This document shows, piece by piece, positions 1-55,611 of a stretch of 55,611 nt of DNA (the stretch's first letter is position 1; every line of letters begins with the position of its first letter). The notes under the pieces were generated by a model, which was not told where the DNA came from, did no database searches, and saw only the letters and a list, made by a program, of their open reading frames with translations. Source of the stretch: a virus; the IMG/VR virus record IMGVR_UViG_3300035670_000261, positions 1 through 55,611 of that record. One strand, 5' to 3'. A program made the position numbers and the translations under genes.

Positions 1-195
1 GGTGGTGTTGTAAAAGATATTGTCGATAGATATACGTTCGACTACATTCAGGGCTCATCCGTTGTAGCGGAGACTACTGATCTTGCCGGCGTGTTATATC
101 ACGATGCAGCCGAAAGCAATGACGAGCCCGCATTCTATTGGGGCGATACTACGTATGATTTTACGGATAGCTTCAACTCCCGCTATCTAAATACT
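1..195. repeat. Terminal redundancy, left copy
   Basis: These bases recur at 55417-55611 with a single difference: G at 69 against C at 55485. The difference falls in the third position of an Ala codon (GCG/GCC), so both copies encode the same protein. The reading frame of the tail gene runs across the join without a shift. The simplest reading is that the window is a complete circular or circularly permuted genome opened inside a gene, with the mismatch reflecting population variation. Confidence 0.93.
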
Positions 196-1191
196 ATACT
201 TGAGTCTGATGATTACGACCCGCCGCCCAACGATCTCAAGGGCCTGAAGACGATTCAAAATAACATTCTGTGCGGGTTTGTGGGCAATAGACTTTTCTTC
301 TCAGAACCAAATAAGCCGCATGCTTGGCCGTCTGATTACGAGAAGGTAGTCGATTTCGATATCGTAGCCGTCGAGCCTATAAGCAGCATTGGCGCAATCG
401 TTCTGACCAAAGGCTACCCGTATCTAGTAGATGGTAGCGATCCGGCTGTTCTAACTATTCGCCGTGTCGACGCGCTGTATCCATGCGTAAGTTCTAAAGG
501 TGTGGTGCCAATGAGCTATGGCATCATCTACCCGACGTACGAAGGACTAGCTGTATACTCCCCAACCTCCGGACCGAGGCTTATTACAGGTGCGCTATAC
601 GAACAGGATTCATGGTCGCTGTCATTCGACCCGAAGACGGTTGTCGCGACTTACTATAACGACAGTTATCTTGCTTCGCATTCAGCTGGCGGATTTGTAT
701 TTCAATTCGACCAGCAGACGGGCGGCATCTTCGTCGACATTGACCAGACGTTTGTGGCCGCTCATGCGGATAGTCTGAATACAAGGGTCTTCTTTGCGCA
801 GGATAATACCGGTAACGTATATGAGTGGGACGATCTTTCGCAGCCAAGCCAGATTGCAGAGTGGAAATCCAAAGTCCTGATAACCAAGGATTACATAAAT
901 CTAGGCGCTGCCAAAATTATAGCTGATTACGGAAGTACTCTTCCCACCTGGGATTTGTGGGATACAAACTGGGAAAATAACACCACGACTACCTGGGGCG
1001 AGGCGACTAATCTTACGTTTAATATGTGGGCTAATAAGTCGCTTGTGTTCTCTACTACTGTAACATCTGGCCAGACGTTTAGATTACCTACCGGATACCG
1101 CACCGATACTTACGAAGTTGGTGTCGTTACACCGGTGCGCGTACGCTCTATTCATCTGGCCGAAACGCCGCTTGGCCTGAAAGAAATCTGA
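1..1191 (+). CDS. Tail nozzle-like protein, C-terminal part (continues from 54160)
   Basis: The frame is open from base 1, so this is not an independent gene. It is the last 396 residues of the tail protein that starts at 54160; joined across the redundancy the product is 815 residues. That length and its place after the adaptor genes fit the T7 gp12 / P22 gp10 type of tail-tube or nozzle protein. The visible sequence is rich in Tyr, Trp, Asp and Gly with short beta-strand patterns, as in these beta-propeller-like tail proteins. The GTG at 91 is an internal Val codon and not a start. The next gene begins on the stop of this one (1191). Confidence 0.8.
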   Translation, partial: GGVVKDIVDRYTFDYIQGSSVVAETTDLAGVLYHDAAESNDEPAFYWGDTTYDFTDSFNSRYLNTILESDDYDPPPNDLKGLKTIQNNILCGFVGNRLFFSEPNKPHAWPSDYEKVVDFDIVAVEPISSIGAIVLTKGYPYLVDGSDPAVLTIRRVDALYPCVSSKGVVPMSYGIIYPTYEGLAVYSPTSGPRLITGALYEQDSWSLSFDPKTVVATYYNDSYLASHSAGGFVFQFDQQTGGIFVDIDQTFVAAHADSLNTRVFFAQDNTGNVYEWDDLSQPSQIAEWKSKVLITKDYINLGAAKIIADYGSTLPTWDLWDTNWENNTTTTWGEATNLTFNMWANKSLVFSTTVTSGQTFRLPTGYRTDTYEVGVVTPVRVRSIHLAETPLGLKEI

Positions 1192-1553
1192 TGGCTACTC
1201 GAACTCCACAGCGTCTGTTTGGCGCGCTGCCACAGCTACCGACAACTGATAATGTTGCCTTGAATCAGTGGTGCAGTGCCGTGACGCAGCAACTCCGGGT
1301 GCTGACGGCCAACGCTGGGGATAACGCCCTTCCGGCAAGAGCAATCGTGCGAGCGGACGTTACGGTGGCCGTACCCGAAACTACAATTAAAGCATGTAGC
1401 GCCACGGGTAGCGCGATCAATATAAGCGGTGCTTTGGCGGCTGAAGGTACGGACCATGCGCAGCTTGTCTCCGATGTCAAACAACTAGTAGCCGATGTGA
1501 ATAGACTACAAGCCGCTGTTAAGCTACTAACTAATCAGCTTAAAGGAGCATAA
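1191..1553 (+). CDS. Small structural protein with C-terminal coiled coil
   Basis: A 120-residue protein whose ATG overlaps the stop of the tail gene by one base, so translation is probably coupled. The last 35 residues form an amphipathic helix (heptad pattern around SDVKQLVADVNRLQAAVKLL) suited to trimerisation. The middle is Ala/Val/Thr-rich. I do not recognise a family. Position between the nozzle protein and the ejection-protein block suggests a minor tail or needle component, but this is inference. Confidence 0.6.
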   Translation: MATRTPQRLFGALPQLPTTDNVALNQWCSAVTQQLRVLTANAGDNALPARAIVRADVTVAVPETTIKACSATGSAINISGALAAEGTDHAQLVSDVKQLVADVNRLQAAVKLLTNQLKGA

Positions 1554-1555
1554 TC

Positions 1556-2413
1556 ATGGGTATTACTCCTATCTCTCTTACGCAACGTGTTCAAGCTGCT
1601 CGGGTAAGGGCCGCACCTGCTAATGTTGTGGCCGGGTCTAACAATGCTGGAGTCATTAGACCGCCGACTATCCCTGGCTCTCCGGTGCCCCGCTCCGGCG
1701 GTGTTATGCCAGAAGGTGGCGCAGCTGCTTTGGGAGCCATGATGCCAAATCCGTTTAGCAATCTGGCCACGACGTCTATGTACCAGCAACCGGACGTATC
1801 GCAGATTCCTATGGGCACGTTCCAAGAGGGCGGCTTTGTAGGTCCGGGTGGTATGCCGATGCAAGGTGGTATGCCAATGCAAGGTGGTATGCCCCAACCG
1901 GTGCAAGCTGGTATGCAGATGCAACAAATGCCGCAGATGCAGCAACAACCGCCTATGAACCCGCAAATGGTTCAGATGCAGGTGCAGGAAGCTATCAACA
2001 ATAACCCGCAGACAGTGGCCCAAGTTAGGCAAGCCATTGAGCAAGCCATGGCCAGTGGTGAACTGACTGCGCAAGAACTCCAGCAGGCAACTGAGTTAGC
2101 TACGCTGGTGCTAAGCAATCCTAGTATGTACCCACAAGTCCGCGCCTTCGCTATTCAGAACGGTCTGGCTGGCGAAGAAGATTTGCCGATGGAGTACGAC
2201 CAAGGACTGGTTATTGCTCTGCTTATCGCAGGCAAAGTTATGCAAACCGGCGGCATGCAGACGTTTGAATTTGGCGGGCAGGTCGCCGGGCAGATGAATT
2301 CCCCGGTGCCAATCATGGCCCATGAAGGCGAGTATGTAATCCCTAAAGAAGTTGTTATGCGTAAGGGCACGGATTTCTTCGATAAAATGGTAGGTCCGAA
2401 GCAGCCTAAATGA
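1556..2413 (+). CDS. Met/Gln-rich virion protein with EGEYVIP motif
   Basis: 285 residues with AAGGAG 8 nt before the ATG. Residues about 95-140 are low-complexity Met/Gln/Pro/Gly, including the tandem GGMPMQ, repeated at DNA level as an 18-bp unit near 1850-1900. A helical Gln/Glu-rich part follows. Near the C-terminus is AHEGEYVIPKEVV, a short motif shared by many phage tape-measure and minor virion proteins whose function is not firmly known. Context (between nozzle and ejection proteins) suggests a virion or tail-assembly protein. Confidence 0.6.
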   Translation: MGITPISLTQRVQAARVRAAPANVVAGSNNAGVIRPPTIPGSPVPRSGGVMPEGGAAALGAMMPNPFSNLATTSMYQQPDVSQIPMGTFQEGGFVGPGGMPMQGGMPMQGGMPQPVQAGMQMQQMPQMQQQPPMNPQMVQMQVQEAINNNPQTVAQVRQAIEQAMASGELTAQELQQATELATLVLSNPSMYPQVRAFAIQNGLAGEEDLPMEYDQGLVIALLIAGKVMQTGGMQTFEFGGQVAGQMNSPVPIMAHEGEYVIPKEVVMRKGTDFFDKMVGPKQPK

Positions 2414-2880
2414 CAAATGAAACTGTAGATACCCAAGTAGACTATGAGCCAATACTGCTTGGAACGCAGGAGCTACTTAACTATTACTGGCCCGCAATAG
2501 CATGGCAGCTTGAACGCTGTGTAGATAAAACCATGCGCGGCGAAGTAACGGTCGAAGATATCTATGACGCTGTTCTTAGGGCTGCAGCTGTTCTGTTTAT
2601 CGTCGGCAGAAAAACTGAAGAAGGGCCGGACGTTAAACTAGTCGTAGTGCTTGAGCCGGTAATTTATCCTCGCTTTCAGGCTATGAATATACTAGCATTG
2701 GCCGGTGAGAACCTAAACGATTTGCACGACCGCTATTGGAAAGCGCTGTGCGGCTGGGCCTACATGAACGGGGCCAGAGCTTTCGAAGGTTACGTATCCC
2801 CCGCTATGTTTAGGATCGTAAATAAATTCGGTTTTCATCAGGATAGTATATTTATCCGAATGCCCCTGACGGGAGAGTGA
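2410..2880 (+). CDS. Putative GNAT-like protein of the podovirus ejection block
   Basis: 156 residues, overlapping the preceding stop by ATGA. The pattern of beta-strands and helices (residues 55-75 VLFIVGR, then VKLVVVLEPV, then a Gly/Glu segment leading to a helix and GFHQDSIFIRM at the end) resembles the acetyltransferase-like small proteins that P22/Bcep22/T7-type podoviruses encode just before their internal virion proteins. No catalytic residue can be assigned by eye. It may be a morphogenesis factor rather than a real acetyltransferase. Confidence 0.5.
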   Translation: MTNETVDTQVDYEPILLGTQELLNYYWPAIAWQLERCVDKTMRGEVTVEDIYDAVLRAAAVLFIVGRKTEEGPDVKLVVVLEPVIYPRFQAMNILALAGENLNDLHDRYWKALCGWAYMNGARAFEGYVSPAMFRIVNKFGFHQDSIFIRMPLTGE

Positions 2881-2881
2881 A

Positions 2882-4096
2882 ATGCACATCCAGTACGTCG
2901 CGCCAGCTCCGGGGGAGTACCCCGAACTGACCGAAGAGGCTTCAGGCAAGGGGCTGAAAAAAGGCCTTGGCGCTATTCTAGGTGTCGTGGTTAGCGCGTT
3001 TATCCCTGTAGTGGCTCCCCAGATTTTTGGCGCTCTCACTACTTCGCTGGGTCTTAAAGGCGCATTAGGGGCCGCCCTCACTAGCACGGCAGGAAGGGCT
3101 ATTGGAAGCGCACTGACAGGTGCTGTCCTCGGCGGCGCAACGAGCGCTCTTACCGGCGGTGACTGGCGTCAAGGTGCTTTGATGGGGGGCATCGGTGGCG
3201 GACTCGGCGGGCTGCGGGCTCCTATAGCTAGACCTGTCGCGGGGCCAACTCCAGGTCTTCCTCTTAAAACAGCGGGTATAGCGCCGACATTGACTACTTC
3301 TCCAGTGGCAGCGCCGGGTCAGCCGGGTGGTGGACCCATTGATCTCACGACGCCGACGGTACCGGATAGTAAATTTGCTAATATTGGTACTATCGACGGT
3401 GTTACTAAGGCCCAAGATATTGCTAATATAGCGGCAGGTAAAGGCCCGGTTGCCGCGCCTGCTCAAGCTCCGGTGGCTGCGCCTATGAGTACAACTGCTA
3501 GAGTAGCTGCACCGGGCGTCGGAGCAGGAGGCGGTATTACCGAACAACTTACCGGCGCTCTTGGGAGAGCGGTTCCTAATATTGTTGCAGGCGTAGCAGC
3601 TCAGTATTCTGGAGCGGCGGAAGAAGCCGAACTTGCACGAAGGTCCAGGGAAGAACAATACCGCTTGGCGCAACAAGCTTATGCTAGACAACAGGAGCTG
3701 GCTGCAAAAATCAGGGCTCTCGGCGACCGAAATGATCCTGAAGCACTGGCGACGCGTGCTGCTGTCCAACAACAATTAGCAGCGTTGAGAGCTACCCAAC
3801 AGACTGAGCGCGAATTCGCAGGTAGAGGGTATAATGAAGAACGCCTCAGAGGTATTCGGCGTCGTGGTAAACTAGCCGGAGCACGAGCCGCAGGACTTGG
3901 CGCAACGCAAGCAGCTGCTGGGGGTTCAGCGGCACAAGCGCAAATATATGGAACCGCCGCAGGACTATATGGCCAGACTCCACCTGCGTATGAGCCGACG
4001 CAATCAGTTAGTAATGTCGCCGGCAGCCTTGGCAATCTTGCTGGCGGGTTGTTTTACAATACAAACCAACCGGGCAATTTGTGGGGAGGGGGGTAA
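2882..4096 (+). CDS. Probable internal virion / DNA-ejection protein
   Basis: 404 residues. The N-terminal part (about 20-110) is Gly/Ala-rich and hydrophobic with several possible membrane-inserting helices (LGAILGVVVSAFIPVVAPQI and following). The middle is Ala/Pro/Val-rich and probably flexible, residues 245-330 form a charged Arg/Gln/Glu coiled coil, and the C-terminus is Gly-rich. This arrangement is typical of podovirus proteins that leave the capsid with the DNA and form an envelope conduit. It is followed 3 bp later by the first M15-like protein. Confidence 0.6.
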   Translation: MHIQYVAPAPGEYPELTEEASGKGLKKGLGAILGVVVSAFIPVVAPQIFGALTTSLGLKGALGAALTSTAGRAIGSALTGAVLGGATSALTGGDWRQGALMGGIGGGLGGLRAPIARPVAGPTPGLPLKTAGIAPTLTTSPVAAPGQPGGGPIDLTTPTVPDSKFANIGTIDGVTKAQDIANIAAGKGPVAAPAQAPVAAPMSTTARVAAPGVGAGGGITEQLTGALGRAVPNIVAGVAAQYSGAAEEAELARRSREEQYRLAQQAYARQQELAAKIRALGDRNDPEALATRAAVQQQLAALRATQQTEREFAGRGYNEERLRGIRRRGKLAGARAAGLGATQAAAGGSAAQAQIYGTAAGLYGQTPPAYEPTQSVSNVAGSLGNLAGGLFYNTNQPGNLWGGG

Positions 4097-4099
4097 ATC

Positions 4100-5830
4100 A
4101 TGGCCAACTTTATCGATTACCTCGGTCTTACAGCCCCTGGCGTAATAGAAGGACGAGCAGCTAGACAGACTGAAGATATCAATCGGCTCCGTATTGCGGA
4201 GGCACAGCGCGCTGCGCGCCTAGCTGCACAAACCGAAGAGATGAACGCGGCGATTGCGCGGCAACTTCAGCCTATGAGTCTAGGAGGTCTACGCCAGCCG
4301 CAACCCGATGAAAGCCGGTATACCGCTACGCTGACTGAAAGGCCTGCTGCGGATACTGCGCCGGCTACTGCGCCTGCTGCAGCTACTGCGCCGGCTATTG
4401 CGCCTGCTACTGCACCTGCTGCGGCTACCACGCCTGCTGCGCTTTTTCGGTTTGGCGGGGCAGAAAGCTGGCGATTTGAGCCGCCGCAAGAGCCGGTACA
4501 GCCAGTGCGAGAACTAACGGCTTTACAAGCAGTGCGGTACAACAGATATCGCGAAGCGTTCCGACAATACGCCCTCGGTGAAGCAAGTATAGAAGTCGTA
4601 CGTCGAGCTAGAGATGCTGCAATACGTACCGGCGCTATAACTGGTACACCGTCTGCGGGTGAAACAGTCCGAGAGCGGCGCAGAGGCCGTATTACTGCTC
4701 CGCTTATTCCTGAATCACAAGCCCCCGCCGCTGCTCCCGCTGGCAGCGTGCTCCCAACTGCTAGTGATATAGATTGGCAAAACATAGGCATACAAGGGTT
4801 TCGTCTTACAGAAGGTGTACGCCAAGAAGGTGAGCGACCACAGGGCGGCGCTCCGGCTTCGCAGCATTATATGTCGCAGGGCGGCACTGCTGTAGATTTT
4901 AATATCGGCCCGCCGGGAAATATATTAGTACCGAATGCACAGCAAGAGGCGCAGATACGCCAGCAACTGGCAAACCATATTGGCGTGCCCGTTGAACAGC
5001 TTCGCGGCGGTTTTACGCAGCGAGGGACTGCACCACATTTTCATTATGAATGGGGTCCGCAGAACGGGCAAGCAGCACGAGCCGGACTAAGTGCTGCAGC
5101 AAGTCTAGCCACCTCTCCTATTTCGCAGCCATCGGGGGATGATGAGTCCGATCTTGCAACGCTTCGGTTTAGAGGAGCCAACAATATAATTCCGCAGGGC
5201 ATGCAGTTTGCGGATATGCAGGCTAATGCTTTAGCGCAAGTATACAACACGCTGCTATCTTATGGGCGTGGAATGGAAGCCCTTGGCGTGCTGGATCAAA
5301 TGGCGCAAGCGCATAATCAGATCGAAGCCTTGTCTCTTGAACAAGATGTTTTTGCAGCAATTGCCGGCGATCTTCAACCGCTGGCCCAACGACTGGCTAA
5401 CGCTACACAGTCTAATATTGAGGTTAGTGATAACGGCGACGGTACCTACACGTTCTTTCAAGACAACGAAGAAGTAGGCACAGCCACAGCCTCGCAATTT
5501 ATCACAATGTCTAGAGCTTTGTTGGACCGGCAATTCAGACAAACTCAGGCTGAAGTCGCTGCCCAACGTGCAGAACGACAAGCAGAACTCGCTGGAGAAC
5601 TGCAACTAGCTTATTTAACCGGGGCGATAGATATAGAAGAAGCACGTATTCGCGCTGCTGCCGCGCAAGGCGGATTTGAAATCACAGATTTTACAGACGC
5701 CGAGGGAAATACGGTAGTAGCAGTTATCGATAGAAGAACCGGACGTACAGTAAGGGTTGATAGGTATGGCGAAGTGCCCGGTCCACGCGGCACAAGTACG
5801 TACGGCGTAACACAAATTCCTGCGGGTTAG
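4100..5830 (+). CDS. Virion protein with M15-like zinc peptidase domain
   Basis: 576 residues. An N-terminal helix is followed by an Ala/Thr/Pro low-complexity linker (about 80-115). At 245-320 is a segment like D-Ala-D-Ala carboxypeptidase/M15 peptidases: SQH at 254-256, GTAVD ending at D266, and a terminal HFH at H313/H315, i.e. the S-x-H...G-x-A-x-D...H-x-H layout, though H256 to D266 is three residues longer than the usual spacing. The rest is helical and Gln/Ala-rich. I infer a virion-carried peptidoglycan cross-link peptidase that aids DNA entry, or the functional endolysin. Confidence 0.65.
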   Translation: MANFIDYLGLTAPGVIEGRAARQTEDINRLRIAEAQRAARLAAQTEEMNAAIARQLQPMSLGGLRQPQPDESRYTATLTERPAADTAPATAPAAATAPAIAPATAPAAATTPAALFRFGGAESWRFEPPQEPVQPVRELTALQAVRYNRYREAFRQYALGEASIEVVRRARDAAIRTGAITGTPSAGETVRERRRGRITAPLIPESQAPAAAPAGSVLPTASDIDWQNIGIQGFRLTEGVRQEGERPQGGAPASQHYMSQGGTAVDFNIGPPGNILVPNAQQEAQIRQQLANHIGVPVEQLRGGFTQRGTAPHFHYEWGPQNGQAARAGLSAAASLATSPISQPSGDDESDLATLRFRGANNIIPQGMQFADMQANALAQVYNTLLSYGRGMEALGVLDQMAQAHNQIEALSLEQDVFAAIAGDLQPLAQRLANATQSNIEVSDNGDGTYTFFQDNEEVGTATASQFITMSRALLDRQFRQTQAEVAAQRAERQAELAGELQLAYLTGAIDIEEARIRAAAAQGGFEITDFTDAEGNTVVAVIDRRTGRTVRVDRYGEVPGPRGTSTYGVTQIPAG

Positions 5831-5834
5831 TATC

Positions 5835-7139
5835 ATGGATGACAGATTTAATCTCAGAGAGTTTTTGTTTCCGACGAGCCGCGTGAACCAGCGAGAAACA
5901 GAACGAGCCGTCGAGCGCGAACAAGCTGTTGCAAGGGAACGGCAAGGGCTTCCTTCTTTGGAAAGTTTGCGCGCACGCATGCCTGCGTCTGACCCAAGAT
6001 TTGCTAGTACTTTTACGAATTCGCAGCTGCGCGATATGGGTTTTACACCCACTGAAATAACACAGATTTTAAATCAAGGGGTTGCCGGGGGTAGGTTTGG
6101 TAATATGCCAAGCCCTAGACTGCAAGCCACGCCGGCAAGACCGAATACTGATAATACAAATATGCCGGCGAGTACGTTTCTAAACGCACGTCCAGAGAGT
6201 GACGCGTATAGAAGAGTAGTCGGAGTCGCGCAAAGGGCCGATACAAATACTGATATACCACCAAGTATGGCGGCTGCTTTAGATACGCCGCAAGTTCAAA
6301 GCTATATGGCTGGCGTATCACGCGGGTATCGCCCAATGCCCCCGGAGAGAGCTACGGCTTATTTAGCAACAAGCGGAAATCCCAGCAATCTTAGCTACCC
6401 CAATACTCTTTCTGATGATGAGCTAAGGCAAGCCGGTTTTGGTAGAACAGAAATAAACTTGATAAGACAACGAGCCCCGCAGCAAGAATTTATATCGGGG
6501 CGGAATCCGAGGGCAGGTGTAAGAATAGAGCAGGTAGCTTCTCGCGGAAACGTAGAACCTGTATCTATGTCCCCTGTTTCGGCGACTACAGCCCGAGCTA
6601 CACCGGGATACCTTGATATGGTTGCTCAAGCATTTGATCGTAGGCAGCGAGAATCGAGAGATATAATACCTAATGCAGAACTAACCGGCCCTAGAGCTGG
6701 TTACAGAACCCGTGCGATGTCAGAAAGCTTAAGGCGCGGTGGGTATGGTGCTGAGTTGGGTGGGTTTCACGAGCAAGGTCGTGCGTGGGATTTAAGATAC
6801 GTAGATAATAATGGAGTGGAGCGCCCGTGGACAATGCGTCGGGTTAACCAAGCAATACAGGACTTTGAAAATAATACCGGGCTACGTGTGATAAGACCGC
6901 AACAAACAAATGTACCGGGTCAAATAGGCGTAGTAGAGACCGAAAGTACTTATGTAAGCCCTGTCCATGGACAACTTCATTTGGTTTGGGAGCTGCCGGA
7001 AGAACGCACAAGCTTAGAAGGATTCGGTGCAATTGGGTCTATCGAAGACCCGCGTATAGCATTACGCACAATAGGGCTTGCTGGAAGTCCGGATGTACGT
7101 GCACAAATAACTAGTTCGCAACCGGCTCGACCGCGATAG
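5835..7139 (+). CDS. Second virion protein with M15-like peptidase motif
   Basis: 434 residues, 4 bp after the previous gene. The N-terminal 270 residues are Arg/Pro-rich and of no recognised fold. Residues 285-390 carry GYRT, then H312EQGRAWD319 (exactly H-x6-D as in M15 peptidases), then H378GQLH382 followed by LVWE. The motif order matches Zn-binding His/Asp/His of M15 enzymes. It differs strongly in sequence from the neighbouring M15-like protein, so this is a divergent pair and not a recent duplication. AT content looks a little higher than in the flanking virion genes. Confidence 0.6.
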   Translation: MDDRFNLREFLFPTSRVNQRETERAVEREQAVARERQGLPSLESLRARMPASDPRFASTFTNSQLRDMGFTPTEITQILNQGVAGGRFGNMPSPRLQATPARPNTDNTNMPASTFLNARPESDAYRRVVGVAQRADTNTDIPPSMAAALDTPQVQSYMAGVSRGYRPMPPERATAYLATSGNPSNLSYPNTLSDDELRQAGFGRTEINLIRQRAPQQEFISGRNPRAGVRIEQVASRGNVEPVSMSPVSATTARATPGYLDMVAQAFDRRQRESRDIIPNAELTGPRAGYRTRAMSESLRRGGYGAELGGFHEQGRAWDLRYVDNNGVERPWTMRRVNQAIQDFENNTGLRVIRPQQTNVPGQIGVVETESTYVSPVHGQLHLVWELPEERTSLEGFGAIGSIEDPRIALRTIGLAGSPDVRAQITSSQPARPR

Positions 7140-7148
7140 GAAATAATA

Positions 7149-10100
7149 ATGGCAAGAGAACCTAGATCATCTGCGTTTGCGAGCCCAACGCTGCAAGCGA
7201 CTGGCTTAGGTTTACCTAGCGATCCGTACAGTATGTTCGATACGTCGACTACTGATATCGGTATGGCCGGACTTCGTACTGAGTCTATTCCTGACTATGC
7301 TGGACTTATTCGCCAGCAAGGGCAGGCGGCTATTGATAGTTTCTCTGCGCCGATGGCGAACACTGGATCACAGCTATCGCCTAGTATCTTCTATAGCCCG
7401 TCCACGCGCCGGCTTAATGTCGGCGGCTTTGAGTTTTCTGAAGAAGACGCGGCAAGCGCGCTTCAGTCCGAGCAATATCTAGGCCGACCGGCTACGCCAT
7501 CTGCGGAAGCAACTGACTGGTATGCGCTCCCTGAAAGTGCGTACTCTTCGTACATCGAAAGCGTGCGTAATCCAACGCGTGGCGAGTTGTTTAGCCGTGG
7601 GTTCCAGCGTGGCGTGCTGGGCATGCAGACACTGCTAGGTTCGGGGCTGCAATTTGCCGGTGCCGAAGAAGCCGGTGCGGGACTTGTTTCCGATGCAGCG
7701 CGCCAGCTGCAAATGTATGAGCCGTATCAACGGCAGTTCACAGACATCGACGATCCAAGCGAAGCAATCGACTGGGCAGTATCCTCTTTCGGTGAGCTGC
7801 TTCCGAGCGTGATTGAGTCTGGTGCTGTCGCTCTTGGTGGCTTTGCTGCCGGTACTGTTGGCGGCGGTGGCAATCCTCTCGTTGGCGCTGGCGCTGCTAT
7901 CTCTGGACTAGTTGGTCGACAAGCGTGGAGGCAAACCGCGCTTCAAGCTGCGCGTACATATGCGGCGCGGCGCGCTGCAGGCGATGCTCCACGGGTAGCG
8001 CTGCAAGCTATCGGTCGAGAAGGTCGAGACGCATTGCGCCAAGCGTCAGCACTGGGTGCGCTGACGGTCAACAATTATATGACCGGTGTAGCAGATACTT
8101 ACAACGAGCTGCGCCAGAGCGGTGCTGACCCTGCTGACATAGAAGCTCGCATGTTGTCGGCCTTCGCAGGTATTCCTTACGCCGCTTTCGAGACAGTGCC
8201 AGAAGCGTTGTTGATGGATCGCCTGCTTGGCGGGCGCTTCCTGTCTAACTTCCGTGGCCAACCACTTCGCCGAGTTGCTGCCGGCGCTGGTGCTGGTGCG
8301 GGTATCGAAGCTCTTGCTGAGGCTGGGCAAGAAGCCACTGTGCTTGGCGCATCGTCGCTGTTTAACAATCGCGAATTCCTCACTGACGAGAACCTTGCGC
8401 GGCTTGTGAATTCTGCTGCCGCTGGCGCTCTTGGCGGCGCGATCTTCGGCGGTATCGGTGGTGTCACTGCGCCATCTGATCCTGTTGATGTTCTCAACAA
8501 TCCGTCGCCTCCGCCACCTCCGCCGCCTCCATCTGAACCCGGCCCTGGCATGGGCGGCTTTGAGTTTGAACAGCCTTTTCCTGTCGAACCGCCGCCTCCT
8601 CCGCCAGAGCCTTTTGTGTTTACGGGCGATGTAGCAGAAGCGCCGACCGAATTTACCCCTTCGCCTGGATTAGGTATGGCTCCCGGTGCTGCGCGTTTGC
8701 GTAGAGCCGCTGCGCAACCAACTGCACAACTCGATCTGCGCCGGCCACTGAGGACCGGTGAAGGCCCCGGACTTCCGCTTGAACCTCCTGCGCAGCGCAC
8801 TGCTGAAGGCTATTTTGAGCAACGACCTGATATTCAGGTGGAGCAGTATTACCAAGGAGTCGACCGCAATAATCTCTACCGTGGTGATGTATCGCCACGC
8901 GAAGCTGCGATACCGCCGAGAGGAGCAGGAGCGCTACGAGCTGGGCCTAATCGCCGTGGGGGTACGGTTGTAGCTATTCCTCCTGCTACGCAGCCAAGGC
9001 AAACGGTATCGGCAACGCCGGAGCCTACACCTACGCAAGTAGCTCCGTTATCTATTATTCCATCGCCGCCGATCCCTCCTCCACTGGGTATGAGGCCGAC
9101 CACTATTAATCTTCGTCGTGGTAGGAAGCCCGCGACTCCTAGCGGCAAACAGCGTATCAAAAAAACCGTGGCGCTGAAGCCGGAATACTTTACTGGCCGT
9201 ATGCCGCAGGCTGTCACAGACTTTAAAAACGAGATCGAAGCCACGCCAGAAGCAGAACGTTCGGCGATCCAGCTCGCGTGGCTTGGAGATTATGACCGCA
9301 TGGCGGCGGAAGCTGCCGCACAACAAGTACAGGAAGGAGAGTCGAATGCCGCTCAAGAGCCAAGCCCAACGCAGGTACCTGTGGGCGAACAACCCGAAGC
9401 TCGCAAGAGAATTCGAAGAGGCAACGCCAAACAACCGGAAGCTGCCGGAGCGCGTGACGAAGGGCAAGCTGAACCGGAAATCAACGAAGAAAAAGTAGTA
9501 GACGCAGTTATTGCCGCGTCTCAAAAAGCCGAAGGAAAAGAAAAAGAAGCCGCATTACGTTCTATGCGCGCTGTGATCTCCAGTAAAAAACTAGGATTGA
9601 CCCAAGCCGAAAAAGACGAGGCGGCCCGCCGATTAGGTGTACCGCCAATGCAAACACCAGAGGCACGTGCTGCCAGGGGTAAGGCGTTCGTAGACCAAAA
9701 AGCACGGGCTGCGGCACTTTGGAACGATGTGTCTAACACTGCTTTTATCAAAGCAGTAGACAATGTATCGCGCGCTAGGAACGATGAGTCGCGCGCAAAA
9801 GCGCAAAACGAACTCATAGATTTTATTCTACAGAACAAAGATTTTGTGGATGCGTGGGCAACGCATTACAAAGGGCCGGATGGTAAGCGTCGCAAACGTA
9901 GAGAAAACCAAGCTGATATTATTCAAGCCACACTGGAAGAAATAAATCGCAGGGAGAACATCAAACCTGCGCCGCCAACTCCGGATGCACAGCGCCCACC
10001 GCTTAATTATGGTGTGGCGCGGATGTATATCCAGCGCTTGGTCAGTAAGATCAGTAAGAACCTGCGCAACCACATTGGTGTCCACCGTAACTGGGATGAC

Positions 10101-13100
10101 GCATTGGCGTCTATGACTCCGGCACAGCGCGATATCGCTCAACAACTGCGCCAACGGGAGCCGCGTACGCCAGCGTTTACGCTGAGCGGCGGGCGCATGT
10201 TCTTCATTACGGATAACCTTACAACCAAGCGAGAGCTTGCTGTTGTCGTGGCCCACGAAGTAGTAGGTCACTATGGGTTCCTTAAGTCTGTGGCTAGCGC
10301 TGATGGTTCGCGCCTGAGAAATAAGCTCGATGAACTCTACAATAAGTCTGCTGATATTCGCGACCGCGCCGATGCTATCATGGCGGGAACGCGTGCTAAG
10401 GATAAGTACGAAGCCATTGAAGAAGCACTAGCCGACTACGCTGGTGAGACTGAATTCAATCTGTTCCATCGTACTATTAGCTGGTTCAAAAACCTGCTGG
10501 GCAGAATGTTTGGCATTGAATTCGAAGACGCGCTTGTCGAAGCTACAATTCGCACGGCTCGCATGTACGCCAGAATGGATGTGCCTACAGTCCAAGGACC
10601 ATTGGACGAATATATTCGCGCTGCACCAGCGGCGACGGGTAGTGCAGCCACTGCCAATCCAAATGCCGGTATGTATACCGCTATCGCGGAAGCGGCCCTT
10701 CCGTTTGGCGGCGGCGTAGGCGGCGACAATTCTGGTACGCTTGGATTCCTCGGCGCAATGCGCGACCGGATGGATAAGACTGAGCTGGGGAATAATGTTA
10801 GCGCTATTCTTCAGCGCTTTGTCCGCACTGTGCAAGATGCCGGTAATAAATCGCCGATGATCGCAGCGCTAGCCGGTGTGTTTCGCGACACAGCACAAGA
10901 GAAACTATCTCTTGTTAGAGATGTGGATAGAATTCAAGACCTTATCGGAAAGATATCTGTTTTTGGCGGCGGCGGTCTGACAGATGCGCAACGACAAGAA
11001 GTATCCAACATCATGGGTGCAACACACGATGCGTTTATTCGTAGGTACGCTGAAGAAGCTGATAATCTTGAAGAAGCGCACGGACCGCTCGCTATTATCA
11101 AACCTAATGGCGATATCGAGATTAACGAAGCTGCGTTCGAGGCATACGAAACCTTCGGCACAATGACGCCAGATGAATTGAATGCTGGCTTCGATACGTT
11201 CTACGCGGACGGCACGAAGAACTATTCGTTCAACAAGAAAGACTCTCCGGTTAAGTTATCATCGCCGATCACTGGAGCAGATGACCCACGTTATCAAGCC
11301 TATGTAGAAATGCGTAGAGCTAATAACTTCATTGCTCGCAAGCGACTGGAGAATCTGATCGAAGGTTTGGGTGGCGGTCTTATCGAGCAAGGCGACCGCA
11401 TTCTGAATAACCATTCGTTCAGCCGTGACATATCTAACGATGATGCTAAGTGGTTGGCTGCGGTTGGTCGCTACTATCTCACGCTGCGCGGGCAAGATGT
11501 CACTGCTGAAAATCCAAACCCGGCAAGCCGTGCAGAAGAGTGGCTGGAATCTATTCTCCAAGTAATGCACGACAACCAGTTTGCAAAAGCGTGGATAGAT
11601 GGCACCGCAAGTGATGCGGACTTAGCGGCTAAGCCGCGCCTAAAGTATGCGGTCGATCCGGATATTCGTAAGTCTATTACCAAGGATATCATCGCTGGTA
11701 TTCCGGGTATTAGATCGCTCAAGCCTACTCGCGAGCAGCAATACGATATCCTCGGCTCTCTGCGCCGCCAGTTGCTTGGCATAACGGATATCAAAGCAGA
11801 AGACGCCAGAGCTAGGCAGACTATTGCCGGTGGGTATTTCGGCAAACAACGCGAAGGCGACTGGATGATCCGCATGTCCATGCGCTATGTGGACGGTCCT
11901 AATGCCGGACAGTTCGTCGTTATGCCAGCTGAGGTGCGTGAAAAACTTCCGTTTATGATGACGCGCACACAGCCAGAAGCTTTGGCTGAGGCTACTAAGA
12001 TCACCGAGCAATTTGGCGACGACTTTGATTTTGTCGAAGACAGTGGCGCTACGCGTAAAGTTAAGTTCGTCCCTATCGTAGAACGTGCGGCTAAGACCGC
12101 CGGTCTTGCTGAGATGCCATCGATCTACGTCGTTCGTTCAGTTCTTGAGCGACTCGGTGTGAACCTCAAGCCCAACGATATTGAGAAGTTGGTTATCGGT
12201 TTGACTAAAGCCGGTGATCGTGCACGTAAGACCATGCTGCAATACAGCGGCACGCCGGGCTGGGATAAGGACGTTATCAAGAGCAACGCCAACTGGCAGG
12301 TCAACAATACTTCGTTGGCCGCTAAGATGAAATTCCGCTGGCAGTTTGATAACGCACTGGATAACCAGAGTCTGCGTAGGGGTTCAATAGAAAAACTTCG
12401 TGAGCTTGAAGCGGCCCATAAAGCTGCAACGAATGTTGCGCAGAAAATGGAAACCAGGACCGCCCTATTGCAGTACCTGCGCCAGTACGCAACGGTAGCG
12501 CCGATTGAGGTGGGAGCGGATACGGTAACTGTAGAGGTTGATGGTAAACCAGTAACGCGGCGCTTGGAGGGTCGAGCCGAAGAGTTTAATGAGCTGGCTA
12601 AAAATCTAGTTCGTTTCTACACCACCCGCCGCGACGTCGTTGAAGATATCGATAGTTACTTGGAGCAATTCACAGGGCCGCTTCGTTCGTTTGCGGCTAT
12701 TATGTTCTTGGGTGGCACATTCTCCAGCGGTTTTATACAGTTGTTCTCGCTGTATACATCGTTTGCGCCGTACATGGCTGATATTAATTCGCGCACTGGA
12801 TATGGTGGGGGATTCGGCGACGGTCGTGTCATGGCCGAGATGCATTCTATCATAGCTAAAATCGGAAGCCCGACGTTCGGGGCTGACGAAATCTTCCAAA
12901 ATATCTATGACAAAAAAACTTGGGCCTCTCGCGGACTGAGCGAACGGCAATCTCTTTTTATGAGTGAAGCAGAGCGCGGCAATAATCTAGGCGCGTCTAA
13001 CATACTTACTCTAATGGGCCAGACTAATAGCCCAAATATGAGTGTGCTTACTCGCAAGTTTATCGAAAAGTGGATGTCGCTGTTCGTCGCTGGCGAGCAG

Positions 13101-14303
13101 TTCAATAGGCGTGTGGCGTATCTCACTGCCTATAACCTATATTCAGAGCGGCTTATCGAAGCCGGGCTTGATCCGGCAACGCTCACCGATAAGAATTCTG
13201 ACGCCTTTAAATCTATTATGCGAGAGGTGGAGAAAGCTGTAGACCAGAGCCAGGGTCAATACGCTCTATGGAATAGCCCGGAATTCTTCCGTGGTCCGCT
13301 TGGTCGTGTCGTCTTTATGTTTAAGATGTTCCCGGTCACGGTCGTGCAGCTCATGGGCAACGTATCCAACCGCCAGAAAATCCAGATGTTGGCGCTGCTG
13401 TTCTTGCTCGCCGGACTGAAGGGACTCCCGTTCGCAGAAGACCTTATGGATATCATAGATGGTATAATGCAGCGCTTTGGAATTCGCCAAGCCAGCGTCG
13501 AGCAGGCGCTTAACGAGTTTGTATACGACACTGCTATACTGCTTGGAGCCGACGAAGGGACCGCCAGTACCGTTACCATTGGTGTTATGCGTGGCTGGCT
13601 TGATGTTATGATCGGTGGATCGTTCTCGCCACGGCTGGGCTTGGGCGATCTCATTCCATTTACCGGACTGCTGCGCGAAGGCGTCGATGTCGGGCGTGAA
13701 TTTGAAAGCGGCTTCGGTCCTGTGTGGGCTGCGATGACCAGCCTTGTTAATTACGGTGGGCTGGCTGCCGATCTTGGGCTGCAATACACCGGCTTTAAGG
13801 ACCGCACGGGCGATCTGTCTCAGCTTATCCGCGAGTCGCCATTTGCTGGTATACGCCAGCTGGAAGCGCTTATGTGGGGCATGGATGGCGAGGTAACAGA
13901 CAAGCAAGGCCGTGTCGTATTTGACGATGTGGGTGCTAACACGCTAGCTCTGCGCGCCCTTGGTTTCTATCCCGCTGAAGCTACCAGGGCTAATGACATC
14001 GTGCGGCTCGGTCGTTACACAAGCGACTACGTTAAGCGGATATCTGCCAGTTATCGCAATGCTTGGTCAGATGCTCGCCGCCGTGGCGATAGGGAGCGCA
14101 TGCGTGAAATCGAACGGGCTGTGAGGGAATGGAACGCGGCGGCAAGGCAAGAAGGCAACGAGGATTATATCATCGAAGACTTCCGTGCCCGCGCTATGCG
14201 CTCATCTGAAGAACGTATGCGTGGTACTGTCGAGCGGTACCAACGCACAACGGATTTGGAATCGACAGAACGTCTGGCGCAAGTATATGGGCTGGAAGAT
14301 TAG
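7149..14303 (+). CDS. Giant large polyvalent protein (2384 aa) with zincin motif
   Basis: The largest gene. Residues 150-310 are Gly/Ala-rich and hydrophobic. Residues 450-490 are polyproline. Residues 700-850 are Lys/Glu/Ala-rich. HEVVGH at 1036-1041 with an acidic IEEALADY at about 1090-1097 looks like a zinc metallopeptidase site (HExxH plus downstream Glu). The C-terminal third (about 1690-2200), with conserved Trp/Phe-rich helices and a hydrophobic helix cluster, resembles the LPD38 type of large polyvalent protein domain found in podoviruses. Such proteins are packaged and injected. Last rightward gene; it ends 29 bp before the leftward arm's last stop. Confidence 0.72.
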   Translation: MAREPRSSAFASPTLQATGLGLPSDPYSMFDTSTTDIGMAGLRTESIPDYAGLIRQQGQAAIDSFSAPMANTGSQLSPSIFYSPSTRRLNVGGFEFSEEDAASALQSEQYLGRPATPSAEATDWYALPESAYSSYIESVRNPTRGELFSRGFQRGVLGMQTLLGSGLQFAGAEEAGAGLVSDAARQLQMYEPYQRQFTDIDDPSEAIDWAVSSFGELLPSVIESGAVALGGFAAGTVGGGGNPLVGAGAAISGLVGRQAWRQTALQAARTYAARRAAGDAPRVALQAIGREGRDALRQASALGALTVNNYMTGVADTYNELRQSGADPADIEARMLSAFAGIPYAAFETVPEALLMDRLLGGRFLSNFRGQPLRRVAAGAGAGAGIEALAEAGQEATVLGASSLFNNREFLTDENLARLVNSAAAGALGGAIFGGIGGVTAPSDPVDVLNNPSPPPPPPPPSEPGPGMGGFEFEQPFPVEPPPPPPEPFVFTGDVAEAPTEFTPSPGLGMAPGAARLRRAAAQPTAQLDLRRPLRTGEGPGLPLEPPAQRTAEGYFEQRPDIQVEQYYQGVDRNNLYRGDVSPREAAIPPRGAGALRAGPNRRGGTVVAIPPATQPRQTVSATPEPTPTQVAPLSIIPSPPIPPPLGMRPTTINLRRGRKPATPSGKQRIKKTVALKPEYFTGRMPQAVTDFKNEIEATPEAERSAIQLAWLGDYDRMAAEAAAQQVQEGESNAAQEPSPTQVPVGEQPEARKRIRRGNAKQPEAAGARDEGQAEPEINEEKVVDAVIAASQKAEGKEKEAALRSMRAVISSKKLGLTQAEKDEAARRLGVPPMQTPEARAARGKAFVDQKARAAALWNDVSNTAFIKAVDNVSRARNDESRAKAQNELIDFILQNKDFVDAWATHYKGPDGKRRKRRENQADIIQATLEEINRRENIKPAPPTPDAQRPPLNYGVARMYIQRLVSKISKNLRNHIGVHRNWDDALASMTPAQRDIAQQLRQREPRTPAFTLSGGRMFFITDNLTTKRELAVVVAHEVVGHYGFLKSVASADGSRLRNKLDELYNKSADIRDRADAIMAGTRAKDKYEAIEEALADYAGETEFNLFHRTISWFKNLLGRMFGIEFEDALVEATIRTARMYARMDVPTVQGPLDEYIRAAPAATGSAATANPNAGMYTAIAEAALPFGGGVGGDNSGTLGFLGAMRDRMDKTELGNNVSAILQRFVRTVQDAGNKSPMIAALAGVFRDTAQEKLSLVRDVDRIQDLIGKISVFGGGGLTDAQRQEVSNIMGATHDAFIRRYAEEADNLEEAHGPLAIIKPNGDIEINEAAFEAYETFGTMTPDELNAGFDTFYADGTKNYSFNKKDSPVKLSSPITGADDPRYQAYVEMRRANNFIARKRLENLIEGLGGGLIEQGDRILNNHSFSRDISNDDAKWLAAVGRYYLTLRGQDVTAENPNPASRAEEWLESILQVMHDNQFAKAWIDGTASDADLAAKPRLKYAVDPDIRKSITKDIIAGIPGIRSLKPTREQQYDILGSLRRQLLGITDIKAEDARARQTIAGGYFGKQREGDWMIRMSMRYVDGPNAGQFVVMPAEVREKLPFMMTRTQPEALAEATKITEQFGDDFDFVEDSGATRKVKFVPIVERAAKTAGLAEMPSIYVVRSVLERLGVNLKPNDIEKLVIGLTKAGDRARKTMLQYSGTPGWDKDVIKSNANWQVNNTSLAAKMKFRWQFDNALDNQSLRRGSIEKLRELEAAHKAATNVAQKMETRTALLQYLRQYATVAPIEVGADTVTVEVDGKPVTRRLEGRAEEFNELAKNLVRFYTTRRDVVEDIDSYLEQFTGPLRSFAAIMFLGGTFSSGFIQLFSLYTSFAPYMADINSRTGYGGGFGDGRVMAEMHSIIAKIGSPTFGADEIFQNIYDKKTWASRGLSERQSLFMSEAERGNNLGASNILTLMGQTNSPNMSVLTRKFIEKWMSLFVAGEQFNRRVAYLTAYNLYSERLIEAGLDPATLTDKNSDAFKSIMREVEKAVDQSQGQYALWNSPEFFRGPLGRVVFMFKMFPVTVVQLMGNVSNRQKIQMLALLFLLAGLKGLPFAEDLMDIIDGIMQRFGIRQASVEQALNEFVYDTAILLGADEGTASTVTIGVMRGWLDVMIGGSFSPRLGLGDLIPFTGLLREGVDVGREFESGFGPVWAAMTSLVNYGGLAADLGLQYTGFKDRTGDLSQLIRESPFAGIRQLEALMWGMDGEVTDKQGRVVFDDVGANTLALRALGFYPAEATRANDIVRLGRYTSDYVKRISASYRNAWSDARRRGDRERMREIERAVREWNAAARQEGNEDYIIEDFRARAMRSSEERMRGTVERYQRTTDLESTERLAQVYGLED

Positions 14304-14332
14304 AGAATATGTTCGACAATCTGCCATTGGCC

Positions 14333-14608
14333 TCAGTCATCGTTCATGTCTCCGTAGAAATTCGTTCCGAGGAACCGGTCGCTAATGGCTACCGGCGCAC
14401 GCCTCCCGGTGGCCCGCTCCATCGCATCACGGACGGCGGCGGCTTTGCTCAAGTCAGGCCCGCGATAAACCACGGCCCAGCCGCCGTTCTGCATGTACCG
14501 GCGAACTTCGTAGGTCTTCTTTGCTGTCATCTGCATCACTCCGTTGATGATCCGATGTAGGTTGTAAAGGGCGGCGCGCTCCTCACTCGTCGTGCTGCCA
14601 TCGCTCAT
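14333..14608 (-). CDS. Hypothetical 91-residue protein
   Basis: Last gene of the leftward arm. I chose the ATG at 14608, one base after the pentapeptide gene's stop, because AAGGAG lies in the final codons of that gene, 8-9 nt upstream; a longer frame up to 14713 would lie inside the upstream gene. The product has a helical N-terminus and an alpha/beta middle with GGWAVVYRGP and an acidic C-terminus (YGDMNDD). No family recognised. The stop lies 29 bp from the opposing virion gene stop, with no clear terminator between them. Confidence 0.6.
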   Translation of the reverse strand: MSDGSTTSEERAALYNLHRIINGVMQMTAKKTYEVRRYMQNGGWAVVYRGPDLSKAAAVRDAMERATGRRAPVAISDRFLGTNFYGDMNDD

Positions 14609-14609
14609 G

Positions 14610-15392
14610 TCACTCTGCTCCTTCGGGGTGGGTGTGGGTGGCGAGAGCAGCCGCACGCGCTTCAATAAACGCGATGATTGCCAGGGTCTCCTCAGCCTTA
14701 GGCGTGCCGGCATAACTCGCGGCGACGTGCGCGCGATATTCTTCTGGTGAGCAATTACGGCACCCCGCCACGATGCGCACGCCCTTGTCCGTGTCGTAAG
14801 CGATGAAATGGTAGGGATCGGTCACGCGCTGAACGGTAGTAACGAGGCGCTTGATTGTCACGCCGTCCAAGTCCGCGCCGGCCAAGTCCGCGCCGGCCAA
14901 GTCCGCGCGGGCCAAGTTCGCGCCGGCCAAGTCCGCGCCGGCCAAGTCCGCGCCGGCCAAGTCCGCGCCGAACAAGTTCGCGCCGTCCAAGTTCGCGCCG
15001 GCCAAGTTCGCGCCGGCCAAGTCCGCGCCGAACAAGTTCGCGCGGGCCAAGTTCGCGCCGTCCAAGTTCGCGCCGGCCAAGTTCGCGCCGGCCAAGTACG
15101 CGCGGGCCAAGTTCGCGCCGAACAAGTTCGCGCCGGCCAAGTGCGCGCCGGCCAAGTGCGCGCCGAACAAGTTCGCGCGGGCCAAGTACGCGCCGGCCAA
15201 GTTCGCGCCGAACAAGTTCGCGCCGGCCAAGTGCGCGCCGGCCAAGTCCGCGCCGGCCAAGTCCGCGCGGGCTTTCACCGCCCACCTCACCGCGAGGCCG
15301 AGCTTGAGCGGTGTCGAGGCGCCCTCTTCGCACTCAATATCAGCGGTGAACTGCACTGCGCCGCTAAAGCGGTTTCTGACCTCAAACTTCAC
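14610..15392 (-). CDS. Pentapeptide-repeat protein
   Basis: 260 residues from a GTG start preceded by GGGAGAGAG. Residues 1-42 form a short cap with pattern [11 protein letters not shown]...VQFTADI. Then 27 uninterrupted pentapeptides of type A-[DNHY]-L-[AFD]-[GR] follow, giving nearly seven coils of a right-handed quadrilateral beta helix. The C-terminal 80 residues are a globular or helical cap with two Cys ([12 protein letters not shown]). Pentapeptide proteins such as Qnr and MfpA mimic DNA and bind gyrase, but many have no known role. The gene is GC-rich compared with the rest of the arm, suggesting recent acquisition. Confidence 0.9.
14862..15266 (-). repeat. 27 x 15-bp tandem array coding the pentapeptides
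   Basis: Exactly 27 units of 15 bp with no spacer. On the coding strand the Ala (GCG) and Leu (TTG) codons are identical in all units. Variation is limited to the first base of the second codon (GAC, AAC, CAC, TAC), to the fourth codon (GCC, TTC, GAC) and to the first base of the fifth (GGC or CGC). The opposite strand is also open in three frames, which produces spurious long ORFs. Confidence 0.95.
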
Positions 15393-15519
15393 ATCTCTCT
15401 CCCTGTGTCTGGAAGTGGTTAGCGGGAAAAGCGACGAGCGGAGTCGCTAGGGGTCATGGGGTGCTCCGGTTTCATGCTGCGCGCTTGTTCCATGGCTTGA
15501 ACGTCGCGATGGCTTAGTT

Positions 15520-15807
15520 CTAGTGAGTGTCATTTCTCGTCTCTAATCGATTAAGCACTAGCGTCGCATAGCCGGCGATATCTCGCCAGTTATCCGTGTA
15601 ATCAGGGTCGCCGTTAATGATGCGCGATATCTTATCTAAGATAGTATCTAGTGCTTGCTTTTGATCTGGCTCCAACTCAAGCCAGTTTCCACTGGCCCTA
15701 AGTAACTCTTTCATACACATGGCTAGAACCGCATGACTGTAGAAATCTCCGTATCTCTCGCCACGCTCGCGTAAAACTTGGTCTACGGATTTGCCTTTAT
15801 CGCCCAC
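15520..15807 (-). CDS. DUF6378-like phage protein
   Basis: 95 residues from a GTG at 15807, with AGAAGAGA upstream. The sequence RYGDFYSHAVL...LEPDQKQALDTILDKISRIINGDP...DNWRDIAGYATLV matches the pattern of the DUF6378 family common in phages of Proteobacteria. These look all-alpha and have been compared with MazG-type nucleotide pyrophosphohydrolases, but I see no assured metal site here, so an enzymatic role is not claimed. It overlaps the end of the HTH mini-gene by 25 bp. Confidence 0.7.
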   Translation of the reverse strand: MGDKGKSVDQVLRERGERYGDFYSHAVLAMCMKELLRASGNWLELEPDQKQALDTILDKISRIINGDPDYTDNWRDIAGYATLVLNRLETRNDTH

Positions 15808-15971
15808 TTTTTATCTCTTCTGTTTGCTCTATACGTTACACCAGCTACAATACCGATTGATACGCCTAGCTCTTTAGCAATGCGCCCGAAGGATTTACCT
15901 TCTTTGTATAGCTTAACAATTAGCGCATTTCGATCAGGATGCATTTCTTTCTTATTGCGCCTACGGATCAT
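15783..15971 (-). CDS. Small GcrA-like helix-turn-helix protein
   Basis: 62 residues, basic at both ends. Central segment LIVKLYKEGKSFGRIAKELGVS followed by GIVAGVTYRANR fits a helix-turn-helix of the type in the first part of alphaproteobacterial GcrA or in resolvase-like HTH_7 domains. It probably binds DNA as a regulator. Its ATG overlaps the primase-helicase stop by ATGA, so it is co-translated with the replication genes. Specific targets are unknown; the iteron array at 32.6-33.5 kb is one possibility. Confidence 0.65.
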   Translation of the reverse strand: MIRRRNKKEMHPDRNALIVKLYKEGKSFGRIAKELGVSIGIVAGVTYRANRRDKKWAIKANP

Positions 15972-18796
15972 TGGACCACCTTTAGTTTCGTGAGAAGCCC
16001 GGCTTCGAAGGCTTCCTCCGTATCGTTGAGGATATTCGCAAGCCGTTGCGTATTCAAGTCAAATCCTAATACGTACGATTGTCCTGTCTTGATCGGCGTA
16101 TCTTTTCCGAGACTCACCTTGTCATACGGTGGGCGCACGACTGCCTGTGCGCTGTCCATGTCCTGCGCAAATGTTTTGTAGTCTGCATTGATCGACGTAA
16201 GCCAACGGCGGAAGTGCGTGCGGTGGATATACATAATACCCTTGGTAAATTTAGATGAGGCGGTGGGCCTATAAAGTTCGTAGCGAATACGCACATCGCT
16301 GCGCGGAATGCGGCTGAAATCTGCGACGCCCTTGCCGGTTCCGGTATAAGTAACCGTAACTGCTGCGTCTGCGTTGTCATTGATATAGTCAGCCAGCAAA
16401 TCGAACGAGTCTGACTTATTTTCAGCCACTGACTTGCGGATTACTCCAAGCTGCGCGAGAGCCCATTGAGTGCCAATAGCATAGTCATACTTCAACAATC
16501 CAAGCCCGGCTGCAATCTCCGAAGCAAAGTCTTGGAGTAACACAGCTTGTTCCCAGTATCGTTCTTGTCCGGAAAACTTTGCTTTGTATTTGGTTGCGAA
16601 CCTAGCCTTGTGGTCATCGAGCATCGACCTAAGTTGTTCTTCTCCGAGTCCGATTATATGCTTTATGAACTCACGACCAACCAGTCCGTAGTTGCTGGTG
16701 ATATGTTTGTACATAGCCGCACCGGCGTTAGAGTTAGCAACAAATAGTTTATTGCTGGTTATAGTAAGCTCAAGCAGTCTCGCGACTTGCGCGTCAGTGT
16801 CATAGCCAGAAGTAAGAAGCTTTGATTGTAGCGACTTGTTGGTCGACACGATAACAGGAAGCGCCCATGTCTTCGGCGACCGCTCATCTGCTGCGCGGCT
16901 AAGCCTAGCCTTATCCTTACCCTGTGATACCCAATACAGAAAGTCTCCGATCTGGCTATCGTCCATCATGGTAGCTTCATCGATTGTCATAGGTAAGTTA
17001 GCGTACAAACCCATACGATGGAACAATGCGTTCTGTGTATACTTGGCTCCGTAATGCAGCTGATCTGGATTACCCCAGATAGACTGCGCCCATAGTTGAG
17101 CTAGAGTTTTGCCCGATCCTGTTGGACCATAGAGAGAAACGGTCATACCGCGAAGGCCGGTCAGCGCAAACAGCGGTGCCGAGAAGCTCATCCCAAGGCA
17201 GAACATATGAGCCGGCATGTTTGCTTTTTCTAGGATGGCGGTGCCGTCAACCCATACATCGCGTGTACCTGCCGTGGTGAAATAGTCCACGCTAGACAAG
17301 GAAGATGTAGCAATAGACACCTTATCTTCGACGACGGTCCCGCTCTCATCTGCGTGTATGACGGTATCGCCCAAGACGAATTGTTTGTAATTATCCTTCC
17401 AACCCATAGAAGAATATAGATTGGTCAGGTCTTTGACCCTACGAAGCTCCTCCATGTATGATCTAAGCATAAGCTGGAAATACTCCGTTACTTTCCTATT
17501 ATATAGCACGATGCCTTGGTCTGCTATAGTAGTAGAAAAATCTTTCATAAGAGATTCAGTTAGATATGCCTGCCGAAACTTAAGCTCGACCCACCCACGA
17601 TGCGGGCGCTTCCAATGGTACCGAACGACTTCATAGCCGGCGACTTCATCAAGCCCATAGCTCACGGGGTAAATTTCAAACGGACAGATATCGATATCCG
17701 TCTCGTCTACAGTAAGTTTCATCCCTGATTTGGTACGCTTGAATGGTGCTGGTACAGGTATGTCGTGCGCCATCTGGTCAGGCGCATCCGGAGCCGGCGG
17801 TGCTTCCTGATACTCTTTGCCGAGCTGCACGGGCGACGTAATGTTGCCTTTGTACTTACAGCTTTTGCATCCATCTGGATTAAGAGAAGCAAACTTTTCG
17901 CACGTTGTAGGTCCAGTTACCTTGGTCTTCCATTGACTAAGTTTCTTTAGGGTATCGATCTCACTGAACTCAGGATGCCCCTTGCTCCACTCGATAGCTG
18001 TTTCTTCTGGATTGGTTGTATAGGCCGCTACTCCGAGCAGCGCATACCACAATGGTTCGTCTACATTTTCTGGGTTCTTTATAGCCGCCGCGACTTGTCC
18101 GCACTTTGTAGCTACTGCATTGGCGCGTGCCTCCGGCCAATCTTGATTAACAGCGAGGTTGTTAATCAACGTGCTAGTGCGCTTCGGCTTCGGTGTTACT
18201 AGCTTAGCAATTACATCTGGGTCGCATGGCGGCGCGTCCAGCAAAACGGTTACTTCTCGCTCTCCGCTATCGCTAATGTGATATGTACCTGGGGCGCGGA
18301 GCACTCGCGCCGAGTCTCCAGTTACTGCCGGGTCGGCTACAAGTCCATGAGACTGCCATAATTGTTTGAGTGCAGCGGCAAGCGGCATCCATTCTTCGGG
18401 CGGAAGCGGGCGAGTTAAAACCCAATAGGCATGGAATCCCATGCCTGATGACAGAATCATCGGCATAGGCAGGCCTGCGGCCTGCACGAAATCATGTATA
18501 GCTTTCAGCGCTTCCTTGCGCTTGGCGTAACTATTGCGTGGCTTACCGACGTCCACATCGATAGCTAAAATCTTAGTATAATATACGTTCTCTTGCTTGC
18601 GGCCTTTGTTTAACTTAAACGAAGAGATCGCATAGTACGCGTTTAGTTTTTTGTTGCTTAGGATTTGCAGAAAATCGGACAGGTCTTCGCGCGTGGAGAA
18701 AAAACGAACCTTACCGCCTTCTGGTAAGACGGTGAAAGCTGCGTAGTAGCCATCATCGGGAAGAACGCGCCGCAAAAATTCCAGCGTGTTCATCAT
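15968..18796 (-). CDS. Primase-helicase (AEP primase fused to DUF927-type ATPase)
   Basis: 942 residues. The N-terminal 180 carry archaeo-eukaryotic primase motifs: AID80VD82V, SSGMGFH (H122) and GDSARVLR (161-167). Cysteines C299, C310 and C313 form a small zinc-like knuckle. Residues 365-700 match a DUF927-type superfamily III helicase: Walker A GPTGSGKT at 557-564, Walker B MTID606E607, sensor STN. It should prime and unwind at the phage origin. Start at 18796 follows AAGGA by about 6 nt. It sits with SSB, helicase and polymerase genes in one leftward operon. Confidence 0.88.
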   Translation of the reverse strand: MMNTLEFLRRVLPDDGYYAAFTVLPEGGKVRFFSTREDLSDFLQILSNKKLNAYYAISSFKLNKGRKQENVYYTKILAIDVDVGKPRNSYAKRKEALKAIHDFVQAAGLPMPMILSSGMGFHAYWVLTRPLPPEEWMPLAAALKQLWQSHGLVADPAVTGDSARVLRAPGTYHISDSGEREVTVLLDAPPCDPDVIAKLVTPKPKRTSTLINNLAVNQDWPEARANAVATKCGQVAAAIKNPENVDEPLWYALLGVAAYTTNPEETAIEWSKGHPEFSEIDTLKKLSQWKTKVTGPTTCEKFASLNPDGCKSCKYKGNITSPVQLGKEYQEAPPAPDAPDQMAHDIPVPAPFKRTKSGMKLTVDETDIDICPFEIYPVSYGLDEVAGYEVVRYHWKRPHRGWVELKFRQAYLTESLMKDFSTTIADQGIVLYNRKVTEYFQLMLRSYMEELRRVKDLTNLYSSMGWKDNYKQFVLGDTVIHADESGTVVEDKVSIATSSLSSVDYFTTAGTRDVWVDGTAILEKANMPAHMFCLGMSFSAPLFALTGLRGMTVSLYGPTGSGKTLAQLWAQSIWGNPDQLHYGAKYTQNALFHRMGLYANLPMTIDEATMMDDSQIGDFLYWVSQGKDKARLSRAADERSPKTWALPVIVSTNKSLQSKLLTSGYDTDAQVARLLELTITSNKLFVANSNAGAAMYKHITSNYGLVGREFIKHIIGLGEEQLRSMLDDHKARFATKYKAKFSGQERYWEQAVLLQDFASEIAAGLGLLKYDYAIGTQWALAQLGVIRKSVAENKSDSFDLLADYINDNADAAVTVTYTGTGKGVADFSRIPRSDVRIRYELYRPTASSKFTKGIMYIHRTHFRRWLTSINADYKTFAQDMDSAQAVVRPPYDKVSLGKDTPIKTGQSYVLGFDLNTQRLANILNDTEEAFEAGLLTKLKVVQ

Positions 18797-18848
18797 GCTT
18801 AATCCTTAGCGGAAGGCGGCGGAGTTTCCCCCGCCGCAAACAACCACT

Positions 18849-19139
18849 TTACGACTGCCGCTTTGCAACGGCAAGAAGCATATCAAGTCTATCTTTCGGA
18901 TCGGCTGCGATAACATCGGGAGTAGGCCATGAGTGTTCTGTGAGTATGGTCAGTAACTCACGCACACGGGTCTTAAGCTTTCGTTCCAAAGGCGCACGCG
19001 GGTAGCACCCGCGCTGCCAATTGTACCAAGTCTCCCTAGATACTCCTAAATACTTACAGATATCTTTAACAGTTAGGAGCATGTGTCGCCGCAGTGCTTC
19101 CACCTTACCGAAATCTATTCGGTTCGGTGTATTAGTCAT
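18849..19139 (-). CDS. Helix-turn-helix DNA-binding protein
   Basis: 96 residues. Segment MLLTVKDICKYLGVSRETWYNWQRG is a clear HTH, with the recognition helix around SRETWYNW, followed by Arg/Lys-rich helices. It overlaps the upstream SSB-like gene by 8 bp and precedes the primase-helicase by 52 bp. Likely a regulator of the early operon or an origin-binding protein; it is one of only two obvious sequence-specific DNA-binding proteins in the genome. Confidence 0.75.
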   Translation of the reverse strand: MTNTPNRIDFGKVEALRRHMLLTVKDICKYLGVSRETWYNWQRGCYPRAPLERKLKTRVRELLTILTEHSWPTPDVIAADPKDRLDMLLAVAKRQS

Positions 19140-20115
19140 CGTCGCCCATATCGTTTAGAAGGCCCATGATCTGGTCCTGCATGTCGGAAGCAGTCGTTGT
19201 GGGAGCGGCTGCCGGCTCCTTGTCTGCGCGCGGTTTGCGCCCGCGTGGAGCGGCTTCTGTCTTCGCCACTGGGTCACCCGCACCAAACCCACGAACGGCT
19301 TTGGCTGGTTGAGCAGGAGCGAATGCCGCCTCTTCTGATTGCGGGGCTACTGGTTTGGATGATTCACGCACCAGCAACGGCTTGGCTACCGTCACTTCTA
19401 CTGGCGGCTCGCCCTCTCCAGTAACCTCTTGCACCTCCGAGCTGCCGATCAGATTGTCAACAGCGTCAAGGGCTGCCTCGTCAAGAAACCCGCCGAACGA
19501 GAACGTAAGCTTGGGATATGATACATCCGTATCGAACGAGACACGCGTGCGTACAATCTCAGGCGGAATGCTGCGCATAAGCAATTCTTTGTGGTACTGG
19601 TTTAGCACCTTAAGCGAAGCTGGCGGAACGGTGAGCAGGTACACGGGTCCATCGGGGGCGTCAGCTGCAACCACGGCAAGGCGCTTGCTATCAGAACAAG
19701 CTTTGATCTTAGCACCTTGATCGCTGATCTTAGAGCCCCACTGGTTCTGCGGGCATAATGCACACACGTCGCTTTGCTTCTTAGGCGAGTCACCAGCTGG
19801 GCGAATACCATCCATAGAATAACAGTCAGGGCCGCTAGGTTCTACGTCTTGCGTCCACTTGGTTGCATACCAAGTCTTGCTGATGCCTGGGTTAGCCCCG
19901 ACAATAACCACATCAAGCATGTGGTTTGGCAATACGGTCTCTGTTCCGTTTTGAATAACGCGGAAGCGTGATCCCTTCAGCGAGATGCGAGGGAATGACG
20001 GACCTCCGTCCGACAAGCCGCCAGAGATAGATGTCGCCAGTGCAGACGGCTGACTCAATCGCTTCGCCAAATGGGCAGGAACTTGGACATTGGTAGGAAT
20101 TAGTGCACCAGACAT
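19132..20115 (-). CDS. Probable ssDNA-binding protein with Cys cluster and acidic tail
   Basis: 327 residues, start preceded by a perfect AAGGAGATA. Residues 40-250 look like an OB-type beta-rich core. A Cys cluster (C...VCALCPQN...KACS, about 110-145) could bind zinc. The C-terminal 80 residues are a Pro/Ala/Lys linker ending in an acidic tip (LLNDMGDDD), the hallmark by which SSBs recruit partners. Placement between helicase and primase supports this role. I cannot assign the exact family. Confidence 0.65.
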   Translation of the reverse strand: MSGALIPTNVQVPAHLAKRLSQPSALATSISGGLSDGGPSFPRISLKGSRFRVIQNGTETVLPNHMLDVVIVGANPGISKTWYATKWTQDVEPSGPDCYSMDGIRPAGDSPKKQSDVCALCPQNQWGSKISDQGAKIKACSDSKRLAVVAADAPDGPVYLLTVPPASLKVLNQYHKELLMRSIPPEIVRTRVSFDTDVSYPKLTFSFGGFLDEAALDAVDNLIGSSEVQEVTGEGEPPVEVTVAKPLLVRESSKPVAPQSEEAAFAPAQPAKAVRGFGAGDPVAKTEAAPRGRKPRADKEPAAAPTTTASDMQDQIMGLLNDMGDDD

Positions 20116-20124
20116 AGTATCTCC

Positions 20125-20523
20125 TTAAACGCTAGCGCTTGGTTTGCGGAAGCCGACACCAATTTTGGTGCCGTAATTAACCCCCGGCGGAATCACACCT
20201 TCGTCGATGTAGTTCCTAACTGCTATCTTGTTTACTCGGCGCTCCAGCATATGAAACGCTTCGTGTTCTTTGATGAATGTGAGAACTTCTTCCCAGTCCG
20301 CAACAGTCGCCATATCTGTCGTAGTCTTGTATGCCGTACCGTGTGCAGTCTTATAGCTATCCACACCTTCATCTTGCATATGCTTTAGAATCCAGCTTTC
20401 GAGTAGCTCCATCTTGGTTTTGATATCAGCCACTTTTTGCTTGGCTTCGTTCTCGATAATCTCTTTCTTCGTGCGTAGCTTCATATAGCCAGCGACGACA
20501 TCATCTATCTTTGGTTCGCTCAT
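20125..20523 (-). CDS. Conserved phage coiled-coil protein of replication module
   Basis: 132 residues. The N-terminal 60 residues are a charged coiled coil (YMKLRTKKEIIENEAKQKVA). A compact part follows with YKTAHGTAYKTTT, then VADWEEVLTFIKEHEAFHMLERRVNK and a final PPGVNYGTKIGVGFRK. I recognise the layout as a frequent phage protein next to SSB or polymerase genes, but no function is established. It may pair with the SSB-like protein immediately downstream. Confidence 0.65.
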   Translation of the reverse strand: MSEPKIDDVVAGYMKLRTKKEIIENEAKQKVADIKTKMELLESWILKHMQDEGVDSYKTAHGTAYKTTTDMATVADWEEVLTFIKEHEAFHMLERRVNKIAVRNYIDEGVIPPGVNYGTKIGVGFRKPSASV

Positions 20524-22065
20524 TTATGTTCCCTCTAGCATATCAAGCAATATGCCTTGTAGTTTTTGTTTGTCTTTTAGCCTGCTGAATATCTTCCCCT
20601 CTATGCTTGTAGCTTCGATGTGAATCACCGAAGTCTTGTGCTTCTTACCGATACGTTCGACGCGACCGTTTGCTTGCGTGTACTGTTCGTTCGACGTGAT
20701 CGGACCGTACCAGATAATGGAATAGGCTGACGTGAGTGTCAAGCCATGAGCCATAGTCGCAGGGTGCGCCAACAATACTTGCGGGTCTTTGTCGTGCTGG
20801 AACGCGCGGAATATTTCGTTGCGCTTGGATGCAGAGACTGCGCCGTTGACTACGCCAATTGTATAGTGCTTGGATAGCTCGCGCTCCAGCATATGAAGCG
20901 TGCCGGTTAGCGGCACAAACACAATGACTTTGCCGCCTGCTTCCTCGATTAGATCGACTGTTAGATTAACGCGCGGTGCACAATCAAGTTCGACCATATT
21001 ACCTGTATTATCATAGGCGACACCGCATGCGATCTGAATAAGTTTCTGTAACTTAACAGCTTCATTCGCTGCTGTGATCTGCCCGCTTCCGGCCTCGACG
21101 ATCAAATGCTTGACCATGTTTTTCCAAGCCGTCTCTTGATCTGGCGATAGCTTGGTTGTTCTGGTTTGGTAGGTCGTATCTGGTAGGTCTAAACACTCGT
21201 CTCTTGTAAATCTTATAGCCGGCTGCAATACATTCATTACTATTTCGGGCGAGCTAGGGCGTGGTACCCATCGATACTGGCCGAGCTTCATCATCACCTT
21301 ATCTTTGAAACCGGTGTATGTAGAATCCAGTGTCGGGCTATCGACTAGTTTCGCCAGCGACCATGCATCCGTCGGCTCGTTGGGTGTCGGTGTACCAGTC
21401 ATAAGCCATAGCCTACAGTCTGGGTTTTCCGTCATATACTTGCGTACGTTTTTAAACCGCGTCGTGCTTGGGTTGCGTAGCACTGCAGCTTCGTCAACGA
21501 TTACGAGATCAAACATCCCACTGGCTTCTTCTCGTATGATCGGAAACCCGTCGTGATTGATTATGTAGAAGTCTACGTCTGTTTTCAGAAGCGATAGCCT
21601 GCGTTTAGCAGAGCCGTGTAGTGTAACAGCTTTACGCCCAACAAACTCGGTGAAGATGCTGTCAGCCCACACGCGTTCAAGCGTAGACAAAGGCGACATA
21701 ATAAGCACTTTGCGAATTTGCTTGGTGCGAATCAGATAGTCTGCGGCCCAAAGCGCACTATTGGTTTTGCCGGTGCCGATATCGTTAAGCACCAGAGCTT
21801 TCTTATTCATAGTAAGAAAGGCCGCCGTTAGTCTTTGGTGTTCGTACGGTGTAAATCTGCCCGGCCAATTATAGTAATGTAGTATCGGAGCCGGAGCTGG
21901 AATTCCTAGGTTACGTAGAACTTTTACTTCGTCGTTCTTGTGGGGCACAGCAACCAGGTTATGCCCGTTTAGATCAAGCCGCTTTGCTGTCGGTATGCTT
22001 GATAGTATTTTGTCTGGGTCGCTAAGCCTCAGCACCAGGGCTTTCTTGTCCTCGACGACTATCAA
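20524..22065 (-). CDS. SNF2-like DNA helicase
   Basis: 513 residues, two RecA-like domains. Domain 1: Q-like FTPYEHQ, Walker A GTGKT at 97-101, DEAA at 191-194 (DEAH/DEAD variant), motif III LMTGTP. Domain 2: VIVFV, LLAHPATMAHGLTL, QANGRVERIGKK (arginine finger motif VI). It likely remodels forks or origin DNA during phage replication. It is paired with the VRR-NUC gene, which overlaps its start by 44 bp; the two families travel together in many phages. Confidence 0.88.
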   Translation of the reverse strand: MIVVEDKKALVLRLSDPDKILSSIPTAKRLDLNGHNLVAVPHKNDEVKVLRNLGIPAPAPILHYYNWPGRFTPYEHQRLTAAFLTMNKKALVLNDIGTGKTNSALWAADYLIRTKQIRKVLIMSPLSTLERVWADSIFTEFVGRKAVTLHGSAKRRLSLLKTDVDFYIINHDGFPIIREEASGMFDLVIVDEAAVLRNPSTTRFKNVRKYMTENPDCRLWLMTGTPTPNEPTDAWSLAKLVDSPTLDSTYTGFKDKVMMKLGQYRWVPRPSSPEIVMNVLQPAIRFTRDECLDLPDTTYQTRTTKLSPDQETAWKNMVKHLIVEAGSGQITAANEAVKLQKLIQIACGVAYDNTGNMVELDCAPRVNLTVDLIEEAGGKVIVFVPLTGTLHMLERELSKHYTIGVVNGAVSASKRNEIFRAFQHDKDPQVLLAHPATMAHGLTLTSAYSIIWYGPITSNEQYTQANGRVERIGKKHKTSVIHIEATSIEGKIFSRLKDKQKLQGILLDMLEGT

Positions 22066-22348
22066 TGTAATCCCTCACACTTGTTATAGTTTGTTCGTCG
22101 TATACTAAAAAGTATACGCCGCCTGCTTCCTCGATTTGTTTACGGCGCAACTTCTGTAACTCAGTCATTGGCCGCTTGGCATCGGATTTACATTCGACGC
22201 CAACAAATGTACCGCATACAATAAGTATGCGATCCGGTATTCCACTCACACCATACGGACCGGCCTGTGGCGAAAAGAACCACACGCCTCTGTCGCGAAG
22301 CATACGATCAAGCGCTTGCTTGATCTTACCTTCGGGTGTCGATGCCAT
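22022..22348 (-). CDS. VRR-NUC nuclease
   Basis: 108 residues. Pattern SGIPDR (D39), then GVECKSDAKRPMTELQK (E52, K54) is the PD-(D/E)XK core of stand-alone VRR-NUC enzymes, which cut branched DNA such as Holliday junctions. A good Shine-Dalgarno (GGAGTGA) lies 8 nt before the ATG. The 44-bp overlap with the helicase suggests coupled translation and a joint role in resolving replication or recombination intermediates. Confidence 0.88.
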   Translation of the reverse strand: MASTPEGKIKQALDRMLRDRGVWFFSPQAGPYGVSGIPDRILIVCGTFVGVECKSDAKRPMTELQKLRRKQIEEAGGVYFLVYDEQTITSVRDYIDSRRGQESPGAEA

Positions 22349-22374
22349 TTTATATCACTCCGTAAGTGGAATAG

Positions 22375-22557
22375 TCAACGCCGTTCTGTGACTTTATCGG
22401 TGACGATTCGCTCGACTTCAACTATGCGAAACTTGTGGTCGTCTAGTTCATTGCGATAGATAGCCAATAACCTTCTGGCGTCGTCAATCGTCGAACAATA
22501 CCAAGACATACGAGTGTATACTCTAGCGTCTGGTCCTTTGAATTCTAGAAAGAACAT
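22375..22557 (-). CDS. Hypothetical 60-residue protein
   Basis: Small alpha/beta protein with patterns FFLEFKG, YTRMSWYCSTIDDARRLLAIYRNE and FRIVEVERIV. I place the start at the second in-frame ATG (22557) because GGAG lies 7 nt upstream of it, whereas the first ATG (22563) is only one base from that GGAG. No family recognised. Located between the nuclease genes of the replication operon. Confidence 0.55.
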   Translation of the reverse strand: MFFLEFKGPDARVYTRMSWYCSTIDDARRLLAIYRNELDDHKFRIVEVERIVTDKVTERR

Positions 22558-22569
22558 ATCCATACTCCA

Positions 22570-22683
22570 TCATCGGAAGTATTTGAGGAACTTGCGCTTG
22601 CGGGTTTGATGTTCAAAGATAGCGGGGCGGCCTGCCACACGATTGCGTAGCCAAAATTCGCCGGAGCGCCTATGCCACCACAT
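22570..22683 (-). CDS. Basic 37-residue mini-protein
   Basis: ATG at 22683 lies four bases after the stop of the PD-(D/E)XK gene and has AAGAGA about 8 nt upstream, contributed by that gene's last codons. The product is short, with five aromatic residues in its first half or at its tip and a C-terminal KRKFLKYFR tail. It is strongly basic and could bind nucleic acid. It ends just before the Shine-Dalgarno of the next gene. It is below usual gene-calling limits, and homologues would be needed for certainty. Confidence 0.4.
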   Translation of the reverse strand: MWWHRRSGEFWLRNRVAGRPAIFEHQTRKRKFLKYFR

Positions 22684-22687
22684 GGCA

Positions 22688-23350
22688 CTATCTCTTAAGA
22701 GCGAACGCGCAATTAGATTTGGCCGGACAGTAGTTGCACAATCCGCTCGGACGTGGCGGCCATATATCTTCGTACACTGCGTCTTCGATGCGCTTGGTCC
22801 TGTCGGTTATATTACGTAGCAGGTCCGCAAACTGACTGCGCCTATATACCTCTGCATCAATAGCGCCGTCCTTGAGCCACACAAATGACGTGCTGACTAT
22901 GCGCAGCTCCGGATTGTGAATGAAAGCCTGGACTGCTGATATCTCTAGCTGAAAGAAATCCGGTTTACGCTTGCCGGTTTTCCAATCCATAATGACTGCT
23001 TTGTGTCCGATGGAAACATATATATCTAGCTTAGACCTAAGCCATGCATCGTCGGACCACCATCCTGTCGGCTGTAAGTCCCAGTTCAGGACCATCTCTT
23101 TCTCGGCCTCGACCTTACCACCCATAGACTCAACTGCACGGCACAAAAGCTCATGCTTCTCTAGTTCAGGGGGTAGCGGAGTGCCTTCTTTGATCCTGTC
23201 TTCTAGCGCTTTGTGTACACGCTCGCCATGCTTACTCGCCTCGCCTCCCTCATCCTTAACTTCCTTCGTGATGCGCTGCTTGTAATACCTAAGCGGGCAG
23301 TTCTCGAATAGTTTAATAGATGAATAGGAGTGAGTGAGTGTGTGAGTCAC
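22688..23350 (-). CDS. Cas4/RecB-like PD-(D/E)XK nuclease with Fe-S cysteines
   Basis: 220 residues. SYSSIKLFENCPLRYY (C18), HGERVHKALE, D109 in SKLDIYV, D122-W-K124 in MDWKTGK, and a C-terminal cluster C205-x2-C208-x5-C214 reproduce the AddB/Cas4 layout, where four cysteines hold an Fe-S cluster. Expected activity is 5'-to-3' ssDNA exonuclease or endonuclease in recombination. Its stop overlaps the polymerase start region by ATGA (23347-23350), so it is translated with the polymerase. Confidence 0.85.
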   Translation of the reverse strand: MTHTLTHSYSSIKLFENCPLRYYKQRITKEVKDEGGEASKHGERVHKALEDRIKEGTPLPPELEKHELLCRAVESMGGKVEAEKEMVLNWDLQPTGWWSDDAWLRSKLDIYVSIGHKAVIMDWKTGKRKPDFFQLEISAVQAFIHNPELRIVSTSFVWLKDGAIDAEVYRRSQFADLLRNITDRTKRIEDAVYEDIWPPRPSGLCNYCPAKSNCAFALKR

Positions 23351-25167
23351 TTGGCGTCTCCGTAGCTTTTGCCTACGCCGAACTCACAGGACAATGGCAA
23401 ATCACTAGCCCATGCTGGCGGCGTGGACATAATACCAGTTATAAACTTACGCGCCACATCTTCTTGCCCCTCATTTATAATACCCACAATTTCATCATGG
23501 ACTTGTAGAGGAACGTGGTGCCTCACCCCTACCTTAACCATCTGATCGGCGATGATAGCCCTAGCCAGGGCTTGGACTACGTTTTCTGTCAGCTTACCGC
23601 CGTAGATTTTGACTGGCGTCTTGCGGTCCATGAAAGACATACCGTCCGTGGTCATAGCCAGTTCGGGGTAGATCAGTGGAGTGTTGTTAGGCAAAATTAG
23701 CCTATTGCCAGCGTAAGACACCGCCCCCTCTATAAGCTCGCCTGAATTGCCGGCTGCCATGTCCTTCAGAACATGGTCACAGCGCCGCCAGAACGCCTCT
23801 ATACGATGGTTCTTAGTTCTGTAGATGTGCACGATGCGCTTAACCTCGGCGTCGTCCAGCTGGACTCTAATGCCGCCTGCGCCTAATGCCAGTGATTGCT
23901 GGAGCCTAGCCGGCCCCATGCCATAGCCTAATCCTAGGATACACGTTTTGCCAACGAAACGTTCGGTCTTATCTTGCTTGGATATGGGCCTGCCGTAGAC
24001 CTCCGAAGCAAACTCAGAGTACACATCCCTACCCTCCCGAAAAGCTTGGACTAGGTCGTCCTGACCCGAGACCCAAGCCACCAACCTCGCCTCGATCTGC
24101 GCGCTATCGCACGTAGCCACAAGCTTTCCGGGGGGAGCCCGCAGTGCACGCCTTAGTGCACCGCCCCTTGGTAGATTCTGTAGGTTCATACCATCGCCGC
24201 CTGAGAAGCGGCCTGTATGTGCGCCCCAGTAGTTAAGCAGAATAGGTAAGCGGCCCCGCTCTGCTACCGCTATGAACTTCTGTGTACGGGTTTCTTCTAG
24301 TGTTGATTTAACGCCAAGTCTAGCGGAGACAAGAGCTTGAACCCCTTTATGAGGATGCTCTTGCAGCGCAAGGAATTCTTTATCTGTCTTGGAGAAAGCC
24401 CAAGTTTCTTTTCCAGTTGTCTTGGATATCTTTCGAGGGGGGTCGACTCCAAGCTTAGTCAACAAGCTACCAAACAACTCGTTTGACATAAGCTGTTTGG
24501 TAAGCTCCTCGTCGCTGACCTTGCCTCCGGTCAGTGCGTTAAGCAGCTTTTGTTTCTTGTCCTGCACCTGTTGTAGGTGCGTGGATAGCACGTCTTTATC
24601 CAGATCAAAGGCCGGCTCTGTAAACATACGGATAGTTTGGTCAATGACCTTGATCTCCGCCGCCGTTGTTTTTCTAGCAAGCTTCTTGAATAGTTTGTAC
24701 GTGATCTCAGTATCTCTCGCACAATAGTCCGAGTATCGTGCTAGTTCTTCGGGTGAGAAGTCAGTCCGACGCTTATCTAATCCAGCGATAATCTCTGTGC
24801 CCTTCTCTGGCAGGCCGTATTCTTTAGCGAGCGCAGCGAGCGACACGCCGCATGTTCTGGCATGATAAGGCCGCGCCATCGACATAGTATCCAGCCAAAG
24901 CTTAGGCTTGATACCGTACTTCCAAGACAGAATAGCGCCATCGAATGCTGTATTATGGCAGAGAATAGCCTTGTCCTTATAGGACATGCTGTTCAAAAAC
25001 CCGCCAGGGTCCGAACCAGAATACCAATCGATGGGATTATCATCGACCTTGATGCATACACCGATGACCTCGAAACGTGGGTCACGTATGTACTCTTCTG
25101 TGGTCAGCCCGCGAAGGCTGTACTCCTTCGAATAATATGTCTCAAAGTCTATAGTTACTACTTCCAT
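23347..25167 (-). CDS. Family A DNA polymerase with 3'-5' exonuclease
   Basis: 606 residues. The N-terminal proofreading domain starts with TID7FE9, the DxE metal site. The polymerase domain has motif A (CDSAQIEARLVAW), a motif B-like helix (KTCILGLGYGMGPARLQ) and motif C H557-D558-E559. There is no 5'-3' exonuclease domain, as usual for phage replicative PolA enzymes. The start overlaps the end of a 34-residue membrane ORF by 10 bp. It is the central enzyme of the leftward replication operon. Confidence 0.93.
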   Translation of the reverse strand: MEVVTIDFETYYSKEYSLRGLTTEEYIRDPRFEVIGVCIKVDDNPIDWYSGSDPGGFLNSMSYKDKAILCHNTAFDGAILSWKYGIKPKLWLDTMSMARPYHARTCGVSLAALAKEYGLPEKGTEIIAGLDKRRTDFSPEELARYSDYCARDTEITYKLFKKLARKTTAAEIKVIDQTIRMFTEPAFDLDKDVLSTHLQQVQDKKQKLLNALTGGKVSDEELTKQLMSNELFGSLLTKLGVDPPRKISKTTGKETWAFSKTDKEFLALQEHPHKGVQALVSARLGVKSTLEETRTQKFIAVAERGRLPILLNYWGAHTGRFSGGDGMNLQNLPRGGALRRALRAPPGKLVATCDSAQIEARLVAWVSGQDDLVQAFREGRDVYSEFASEVYGRPISKQDKTERFVGKTCILGLGYGMGPARLQQSLALGAGGIRVQLDDAEVKRIVHIYRTKNHRIEAFWRRCDHVLKDMAAGNSGELIEGAVSYAGNRLILPNNTPLIYPELAMTTDGMSFMDRKTPVKIYGGKLTENVVQALARAIIADQMVKVGVRHHVPLQVHDEIVGIINEGQEDVARKFITGIMSTPPAWASDLPLSCEFGVGKSYGDAK

Positions 25168-25262
25168 AGGAAGCTCACCAATTCTATGATTAGAAACCAG
25201 AGATATACTGATACTATGAGCGCGAACAAAAACACTTCCAGATAGGTGGGTTTGTACTTCAT
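25158..25262 (-). CDS. 34-residue membrane mini-protein overlapping polymerase start
   Basis: ATG at 25262 with a strong AGGGGAG 6 nt upstream; the frame ends inside the polymerase gene's first codons. The product is a basic head (MKYKPTYLEV) followed by an unbroken hydrophobic helix of about 22 residues (FLFALIVSVYLWFLIIELVSF) and a terminal Lys. The good ribosome site and its place before the polymerase suggest that translating it couples or tunes polymerase synthesis, whether or not the peptide itself acts at the membrane. Confidence 0.6.
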   Translation of the reverse strand: MKYKPTYLEVFLFALIVSVYLWFLIIELVSFLWK

Positions 25263-25293
25263 CGCTTACTCCCCTTTAGTTTTGTAATAGGCT

Positions 25294-25536
25294 TCATGGA
25301 AGCGCCGCGCGCACCCCAGCATCCTTCGCCTCTAAAAGCTTGCGCAACGCCACCGTTCGCTCGGCATTGCGAGGCGTGGTGTCGATAATGTATCGCGCAA
25401 GATCGCAGAACGGCTTGGAGCGCGCCTGTAGGCCTGGCGGGAGATGCGCGTAGTGAAAGAACCGCAAAATAGCGTCCTGCGCAATTTCGTCGGCAGTGAA
25501 CTCTTGCGGAGCCGGGTGGATTTCGTTGTTGCTCAT
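25294..25536 (-). CDS. Small helical phage protein (HLPPGLQ family)
   Basis: 80 residues. The signature AILRFFHYAHLPPGLQ...SKPFCDLARYI...PRNAERTVALRKLLEAKDAGVRA is one I recognise from many unrelated phages, where it is annotated only as hypothetical. It is predicted to be a helical hairpin. Its start overlaps the previous gene by ATGA. A competing frame (25259-25549) covers the same DNA but lacks this conserved pattern. Function unknown; small oligomeric anti-defence proteins are one untested idea. Confidence 0.75.
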   Translation of the reverse strand: MSNNEIHPAPQEFTADEIAQDAILRFFHYAHLPPGLQARSKPFCDLARYIIDTTPRNAERTVALRKLLEAKDAGVRAALP

Positions 25537-25826
25537 GCTGTTCCTCCATGTTGTAGGCGCGCGGAAATGCGCGCCTCTATCTCGCGCAACATTGCGCGGA
25601 CATCCGTCTTGTCTGAATTGCTGATGTAGTTAAATCGGCCGGGAGCCGGCCCATCGTGCTGCATGTCGTAAACAGCAAGGAAGAACCCGACCTGTTTGCC
25701 AGGCGACTGCGCCGCCGCCCCGCCCACGCCGTTCAGCAACTCGTCTAACGCTGACGCCAGCTCATTCATCATCGCGCGGTATTTTTCCTGAACAGGTCCA
25801 GGTTGCGCGCTAAGGTCGTCGAGCAT
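25533..25826 (-). CDS. Hypothetical 97-residue protein
   Basis: I start it at ATG 25826 (MLDDLSAQPG), which overlaps the stop of the upstream frame as TGATG; a GTG at 25856 would extend it by 10 residues into that upstream coding sequence. It has a helical N-terminus (YRAMMNELASALDELL), a central GKQVGFFLAVYDM strand and a C-terminal helix REIEARISARL. No family recognised. Part of a chain of very small genes with 4-bp overlaps. Confidence 0.65.
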   Translation of the reverse strand: MLDDLSAQPGPVQEKYRAMMNELASALDELLNGVGGAAAQSPGKQVGFFLAVYDMQHDGPAPGRFNYISNSDKTDVRAMLREIEARISARLQHGGTA

Positions 25827-25919
25827 CAGATGAACCCTTTCTCTTTCGCCAACCACTCAGGCAGCGTCAAAATTCCATCAGCCAACTCAGCCTGCGACTT
25901 TGGCCTCGTCGTCGGTCAT
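25826..25919 (-). pseudogene. Frameshifted small gene (or sequence error)
   Basis: The ATG at 25919 overlaps the previous stop by ATGA, and a stop at 25826-25828 overlaps the next ATG by TGATG, as expected for a gene of this chain, but the two are in different frames. The initial frame stops after 10 codons (MTDDEAKVAG). The shifted frame reads PKSQAELADGILTLPEWL and then AKEKGFI up to the TGATG. Omitting one G in the GAGGCC near 25904 restores a 30-residue protein. Either a genuine frameshift or an assembly indel. Confidence 0.6.
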
Positions 25920-26104
25920 GTCACTCCCCTAGTGTTATCTCTTAGTCTTGCGTACTTATCTAATAGATAGAACGTCTGCTCTATCCACTCAGATAGTTCC
26001 TCATCTTCTCCATCAATGATGGACTCGATAGCATCCGCTATAGTACAGGCGTCGTCCAGTTTCCTGGCCACACGGCGGTATTTATTTTTTAGTTCGGCGG
26101 ACAT
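25916..26104 (-). CDS. Hypothetical 62-residue helical protein
   Basis: Acidic, almost entirely helical (VARKLDDACTIADAIESIID and EWIEQTFYLLDKYARLR). AAAGGTGG lies 4-5 nt before the ATG. It starts inside the end of the preceding gene (23-bp overlap) and its stop overlaps the next ATG. No family recognised; a small protein-protein interaction module is plausible. Confidence 0.6.
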   Translation of the reverse strand: MSAELKNKYRRVARKLDDACTIADAIESIIDGEDEELSEWIEQTFYLLDKYARLRDNTRGVT

Positions 26105-26273
26105 TGGCCACCTTTAGCAATGTCATTGGGACACTAACTGTTTGCAGCACTCCATTGCCGTCGATATACCAGATGGTTGCTTTGGTCCCGCGTACGCTCT
26201 GTACCCACACTGTAGGGCTTCGTGGAAGCGCGAGCTTGGCGCTTGACCCAGCTTTAATCGATTGTTTTTTCAT
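26082..26273 (-). CDS. Hypothetical 63-residue basic beta-rich protein
   Basis: Lys-rich start (MKKQSIKAG), then several short strands (TVWVQSVRGTKATIWYIDGNGVLQTVSVP) suggesting a small beta barrel or SH3-like fold, and a basic end. It overlaps both neighbours by about 20 bp. No family recognised. The basic beta-barrel character would suit nucleic-acid binding. Confidence 0.55.
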   Translation of the reverse strand: MKKQSIKAGSSAKLALPRSPTVWVQSVRGTKATIWYIDGNGVLQTVSVPMTLLKVANVRRTKK

Positions 26274-26520
26274 CGTGTAGTTCCTTTATTTCACCGTCGA
26301 TAATAGCAAAGTACCTGACGCGATCAGGATTCTGCAGTGATACAATCTTCACATCGATATGACAGAAGAACCTATGCTTGATCGCATCAGGGTTATCTTG
26401 TACGAACCACATGCCGGCGCGCTTAGCAATATCGATTATGTTTTGGTCATACATAATGCTTAGCGGTGCTTTAGAGAAAGGCCACTCATAATTGGCTTTA
26501 GTCCATACCCAATAGCTCAT
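26254..26520 (-). CDS. Hypothetical 88-residue protein
   Basis: I choose the ATG at 26520, which overlaps the upstream stop as ATGA; an ATG four codons earlier would add a longer overlap. Sequence starts MSYWVWTKANYEWPFSKAPL and has alternating strands (HRFFCHIDVKIVSL, RVRYFAIIDGEI) and an acidic end. No family recognised. Confidence 0.6.
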   Translation of the reverse strand: MSYWVWTKANYEWPFSKAPLSIMYDQNIIDIAKRAGMWFVQDNPDAIKHRFFCHIDVKIVSLQNPDRVRYFAIIDGEIKELHDEKTID

Positions 26521-27008
26521 GGTGCTGCCCATTTAGGTGGCCCCCTTCTAGTCCATGTCGGATAGCGTATATCAGTCTCGATCCACTTATCGAGCATATA
26601 AAATCTATATGCCGCGCACACGTCATCCATCGATTTGTAAGGCGTGCAGTTGGCGAATTCAGTTTGCGCAGCGAGCGGGAAGTGCGGTTCAAGTTCCCAT
26701 CCCATTTCGGTGCATACTTCAATCACATCCCTGGACTTGTGCTGTTTGCCATAGCGGAAGCTGTACTCATCGCACAGCGCAACGCCATGCACGGCAAGCC
26801 ATATGTAATTGTGTGGGCTGGTCCTAGCCCATACGGTGCAGGGATGGTTCTTATGCGTCGGCTTGTAGATGCCGCTGAATGTGTAGTTGAAATGGTCGAC
26901 TGTAGTACATAGAAGCTGCGCAGTCTCAAGGATCATCTTGACTACGCGCTTGTCGTCAAGCGCTTGTGCTGACGCTATCGGACAGATCGTCGTTGCGAAT
27001 ATGTTCAT
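26517..27008 (-). CDS. Conserved phage protein, MNIF...DDKRVVKM family
   Basis: 163 residues from ATG 27008, which has GGAGGAG 6 nt upstream; an in-frame ATG at 27044 lacks such a site. The N-terminal pattern MNIFATTICPIASAQALDD-KRVVKMILETAQLLC, then THKNHPCTVWARTSPHNYIWL and CDEYSFRYGK, is a family widespread in marine and soil phages, including cyanophages, with no agreed function. The invariant His, Cys, Trp and Asp/Lys residues look enzyme-like. Confidence 0.75.
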   Translation of the reverse strand: MNIFATTICPIASAQALDDKRVVKMILETAQLLCTTVDHFNYTFSGIYKPTHKNHPCTVWARTSPHNYIWLAVHGVALCDEYSFRYGKQHKSRDVIEVCTEMGWELEPHFPLAAQTEFANCTPYKSMDDVCAAYRFYMLDKWIETDIRYPTWTRRGPPKWAAP

Positions 27009-27225
27009 CGTTCTCCTCCGAGACATCGAATAAGTTAAGCTCATTAGCTCCGAGCCTACCTTGGCCTACATACTGAATAACAACTTGGCTAGGGTCAAGC
27101 CCCGTCCAATCTTCCTTTGCCAGGATTATAGCCTCGCTCACGCTAGCTGCGACCACTTGCGTGATGAGTACATGACCATTGTATCTTCCTAGCACTACGT
27201 AGCTTGGCCTACGTATACGCGCCAT
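26956..27225 (-). CDS. Hypothetical 89-residue protein
   Basis: Strong AGGAGG 5-6 nt before the ATG; the SD overlaps the stop of the previous gene. The pattern SYVVLGRYNGHVLITQVVAA, then SVSEAIILAKEDW, then VVIQYVG is a beta-beta-alpha-beta arrangement, with a highly acidic Ser/Asp-rich tail. It overlaps the next gene by 53 bp. No family recognised. Confidence 0.6.
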   Translation of the reverse strand: MARIRRPSYVVLGRYNGHVLITQVVAASVSEAIILAKEDWTGLDPSQVVIQYVGQGRLGANELNLFDVSEENDEHIRNDDLSDSVSTSA

Positions 27226-27234
27226 AACAACCTC

Positions 27235-27489
27235 CTAGTGATCTACTCCGCACGAACCGACTATTTTGTAGCCGAGTTTGTTTATGATTGCTCGCACGTC
27301 ATCGCGTGCAGTGAACAATACGATTTGCGCCTGCTCCGCCGCTGCTCTTATAGAAGAGTAAGTATCAGCCAGTTCTGCATTATGGCCATTGTCTTCTATG
27401 TATTCATTAGCAGTCTCTATCATGGATATGAGGCAGTTATCAGCGGCATTCATAGCCGCCAGTAAATCCAACGCATACTTATCAGTCAT
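27235..27489 (-). CDS. Hypothetical 84-residue helical protein
   Basis: Mostly helical, acidic (ALDLLAAMNAADNCLISMIE, DTYSSIRAAAEQAQIVLFTA) with a C-terminal strand GYKIVGSCGV. Its start overlaps the hydrolase gene stop by 8 bp. No family recognised. Confidence 0.55.
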   Translation of the reverse strand: MTDKYALDLLAAMNAADNCLISMIETANEYIEDNGHNAELADTYSSIRAAAEQAQIVLFTARDDVRAIINKLGYKIVGSCGVDH

Positions 27490-27919
27490 CTTCTAGCTCC
27501 GTTATAGACATCGACTGCACACCTAGACCGCATGTAGTGCAGTACTTATTAGCGGCCTCAACTGCGGCGCGCGCATCAGCCCCGACAGCCAAAGCGCCAT
27601 AGGCAAAGTCCCTTCCGGTGCCTAATGCGATTGCATTAAAGCCGTGTTCTACAGGCCCGTCCGCAAGAGAGTACCTAGTCAGTCCGGTACTTTTGCGCAC
27701 AACAATAAATTGCCCCTGCGCGTATCCTTGTGGAAACTTGGAATAGTCAGCTCCGTTTTCGTACCATCTACGCAAGCCGGCAACTAAGCTAAGCGGGCCG
27801 ATGCCAGCGTAAATGGCGTTGTCCTTCTTCCATATCTTATTCACTGGAGTGAGCGTGCGGCCATCATTACTGGCGAGATCAGTAGCCAGCGTTACACCAT
27901 CCCAAACTAGAACGCTCAT
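27482..27919 (-). CDS. HslV/proteasome-like Ntn hydrolase with N-terminal Ser
   Basis: 145 residues. After removal of Met the chain would begin SVLVWDGVTLATD, aligning with the TTIVSVRRNG start of HslV, so Ser would replace the Thr nucleophile. D13 and K27 (VNKIW) match the HslV Asp17/Lys33 positions. YAGIGPLSLV corresponds to the fold's next Gly-rich strand, and AIALGTGRDFAYGAL to the IAIGSGGPYAQAAA segment of HslV. No HslU-type ATPase is present, but a MoxR ATPase lies in the same operon. Related stand-alone phage proteins exist; substrate is unknown. Confidence 0.65.
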   Translation of the reverse strand: MSVLVWDGVTLATDLASNDGRTLTPVNKIWKKDNAIYAGIGPLSLVAGLRRWYENGADYSKFPQGYAQGQFIVVRKSTGLTRYSLADGPVEHGFNAIALGTGRDFAYGALAVGADARAAVEAANKYCTTCGLGVQSMSITELEDD

Positions 27920-28554
27920 TGGTTGCCGCCTTTAATCCTATTGGCAATGAGCTTGGCCGTAACAGAAGACATATCAACTTCGGTCTTCTCCGGTAATCTT
28001 GAAGGAGCGCGCTCAACAATACGCTTGTGCTGTTCTTTGATATCATCAGGCAGGATATTCCAGAGAGACGGCCATTCTTTAAGTGCAGTAGCCAATGACT
28101 TGTGTTGCTTGAGCAAAAGACTAGCTGCATTGGCAGCGTCGTTCATCTTATTAGTCGCTACAAGAATAGCGTTATCTCTATCTTTGATAATAGTCTTGAT
28201 ACCATCAGGCAAAGCATCAAAGTCTTCGCGGCCTAGATGTAGAGTCGAATATTGGGAGATGTTATACATTGGCACATTATTAAGCCTGAACGGAAACTTA
28301 TTGCCAGCGAAATTAACGTTTATAACATAGCTACCCGGAAATGATACCTTCGCACCTTCTAAACGGCAGAAGTAATTATCTGGAAGCTGATCCATAATCG
28401 CGCGCGCTCTAGGCGGAACGAGCACATCGTAGATAGCACCGCTCCACAATTCAGGCGTTTGTTTGCAGGCCTTGTCTAGGTCTTGCTGATACAGCATTTT
28501 GATAGTGTTAACGATACGAGTAATAAGCGTTTGAGTAATTGCAACGCGAGCCAT
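27916..28554 (-). CDS. Nmad5-like protein (putative nucleotide-modification associated)
   Basis: 212 residues, GGAGGA 7 nt before the ATG; the stop overlaps the hydrolase start by ATGA. The N-terminal helix, a beta middle (GSYVINVNFAGNKFPFRL), a charged helix pair and the KSLATALKEWPSLWNILPDD segment resemble the phage domain called Nmad5, linked by association to DNA base modification. No modification enzyme is evident elsewhere in the window, so the link may not apply here. Confidence 0.5.
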   Translation of the reverse strand: MARVAITQTLITRIVNTIKMLYQQDLDKACKQTPELWSGAIYDVLVPPRARAIMDQLPDNYFCRLEGAKVSFPGSYVINVNFAGNKFPFRLNNVPMYNISQYSTLHLGREDFDALPDGIKTIIKDRDNAILVATNKMNDAANAASLLLKQHKSLATALKEWPSLWNILPDDIKEQHKRIVERAPSRLPEKTEVDMSSVTAKLIANRIKGGNQ

Positions 28555-28574
28555 GTGTAATCCTCCGATTAAAC

Positions 28575-29720
28575 TTACATCTTAACGACTTCGCCCCACG
28601 GGGCGTTTGTGCACAGGTTGCTAACCCACAATACGGGATAGTCAGGCTGTTGGCCAAAGTCTGCGCAATCAAGATCAGTGATGACAACGCAACAAGCCGG
28701 GTCGATTTCCCGCTTGGTTATCTCTGCAAAGACAGGTGAAAACGCAGTACCGCCACCGCCTTTAGGTTCCAGCACAACAGGCTGGTCAGTGCCAAATGTC
28801 TCGTATCCACAGACAGCGTGGTCAAAATAGATCACATGAATTTTGGTTGGCTTCATCTCCTCTTGTAGCGACTGCGCCTCCGCTTGGAAAACAGCTAGAA
28901 CCTTGTCATCGATAGAGCCAGAGCAGTCCACAGCGTAGACCATCTCACCCATAACCTCGCCATATGATGACGGCATGATGAGCGATGAGCCAGCAAAGCG
29001 ACGATTGGGCCGAGCGTATGTCCGGTTAGTCATGCCCTTAGCTCTCACAACAAACCGAGCCAGCACCTCACGCCAGTCAACCACGGGATCGAGCGCTTGC
29101 TCGACTAGCCTTGCCACGCCTTGGCTTAGCTGCCCTGCACCACGCGCCGCCGCAGCTGCATTAGCGATCTTCTCCTTAATCCGCGCTTCGATCTCGGCTT
29201 GCTTGGCCTGATCGTTAGCCGTACCGGGCGCATCTTGCATGTTATCAAGCGAGCCTTGTCCATTGCCTGAACCCGGCGCGCTTGCTTGGTCCCCTCGCTG
29301 GCATAGCAGATCATAAATCTTATCGGCCATGCCCTGACCTTGGCTAAACAAGTTAGCGTCGAGCATTCCACCAGCTATGAACTTGCCGACTTTGTCGTTT
29401 ACCAAGTGCTGGTTAATCACATAGTCGCACGCTACGTTCCACAGCCACGGGTCACGACCATTGCGCCGCAATATGTGCAGAAACGCAACGTGCATTACCT
29501 CGTGCGCCGTGAGAAATAACAGCTCATCATCGTCAAGCTCATCGACAAAACTAGGGTGGTAGGCAACTTTGAACCCATCCGTCTGCGCTGTAGGCGGATC
29601 GATTGTCTCATCGATAACGAAGTCCATATCGAGACCCAGCACGCCAATAAACGAGTGATCTAATATGAGCTTAGTCTTGACAGCGCTCACACGCCGCAAT
29701 CGTTTGTCAAAATCCGTCAT
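28575..29720 (-). CDS. DUF2201 metallopeptidase-like plus VWA protein
   Basis: 381 residues. The N-terminal domain has H73EVMH77 and the RDPWLWNVACDYVINQHL block that typify DUF2201 putative metallopeptidases. Residues 140-190 are a Gln/Gly/Ala linker. The C-terminal domain has D265CSGS269, a MIDAS metal site of von Willebrand A-like domains, and the GGGGTAFSPVF that completes it. Such proteins partner with MoxR ATPases as chaperone or remodelling systems. The genes for DUF3150-like and MoxR proteins are immediately upstream in the operon. Confidence 0.85.
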   Translation of the reverse strand: MTDFDKRLRRVSAVKTKLILDHSFIGVLGLDMDFVIDETIDPPTAQTDGFKVAYHPSFVDELDDDELLFLTAHEVMHVAFLHILRRNGRDPWLWNVACDYVINQHLVNDKVGKFIAGGMLDANLFSQGQGMADKIYDLLCQRGDQASAPGSGNGQGSLDNMQDAPGTANDQAKQAEIEARIKEKIANAAAAARGAGQLSQGVARLVEQALDPVVDWREVLARFVVRAKGMTNRTYARPNRRFAGSSLIMPSSYGEVMGEMVYAVDCSGSIDDKVLAVFQAEAQSLQEEMKPTKIHVIYFDHAVCGYETFGTDQPVVLEPKGGGGTAFSPVFAEITKREIDPACCVVITDLDCADFGQQPDYPVLWVSNLCTNAPWGEVVKM

Positions 29721-30571
29721 TAGAAATACCCCTGCATTTCAGCCATGATCTTAGCCGCTTCATCCGCAACCTCTTGCCGATAGTCGGGATCAAGCCGCAG
29801 GTTATCAGGGTGACAAGCCGCAATGGCTTGCTCGACACGAACGCGCATCGCTTCGAGATCAGGGTCGTCATTGAAGTTCATACGCTTAAGCAAATCGCAT
29901 TGCTCTTGTACATTCTCGATAAGCGAGTCACGGAAAATAGCCGCCGGATCGACAAGCTTCTCCTGTACTTTCTGCACCTTGTCGTGCAGCTTGCTCCAGA
30001 GGTCTTGCATTGCGATGCGAGACGCGTGTTGCACTCGCTCTTCGATGTCTTGACGAATGCCAGCGACAATGTCGTCGCCAAGCTGCACACGGAAGTCAGT
30101 AGCCGGGACCGGGAAAACCGCCAAGTCGATATAAAACTTATCCCGAATAGCCTCAGCGGGTGGGTAGTCACTGACGTTGAACATCGGACCAAGCGACGCT
30201 TGCGCTTGGCTCACAAGCTGCGGATATGCAGATACGAACGAGTCAACAAGTTGCCACCATTCCGAAGAATGCTTGCGAAACTGCGCCATGAATCCAAGAT
30301 AGTTCTTAGTAGAGAGAATGTTGGTTCCTTCAATGCCCCACGGCGAAGTGTTCTTATAGAAGTCAGCACGAATGGACGTAGTCTTGGCCTGAATGCGCTT
30401 AAGCGCATCGGTAGCAGGCAACAATGCCTTGTTGTAACGTCCGACACTAACGTCAGTGCGATAGTCAATAGCGACCTTCTCGCTCACACTGCGGTCGAAC
30501 TTGCGTCCTACCCATTGTGAAATATTGAGCTGTACTAGCAGCGCGCGATCAGATAATTTAGTTGTAGTCAT
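29720..30571 (-). CDS. DUF3150-like partner protein
   Basis: 283 residues, mainly helical, starting after AAGGAG (8 nt). Features: LNISQWVGRKFDRSVSEKVA at the start, a helical body with DFRVQLGDDI, and a C-terminal coiled coil (VRVEQAIAACHPDNLRLD). Length and position between MoxR and a VWA/metallopeptidase fit the DUF3150 type proteins seen in phage MoxR operons; sequence match by eye is moderate. Stop and next start overlap as TAATG. Confidence 0.5.
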   Translation of the reverse strand: MTTTKLSDRALLVQLNISQWVGRKFDRSVSEKVAIDYRTDVSVGRYNKALLPATDALKRIQAKTTSIRADFYKNTSPWGIEGTNILSTKNYLGFMAQFRKHSSEWWQLVDSFVSAYPQLVSQAQASLGPMFNVSDYPPAEAIRDKFYIDLAVFPVPATDFRVQLGDDIVAGIRQDIEERVQHASRIAMQDLWSKLHDKVQKVQEKLVDPAAIFRDSLIENVQEQCDLLKRMNFNDDPDLEAMRVRVEQAIAACHPDNLRLDPDYRQEVADEAAKIMAEMQGYF

Positions 30572-30614
30572 AGCTACTCTCCTTACTCCAAAGGTTTATT
30601 GAATGCGCTTGTTC

Positions 30615-30833
30615 TTATCTTGATAGCACGGCATCGCCAGCAATGACAAGAAACGCAAAAGATACGAACGACAGCATCGTAAGTTTAAACAGGTCAAGGA
30701 TCATGCTTGGTTCGTATTGTTTGTAGTTTTTAGCAGCGAACCCGCTAAGAAACATAAGCAGAGCGCAGAGCGCAAAGGCTGCAGTTTGTAGTGCGATCAA
30801 AACTGTGATCGTGAAAATACCAGTAATACCCAT
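30615..30833 (-). CDS. Two-helix membrane protein in MoxR operon
   Basis: 72 residues with two hydrophobic stretches, about 7-33 (FTITVLIALQTAAFALCALL) and 47-67 (LTMLSFVSFAFLVIAGDAVL), separated by a short polar loop with Lys and Tyr. The ATG overlaps the MoxR stop as TAATG, so it is made with the ATPase and could anchor or receive that complex at the inner membrane. It is unlike the holin of the lysis block and lies in the early arm. Confidence 0.6.
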   Translation of the reverse strand: MGITGIFTITVLIALQTAAFALCALLMFLSGFAAKNYKQYEPSMILDLFKLTMLSFVSFAFLVIAGDAVLSR

Positions 30834-31810
30834 TAGGAAAGAACTCCTTGGTTCTCAGTTGCGAACTCGATAAAAGCTTGCGTCTCACACAATGAATCGT
30901 CTCGCTTGATTGCGAGGGTCATCAGAAGCGTAGTGAATTCCAAAGGAAGACGCTTAGCGTAGCGATACACACGGTCCATGTTAGTCTTAGTCGCACGGTG
31001 CGCCAGAGCCGTTGTCACAGCATAGCGCAGCGCAGGCTCATCCGGAACGTCCATGGTATCTGGGTTAAGTAGAATAGCGTCGATGCTTGGCCGCTTTTTA
31101 TACGTCTTGATGAAGTCGGTGAACAGTATCGCCGCTTTCTCACCAATAGTGCCTTTGAAAGTTTCGAAATAGGCATCGTCAGTGATACCGCTCTTGATAA
31201 GCGTATCGACCATACCCCACGAACGAGCCGTTGGATTTACATCATTCTTGGGATCATAGGCTTGTAAGTAGTTAGGTTGAAAGCGACAGAACGCAACGAC
31301 GACAGGATCTACACCGCTTCGAAGCGCCCAAAGGCTCCAATCATCAACCGAAAAGTCATAGTCAACCATGACCATACGATTAGCGACGTGACCCAGTACA
31401 CGATTAGCCCCGGCCCTATCGACGACACGATTACTAGTAAAACAAAGCGACCAATCTTTAGGAAGCGCATGGCCATGTAACTCTCGCTCCAGCATGAGGT
31501 GTGCGGATAGTTTTTGAATGTCTGTGTTGGCTTGACCAAAGTCGTCGAAGATAATCACACCCTTGGACTCAGGGTCAGTAGGCCACCAATACGGCACGCT
31601 ATGACGAATAGCGCCGTCGACAATGGCAGGAATGCCCATGTCTTCCACAAGCATAGAGCCGCCGTGCAGCAGCACGGTGTCATACTTCATAGCGGATATG
31701 GATTGCTTCAATACGGATGTCTTGCCGCATCCCGGCGGACCCATAAGCATGAATGGCACGCGACTAGCGACCATGTTAGGGATGATCTCAAATAATTGTT
31801 TAGCTCTCAT
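30833..31810 (-). CDS. MoxR-family AAA+ ATPase
   Basis: 325 residues from the ATG at 31810, chosen because an AAAGGA lies about 10 nt upstream; in-frame ATGs at 31822 and 31858 lie deeper in the preceding gene. Walker A GPPGCGKT, Walker B VIIFDDFG, sensor 1 CFTSN and an Arg-containing NPTARSW segment are all visible. MoxR ATPases load or remodel proteins through VWA partners; the VWA/metallopeptidase gene is two genes downstream. Confidence 0.88.
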   Translation of the reverse strand: MRAKQLFEIIPNMVASRVPFMLMGPPGCGKTSVLKQSISAMKYDTVLLHGGSMLVEDMGIPAIVDGAIRHSVPYWWPTDPESKGVIIFDDFGQANTDIQKLSAHLMLERELHGHALPKDWSLCFTSNRVVDRAGANRVLGHVANRMVMVDYDFSVDDWSLWALRSGVDPVVVAFCRFQPNYLQAYDPKNDVNPTARSWGMVDTLIKSGITDDAYFETFKGTIGEKAAILFTDFIKTYKKRPSIDAILLNPDTMDVPDEPALRYAVTTALAHRATKTNMDRVYRYAKRLPLEFTTLLMTLAIKRDDSLCETQAFIEFATENQGVLS

Positions 31811-31982
31811 TGGATTGTCCATCCTTTCTTTTGCGCGTTTTTTCCAAAGCAACGCCAATTATGGTTTGCCCTACAGCCGTAAAGAACAGGCCGATCAGGG
31901 ATAGTAATATTGCATATAACTCCCATTCTGTGTGGCTTAGTGACCACGTCCAATCGGAGTATATCAGGAGCGCTTCCACCAT
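31800..31982 (-). CDS. Single-pass membrane protein
   Basis: 60 residues. Polar N-terminus with Trp residues (YSDWTWSLSHTEWE), hydrophobic helix LYAILLSLIGLFFTAVGQTI, and a basic C-terminal tail (EKTRKRKDGQSNES). By the positive-inside rule the tail is cytoplasmic. Overlaps the MoxR start by 11 bp. One of four small membrane proteins in the operon. No family recognised. Confidence 0.6.
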   Translation of the reverse strand: MVEALLIYSDWTWSLSHTEWELYAILLSLIGLFFTAVGQTIIGVALEKTRKRKDGQSNES

Positions 31983-32065
31983 GATCGCACCAGAAGTATG
32001 AGGGCTACAACGATGCTTAGTATCAGGTAAGCAAGCCCGGCCAACGTGGCGTACTCAGGTATCAT
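31964..32065 (-). CDS. 33-residue membrane mini-protein
   Basis: Best start is the ATG at 32065 (MIPEYATLAGLAYLIL), since the longer frame would code an unlikely N-terminus overlapping the neighbour. A single hydrophobic helix (LAYLILSIVVALILLV) is followed by RSWWKRS, a basic aromatic end. It overlaps the next gene by 19 bp. Function unknown. Confidence 0.5.
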   Translation of the reverse strand: MIPEYATLAGLAYLILSIVVALILLVRSWWKRS

Positions 32066-32072
32066 TGGGTTT

Positions 32073-32195
32073 CTACCTCCATATTTGTGTCCACCATGCA
32101 CGGAACGCCACGACGAAAATAACTCCGCCGATAAACATTCCAGTGATAAACGCAATAATCATATCAAACGAAGGAAGCGGTACGTTTACAGTCAT
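32073..32195 (-). CDS. 40-residue membrane mini-protein
   Basis: ATG at 32195 is one base after the stop of the previous gene and GAGGAG lies about 8 nt upstream, so this start is favoured over a longer frame. The helix MIIAFITGMFIGGVIFVVAF (one Gly-zipper GxxxGG) ends in RAWWTQIWR. The Gly-zipper suggests helix oligomerisation. Function unknown. Confidence 0.55.
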   Translation of the reverse strand: MTVNVPLPSFDMIIAFITGMFIGGVIFVVAFRAWWTQIWR

Positions 32196-32196
32196 A

Positions 32197-32559
32197 TTAC
32201 TTCTCCTCTTTATAGAGCGGCTCGCGCCGCTGACCACGGGGGGCCATAACGGCTTTAATGACGTCCTCTGTGGCATACAGAGAGCGGCTAAAGCCAGGGG
32301 CTTCCCGAACAAACGAATAGGCAGGAGCCCTTCGGTTGAACGTATTTTGCTTGTTTACAAGATCGATGGTCGCCGAAGCGCCACCACAAAGGAACACAAG
32401 CTTGGTGTAGCCTTCCTTATACAACCGATAGACATCGGTGATGTCATATTGATCGTCAGTGTGAAGGCCGCTGAAAGCGGTTCCTACCGACCAATCGTAG
32501 ATCGCATCCTGTGGTGTGTAGCCGGGACCGGCTTTAGGGGGAACCAGAACGAGTTTCAT
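32197..32559 (-). CDS. Hypothetical protein, first gene after the repeat region
   Basis: 120 residues from ATG 32559, AAGGG 6 nt upstream. Alternating strands and helices (MKLVLVPPKAG, YKEGYTKLVFLCGGASATIDLV, APGFSRSLYATEDVIKAVM) suggest an alpha/beta nucleotide-binding-like fold, but no family is recognised. It is the first gene of the main leftward operon, directly downstream of the repeat array, so it should be among the earliest made. Confidence 0.6.
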   Translation of the reverse strand: MKLVLVPPKAGPGYTPQDAIYDWSVGTAFSGLHTDDQYDITDVYRLYKEGYTKLVFLCGGASATIDLVNKQNTFNRRAPAYSFVREAPGFSRSLYATEDVIKAVMAPRGQRREPLYKEEK

Positions 32560-32676
32560 GCTAGGCCCTTATCCAAGGGTTGAGAAAACCAGCGAGTCGT
32601 CGCCGAAGCGAGGGGCCGGTGTCGAAGGGCCGAAGCCCGACGACCCATCCAGCTTGACACGGCTCCGGTCGAAAGT

Positions 32677-32701
32677 CAAGAACCAGCGGAGCTGGTTCTT
32701 G
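32677..32701. promoter_or_regulatory. 11-bp inverted repeat with 3-bp loop
   Basis: CAAGAACCAGC, gga, GCTGGTTCTTG: perfect 11-bp arms. No T-run follows on either strand, so it is not a typical intrinsic terminator. It lies 118 bp upstream of the first gene of the leftward operon and next to a TTGACACGG copy. Could be an operator, a cruciform or a leader RNA hairpin. Confidence 0.7.
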
Positions 32702-32744
32702 GAGATACGTAGGCGTAATGCGTACGCGTAATGGCTCCAGGGGA

Positions 32745-32817
32745 GGGTGTAAAGGAGGGAAAGTGTAAAGCGCGGGTGTAAAGGAGGGGGAGTGTAAAGC
32801 GCGGGTGTAAAGGAGCT
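32745..32817. repeat. 29-bp tandem repeat with GTGTAAAG
   Basis: Two full units (32745-32773 and 32774-32802) plus a partial third to about 32817. Each unit contains GTGTAAAGGA and GTGTAAAGCG, so the word GTGTAAAG appears five times at 13-16 bp spacing. A sixth copy lies at 33236. The word differs from the main iteron GTGTCAAG by one base, suggesting a second, related binding site class. Confidence 0.8.
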
Positions 32818-33149
32818 TGTGGGGGGTCTTGTTAACCTTTTTTGTGGTATAGGGCTAAGAAACTTGACACGGTTCGATTTTGTGTCAAGCAAAAGTAGAT
32901 AGTTTGACTAGTGAGGCGTGTCAAGATGTCAAGGATAAGCCATTGATTTTATTGGGACTATATAAAAACGCTAGTTAGTTAGGGATTTTTTTGTGAAAAG
33001 CGTTTGGGAGTTTTTCGGTTTGGGCGTTAACTATTAGGCTTTGGGGGGCTGTAGTTCGCGTTTTTGGAGAAGCGGATTCTAGTCTTAGGAGAAAAAATTT
33101 TTTGCTTAAAAGGGTATATGAGTTATTTTTGGATTTTGGGCCTATTTTA

Positions 33150-33167
33150 TCTAGTACTAGTACTAGA
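33150..33167. promoter_or_regulatory. 18-bp perfect palindrome
   Basis: TCTAGTACTAGTACTAGA equals its own complement and is built from overlapping CTAGTA/TACTAG steps. It sits in the most AT-rich part of the control region. A dimeric regulator site is plausible, but a simple repeat by chance cannot be excluded. Confidence 0.55.
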
Positions 33168-33437
33168 CACTCAATATAATATAATAAAATTCCCAGTATT
33201 TTCAAGGCTTCTGGACTTTTGCTTGACACTGGTCCGTGTAAAGGAATGCTAGTTAAAACCCGCTTTTCGTGTCAAGGAGAAAAGTAGATAGTTGACACGA
33301 TTTGGCGTTTTTTTGACTAGTTGACACGATTTTTGACTAGTTATTTCGTGGTTGACACGCTATATTATGGCAGAAATAAGGCAAGATCGCTAGAAATAAG
33401 GCAGCTTTGCCACAATTTTCGTGTCAAGATGTCAAGC

Positions 33438-33530
33438 TGTCAAGCAGCATTGTGTCAAGATGTCAAGCAATTAGGTCCGCATCGCGAGTCGATAAATGTC
33501 AAGCAGCATTGTGTCAAGGTGTCAAGCAAT
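33438..33530. repeat. Duplicated 34-bp iteron module
   Basis: 33438-33471 and 33497-33530 are identical except for one base (A/G at the 23rd position). Each holds three TGTCAAG words joined by CAGCATTG. The period is 59 bp, close to a whole number of helical turns at 10.5 bp (5.6), which is not exact phasing. Suggests growth of the array by duplication. Confidence 0.85.
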
Positions 33531-33670
33531 AGTGTGTCAAGCTATGACCATTAAGGGCCTAGCATTAGCGCGCACGATAAGCCTGGACCCCCCGACCAAT
33601 GGTTTTTACTCTACCCTAGAAACGCGCGCAGCTTGGACCATACGCTTGACGCGCGCGGTGCTGCGCAAAT

Positions 33671-33697
33671 AAAAAGGCGGGGCCGAAACCCCGCCTA
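33671..33697 (-). terminator. Intrinsic terminator, leftward
   Basis: Read leftward: stem GGCGGGG / CCCCGCC (extended by one A-T pair), 6-nt loop, then TTTTT. It lies just after the stop of the 61-residue membrane gene (33704-33889), so this short leftward unit is closed before the repeat region. Confidence 0.85.
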
Positions 33698-33703
33698 GTA
33701 CCT

Positions 33704-33889
33704 TTACATTGGACAATTATCCCGCTCTTTCGCGACGCGGCGATCATCTCTCCATTCTTCAAAAAAGCTAATCGCTTCTTGGATGGATGACGTTATGCCC
33801 CACCACGCTATACCGAACACGATAAGGAGCATGAAAGCGCCGAACACGATGTCGCCAAGCGAGACGATATATTGAGTAGAGAAGTCCAT
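33704..33889 (-). CDS. Single-pass membrane protein, 61 aa
   Basis: Start at ATG 33889 with GGAG 7 nt upstream; the longer frame reads through the terminator hairpin and the end of the upstream gene. Sequence: MDFSTQYIVSLGD, helix IVFGAFMLLIVFGIAWWGIT, then an acidic/basic cytoplasmic tail (FFEEWRDDRRVAKERD). It is flanked by terminators on both sides, implying its own or readthrough expression. Function unknown. Confidence 0.6.
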   Translation of the reverse strand: MDFSTQYIVSLGDIVFGAFMLLIVFGIAWWGITSSIQEAISFFEEWRDDRRVAKERDNCPM

Positions 33890-33900
33890 GAAACACTCCG

Positions 33901-33927
33901 AAAAAGTGAGGGGGCCTTCGCCCCCTC
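33901..33927 (-). terminator. Intrinsic terminator, leftward
   Basis: Read leftward: GAGGGGGC, GAAG tetraloop, GCCCCCTC, then ACTTTTT. Eight-pair GC stem with a U-run, 9 bp after the stop of the 132-residue gene. It overlaps the space before the membrane gene's Shine-Dalgarno, so readthrough would control that gene. Confidence 0.88.
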
Positions 33928-33935
33928 TAAGTTTG

Positions 33936-34334
33936 TTACTCGCCGATTGTTTCCAGCTTCGCGGCTTGTGCTTGCTGGCGTTCCGCTGAGCCTGTGGCCA
34001 GCGTGATACCAATCTCACACTTGGGATTATCCGGGCTTCTAAGGGTGGCATTCATTCGAGCGCCAAGACCTGCTTCAAGCAAGTCATAGAAAGCTTGCTT
34101 ATGAACCCGATCAACTTCTTGCTGCGCCTCCCACCAAGTCCGGTAAGCGGCTTGCGCCTTGGGACCAAGTTGCGCCAGCGGGATGCTGGCGAACCATGCT
34201 TCGCGATTTTTGCTGAAAGTCCACTTTAGCGCAACCTTTAGCATGGCCCCTTGCGGGTGACGCTTAGGATCGCCAGCCGGTTGGGCTTGGGCGGGGGTAG
34301 CGGCACGCGCCGAAACAAAGCGTTGCTTTTGCAT
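33936..34334 (-). CDS. Hypothetical basic 132-residue protein
   Basis: First gene of the leftward arm, start ATG 34334 with GGAG 7 nt upstream (a TTG at 34346 is less likely). N-terminal 40 residues are basic, Ala/Pro/Gln-rich and probably flexible. The centre has WTFSKNREAWFASIPLAQLGPKAQ and a helical segment; the C-terminus is polar helix. The GGAG sits in the 4-nt loop of a GAGATT/AATCTC hairpin, which may gate translation. It is followed by a strong terminator, so it may be made in large amounts as an early host-interaction protein (inference). Confidence 0.6.
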   Translation of the reverse strand: MQKQRFVSARAATPAQAQPAGDPKRHPQGAMLKVALKWTFSKNREAWFASIPLAQLGPKAQAAYRTWWEAQQEVDRVHKQAFYDLLEAGLGARMNATLRSPDNPKCEIGITLATGSAERQQAQAAKLETIGE

Positions 34335-34520
34335 GAGATTCTCCAATCTCTATTCAGACCTCGGCGTCCCGGTTTGTGAAGGAACAACGGTTTCCCGTAT
34401 CGCCCGTCAGCGACACACACAACATAGCGACATTGACGGGAATGTAAAGCGTCCAAAAGATAAATCGCCATATCTTTAGATACGCAATTCCGCATTTATG
34501 TAATGTAGAATACAGTACGA

Positions 34521-34543
34521 ATGTAGCGTAGTGTACGCTACAT
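34521..34543. promoter_or_regulatory. 10-bp inverted repeat, candidate operator
   Basis: ATGTAGCGTA, gtg, TACGCTACAT: perfect arms of 10 bp. No T-run on either side. Located midway between the divergent genes, a natural place for a dimeric regulator to act on both directions. Confidence 0.65.
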
Positions 34544-34554
34544 AAGCCTGGGCC

Positions 34555-34573
34555 TGGGGGGGCCTCCCCCCCA
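34555..34573. other. G7/C7 hairpin
   Basis: TGGGGGGG, CCT, CCCCCCCA: eight-pair stem of almost pure G and C. It lacks a T-run in either direction. It could block transcription between the two arms or pause polymerase. Confidence 0.55.
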
Positions 34574-34675
34574 CATGACCACGAAGCCGACACCGCCCCC
34601 CGTGATATCTAAACCCCACATAACACAGCCCCAAAAAACCAAAGTTAACAAAAATTAATAATCCGCACCTAAAAA

Positions 34676-34705
34676 TTTGACACGGCGGCAAACCAAACCT
34701 ATACG
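34676..34705 (+). promoter_or_regulatory. Rightward promoter for terminase/virion arm
   Basis: TTGACA (34677-34682), 17-bp spacer, TATACG (34700-34705). In the alphaproteobacterial form it reads TTTGAC-N17-CTATAC. The predicted start about seven bases downstream is A34712, the first base of the terminase ATG. The -35 lies inside TTGACACGG, the same word repeated in the iteron array, so the factor that binds the array may also control this promoter. Confidence 0.65.
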
Positions 34706-34711
34706 TATACA

Positions 34712-35161
34712 ATGCGCGGAATTAGCAAGCTGACAAAGTGGAACGACCGCCTGGCTTTTGACGTGGCTCTCATGTTGGAAGGCAGTGGCGAACCCATCGC
34801 CGAAGTTCTCAAAGCGCACAACGCATCTCAGCAAGACTTCTTGGAATACTCCAAAGACCCAGTATTCCAAAATAAAGTGTCGTCCTACCGAGACGAGATC
34901 AAGAACAAAGGCCTTACGTTTAAACTAAAGGCACGCGCTCAAGCCGAAGAACTACTGGCTACTTCCTGGTCTCTTATTCATTCTATTGATGTCTCGCCCG
35001 CTGTTAAGGCTGATCTTATAAAGTCTACAGTAAAGTGGGCTGGCCTGGAGCCAAAGGGCGACGACAATACTGGGCCTACTGGCGGCGTTTCTATCACGAT
35101 CAATCTTGGCGAAGCAGGCTCCGTGCCTATGAAACTGATCGACCATGAGTCTGATAATTGA
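34712..35161 (+). CDS. terS: Terminase small subunit
   Basis: 149 residues, directly before the large terminase and overlapping it by 17 bp. Helical N-terminus with an HTH-like segment (GEPIAEVLKAHNASQQDFLEY), a coiled middle (KLKARAQAEELLATSWSLIH) and a Gly/Asp-rich, acidic C-terminus. This is the size and layout of podovirus TerS proteins that bind the packaging site. There is no Shine-Dalgarno before the ATG and the promoter predicts transcription from the ATG itself, so translation may be leaderless. No other in-frame ATG occurs until 34775. Confidence 0.75.
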   Translation: MRGISKLTKWNDRLAFDVALMLEGSGEPIAEVLKAHNASQQDFLEYSKDPVFQNKVSSYRDEIKNKGLTFKLKARAQAEELLATSWSLIHSIDVSPAVKADLIKSTVKWAGLEPKGDDNTGPTGGVSITINLGEAGSVPMKLIDHESDN

Positions 35162-36542
35162 CTACACACCCCCGGCTACGGGGAAGAAGTTCATGCTGTC
35201 TAACGCGCCTATGCGCGTACTTATGGGACCAGTAGGAAGCGGCAAGAGCGTAACCTGTTCATTCGAGATCGTACGCCGTGCGGCTATGCAGGAGCCAGAC
35301 AAGAGCGGGCTACGGCGATCTCGGTGGGCGGTGGTTCGCCAGACTGTGCGGCAGTTGGTTGACACGACAATCAAGACGTTTCTAGACTGGTTTCCTGAAG
35401 GCGTCTGCGGGCGCTTTATGCGCACTACGAAAACATATTATCTGGAAATGGGCGACGTGCGCGCCGAGATTATGTTCCGTGCATTGGACGATGCAGCGGA
35501 CGTAGCCAACCTTAACTCACTGGAATTAACCGGAGCGTGGTTCAACGAGTGCCGCGATATCGCGCCTGAGATTGTCGACGCTATGTCCAAACGGATCGGG
35601 CGATTTCCTTCGGCAAAAGATGGCGGACCAACTTGGGTTGGCATGTGGGGAGATACTAACCCGCCGACCATGGATACTTGGTGGTACTATCAGATGGAGG
35701 GACTTGACCCCAAGGATGGCGTCAGTCCTAACGACAATGGCTGGAATGTGTTCAAACAGCCCTCTGGCCGAAGCATACACGCTGAAAACGTAGAGAATCT
35801 GCCCGAAGGGTATTACGAAACGCGCGGGCGTAGCGATGAGTACATAAGGGTATATATAGATGGCGAATATGGTCTCAGCCTTGCTGGCACGCCTGTCTAC
35901 AAGTACTTCCGCCCTGAGTACCATATGGCGAAGATGCCGCTCAAGCCTATCATTAATGGCATTAGGCCATTGGTCGTTGGTATGGACTTGGGCCTCACAC
36001 CGGCGGCGATCATAGGACAACAAGACCCTAGAGGACGAATGCTTATATTTGCCGAAGCCGTCAGCTTCGACATGGGCATTCAACGCTTTACACGGACGGT
36101 CCTCAAACCTCTGTTGGCAGAACGCTTCCCTGGCATGCCTGTACAGATAGTGACCGACCCGGCTGGTATTCAACGAGCGCAGACGGACGAGCGCAGCGCC
36201 GTGGACATTGTCAAAGCCGAAGGTTTTAAAGTTATACCAGCTAGAACAAACAGCATCTCGGCGCGTCTCAATGCCGTAGATGATTTCCTCATGCGTCAAG
36301 TTGATGGAGACCCGGCATTTCTTGTCGATCCCAGATGCACACGGTTAAAGGCGGCGATGATGGGCGGCTATCGCTATCACCCAAAGAACGGCGGCATCGA
36401 CAAGACCGGCAACGCCGGTATGCATTCGCACGTGGCCGAAGCGCTTCAGTACTTAGCTTTGCATATCAACAGTATTGAGACAGGCGCTAATAGACATCAG
36501 GCAAGGCCTGTAAAACGAGTTGCGTCCGGCGGATGGACATGA
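35145..36542 (+). CDS. terL: Terminase large subunit
   Basis: 465 residues. ATPase domain: Walker A GPVGSGKS at 28-35, Walker B with N134E135, coupling region after it. RNase H-like nuclease domain: D281 in VVGMDLGLTP, D338 in VTDPAG, and the C-terminal HSHVAEALQYLAL block. It drives headful or site-specific DNA packaging with the portal. It has a 17-bp overlap with terS and is followed by an intrinsic terminator. An internal TTGACACGA occurs at 35359 but is probably chance. Confidence 0.93.
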   Translation: MSLIIDYTPPATGKKFMLSNAPMRVLMGPVGSGKSVTCSFEIVRRAAMQEPDKSGLRRSRWAVVRQTVRQLVDTTIKTFLDWFPEGVCGRFMRTTKTYYLEMGDVRAEIMFRALDDAADVANLNSLELTGAWFNECRDIAPEIVDAMSKRIGRFPSAKDGGPTWVGMWGDTNPPTMDTWWYYQMEGLDPKDGVSPNDNGWNVFKQPSGRSIHAENVENLPEGYYETRGRSDEYIRVYIDGEYGLSLAGTPVYKYFRPEYHMAKMPLKPIINGIRPLVVGMDLGLTPAAIIGQQDPRGRMLIFAEAVSFDMGIQRFTRTVLKPLLAERFPGMPVQIVTDPAGIQRAQTDERSAVDIVKAEGFKVIPARTNSISARLNAVDDFLMRQVDGDPAFLVDPRCTRLKAAMMGGYRYHPKNGGIDKTGNAGMHSHVAEALQYLALHINSIETGANRHQARPVKRVASGGWT

Positions 36543-36582
36543 TACATAATCCCGGCTGTTCATTTTTATCCTCTCTACCTTG

Positions 36583-36607
36583 AAGCCGCTGGCAATCCCA
36601 GCGGCTT
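36583..36607 (+). terminator. Intrinsic terminator after large terminase
   Basis: AAGCCGCTGG, 5-nt loop, CCAGCGGCTT, followed by a T-rich stretch (TATCTTCTTGTTT). Ten-pair stem, 40 bp after the terL stop. Implies that the packaging genes form a unit separable from the capsid genes; a promoter for the next gene should lie in 36608-36660 but I cannot place it firmly. Confidence 0.75.
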
Positions 36608-36676
36608 TATCTTCTTGTTTACTTGACGTGAACTATGGTATGTGCTTCGCGGTGCAAATAACCGTAGGAGCGAGAT

Positions 36677-36922
36677 ATGCCTAAGCGTTCAATGCCGAAC
36701 CCACCCGCTGGAACGACCAAGCGCCCGCAAAGCCAACCTGGGCGCAGAGTCGGCGCAGTCGCTGGTGCGGCTGCTTCTGGTGCAAGCGAGCGACAACGCG
36801 AGATCGAGCAGATTGTAAATCAGGCAGTTAGTGCGGGTGCGCGCCGCCCGAGCCGACCGAAGCTGATGACCAACTACCCACGCCCTGGCAAGACCGACCG
36901 CCGTGGCAAAGGGGGGGTGTAA
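36677..36922 (+). CDS. Disordered basic protein, 81 aa
   Basis: AGGAG 7 nt before the ATG. Rich in Pro, Arg, Lys, Ser and Gly (PKRSMPNPPAGTTKRP, RRPSRPKL) with one helix (ERQREIEQIVNQAVS). No family recognised; such small basic proteins near portal genes may be head components or DNA-associated. Stop overlaps the next ATG as TAATG. Confidence 0.55.
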   Translation: MPKRSMPNPPAGTTKRPQSQPGRRVGAVAGAAASGASERQREIEQIVNQAVSAGARRPSRPKLMTNYPRPGKTDRRGKGGV

Positions 36923-37221
36923 TGCCTAAACCCCCGTCTAGAGGCAAGCAAGCCGCCCCCGGCGTTACGTTCACGCCAGAACCTACGGACCGGCTTAGTT
37001 CTTCGTCTTCGCCGCTTCCGAACCGCTATAGCTATGGCGAGATGGGTGAGCAGGGCGAGCTTCCGACTTATAGGGGTGAACATAGGCGCGAACGTCTAGG
37101 CGAGGGTGTTGCTCGCGCCGCTGAAGAACTGGCCCGCAGACGACCTATCATTGCTGGAGTTGCCGCCGCTGCCGTTAGCGGAGAGGTCAAGGGCCGCATT
37201 CCTCTGAACAAAAGGAAGTAA
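36922..37221 (+). CDS. Hypothetical 99-residue protein
   Basis: Pro/Ser/Arg-rich N-terminal half (PKPPSRGKQAAPGV, SSSSSPLPNR) and a helical Ala/Arg-rich C-terminal half (GEGVARAAEELARRRPIIAG) ending in basic NKRK. Translationally coupled to the gene before. Function unknown; likely structural by position. Confidence 0.55.
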   Translation: MPKPPSRGKQAAPGVTFTPEPTDRLSSSSSPLPNRYSYGEMGEQGELPTYRGEHRRERLGEGVARAAEELARRRPIIAGVAAAAVSGEVKGRIPLNKRK

Positions 37222-37224
37222 GTA

Positions 37225-37590
37225 ATGGCCGCTATTCCCGCTCTTTTCAGCACTAGTGTAGCCGGTGTTCCCAGACTTATCTGGACCGGCATCACCACAA
37301 CTTCCGACACAGCTGATTCATTTATTGTAATAGGTCAGAGCGGAGTTGCTGGTTCTGTTCAGTTTGCCGGTACGTTTGCTGGCGGCTCCACGGCAGTGCT
37401 TCAATGTTCCAACGATGGCTCCACTTGGTTTACTATGAAGGATACGTTGGGCAATAACATCAGCGCTACTGCTGCTGCGTATTTTGAGTTTACCACAACT
37501 GCGGCTTATATCCGTCCGGCAGTGACCAGCGGCTCTGCAGATAACGTAGACGTCATTGTTCTTCTGCGCGGTCCAAGCAACAGTGACTAG
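37225..37590 (+). CDS. Small beta-sandwich virion protein
   Basis: 121 residues of Thr/Ser/Ala/Gly-rich beta pattern: SVQFAGTFAGGSTAVLQCSN followed by DGSTWFTMKD and YFEFTTTAAYIRPAV. This resembles small decoration or fibre-associated proteins with a TW-containing sandwich found in many phages. It is probably exposed on the virion surface. It overlaps the GTG of the next gene. Confidence 0.55.
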   Translation: MAAIPALFSTSVAGVPRLIWTGITTTSDTADSFIVIGQSGVAGSVQFAGTFAGGSTAVLQCSNDGSTWFTMKDTLGNNISATAAAYFEFTTTAAYIRPAVTSGSADNVDVIVLLRGPSNSD

Positions 37591-38896
37591 TTTTATCACC
37601 TCCTACCTCCGCAGACGGCGATTAAGCGGCGGCGCAAGACCGGCGTGGGCCAGTGATGCGTTGCACGCCTGGGACTTCGTAGAAGACCTAGCATGGTGGG
37701 ATTCTAAACGTGTCGGGCGGCTGGCGAACACCCCCAACTGGACTTTTAGCCGCGCTTCCACTGGCTATGCGCAAAACAGCGCTGGCGAGCTTGTGGCGTT
37801 TGCAAGTGGAGAATTGCGGCGCACGGACAAGGGCGTGCTGATTGAGGGGGCGAGGACTAATCTGATCTTGCAGAGTCAGACGTTCGGGACGACTTGGACC
37901 GTTACGCGCTGCTTGGCATTTGGGTCAGGCTCAGTAGCCGATGCGGTGGTCGCGCCGGACGGGACGACGACCGCCGACAAGCTGGTGGAGGATACGACCG
38001 CCAGCAACACACACCGGCTTCAGCAGTCCGGCATCACCGTCAGCGCATCCACTGCGTACACCTACACGATTTATGTCAAAGCGGCAGAGCGGTCGATTTG
38101 CACGCTGCAGATGACCGACGGCACTAACACGGGCTTTGCGTATTTTAACCTGAGTAATGGGTCTGTCGGCAGCACCAGCGGCACGTCGGCGCGGCATGTA
38201 GAGGCGCTGGCGGATGGCTGGTATCGCTTCGGCATCACGATGACGACCGCAGTCGGCGCGACCGCTATGACGGTGCAGGTGTTTATGGCTACCAGCACAA
38301 GCACGAACAGCTATTCAGGCGACGGCACATCCGGCCTCTATCTCTGGGGCGCCCAGCTTGAGGCCGCCTCCTTCCCGTCCTCCTACATCCCGACCACGAC
38401 CGCCTCCGCCACGCGCGCAGCCGACAGCCTGACGATTACGGGGGTCACTGGGCTGGACTATCCGCTGACGCTGTTCGCGGAGTTCGATTTTGCCGATGCA
38501 GATAGCAGCGTCATCGCTAGCAGTCGTGCCGCGTTCGCGTTGGGCACGAGCGGGACAACTGCGGAGCGTAACGGGATTTACAATTTGTCAGGCGGACTAG
38601 GCGGCCTATCGCAGGCGGGCGGCGTCACGCAAGCATCGCCGGGAGTCAGCGGGACAGTGGCGGTCAACACGACTGTAAAAACCGCGTACCGAGTGCAGCA
38701 AAATAATTTTAACTTCGCTAAAAACGGTTCTCTGGGAACCACCGATGTTTCAGGGACCGCGTCCGCGACGCCGAATATCATCACGTTTGGTTTTTGGCCG
38801 GGGTCGGTGGGCTGGTTGCATGGCTACCTAAAAAGAGCAGCCATCTTCGCGTCTGCCAAGACGGACGCCCAACTCCAAAGTTTGACGGCTAGCTGA
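37583..38896 (+). CDS. Fibre or spike protein with carbohydrate-binding-like domains
   Basis: 437 residues from GTG 37583 (8-bp overlap with the previous gene); an upstream TTG frame start is unlikely. After WDFVEDLAWWDS and FSRASTGYAQNSAGEL comes ASGELRRTDKGVLIEGARTN, the entry pattern of phage head-spike/lectin-like modules, then two beta-sandwich segments (YTIYVKAAERSICTLQM and a LamG-like end, FWPGSVGWLHGYLKRAAIF). The DNA is clearly GC-richer than its neighbours. Likely a receptor-binding or capsid fibre acquired as a cassette between packaging and portal genes. Confidence 0.65.
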   Translation: MTSFITSYLRRRRLSGGARPAWASDALHAWDFVEDLAWWDSKRVGRLANTPNWTFSRASTGYAQNSAGELVAFASGELRRTDKGVLIEGARTNLILQSQTFGTTWTVTRCLAFGSGSVADAVVAPDGTTTADKLVEDTTASNTHRLQQSGITVSASTAYTYTIYVKAAERSICTLQMTDGTNTGFAYFNLSNGSVGSTSGTSARHVEALADGWYRFGITMTTAVGATAMTVQVFMATSTSTNSYSGDGTSGLYLWGAQLEAASFPSSYIPTTTASATRAADSLTITGVTGLDYPLTLFAEFDFADADSSVIASSRAAFALGTSGTTAERNGIYNLSGGLGGLSQAGGVTQASPGVSGTVAVNTTVKTAYRVQQNNFNFAKNGSLGTTDVSGTASATPNIITFGFWPGSVGWLHGYLKRAAIFASAKTDAQLQSLTAS

Positions 38897-39363
38897 TGGC
38901 GACGATTGACCTGTTATTCTCCTTCCCCTCCGAATCCGACGGCCTCATCGCGCTTTCCGGCACGCCCTACGTCACCGAAGGCGAGAACGGCGCGGCGTGG
39001 AATCAGTCTGTGGTGTTCCCCGGCCTCCGCCTTGTCGTCACGCCCGCTGCGTATGATGAGGATGGCAACCAGACGCAGGCCGAAGTCCTGCTAAATGACC
39101 AATTCTGGCTGCTCATCAGCACCGTGGGCAACGCCCCTGACGCGAGCCTGACCGACATGGAAGCGTGTCGCATGGTTGCGAACCGCGAGCTGGCTAGCCA
39201 AGGCCAGCCTTTCATTTACAGCCAAGGCCTGCGCGCAGATCCCGCGCAGATCGCAAGCGTGACGCGCATCGACGGTCTGCCGGCTGGCTCGGCTTATCCG
39301 ATCAGCAATCCGCTGTCAATGAATCTCGAACTCACACAGGCGCAACCGCAAGCCGAGGAATAA
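38896..39363 (+). CDS. Cassette partner of the fibre gene
   Basis: 155 residues, start overlapping the previous stop (TGATG). Beta-rich N-terminal part (LRLVVTPAAYDEDGNQ, DQFWLLISTVGN), helical middle, acidic/Gln end. GC-rich like the fibre gene, so both probably arrived together. It may be a fibre chaperone or a second fibre subunit. No family recognised. Confidence 0.5.
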   Translation: MATIDLLFSFPSESDGLIALSGTPYVTEGENGAAWNQSVVFPGLRLVVTPAAYDEDGNQTQAEVLLNDQFWLLISTVGNAPDASLTDMEACRMVANRELASQGQPFIYSQGLRADPAQIASVTRIDGLPAGSAYPISNPLSMNLELTQAQPQAEE

Positions 39364-39366
39364 TAA

Positions 39367-41451
39367 ATGGCAGGTCTGACGATCCTCCGCGTAGTGAGCA
39401 ACGACCAAATCCGGCAGGAGGAGGAACGCCGCGCGCGTGCGGAGATGGAAGCTCGCCAGAACCAGCCGGTTATTCTCGGAATGGCGCAGTACCTGCGCAT
39501 GTGCTGGGATGTGGCCAAGCAGGCTAAAGACCCAATCGAAAAGAATATGCTGAAGGCCAAGCGGCAACGCGATGGCATCTACGAACCGGAGAAGCTTGCG
39601 CAGATTCGCCAGCAAGGCGGCTCCGAGATTTTCATGCGCTTGACTGAGGTCAAGTGCCGATCCGCCGAAGCATGGATTCGAGATATTCTTCTGGATGCTG
39701 GCGCTCCTCCGTGGGACTTACAGCCCACGCCTATTCCAGCTATCGACCCGCAATATGACATGGAGCTGAAAAATTTAGTAGTTCAGCGCCTGCTGGATTT
39801 CCTTAGAAGTACGGGTCAAGCGCCAACTCCAGAAGATACGCGCGAGTTGGAAGAGATTGCGTTGCAAGAGTATCGATTTAGATTACTGCAGGTCGCGCAG
39901 AATCGCGCTGATCGTATGGCCGATAAGATCAAGGATCAGTTCGCCGAGGGCGGTTGGTACGAAGCGTTTGATGACTTCGTCACCGATCTAGTTACCTACC
40001 CGGCTGCCTTTATCAAAGGCCCGGTTGTGCGCCGCCAAGTATCGCTTGACTGGGAGCAAGGTGAATTTGGGCTGGAAGTTAAGCCTAAAGAGCGGCTTGC
40101 GCCTGAGTATGAGCGCGTCGATCCGTTTAGAATTTACCCCGAACCGGGCATTACTGATATCAATGAGGGATATTTATTCCAACATCACCCGCTTTCGCGG
40201 TCAGAACTTGCCGCTTTGATCGGTGTGCCGGGTTATGATGACGAAGCGATCCGTGCTTTGCTTGATAGCCCAACAAGAAACTCCTGGTTCTTCGACGATG
40301 TTGAGCTGACCAAGAACGAGTTGGAGCGGAAATACTATTCTTGGAATTCTCCGACCGCGATCTACGACGCGCTGGAGTTCTGGGGCAATATTTCGGGTAA
40401 AATGTTGCGCGAATGGGGCTTGTCAGAGGAACAAGTTCCCGATAATTCTCGTGAATACGCTGCAAATGTGTGGATTATTGGCAATTTTGTGATAAAAGCT
40501 GTCCTTAACCAAGACCCATTGGGTGAAAAACCCTATGCCAAGGCCAGTTTTTTCAAAATTCCTGGTGGTTTTTGGGGTCAAGGCATCCCAGAAATGATCG
40601 AAGACGTCCAAAATGTGTGTAATGCGAGTGCTAGAGCGCTTGTGAACAACATGGGACTAGCTTCTGGACCCCAAGTAGGAGTAAATGTCGACCGTCTTGC
40701 GCCTAATGAGGACGTAACGCAGTTATTCCCGTGGAAAATCTGGCAAACGGTGAACGATCCACTGGGTTCGTCGGCGGCTCCGCTCCAGTTCTTCCAGCCA
40801 GACGACCGTTCCGGCGTATTGATGGCGGTTTATGAGAAGTTTTCTCGCTTGGCTGATGAACACTCTGGTATTCCTGCCTATGTCAGCGGGGATATTAGTG
40901 TTACAGGAGCGGGTCGCACCTCATCTGGCTTGTCCATGCTTATGGGCGCAGCCGGCAAAGGCATTCGACAAGTTATTTCGCACATTGACAACTCTGTCAT
41001 CAAAGTAATCGTTCAGCGCCAGTTCGTGTACAACATGCGCTACGACGAAGATCAGTCCATTAAGGGCGATGTCGTCGTTGTTCCGCGAGGAACGGTTAAC
41101 TTGGCTGTCAAGGAGACGGTCAACGTACGCCGCATTGAGTTCCTTCAGGCCACGGCTAATCCGATTGACGCCGAGATCGTCGGTAAGGACGGGCGTTCTG
41201 CGATTCTGCGCGAAGTTGCCAAAGGCCTTCAGATGCCTGTGGATGAGATCATTCCATCTCGCGAAAAGGCCGCGTTCTCCGCGCGCATGGAAGCTAAAAT
41301 GGCGGCTCTTGCTCCGCCAGCGCCAGCGCCTGGGGTGGAGATGCCTGGACAGACTAACCAGCCAGCGCCTGTATCGACGTTTCCTGACGGCAGCCCGCGT
41401 GGTGGGCAGGCTGGCAATATAGTATCCAACATGCAGACGGGGGCGGCATAA
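39367..41451 (+). CDS. Portal protein (P22-type)
   Basis: 694 residues, close to the 725 of the P22 portal. Helical N-terminus, a central region with RVDPFRIYPEPGI (the conserved hydrophobic-pro turn of this family), GGFWGQGIPEMIEDVQNVCNASARALVNN (stem helix) and a C-terminal barrel-like helical and Ala/Pro-rich tail. It forms the dodecameric ring for packaging and tail attachment. Located before scaffold and coat genes as expected. Confidence 0.85.
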   Translation: MAGLTILRVVSNDQIRQEEERRARAEMEARQNQPVILGMAQYLRMCWDVAKQAKDPIEKNMLKAKRQRDGIYEPEKLAQIRQQGGSEIFMRLTEVKCRSAEAWIRDILLDAGAPPWDLQPTPIPAIDPQYDMELKNLVVQRLLDFLRSTGQAPTPEDTRELEEIALQEYRFRLLQVAQNRADRMADKIKDQFAEGGWYEAFDDFVTDLVTYPAAFIKGPVVRRQVSLDWEQGEFGLEVKPKERLAPEYERVDPFRIYPEPGITDINEGYLFQHHPLSRSELAALIGVPGYDDEAIRALLDSPTRNSWFFDDVELTKNELERKYYSWNSPTAIYDALEFWGNISGKMLREWGLSEEQVPDNSREYAANVWIIGNFVIKAVLNQDPLGEKPYAKASFFKIPGGFWGQGIPEMIEDVQNVCNASARALVNNMGLASGPQVGVNVDRLAPNEDVTQLFPWKIWQTVNDPLGSSAAPLQFFQPDDRSGVLMAVYEKFSRLADEHSGIPAYVSGDISVTGAGRTSSGLSMLMGAAGKGIRQVISHIDNSVIKVIVQRQFVYNMRYDEDQSIKGDVVVVPRGTVNLAVKETVNVRRIEFLQATANPIDAEIVGKDGRSAILREVAKGLQMPVDEIIPSREKAAFSARMEAKMAALAPPAPAPGVEMPGQTNQPAPVSTFPDGSPRGGQAGNIVSNMQTGAA

Positions 41452-41690
41452 TGAAACGCCCACCCCCCGAAGTTATTGAGCAACTTGCGTATGCTACTAA
41501 GCATTACCCGTTGCTTTTTAAGTGGCTAGAGGAGTGGCGGCAGGCTGAATTAGAGGCTTTGCCGAGCGCCCTCACCAACACGGCGCTTGCACAGGGGCGG
41601 TGCCTTGTTCTTAGCGAGCTTGTCAAGCTAGCTAAAGAAGCCCCTGAGTTGACGGCCAAGCCAAGGGCAGCCGTCGTGGCACACCGATAA
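41451..41690 (+). CDS. Hypothetical 79-residue helical protein
   Basis: The ATG overlaps the portal stop as TAATG. Helical, with the pattern VIEQLAYATKHYPLLFKWLEEW then ALAQGRCLVLSELVKLAKEA. Small proteins between portal and scaffold often occur in this group and have unknown roles. No family recognised. Confidence 0.6.
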   Translation: MKRPPPEVIEQLAYATKHYPLLFKWLEEWRQAELEALPSALTNTALAQGRCLVLSELVKLAKEAPELTAKPRAAVVAHR

Positions 41691-41699
41691 GGAGCTTTT

Positions 41700-42719
41700 A
41701 TGTCACTTCCAGCACAGGTCCGTAAGCAGTCAGAGGCTATTCAAGAGCTTTATCGGCAGATGGCTACCGATCAGGAGCCCGCGCAAAACGCGGAACCTGT
41801 AGCCGAACCTGTCGAAACTCCGCCTCCTGCCGAAGACCAGAGTCAGAATAACAACCAACAGCCGAACGAACCGGTTGCTGGTGGCCAAGATGAGACGTTG
41901 ATGCAGCGTTATCGTACGCTGCAAGGTATGTTTAATGCGGAAGTTCCGCGTCTTCAGCAAACCAATAAGGCGCTTCAAGCCCGTGTCGATCAGCTTGAAC
42001 ATCTTCTGTCTACTATGTCAGCTCAACAACCACAGCCAAAGGCTCAACCAGCCCAACAAACTGTGTCTTCTCTAATTACTGAGAAAGATGTTGAAGAATA
42101 TGGAGATTCGATTGATGTCATGCGGCGCGCGGCGCGTGAAGAGATCGCTGCTTTGCATGATGAGATTGCCCAACTGAAAGGGTTTGTTGGCCAAATGCAG
42201 GCTAACGTGGTGCCTCGCGTAGAGCAGGTAGCGCGCAATCAAGCTGCATCGGCTGAACAACAATTTTGGTCAGAGCTGCAAAACCGCGTGCCCAATTGGC
42301 AGACTATCAACAGCAATCCAGAATTTCAAAACTGGTTGCTGCAAACTGATCCGCTGACTGGAATCACGCGACAAACATATCTGGACGATGCGCAACAAGC
42401 ATTGGATGCACGCCGAGTGGCGGCATTCTTTCTCCCTTGGATGGAACAAGCTGGAAGCCAAGACGTTCGTGTTCAATCCCAACCCCAGCCGCAAGCTCCA
42501 AACCGCAAGGCTGAGTTGGAAGCGCAGGTAGCTCCCGGTCGTCCGCGAACGGTCGCACCTTCACTAGCCAACCAAGCCAAGACCTATACGCAAACCGACA
42601 TCAAGACGTTTTACAACGACATCCGTGCCGGGAAGTTTAAAGGTCGCGACGCGGAGCGGGCAAAAATCGAATCCGACATCTTCGCTGCACAGCGGGATGG
42701 TCGAATCATTCAAACCTAG
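41700..42719 (+). CDS. Scaffolding protein
   Basis: 339 residues. Polar, Gln/Pro/Glu-rich N-terminus, coiled coil (LMQRYRTLQGMFNAEVPRLQ and a leucine heptad to about 105), a second helical section, and a basic C-terminal helix (FKGRDAERAKIESDIFAAQR), the element by which scaffolds bind coat protein. Directly precedes the coat gene with AGGAGCTTTT before the ATG. It should be absent from the mature virion. Confidence 0.78.
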   Translation: MSLPAQVRKQSEAIQELYRQMATDQEPAQNAEPVAEPVETPPPAEDQSQNNNQQPNEPVAGGQDETLMQRYRTLQGMFNAEVPRLQQTNKALQARVDQLEHLLSTMSAQQPQPKAQPAQQTVSSLITEKDVEEYGDSIDVMRRAAREEIAALHDEIAQLKGFVGQMQANVVPRVEQVARNQAASAEQQFWSELQNRVPNWQTINSNPEFQNWLLQTDPLTGITRQTYLDDAQQALDARRVAAFFLPWMEQAGSQDVRVQSQPQPQAPNRKAELEAQVAPGRPRTVAPSLANQAKTYTQTDIKTFYNDIRAGKFKGRDAERAKIESDIFAAQRDGRIIQT

Positions 42720-42729
42720 GAGCAGATAA

Positions 42730-43653
42730 ATGTCGTACCCTGTTGTTCCGGGGCGTCCGAATTACTCTGGTAATTTCATCCCCGAAATTTGGTCAGGCAA
42801 GCTGATCGAAAACTTCTATGACGCAACCGTTTTGGCTGCGATCAGCAATACTGATTACGAAGGCGAAATCAAGTCGATGGGTGATACGGTCAACATCCGT
42901 ACCACGCCGGAGATCACGATCCGCGATTACGTCAAGGGCCAAACCCTGACGGTCGAGCATCCGGACAAGCCGAAGCTGCAGCTTGTCATTGACAAGGGCG
43001 AATACTTTGCCTGCGTTGAAGACGACGTTGACCGCATTCAAGCCGACGTGAATCTTATGGATACTTGGTCCAAGGACGCTTCTGAGCGTATGAAGATCAA
43101 GATCGACCAACGCGTTCTGACCGATATCCTTCCGGATATCGCGGCTGCCAACAAGGGCGCTACGGCTGGCGAGCAATCGGCTTCGTTCAACCTTGGCACC
43201 ACGGGCGCTCCGCTCACGGTTACTAAGGATGGCGCTGCCGGCACGACGCCTGTTGTCGACCTCATTGTCGATATGGGCACGGTGCTTGACGAAGCCAATG
43301 CTCCGGAACAGGGACGCTTCCTCGTCATTCCCGCCAAGATGGCTGGCCTGATTAAGAAGTCGGAACTGAAGGATGCGTCGCTCACCGGCGACGGCACGAC
43401 GCCCATTCGCAACGGTCGTCTCGGCATGATTGATCGTTTCACGCTCTATGTGTCGCACAACTTGTATGTCTCATCTGGCAAGTACAGCCTCATCGCTGGC
43501 CACAAGATGGGCTTCACGTTTGCGTCGCAGATGACGGAAATGGAAACCATTCGTTCCGAATCCACGTTCGGCAACATCGTTCGCGGTCTGCAGGTCTATG
43601 GCTACAAGGTTGTGAAGCCTGAAGCTCTGGCCCAAGCCGTCGTTCAATTCTAA
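42730..43653 (+). CDS. Major capsid protein
   Basis: 307 residues. NFIPEIWSGKLIENFYDATVL is the N-arm, then IRTTPEITIRDYVKG, an extended loop, VDRIQADVNLMDTWSKDASE (spine-helix-like) and an A-domain with RFLVIPAKMAGLIKKS. The fold should be HK97-type, in the group of P22/BPP-1-like podovirus coats. Codon choice is strongly GC3-ended and the gene starts after TAGGAGCAG, consistent with high expression. Confidence 0.85.
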   Translation: MSYPVVPGRPNYSGNFIPEIWSGKLIENFYDATVLAAISNTDYEGEIKSMGDTVNIRTTPEITIRDYVKGQTLTVEHPDKPKLQLVIDKGEYFACVEDDVDRIQADVNLMDTWSKDASERMKIKIDQRVLTDILPDIAAANKGATAGEQSASFNLGTTGAPLTVTKDGAAGTTPVVDLIVDMGTVLDEANAPEQGRFLVIPAKMAGLIKKSELKDASLTGDGTTPIRNGRLGMIDRFTLYVSHNLYVSSGKYSLIAGHKMGFTFASQMTEMETIRSESTFGNIVRGLQVYGYKVVKPEALAQAVVQF

Positions 43654-43667
43654 CGGAGGCACCTACA

Positions 43668-44120
43668 ATGGCTGCTTATACTGACTCACTCGGCTTCAAT
43701 AAGGGCACGGCTGCGTACCCGGACGGAACCGGCATCTCTAAGTACAGTGTTGAAGTTGATTTTGCTAAGGTTGTTGCGGCTCGTTCCGCTGCCGGCGCTA
43801 CGGCGCTTGCGGCTACGGACACGCTTCAAATCATCTCTTTGCCGGCTAACACCGTTGTTCTTTCGGCGGGTCTGACGGTTAAGGAGGTTGAGTCGACCAA
43901 CACCACGGCGACCTTTGACCTCGGTTTCACCGGCGGCACGCCGTACGCTGCTAACGCGTACGCAAACGACGTCGCGTCGAACTCATTGGGCCTGAAGGCG
44001 GCTGATCTTGCTAACCCTTCAGTCGTCGCGACTGCCGACACCATCGACCTTCTGCTTAACACGGCGGTTCCGACTGACTGTGTCATCGAAGTGTTCGCGG
44101 TCGTCGTGGATTGCAACTAA
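43668..44120 (+). CDS. Head decoration or fibre-like protein
   Basis: 150 residues, GGAGG upstream. Beta-rich pattern (LQIISLPANTVVLSAGLTVK, TATFDLGFTGGTPYA, DLLLNTAVPTDCVIEVFAVV) seen in small capsid-associated proteins encoded right after coat genes. Followed by a UUCG-capped hairpin, implying regulated stoichiometry. Function as decoration is inferred from position. Confidence 0.6.
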   Translation: MAAYTDSLGFNKGTAAYPDGTGISKYSVEVDFAKVVAARSAAGATALAATDTLQIISLPANTVVLSAGLTVKEVESTNTTATFDLGFTGGTPYAANAYANDVASNSLGLKAADLANPSVVATADTIDLLLNTAVPTDCVIEVFAVVVDCN

Positions 44121-44125
44121 CAGGG

Positions 44126-44149
44126 AGCAGGGGCTTCGGCCCCTGCTTT
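44126..44149 (+). terminator. UUCG-capped hairpin, probable terminator
   Basis: AGCAGGGGC, TTCG, GCCCCTGCT then TTC. A nine-pair stem closed by a cUUCGg tetraloop, very stable, with a short T-run. It follows the decoration gene by 5 bp. Confidence 0.7.
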
Positions 44150-44163
44150 CATAGGAGATAGTC

Positions 44164-44535
44164 ATGGGTGTTTATACTGGGATTGCCCAAGACAACGTCA
44201 CGATCATTAGCGGAAAGGCTGACGCCCTTACGCTGCGGTCCGTCGTGTCTTTGGCTCCCGTCACCAAGACGGCAAGCTTCACACTTGGCGCGTATGAAAA
44301 CTTTGTTGTCTGCAACGGCGCTGGTTCTATCACTGTCACTTTCCCTACGGCTTCGGCCAATTCGGGGCGTGTGGTGTGGATCAAGACCATTGCTGCACAA
44401 ACAGTGGTTTCTGCGTCTTCGAACGTGAAGCCAATCAATTCCAACACGGCAGGTACGGCAATTCTTGCCGCGTCAGCCGGCGCTTGGGCTATGCTTGTCT
44501 GTGACGGCACAAGCTGGATTATTATGGCGTCCTAA
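44164..44535 (+). CDS. Small fibre-domain protein
   Basis: 123 residues, AGGAGATAGTC upstream. Beta-strand and Thr/Val/Ala-rich (FTLGAYENFVVCNGAGSITV, RVVWIKTIAAQTVVSAS) with a terminal GTSWIIMAS. The end resembles the C-terminal closing part of the large fibre protein and its neighbours. It lies between two UUCG hairpins and so may be made as its own transcript. Confidence 0.55.
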   Translation: MGVYTGIAQDNVTIISGKADALTLRSVVSLAPVTKTASFTLGAYENFVVCNGAGSITVTFPTASANSGRVVWIKTIAAQTVVSASSNVKPINSNTAGTAILAASAGAWAMLVCDGTSWIIMAS

Positions 44536-44537
44536 CG

Positions 44538-44559
44538 GTAGGGGGCTTCGGCCCCCTAC
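44538..44559 (+). terminator. UUCG-capped hairpin without T-run
   Basis: GTAGGGGGC, TTCG, GCCCCCTAC. Nine-pair stem with cUUCGg loop, 2 bp after the 123-residue gene. Without a T-run it is more likely an RNA-stabilising or processing hairpin than a complete terminator. Confidence 0.55.
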
Positions 44560-44577
44560 TAACTACAGAGAATAACC

Positions 44578-47160
44578 ATGGCCGGATTTAGGATCAGTGA
44601 TCTTGCAGCACTAACGTCGGGCACGATTGCCAGCGGCGATATGTTTCTTGTGCAAGACGCAACTGAGACCGGCGACATTCGTTCCAAGAAAATTACATAC
44701 GGAGAACTTACTACAGGTATACATACGTCCTATACAATTCCGGACGGGTCAGTTACATATGCAAAACTACAAGACATATCTGCTCAATACCGCCTCCTTG
44801 GCCGTTCTTCTGCTGGGGCTGGCGATGCACAAGAAATAACTTCGTCAGCTAATGCTTTCTCGCTTATAGGCGCTGCCGACTACGCCGCCATGCGGACGTT
44901 GCTCGATCTAGAGCCCGGCGTTGACTTCGTTGCTATATCAGGCGGTACGTTTACTGGGACAGTTAACGTAAGCCAGGGCGCGGCGGCGACTACGGCTAGC
45001 GGGACGTTTGTTAATACCACTGACAACGCATCGGTGCAGGCGCTTCGCATAGAAGGGGATCGGGCGACGCCATCAACTAACGACACAGTTTATGCGGGGA
45101 TGTATCTCTCAAACGCATCAGGTACGCAATTTGAGTTTGCGCGAATTGAAGCGGTTGGGACGACGCTAACGGCGTCATCTGAGGCAGGTCGCATCAGATT
45201 TTATACAGCTTCTAGCGGAACATTAGTGTCAAGACTTCAGATAGGTTCCACAACGTTTTTCCCATCAACTAATGATGGGGTTGCATTGGGGCAGGGTGCA
45301 AACGCATTCTCGGATTTATTCCTAGCCTCTGGCGGCGTCATCAACTTCAACAACGGCGACGTAACTGTCACTCACTCCACCAACGCGCTGGCCTTCGCGG
45401 GCGCTTCGAGCGGGTATTCGTTCGATGCGGGCGTTAGCATCAGTCTTTCAGATGACACTGCAAGCGCGGGACCGCTCGTTATTGTTGAGCGAGTTTCTGC
45501 GTCCGCAGCAAATAATGACATCATGGGCCGTCTCGTTTTCAGAGGTCGTGACGACGCTGGAAACGCTGCTGACTACGCTTATATATCAAGCGTCATAATT
45601 GATCCGGTAAACGGATCAGAAGATGGCGCGATAGTCTTCAACACCCTGGTCAATAACGTAGCCACCGACCACCTTACGCTTCGAGGCGGCAACGCCCGTT
45701 TTAATGTCGCAGCCGTCCCGAACGCCAATGATGGCTCTGCACTTGGAACAGCCGCTCTCGGCTGGAGTGATCTGCACCTCGCTACAGGCGGCGTCATTAA
45801 CTGGGTCAATGGCGACGTAACTATAACTCACTCCAGCAACGCGCTCGCCTTCGCGGGCGCTTCGAGCGGGTATTCGTTTGATGCGACGGTCAGCGTTAGT
45901 CAGGGGGCGGCGGCGACTACGCCTAGTGGGACGTTTGTTAATACCACTGACAACGCATCGGTGCAGGCGCTTCGCATAGAAGGGGACCGCGCGACGCCTG
46001 CAGCGAACGACGAAGTTTACGCAAGCTTTCTGCTGAGCGACAGCGCGGGCAACCAAAGTGAGTTTGCGCGCATCACAGCGCTAGGCGCAACGATCACGAA
46101 CAATTCGGAAGTAGGTCAACTTCGATTTGGTGTCGCAAATGTTGGCGCCGTTGCCAACCTGATGCTCATGAACACCACGCGATTAGGGCCGCTCACAAAC
46201 GATGGCTTGGCGCTTGGTGTTGGCTCTGCGGCTTGGGCAGACCTGTTCCTTGCCAGCGGCGGCGTCGTCAATTTCAACAACGGCGACGTAACAATCACAC
46301 ACTCCAGCAACGCTTTGTCGGGTGCAGGTGGCCAGCTATACTGGCAATATGAAGCAGCTGCGACCACAGCGCCGCTGTGGCTAGCGAATAAGTTTGATGC
46401 CGCGTCCGTTACTGCTCTTCGTATCGAAGGCGACCGGGCAACGCCCACCAACAATGATGCTGTGGATATTGATGTGCGTCTGTCCAGCTCTACCGGGACG
46501 CAAACATCAGTCGGACGCCTCAAGTGGGTGAATTTCAACGTCACCGCAAGTTCGGAAAATACGTTCTTATACTTCGGGCTGAACCGAAACGGAACGATGA
46601 CCGACTATCTTGCGCTATCAAGCGAAGATTTAGCGCCGGTCGCTAATGATGGCATCTCGATAGGCGCAGCGACTAGGTCTTTCTCTGATCTGTATCTCGC
46701 GTCTGGCGGCGTTATCAACTTCAACAACGGCGACGTAACACTAACGCATTCGGCGGACGCACTAACAGTTGCTGGCGGCGATGTTATTCTTGCCGATGTT
46801 GGACCGTCATCTACGCTGAGCGCCGGCTTCCGTGGCTCACCAGTTAACACACAGAACACAGCGTACACGCTTGTTCTCACCGATGCTGGTAAAACTATCT
46901 ACCACGACGAAGTAACTGCGCGAACTTATACTATTCCTGCGAATTCGAGCGTAACATACCCAATTGGCACGACAATCATCATCGACAACACAGGCAATAG
47001 CGGTTCCGCTGGCACGATTACTTTGTCGATTACTACGGACACTTTGCGTCGTGGCGACGGCACAGCGGGCACGGGGTCGCGAACGATTGCTGCATCGGCA
47101 GTGGCTGTAATCCGTAAGACTAAGTCCACTGAATGGGTCATAACCGGAACGTACACCTAG
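44578..47160 (+). CDS. Large tail fibre with four tandem repeats
   Basis: 860 residues. The N-terminus (MAGFRISDLAALTSGTIASG, about 1-90) is a typical fibre anchor. Then four related blocks of about 130-150 residues follow, each containing ALRIEGDRATP or an equivalent, a beta-helix-like middle, SDLFLASGGVINFNNGDVT and a Ser/Asn-rich turn. The C-terminal 110 residues (TYTIPANSSVTYPIGTTIII) form a distal domain of a type common in phage fibres. It is probably a trimeric receptor-binding fibre. Confidence 0.8.
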   Translation: MAGFRISDLAALTSGTIASGDMFLVQDATETGDIRSKKITYGELTTGIHTSYTIPDGSVTYAKLQDISAQYRLLGRSSAGAGDAQEITSSANAFSLIGAADYAAMRTLLDLEPGVDFVAISGGTFTGTVNVSQGAAATTASGTFVNTTDNASVQALRIEGDRATPSTNDTVYAGMYLSNASGTQFEFARIEAVGTTLTASSEAGRIRFYTASSGTLVSRLQIGSTTFFPSTNDGVALGQGANAFSDLFLASGGVINFNNGDVTVTHSTNALAFAGASSGYSFDAGVSISLSDDTASAGPLVIVERVSASAANNDIMGRLVFRGRDDAGNAADYAYISSVIIDPVNGSEDGAIVFNTLVNNVATDHLTLRGGNARFNVAAVPNANDGSALGTAALGWSDLHLATGGVINWVNGDVTITHSSNALAFAGASSGYSFDATVSVSQGAAATTPSGTFVNTTDNASVQALRIEGDRATPAANDEVYASFLLSDSAGNQSEFARITALGATITNNSEVGQLRFGVANVGAVANLMLMNTTRLGPLTNDGLALGVGSAAWADLFLASGGVVNFNNGDVTITHSSNALSGAGGQLYWQYEAAATTAPLWLANKFDAASVTALRIEGDRATPTNNDAVDIDVRLSSSTGTQTSVGRLKWVNFNVTASSENTFLYFGLNRNGTMTDYLALSSEDLAPVANDGISIGAATRSFSDLYLASGGVINFNNGDVTLTHSADALTVAGGDVILADVGPSSTLSAGFRGSPVNTQNTAYTLVLTDAGKTIYHDEVTARTYTIPANSSVTYPIGTTIIIDNTGNSGSAGTITLSITTDTLRRGDGTAGTGSRTIAASAVAVIRKTKSTEWVITGTYT
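45330..46770 (+). repeat. Repeated fibre blocks conserved at DNA level
   Basis: The stretch coding GGVINFNNGDVT is almost the same near 45335, 46260 and 46705, with a diverged GGVINWVNGDVT copy near 45785. The coding stretch for SGTFVNTTDNASVQALRIEG near 45000 recurs near 45930 with few changes. Such DNA-level similarity supports recombination between blocks. Confidence 0.7.
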
Positions 47161-47169
47161 GAGATTACA

Positions 47170-47511
47170 ATGGTCGATATTATTAAGACGCCTCTGCGCT
47201 ACTTTGTTTCCTTGGACTCGACTGGTGCGCCAGCCAATTACCAGCGGGAGTATCAGCAACGTGTCGAAGACAACGGTGTCGAGCTGTTTCCGCCGCAAAT
47301 CAAAGTAGAAGATATTTCAGCTACTGAGTTTGAAGCATTCTTCAACAACGCCAGCGTAACTCTTAGCGCTACAGTAGCAGAACTTAACGCCGCAAATGTC
47401 GTGCTGAAAACCGAACGGGATGCGGCGTTTGCGATGGCTGAGTCGCTGAAACAGAAAGCTATGGACGCAATTGCTGCGGCTCAACCGCTTGTACAAGCTG
47501 TTGGTGACTAA
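47170..47511 (+). CDS. Hypothetical 113-residue protein after the fibre
   Basis: N-terminal beta part (YFVSLDSTGAPANYQREYQQ) and C-terminal coiled coil (VAELNAANVVLKTERDAAFA). Position after a fibre gene suits a fibre chaperone or a small coiled-coil structural subunit. No family recognised. Its stop overlaps the next start. Confidence 0.5.
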   Translation: MVDIIKTPLRYFVSLDSTGAPANYQREYQQRVEDNGVELFPPQIKVEDISATEFEAFFNNASVTLSATVAELNAANVVLKTERDAAFAMAESLKQKAMDAIAAAQPLVQAVGD

Positions 47512-47882
47512 TGACTGGTGTGCTCTGCGCCGCTGTTGGAGCCAAGACCGCCGCTGGCGGGGCCGTGCTATCGTTTAGTGGCACGTTCTCTTCTGCTGGC
47601 GCAACCGTCACAGTCACGTCAGCGACGCGCACGATCACTGGAACAGGCACCCTCTTATTCAATAACCTGGCTTTCTCAGATAGTGCGACGGCTATTAGCT
47701 ACAGCAAAAACGGCGGTGCGTTCACTACAATATCCGAAGGCAATACTTTGGCCATGTCCAACGGCGATACATTAGCTTTGCGTGGGCAGGTCGGAGCAAC
47801 AGTTGGCAGCGTCGCTGAGATGGATTTACGGGATAATTCGGGCGCTGTGCTGATTGAACACGTTACATTTACGAGGACATAA
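47511..47882 (+). CDS. Ig-like small virion protein
   Basis: 123 residues, Thr/Ser/Gly-rich beta pattern (FSGTFSSAGATVTVTSATRT, ISYSKNGGAFTTISEG, SNGDTLALRGQVG). This resembles a bead-like or Ig-like module often joined to fibres. A protein of similar design lies at 52563. Stop and next start overlap (TAATG). Confidence 0.5.
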   Translation: MTGVLCAAVGAKTAAGGAVLSFSGTFSSAGATVTVTSATRTITGTGTLLFNNLAFSDSATAISYSKNGGAFTTISEGNTLAMSNGDTLALRGQVGATVGSVAEMDLRDNSGAVLIEHVTFTRT

Positions 47883-48802
47883 TGCCTACTACTCTGACAT
47901 CTTCCACGCCGGCTAGCACTTTCAATCAGTTGCTGCATGTCGATGGCGGTCTTGATGCTACCGAGAAAACTGTCCTCGGCGGAACGGGCACGCCATCAGC
48001 TATTAAAGTTAGCACCGGATCGGCTAGCGTCGATAATATTCGACTCGACGGCAACACCATTTCTACGCTTAACGCCAACGGCAATCTTACTCTAGCGCCT
48101 GACGGTTCAGGTTCAGTGGCCATGTCGAAAGTGGCGATCACTGGCGGCACGATCAGCGGTATTACTGACTTAGCAATTGCCGACGGCGGCACGGGTGCGA
48201 GTAACGCAAGTGACGCTCGCGCAAATCTTGGGCTTGGTACGATGGCTACGCAGGCTTCGTCTGCGGTGACGATCACCGGCGGCACGATTTCAGGTGTCAC
48301 GCTACCATTCAATTCTATTACGAATATCGCTTACGCATCATTCTATGACGCGACCACTTCAAACCAAACCGGCAGTACGACTGACCGTACTGCGGTCAAG
48401 TGGGCTACTGCCGCCGTCGCCGGCTCTGGCATCACTGTAGCTAGCACGTCAAGAATTACACTTGCAGCGGCGGGAACATATCGTTTCAATGCTAGTATCC
48501 AGCTTACTAACGCCGACACAAGCGACCACGATGCAACTTTTTGGTGGGCGAAAAACGGCACAAACATCACTGCTTCCGGCGCAAAAGTAACTGTTCCGAA
48601 AACGGGCGACGGCGGTAAAGCTTTGGTGGCGTTTGAGATTTTCGAAACTGTCGCCGCCAACGACTACATTGAAATGTACTGGCTACCGGAAAACGCAAAT
48701 ATCACATTACACTATGTAGCCGCTGTGGCCGCAAACCCCGGCGTAACGCCGGCAATCCCCGTTATTCCGCCTGCTATTGTTGTCGTGCAGAGGGTAGCGT
48801 AA
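47882..48802 (+). CDS. Tail fibre with C1q-like tip
   Basis: 306 residues. The shaft has ADGGTGASNASDARANLGLG, the widespread fibre collar motif. The C-terminal 135 residues (YRFNASIQLTNADTSDHDAT, FWWAKNGTNI, DYIEMYWLPENANITLHYV) have the ten-strand jelly-roll pattern of C1q/TNF-like phage fibre tips. This is likely a second receptor-binding fibre. Short VTITGGTISG repeats occur in the shaft. Confidence 0.75.
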   Translation: MPTTLTSSTPASTFNQLLHVDGGLDATEKTVLGGTGTPSAIKVSTGSASVDNIRLDGNTISTLNANGNLTLAPDGSGSVAMSKVAITGGTISGITDLAIADGGTGASNASDARANLGLGTMATQASSAVTITGGTISGVTLPFNSITNIAYASFYDATTSNQTGSTTDRTAVKWATAAVAGSGITVASTSRITLAAAGTYRFNASIQLTNADTSDHDATFWWAKNGTNITASGAKVTVPKTGDGGKALVAFEIFETVAANDYIEMYWLPENANITLHYVAAVAANPGVTPAIPVIPPAIVVVQRVA

Positions 48803-49074
48803 TGGCCAACAAACTTAGCAAAAGCGCTATGGCTTGCAATAAACCGCGAGCCACGCCGGATCACCCTAAGAAGTCCCATGTTGTTAAAGCCTGCGAAGGC
48901 GGCAAAGAGAAGCTTATTCGATTTGGGCAGAAGGGTGTGCAGGGATCGCCGAAGAAAGCCGGTGAGTCAGAGGCGTACCGCAAGCGGCGGGAAAGCTTCA
49001 AAGCGCGCCATGCTAAGAATATCGCAAAGGGTAAGATGAGCGCGGCGTACTGGGCAGATCGCGTTAAGTGGTAA
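48802..49074 (+). CDS. Small basic conserved phage protein
   Basis: 90 residues, strongly Lys/Arg-rich. The pattern RATPDHPKKSHVVKACEGGK then KLIRFGQKGVQGSP and SFKARHAKNIAKGKMSAAYW is one I know from many marine and soil phages, always unannotated. The Cys and His residues might bind metal. It could bind nucleic acid. Its ATG overlaps the previous stop (TAATG). Confidence 0.7.
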   Translation: MANKLSKSAMACNKPRATPDHPKKSHVVKACEGGKEKLIRFGQKGVQGSPKKAGESEAYRKRRESFKARHAKNIAKGKMSAAYWADRVKW

Positions 49075-49085
49075 AGGAATACCGC

Positions 49086-49241
49086 ATGACAAAGAAACCT
49101 TGGGAACGACCTAACCCAGCTAAAAAGTCCACGCCGCTCACTCCGGCGCAGAAGGCTAGGGCCAAGGCTGCCGCGAAGAAAGCTGGCAGACCATACCCAA
49201 ATCTTGTAGACAATATGAACGCAGCAAAGGGCCGCAAATGA
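49086..49241 (+). CDS. 51-residue basic mini-protein
   Basis: ATG at 49086 with AAAGGAAT upstream. The product is Lys/Ala/Pro-rich (MTKKPWERPNPAKKS, KARAKAAAKKAGRPYPNLVD). Its stop overlaps the next ATG as ATGA. The overlap, the SD and its basic character like the gene before it support a real gene. No family recognised. Confidence 0.6.
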   Translation: MTKKPWERPNPAKKSTPLTPAQKARAKAAAKKAGRPYPNLVDNMNAAKGRK

Positions 49242-49507
49242 CCAAGTATCTTAAGAACATCAAAGATGGTTTTATCTACGAGTGGCATCCCATCCTCGCT
49301 AAGAACCCGCTTTGCGTGGAAGTCAGCGAAGAGGAAGCTTTCCCTGAACGCTTCGTTAAGGCTAAAGCGATAGAAATCGTAGAGAAGCGGAAGCGGCAAG
49401 GGCGCAGAACCGTCGACATCTCAGTAGATGAGAGCGTTGAGCAAGAAGAGTTCAAGTTCGATTTTCCTGAACTGAACGCCGATGCATCGCGGAGCTTGCC
49501 TAAGTGA
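49238..49507 (+). CDS. Hypothetical 89-residue protein
   Basis: The sequence MTKYLKNIKDGFIYEWHPIL then LAKNPLCVEVSEEEAFPERF resembles small phage proteins with a beta hairpin carrying an FIY/EW motif; the tail is charged and acidic. It overlaps its neighbours by 4 bp on both sides. Function unknown, possibly structural by position before the adaptors. Confidence 0.6.
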   Translation: MTKYLKNIKDGFIYEWHPILAKNPLCVEVSEEEAFPERFVKAKAIEIVEKRKRQGRRTVDISVDESVEQEEFKFDFPELNADASRSLPK

Positions 49508-50175
49508 CACCAGCATCTGTAATAGCCGAGGTTAGGCCTATTATTCAGGACACGCTTGCGCCGTATCGCTATAGCGACGCGGTGTTGCTCGGCTTTTTTA
49601 ATCAGATACTGAAACGCATGGTGCCGTACCGGCCTGATCTATTTATGGTCAATGGTTCTGTGTCGGTCACTGCAGACAACGTGTTACAGAGCTTACCATC
49701 TTCAGCCGTGCGCCTTGTAGAAGTATATCAGGTGGTTGGTGGGGACGCTCTTACCGAAGTAAATCGCGAAACTCTAGACCAAATGTATCCGGGGTGGCGT
49801 GTCGAAGCATCGGGCACGCCGGTCAATTTTATGCGTCACCCCCGCAGCCCAAACAAATTTTTTCTGTATCCTAGACCTACAAGCGGGATAACGATTCTTG
49901 TAGAGTACGTCAACACACCAACAACATACAATCTAAATGATACTGTGACCGAGCTACCGGACACGTACCTTCCGATGATTGTGGACGGCGTGGTTTATAT
50001 GGCCGAGGCGGTCAACGCTGAGTCGGTCGCTAATGGCCGGGCTAAGTTCTATCTTGATTCCTTCCTTGAGGCGCTGGGCGTGGAATTGGGTACTCGCGCC
50101 CTGGTCGATTCTGAGTCTGGTGCAGTAGGCATGCAAGCGTCGCGCCGCAGCGCACAGGAGGGCCAAGGTGGTTGA
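49504..50175 (+). CDS. Head-tail adaptor protein 1 (DUF6682-like)
   Basis: 223 residues from GTG 49504 (ATGA-like overlap). Helical N-terminus RPIIQDTLAPYRYSDAVLLG, then beta-rich VSVTADNVLQSLPSSAVRLV, FFLYPRPTSGITILVEYV, and a C-terminal helix bundle. The pattern is that of the phage adaptor DUF6682 family, which sits below the portal ring. Paired with a second adaptor-like gene that overlaps it by 8 bp. Confidence 0.7.
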   Translation: MTPASVIAEVRPIIQDTLAPYRYSDAVLLGFFNQILKRMVPYRPDLFMVNGSVSVTADNVLQSLPSSAVRLVEVYQVVGGDALTEVNRETLDQMYPGWRVEASGTPVNFMRHPRSPNKFFLYPRPTSGITILVEYVNTPTTYNLNDTVTELPDTYLPMIVDGVVYMAEAVNAESVANGRAKFYLDSFLEALGVELGTRALVDSESGAVGMQASRRSAQEGQGG

Positions 50176-50938
50176 CCGAGCTTTCTCCACACTAACAGCG
50201 CGCGCCGCGCCATATGCCCCTGGATGCCCTACGGAGACTATTCGTAGGTATATTAGGGATGCAGCGATTAATGTCTGCGAACGCTCGCTTGCATGGAGGT
50301 ATGAGATACCTAAGTACGAGCTGCTTCCCGGTGTGCATAAATACACATTTAATGTACCGGCAAACACAGAAGTATGTTGTATCTTTGCCGCTGTAGTAAA
50401 CGACCAACCCCTGGATTTGCTAAGCCTCGATAGCGCTATTCAGCAATATCCTAAGTGGGCTGATTTATATAGCGGCGAAGACCCGGATGTTCTGTGGAGC
50501 CTGACGCCTTCAGCATCAGTAAACTCGTATGTTTATAACGAACAGACATTCGACGGCATTACGGATTTTGTCCTGCCCGATGAAGTAGTCGCAGAGGCGT
50601 CAACGCCTAAAGCAGTAACGCAACTCACTCCGGATCAATATGTAATCCTTCCGCTTCCAGATGGAGAGCGGGAATACTTTATGCGTATGTTCGTGGCGCT
50701 TAAGCCGCGCCGTGACGCAACAAGTATGGAGCAGAACATCTTCAATGATCTTGAGGATGCGATTCTGCACAGGGCTCTTAACAACCTGCTTATTCTGCCA
50801 AATGTGCCGTGGTCTGATCGAGATGGAGCAACTTACCACGCTAGGCAATATTACTACTATGTCCATGAGCGTAAGGCGAGAGCAAACCTAGGTAACAGCC
50901 GAGGCTCTATGTCTATTCGCATGCGACCGCTGGCGTAG
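50168..50938 (+). CDS. Head-tail adaptor / tail tube protein 2
   Basis: 256 residues. IRRYIRDAAINVCERSLAWR helix, a central beta section (YTFNVPANTEVCCIFAAVVN), DQYVILPLPDGEREYFMRMF, and a C-terminal helix with YHARQYYYYVHERKARAN. This layout matches T7 gp11-like tail tube / P22 gp4-type adaptors. It overlaps adaptor 1 by 8 bp. Confidence 0.68.
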   Translation: MVDRAFSTLTARAAPYAPGCPTETIRRYIRDAAINVCERSLAWRYEIPKYELLPGVHKYTFNVPANTEVCCIFAAVVNDQPLDLLSLDSAIQQYPKWADLYSGEDPDVLWSLTPSASVNSYVYNEQTFDGITDFVLPDEVVAEASTPKAVTQLTPDQYVILPLPDGEREYFMRMFVALKPRRDATSMEQNIFNDLEDAILHRALNNLLILPNVPWSDRDGATYHARQYYYYVHERKARANLGNSRGSMSIRMRPLA

Positions 50939-50945
50939 GTGGTCT

Positions 50946-51266
50946 ATGGTAGCTGTATTCAAAAACAACGCCACGACTACTTTAGCCAGCGCAATGAGCA
51001 GCGGCGATACAAGCATTAGTGTTGTGGATGCCTCGGTATTCCCTGTGCTTAATGTCGGCGACTTTTTCAACGCCACGATCCAAAGCACGACTAACAACTA
51101 CGAGATCGTGCGCGTGACGGCCATTGCGGGCAATGCTCTGACGGTGACGCGGGCGCAAGAAGATACGCTAGCTATTCCGTTTCAAGCGGGCAGCCGTATA
51201 GAGTTGCGGACTACTAAAGTCAATTTGGAAAGTTCTCTCATATCCGGCGATTACTTAATTCTGTGA
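50946..51266 (+). CDS. Short fibre-adaptor protein, paralogue of next gene's N-terminus
   Basis: 106 residues. The pattern FKNNATTTLASAMSSGDTSI, FPVLNVGDFFNATI, VTRAQEDTLAIPFQAGSRIE repeats in the first 100 residues of the next protein (LKNNAVGYLSTAISNADTGI, FPTLGVGDYFYATL, RGQEGTIAQAFASGTALELR). It is a stand-alone version of a fibre anchor domain. It may compete for or cap the same attachment site. Confidence 0.7.
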   Translation: MVAVFKNNATTTLASAMSSGDTSISVVDASVFPVLNVGDFFNATIQSTTNNYEIVRVTAIAGNALTVTRAQEDTLAIPFQAGSRIELRTTKVNLESSLISGDYLIL

Positions 51267-51276
51267 CGGTGCTATT

Positions 51277-52566
51277 ATGGGTATTCAACTTAAGAACAAC
51301 GCTGTAGGATATCTTAGCACCGCAATCAGCAACGCTGATACCGGTATCGCCCTTGTGTATGGCGACGGAGCTAACTTTCCTACACTTGGCGTAGGAGATT
51401 ATTTCTACGCTACACTAGTGTCTACTAGCGGCGTTCGCGAAGTAGTGAAAGTCACGGCACGTTCCGGCGACTCTATCACCGTATTGCGTGGCCAGGAAGG
51501 AACGATTGCTCAGGCCTTTGCATCTGGCACGGCGCTTGAGCTGCGTGTCACTGCGCAAAATATGCTTGATGCTGGCAGCGCGGGCGCTTCCGCCCTGTTG
51601 AGCGGGGCAAATACATGGACCGGCGTCAATACTTTTGAGAACCGCGTTGACTTTGACAATGGTTCCGAACTTCGTTTCTATGATAGCACAGATACTAATT
51701 ACCATAGCTTGCGCAATGATAGCAATGCTCTGGAGTTTACTTACAACAATACAGATTATGCAATCGTCAGTTCCTCTGGCATTATGGATTTCATTACCGC
51801 GCCTACAATTGGCGGAGCGTATATCTATCGTGCTGGTGGTACTGATATTCCAGTTGCAGATGGCGGCACCGGCGCTAGTACGACAACGGACGCGCGCACC
51901 AATCTTGGCCTCGGCACGGCTAATAGCGTAACTTTTAGCCGTCAAACGTTATCTACAAACGTATTTGCTGGGCCTGTACCAAGTTTGGTTATGAATCAGA
52001 CTTGGTATGATGTACTTAATGTATATAGTTTTCTTGAGATGAATGCTACTAGCGGCGCTACCGCATCAGCATTGTCTACGTTCATTGACTGCAAGACAGA
52101 TAGCACATCCAAGTTTAAAGTGTTCAAGGACGGCTCTGCCGAGTTTGCAGCTGGCGTTACAGTGAATGGCCAGTCAGTAGTTACCGGAACTGCCGGCACC
52201 ATCTTCACACAAAACGCAAACAACGTCTCCATCACAGGCGGATCAATCACCGGTATTACCACAGCGCAAATGCGTGTGGCTGTTTCGTCCGAGTCAAGCG
52301 GCACACTTAGTACAACATCCGCGAACAAGTCAGTGTTTCTTAGCAGCGGCATAACTGTGCCGAATAACGTATTTTCCGCTGGGGATATTATTCTCGTCTA
52401 CAATGATTCCAATACAAGTAAGGTAATTACGCAAGGCACCGGCGTTACTCTTCGCTTGGCCGGCACGACCACAACTGGCTCTCGTACTCTAGCTGCTTAT
52501 GGCGTTGGTTCGTTGCTGTTCAAGAGTGCTTCTGAAGTTGTGTTCAGCGGGACGGGTATATCGTGA
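51277..52566 (+). CDS. Tail fibre with ADGGTGAST collar
   Basis: 429 residues. N-terminal anchor (1-105) as in the 106-residue protein before it, then a shaft with DIPVADGGTGASTTTDARTN, and a C-terminal beta domain (FLSSGITVPNNVFSAGDIIL, GTGVTLRLAGTTTTGSRTLA). This is a third or fourth candidate receptor-binding fibre of the phage. Its stop overlaps the GTG of the next gene. Confidence 0.78.
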   Translation: MGIQLKNNAVGYLSTAISNADTGIALVYGDGANFPTLGVGDYFYATLVSTSGVREVVKVTARSGDSITVLRGQEGTIAQAFASGTALELRVTAQNMLDAGSAGASALLSGANTWTGVNTFENRVDFDNGSELRFYDSTDTNYHSLRNDSNALEFTYNNTDYAIVSSSGIMDFITAPTIGGAYIYRAGGTDIPVADGGTGASTTTDARTNLGLGTANSVTFSRQTLSTNVFAGPVPSLVMNQTWYDVLNVYSFLEMNATSGATASALSTFIDCKTDSTSKFKVFKDGSAEFAAGVTVNGQSVVTGTAGTIFTQNANNVSITGGSITGITTAQMRVAVSSESSGTLSTTSANKSVFLSSGITVPNNVFSAGDIILVYNDSNTSKVITQGTGVTLRLAGTTTTGSRTLAAYGVGSLLFKSASEVVFSGTGIS

Positions 52567-53015
52567 GCGCGCTTCTATCTCTAGTCAACGCTACATTTGT
52601 ACCTGGGCTCGACGCTATTACAGCGACATGGGCGAATATAATTTTTACACACCCCACGCTTACCGGTACAAATGCTAACGTAACCATCACTTATACAAGC
52701 GGCGGAACTCGCGATCTTCGAGTTACTTTCTCTGCGTTTGGTACGATTTCATATCGCGTGAATTCCGGATCATATGTGCCTATTAGCACCAATGGAACTT
52801 TTACAGTTTCTTCCGGTGACACCGTCAATTTCAAATTCGATGCCGTCTCAGGATCATATGAGTATCGGTACATAACAATCGCCGATGCTACGCGTGACTC
52901 GACTATAAGCACATTTGTAGCCGCTTACGAGAATAGTAGCGGCGGCGGATTCGACCCACCCCCGCCCGGTGGAGAAGAAGGTGGCGGTGGAAACGATGGA
53001 GGGCACCCAGTATGA
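52563..53015 (+). CDS. Ig-like virion protein with Gly/Pro/Asp tail
   Basis: 150 residues from GTG 52563. Beta-sandwich pattern (VTITYTSGGTRDLRVTFSAF, ISYRVNSGSYVPISTNG, FTVSSGDTVNFKFDAVSGSY) parallels the protein at 47511. The last 25 residues are Gly/Pro/Glu-rich (FDPPPPGGEEGGGGNDGG) and probably flexible. It overlaps the lysis block start by ATGA. Confidence 0.5.
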   Translation: MSALLSLVNATFVPGLDAITATWANIIFTHPTLTGTNANVTITYTSGGTRDLRVTFSAFGTISYRVNSGSYVPISTNGTFTVSSGDTVNFKFDAVSGSYEYRYITIADATRDSTISTFVAAYENSSGGGFDPPPPGGEEGGGGNDGGHPV

Positions 53016-53230
53016 CGCATGACCAAATACCGAATCTTGCTGATTGGGGCCGCCTATTGGAAAAAGTGGATGCTCTAGTGGAACGGACTGATGCGCTGCA
53101 CAAGGACGTAACCGGCCTCAAAGCTGCGCTTAATAAAGGCTGGGGTGTCGTCGTCGGCGCTGTGGCCATCATCGGCTTGTTTGCCGGCGAGCTAATCACT
53201 GGAATAAAGCGTTTGATAGGAATAGGATAA
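53012..53230 (+). CDS. Coiled-coil plus TM protein of lysis block
   Basis: 72 residues. N-terminal coiled coil (LLEKVDALVERTDALHKDVT) followed by one membrane helix (WGVVVGAVAIIGLFAGELIT). This is the layout of XhlA-like haemolysin/holin accessory proteins. It is followed immediately by the holin (TAATG overlap). May be a class III holin or an antiholin. Confidence 0.6.
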   Translation: MTHDQIPNLADWGRLLEKVDALVERTDALHKDVTGLKAALNKGWGVVVGAVAIIGLFAGELITGIKRLIGIG

Positions 53231-53508
53231 TGACACCAGCTGAAGACATTATGAAGAGCCGGCAGGCTTGGTTTTGGCGACGCACAACGCTGCAAGTTAC
53301 ACTTCTGGCGCTTGCCTTGGTTCTTGCTGCTTCCATGTTTATTACTGCATCACGAGCGGGGGACTGGCCCACGACGGTTGTACAAGTAGCTATCGTATCC
53401 GCAATGGCTTGGCTTGTGACAATGTATTTTGCAATGGTCGATAATGCGGCTAAGGTTGGCGAACTCGTCAAGCAGATTGGCGATGCTGTAGATAAGGCCA
53501 GAGAGTAA
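53230..53508 (+). CDS. Holin, two membrane helices
   Basis: 92 residues. Helix 1 about 19-41 (TLQVTLLALALVLAASMFIT), helix 2 about 50-70 (VVQVAIVSAMAWLVTMYFAM), both ends charged, C-terminal amphipathic helix. Small size and position before Rz/Rz1 are typical of class II holins. No endolysin gene follows, which is unusual. Confidence 0.65.
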   Translation: MTPAEDIMKSRQAWFWRRTTLQVTLLALALVLAASMFITASRAGDWPTTVVQVAIVSAMAWLVTMYFAMVDNAAKVGELVKQIGDAVDKARE

Positions 53509-53509
53509 T

Positions 53510-53929
53510 ATGCTTTCCTTCCTCAAGATCGCATTCAATCGGTATGGATGGGTTGTACTAGTAGCAACACTTGTTTGGATGTACGTCCTGATTTTGCAGG
53601 GTGAATCCGCGCGATTGAAGGAGCGTCTTGAGGAAGCGGAGTTATCTCTGTCCGTAGCGCAGCAGCAGCTGCATGTTAATGCCGTAACGATCTCAGTACT
53701 AGAAGCTACAGCAAGCGCGCAACATCAGCTGATGGTTATAGAAGACGAAGCTGTAGAAGCTATAGAGGAAGCACCTAATGCAAATGAACCTGTTCCGCCC
53801 GATGTTGCTATCGCTTGGGCTAATGGCATTAACAGCCTGCGGGCATCGCCCGGAGCCGATGGTGGTGTCGCTCACAGTACCAGACTCGCTGAGAACTCCG
53901 TGCGAGAGGCCGGCGATGCCGTCGCCTAG
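53510..53929 (+). CDS. Rz: i-spanin, Rz-like
   Basis: 139 residues. N-terminal membrane helix (YGWVVLVATLVWMYVLIL) and a long periplasmic coiled coil (ARLKERLEEAELSLSVAQQQ). Together with an embedded +1 frame lipoprotein (53778-54050) it forms a standard Rz/Rz1 overlapping pair that joins inner and outer membranes at lysis, which implies a Gram-negative host. Confidence 0.8.
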   Translation: MLSFLKIAFNRYGWVVLVATLVWMYVLILQGESARLKERLEEAELSLSVAQQQLHVNAVTISVLEATASAQHQLMVIEDEAVEAIEEAPNANEPVPPDVAIAWANGINSLRASPGADGGVAHSTRLAENSVREAGDAVA

Positions 53930-54050
53930 TGGACTGACAGTAGGACAACTGGCTGAGTTTTCAGTCAGGCAAGAAGCAGCGCTGGCTGCATGTGACCAAC
54001 GGCGCGCAGCCGTTGTATCCATTATCGAGCAGACGAATAGGAGAGACTAA
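53778..54050 (+). CDS. Rz1: o-spanin, Rz1-like lipoprotein
   Basis: 90 residues, starting inside Rz and extending 121 bp past it. Signal peptide MQMNLFRPMLLSLGLMAL and lipobox TAC with C21 as the acylated residue, then a Pro-rich start (GHRPEPMVV). The mature protein has further Cys residues that may form disulphides. The stop overlaps the next ATG as TAATG. Confidence 0.8.
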   Translation: MQMNLFRPMLLSLGLMALTACGHRPEPMVVSLTVPDSLRTPCERPAMPSPSGLTVGQLAEFSVRQEAALAACDQRRAAVVSIIEQTNRRD

Positions 54051-54160
54051 TGGCTAAGTCAGCAAAGAAAGCAGCGTTTCAACCATGCAAAGGTTGTCCG
54101 TCTCCGGCTAAATGCCGCGCCGCAGGACGTTGCATGATGAAGGGAAAAGGTAAGTACTAA
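54050..54160 (+). CDS. 36-residue four-Cys zinc-knuckle-like protein
   Basis: ATG 54050 overlaps the Rz1 stop and its own stop overlaps the tail gene ATG, both as TAATG. AGGAGAGAC precedes it. The product is basic with C-x2-C-x5-C-x5-C (CKGCPSPAKC then GRC), enough to hold one zinc. The tight overlaps leave little doubt it is translated. Function unknown. Confidence 0.7.
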   Translation: MAKSAKKAAFQPCKGCPSPAKCRAAGRCMMKGKGKY

Positions 54161-55611
54161 TGGCCGGAATTAAGTTTACAGGGTTTCGCGGCATTGCGCC
54201 GAAGTTTGCGCCGGAACTGATCGCCGATCAAGCTGGGCAAATTGCGAACAATTGTAAGCTTTTTTCGGGGGATATTGTGCCGTATCCGCAGCCTGTAATC
54301 AAAGGGCTGACAGGTCGAACAGGAGATGTCGGCACAATATACCCACTTCGCAATCCTAGCACAGATCAAATAGTCTGGTTGTCGTGGCCTAATGAAGTGA
54401 ACGTAGCGACGCCGTCTGCAGAAGTTGATTCAGGCGAGCAGCGCTTTTACTACACCGGCGATGGCGTTCCTAAAGTCAGCAATTACGAGCTGGCCACATC
54501 TGGTGTAGCTCCATACCCGGTAGATTATTATGAGCTTGGTCTTCCGCTGCCGGAGACGAAGCTAACAGCTACGGCGGTAAACTTTACTGAGAAGACTGCT
54601 TCATCGGTATCGAGGGATTCAACCGGCTACACCACCATTGTAACGTCAGCTGCGCATGGACTGCGCACCGGCAACATTGTATCTATCAGTGGATTTACTT
54701 ACTACGCCGGTACATACTCCCGCAGCGGCCAGACAATTACTGTTACTCTTAGTAACCATGGCATCGCCAATGGCTCAACGGTATACCTAAACCGAACTTC
54801 TGGCGGCATGACAGATGGCGGCTACGTTGTGTTTAATGCCGCCACTAATACGTTCCAAGTAACCGATCCGGAATCAGGTTCGACATCTGGCGGAATCAAG
54901 ATCGATACGCGCGGGTATAATACCGTTGGTTCAGAAGTAACCGTAATAGACAGTACTACATTTACGTACTTTGCTCCTGGGTTTCAGCAGACAACCTATG
55001 CCGCTTCGGGCGTTAAGGTTACACTCGGCGGCACGCCAGTATCTCGTCAATATACCTATACTTGGTATACGCCGTGGGGCGAAGAGTCGGTTGGTTCTGA
55101 CCCATCTGATTTCATTATCACGAAAGAAGGCCAGACAGTTACAGTAACTGGGCTGCCTACTGCGCCGCCAACTGAACCAGTTAAAAACTTTATTCGCGGC
55201 ATTCGTCTGTATCGCACAGTTTCTGGCGAAACCGATGCCGACTTCTTCTTACTCAAAACATTGTGGTTCCCGCAGCTTATCTCTAAAGTTTCGCGGTATT
55301 ATAATCCAGCTGACGCGAACTATTATTCGCGCGTGACAACCGTATTCCCGCACAATTTCATCAAAGATGACCGCTTCAAGATAACCAATAGCGCGGTGTC
55401 TTCGTTTGATATCACTGGTGGTGTTGTAAAAGATATTGTCGATAGATATACGTTCGACTACATTCAGGGCTCATCCGTTGTAGCCGAGACTACTGATCTT
55501 GCCGGCGTGTTATATCACGATGCAGCCGAAAGCAATGACGAGCCCGCATTCTATTGGGGCGATACTACGTATGATTTTACGGATAGCTTCAACTCCCGCT
55601 ATCTAAATACT
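54160..55611 (+). CDS. Tail nozzle-like protein, N-terminal part (continues at 1)
   Basis: Open to the window end; with bases 1-1191 it codes 815 residues. The start MAGIKFTGFRGIAPKFAPEL...ADQAGQIANNCKL is the typical N-terminus of podovirus tail-tube/nozzle proteins (T7 gp12-like, P22 gp10-like). The body is Tyr/Thr/Gly-rich with fibronectin-like segments (about 135-350). The start overlaps the Cys mini-gene. It is placed after the lysis block, which is uncommon for such proteins. Confidence 0.8.
   Translation, partial: MAGIKFTGFRGIAPKFAPELIADQAGQIANNCKLFSGDIVPYPQPVIKGLTGRTGDVGTIYPLRNPSTDQIVWLSWPNEVNVATPSAEVDSGEQRFYYTGDGVPKVSNYELATSGVAPYPVDYYELGLPLPETKLTATAVNFTEKTASSVSRDSTGYTTIVTSAAHGLRTGNIVSISGFTYYAGTYSRSGQTITVTLSNHGIANGSTVYLNRTSGGMTDGGYVVFNAATNTFQVTDPESGSTSGGIKIDTRGYNTVGSEVTVIDSTTFTYFAPGFQQTTYAASGVKVTLGGTPVSRQYTYTWYTPWGEESVGSDPSDFIITKEGQTVTVTGLPTAPPTEPVKNFIRGIRLYRTVSGETDADFFLLKTLWFPQLISKVSRYYNPADANYYSRVTTVFPHNFIKDDRFKITNSAVSSFDITGGVVKDIVDRYTFDYIQGSSVVAETTDLAGVLYHDAAESNDEPAFYWGDTTYDFTDSFNSRYLNT
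55417..55611. repeat. Terminal redundancy, right copy
   Basis: Second copy of bases 1-195, with one synonymous difference at 55485. Unique genome length is therefore 55,416 bp. A true T7-type direct terminal repeat would normally lie between genes and be identical; this one sits within a tail gene, so an assembly overlap of a circular map is more likely. Confidence 0.93.

Follow-up and report, generated by a model that had tools for sequence, protein, structure and literature searches.

A TGTMAAGT repeat array as a candidate replication origin and early control region of a podovirus-like phage

SaPI Rep recognises iterons via its C-terminal domain, and SCCmec Cch, which carries DUF927, is related to SaPIBov1 Rep (PMC7581432). 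Likewise, P4 alpha binds the repeats of its origin via a winged helix (PMC4234260), and the initiators of iteron plasmids bind iterons as monomers, their dimers interacting with DNA too (PMC4980987).

Here, I consider a repeat array in the IMG/VR record IMGVR_UViG_3300035670_000261, the whole of which (55,611 bp) was analysed and is called the window below. With a probability of roughly 0.55, the region that holds the array is an iteron-type replication origin fused with an early promoter/operator region; this reading is favoured because it accounts jointly for the repeats, the AT minimum, the position, the promoters and the encoded initiator.

The replication arm of the genome runs leftward over 14.6-32.5 kb and encodes the PrimPol-DUF927 helicase, an HTH protein, an SNF2 helicase, PolA, an exonuclease and an AAA/VWA pair; the structural genes run rightward, starting at 34.7 kb. 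By TerL, the named relatives are Pseudomonas phage Rollin (44%) and the TM3_14A group of Rhizobium phages (41%). A TerL relative is encoded in 600 or more IMG/VR stretches, of which the top 80 reach 75-79% identity over the best segment, and no literature description of this podovirus-like clade was found. In the phage collection, no match was returned for the array region by a distant DNA search or for the right arm by a near DNA search; a search of IMG/VR for relatives of the AAA ATPase came back empty, probably owing to the query's own patterns, and the searches for tRNAs and for Rfam families returned none. A family match to pyrimidine dimer DNA glycosylase lies at 26517-27044 (minus strand, E 4e-8), and the early operon also encodes, at 27482-27919 and 28575-31858 (both minus), a protein matching the HslV-like peptidase family and an AAA ATPase together with its VWA/metallopeptidase partner. 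Among the relatives, TerL of L218, L212 and L217 (record G058) matches separately over residues 1-32 and 31-465 within an open frame of 787 aa, which points to an in-frame, intein-like insert.

The core of the array is the word TGTCAA, present in 19 copies (13+/6-) within 32560-33700 and in 17 others in the remaining 54 kb. An earlier note on this DNA had counted some 19 copies of the 8-mer in these orientations; the dense cluster does lie where the note had put it, yet 19 is the tally of the core, since TGTCAAG occurs 16 times (13+, 3-) and the exact GTGTCAAG 11 times (8+, 3-) in the same interval. Six copies of GTGTAAAG, five of them at 32747-32812, are absent from that account of the array. 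The excess of the word, for which the note had proposed counting against shuffled sequence, is plain: over the entire window GTGTCAAG is found 13 times (11 of them inside 1.1 kb) against 1.34 expected from whole-window shuffles, and in 1000 dinucleotide shuffles of 32.56-33.70 kb the maxima stayed far below the counts, at 4 for TGTCAA, 2 for TGTCAAG, 1 for GTGTCAAG and 2 for GTGTAAAG. Nor does the array word recur at similar density elsewhere, as the note had considered it might. The sole larger 8-mer cluster in the window, at 14.2-15.0 kb, is coding; it is accounted for by a pentapeptide-repeat protein (14613-15392, minus strand) with ADLAGANL repeats.

Copies joined head to tail without spacer are seen as 8-bp steps at four places (32919/32927, 33422/33430/33438, 33453/33461 and 33512/33520); others follow at 15-bp steps, so that a 23-bp unit recurs. 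The ORFs inside the region have no PHROGs match, consistent with the gene-free gap described previously, and the array consists of several short direct repeats in non-coding DNA, as is expected of an iteron-type origin. The features are listed in Table 1.

Table 1. Positions of the repeats, promoters and proteins discussed in the text
Feature	Position	Strand	Remark
PrimPol-DUF927 helicase, 942 aa	15968..18796	-	proposed initiator
Small conserved HTH protein	18849..19139	-	beside primase gene; alternative candidate binder
Gene-free control region (putative origin and early operator)	32560..33703	.	ORFs without PHROGs match; repeat/AT-rich gap kept in relatives
PL, predicted promoter heading the leftward replication operon (TTGACT-N17-CAAGCT)	32651..32679	-	conserved sigma70-type, left edge of array
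Motif A copy CTTGACA	32653..32659	-	overlaps -10 of PL
Five GTGTAAAG variants	32747..32812	+	at 32747, 32763, 32776, 32792, 32805; steps alternate 16/13 bp
Four TGTCAAG	32863..32933	.	32863(-), 32883, 32919, 32927(+)
Motif B copy AAAAGTAGATAGTT	32891..32904	+	
AT-rich block, candidate DNA unwinding element	33051..33230	.	contains genome GC minimum
Motif A copies and one GTGTAAAG	33222..33276	.	motif A 33222(-), 33270(+); GTGTAAAG 33236(+)
Motif B copy AAAAGTAGATAGTT	33280..33293	+	
Three GTTGACAC copies	33291..33358	-	at 33291, 33320, 33351
Densest cluster, nine direct TGTCAAG	33422..33541	+	steps 8, 15 and 36 bp
Terminator-like hairpin	33675..33696	-	closes small minus-strand genes right of array
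Putative second leftward promoter, TTTACA-N16-TATGTT	34421..34448	-	from scan
Element C counterpart: T-run, GGTTTA, G-run, C-run	34525..34645	-	starts with motif A copy in relatives

Inside the array lies the 100-bp segment of lowest GC content in the genome (33091-33190, 24% against 52% for the genome), which bears out the AT-rich block of the earlier note; an AT-rich element adjoining the repeats is thus present, as a candidate for unwinding. The note had also proposed looking for a change of GC skew at about 33 kb; the cumulative skew does have a minimum near 31-32 kb, but this minimum is inseparable from the change of gene orientation, so that the skew is uninformative on the origin. There is no exact match to the DnaA box TTATMCACA within the window, which leaves a DnaA-dependent origin unsupported.

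In about 45 relatives with TerL about 77% identical, degenerate TGTMAAGT copies occupy the same AT-rich gap, together with a second repeat family of tandem 9-mers, TAGATWRTT. Iterated position matrices gave [GA]TGTMAAGTT for motif A and TAGATWRTT, in tandem with a 9-bp period, for motif B. Over 46 loci, motif A (ACTTKAC/CTTKACA type) has a density of 4.8/kb in the AT-richest gap upstream of terL versus 1.0/kb outside, and motif B of 4.0/kb versus 0.3/kb, contrasts which may partly reflect composition, for the gap was chosen by its AT content; the shuffle-controlled counts for the window are independent of that choice. The window has the most copies of motif A and only two exact copies of motif B, which is prominent in the relatives, and the near absence of the latter here speaks against the origin reading. 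The nearest array found in the same clade belongs to L218, a record of 51 kb in which numerous ACTTGACAC/GTGTMAAGTTA units run in either direction. In favour of the origin reading, the gap ahead of the late genes of the more distant Rollin also contains an AT-rich region, with repeat words of another kind. The corresponding region of Rhizobium phage TM3_14A is AT-rich, but with no comparable iteron set.

Arrays of the TGTCAAG-type word also occur in unrelated phages. The control word GAACTGT forms arrays as well (two-orientation arrays: at least 4 versus at least 11, in 120 loci each), and the array word is therefore not to be taken as universal. Unrelated phages L205, L238-L240 and L208 combine TGTCAAG arrays in non-coding DNA with PrimPol-helicases, one of them with DUF3987; a primase search with query A1, run without a positive control, found none in 12 array-bearing records of unrelated phages. 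At 9150-11400 of L288, tandem TTGACA copies lie directly upstream of a TATATT -10, like a -35 region duplicated as an operator.

The earlier note had placed the array at the head of the replication operon, and the conserved promoter PL at its left edge agrees with that position: many relatives have a counterpart at this edge, with ACTTGACA as the -35 and a -10-like hexamer 17 bp on. The second leftward promoter of the window is likely the counterpart of a conserved right-hand promoter, which in 26 relatives consists of a motif copy (mostly ACTTGACA) followed in 19 of them by NANNNT at exactly 17 bp; other spacings from 10 to 22 bp account for 0-3 cases each, and there are 10 at 23 bp and 8 at 25 bp. 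Both flanking promoters of the relatives thus use a motif A copy as their -35 box.

The S. meliloti sigma70 consensus is CTTGAC-N17-CTATAT, CTTGAC being the -35 of Sinorhizobium promoters (PMC2873474), and a likeness of the phage promoters to it would suit an alphaproteobacterial host, although this is a guess only. Because two promoters of the relatives use the CTTGAC-type box, the array could itself be taken for host sigma70 -35 boxes, that is, for many promoters or for a decoy recruiting polymerase. Over 324 array sites, however, no clear peak of a -10 hexamer appears about 17 bp after the TTKACA copies, which argues against a promoter battery; TTTACA variants dominate the boxes of the arrays, whereas the promoters have mostly TTGACA, and two to three sites only of the window have a passable -10. 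A battery or decoy of this kind is improbable.

The spacer of the right-hand promoter often contains an inverted motif copy, giving the inverted pair ACTTGACA-N4-TGTCAAGT. Upstream of this promoter, in L077, L084, L198 and others, lies an element C of about 100 bp, composed of motif A, a T-run, GGTTTACT, a G-run and a C-run, which could be a promoter, a leader or a packaging site; its motif A is an isolated perfect copy. Such isolated sites and the inverted pair suit a transcription regulator equally well as, or better than, initiator-bound iterons. They lend weight, together with the motif copies serving as -35 boxes of both leftward promoters, to a possible though doubtful alternative, in which the array is mainly a transcriptional operator whose TGTMAAGT half-sites are bound by the HTH protein at 18849-19139, blocking the early -35 boxes and so switching early transcription, while any origin there would use other elements. 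The earlier note had named two HTH proteins as candidate binders; that at 18849 is kept near 94 of the 98 primase loci, and is consistent with such a role, but that at 15783 occurs in the window only, being absent from all the relatives' loci examined, and is rejected as a general binder. What weighs against an operator is the array itself, as some 19 mostly direct copies at 8- and 15-bp steps around the AT minimum are far above the need of two promoters; moreover, the encoded SaPI Rep-like initiator requires an origin.

The proposed initiator is related to known iteron-binding initiators. A PDB sequence search with the PrimPol-DUF927 protein retrieved two helicases, at E 9e-7 (5dgk, Cch) and E 1e-6 (8tch), and Foldseek with its model retrieved 5dgk at E 2e-16. 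VIA-align gave Z 25.9 to SCCmec Cch and Z 23.8 to SaPIBov1 Rep, with an rmsd of 11-12 A over the two-domain span, and Z 18.5 to the S-2L PrimPol for the AEP primase part. The structural match to Rep/Cch covers residues ~345-937, the alignment to 8tch extending to model residue 937, and a separate model of the last 253 residues gave Z 7.7-7.8 to Cch and Rep. Residues ~795-930 bear a weak resemblance to a winged helix (Z 4-5; model mean pLDDT 72), and the model tentatively suggests a C-terminal winged helix; the low score of the match (Z <5) at such a pLDDT counts against the origin reading.

In the origin and early-operator reading, a phage protein would bind the TGTMAAGT repeats (GTGTCAAG in this genome) cooperatively and, once bound, would open the adjoining AT-rich block, whereupon the PrimPol-DUF927 helicase would load, unwind and prime. 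By analogy with SaPI Rep, the binder would most likely be the C-terminal domain of the PrimPol-helicase and next likely the conserved HTH protein 18849, whose equal availability counts against the initiator in this role; the distance of 14 kb between the primase gene and the array, which do not adjoin, counts against the origin itself. Since the early promoters of relatives have copies of this site as their -35 boxes, its occupation would silence them as well, a form of autoregulation; dimers of iteron-plasmid initiators repress their own promoters via inverted sites. The origin or master control proposed by the earlier note draws support from the position and repeats kept in about 45 relatives, the AT minimum, two conserved early promoters and the Rep-like PrimPol-helicase.

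Still more tentatively, in a widespread podovirus-like clade one degenerate 8-bp site may serve both as the iteron of a PrimPol-DUF927 origin and as the -35 box/operator of early promoters, in which case origin firing and early-gene shut-off would be one binding event, and early transcription and replication would be linked by a simple switch. To sum up, the locus provides a concrete and testable map of origin and control for a large group of uncultivated phages (terminase relatives are encoded in 600 or more IMG/VR stretches), and connects the replication system of a phage with the initiators SaPI Rep and SCCmec Cch.

P4 alpha, like the protein of this virus, unites primase and helicase in one polypeptide; it reads short origin repeats by a winged helix, as the protein of this virus may do. 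In P4 the primase is a Toprim-type enzyme, and the repeat word and the helicase family differ. The stoperator of mycobacteriophage L5 has a TGTCAAG core, as found here, and an upstream half, which is missing here; the sites of this array are packed in one gap, not dispersed over the genome, and have no long asymmetric consensus. An array of stoperator-like repressor sites, to which the binding of an L5-type repressor as a monomer to an asymmetric site (PMC9283540) would lend some sense, is very improbable. Iteron plasmids, too, combine short repeats in tandem with a neighbouring AT-rich DUE and with related sites at promoters, but plasmid Reps are not PrimPol-helicases, and the repeats of this virus are 8 bp long, degenerate and in both orientations. 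SaPIBov1 Rep and SCCmec Cch share with this virus a DUF927-type initiator helicase, to which an AEP primase is fused N-terminally here. SaPI origins have short repeats bound by a C-terminal domain and lie directly downstream of rep, whereas the present array, at 32.6-33.5 kb, is upstream of the operon. By analogy, the array would work like the origins of SaPI, P4 and iteron plasmids.
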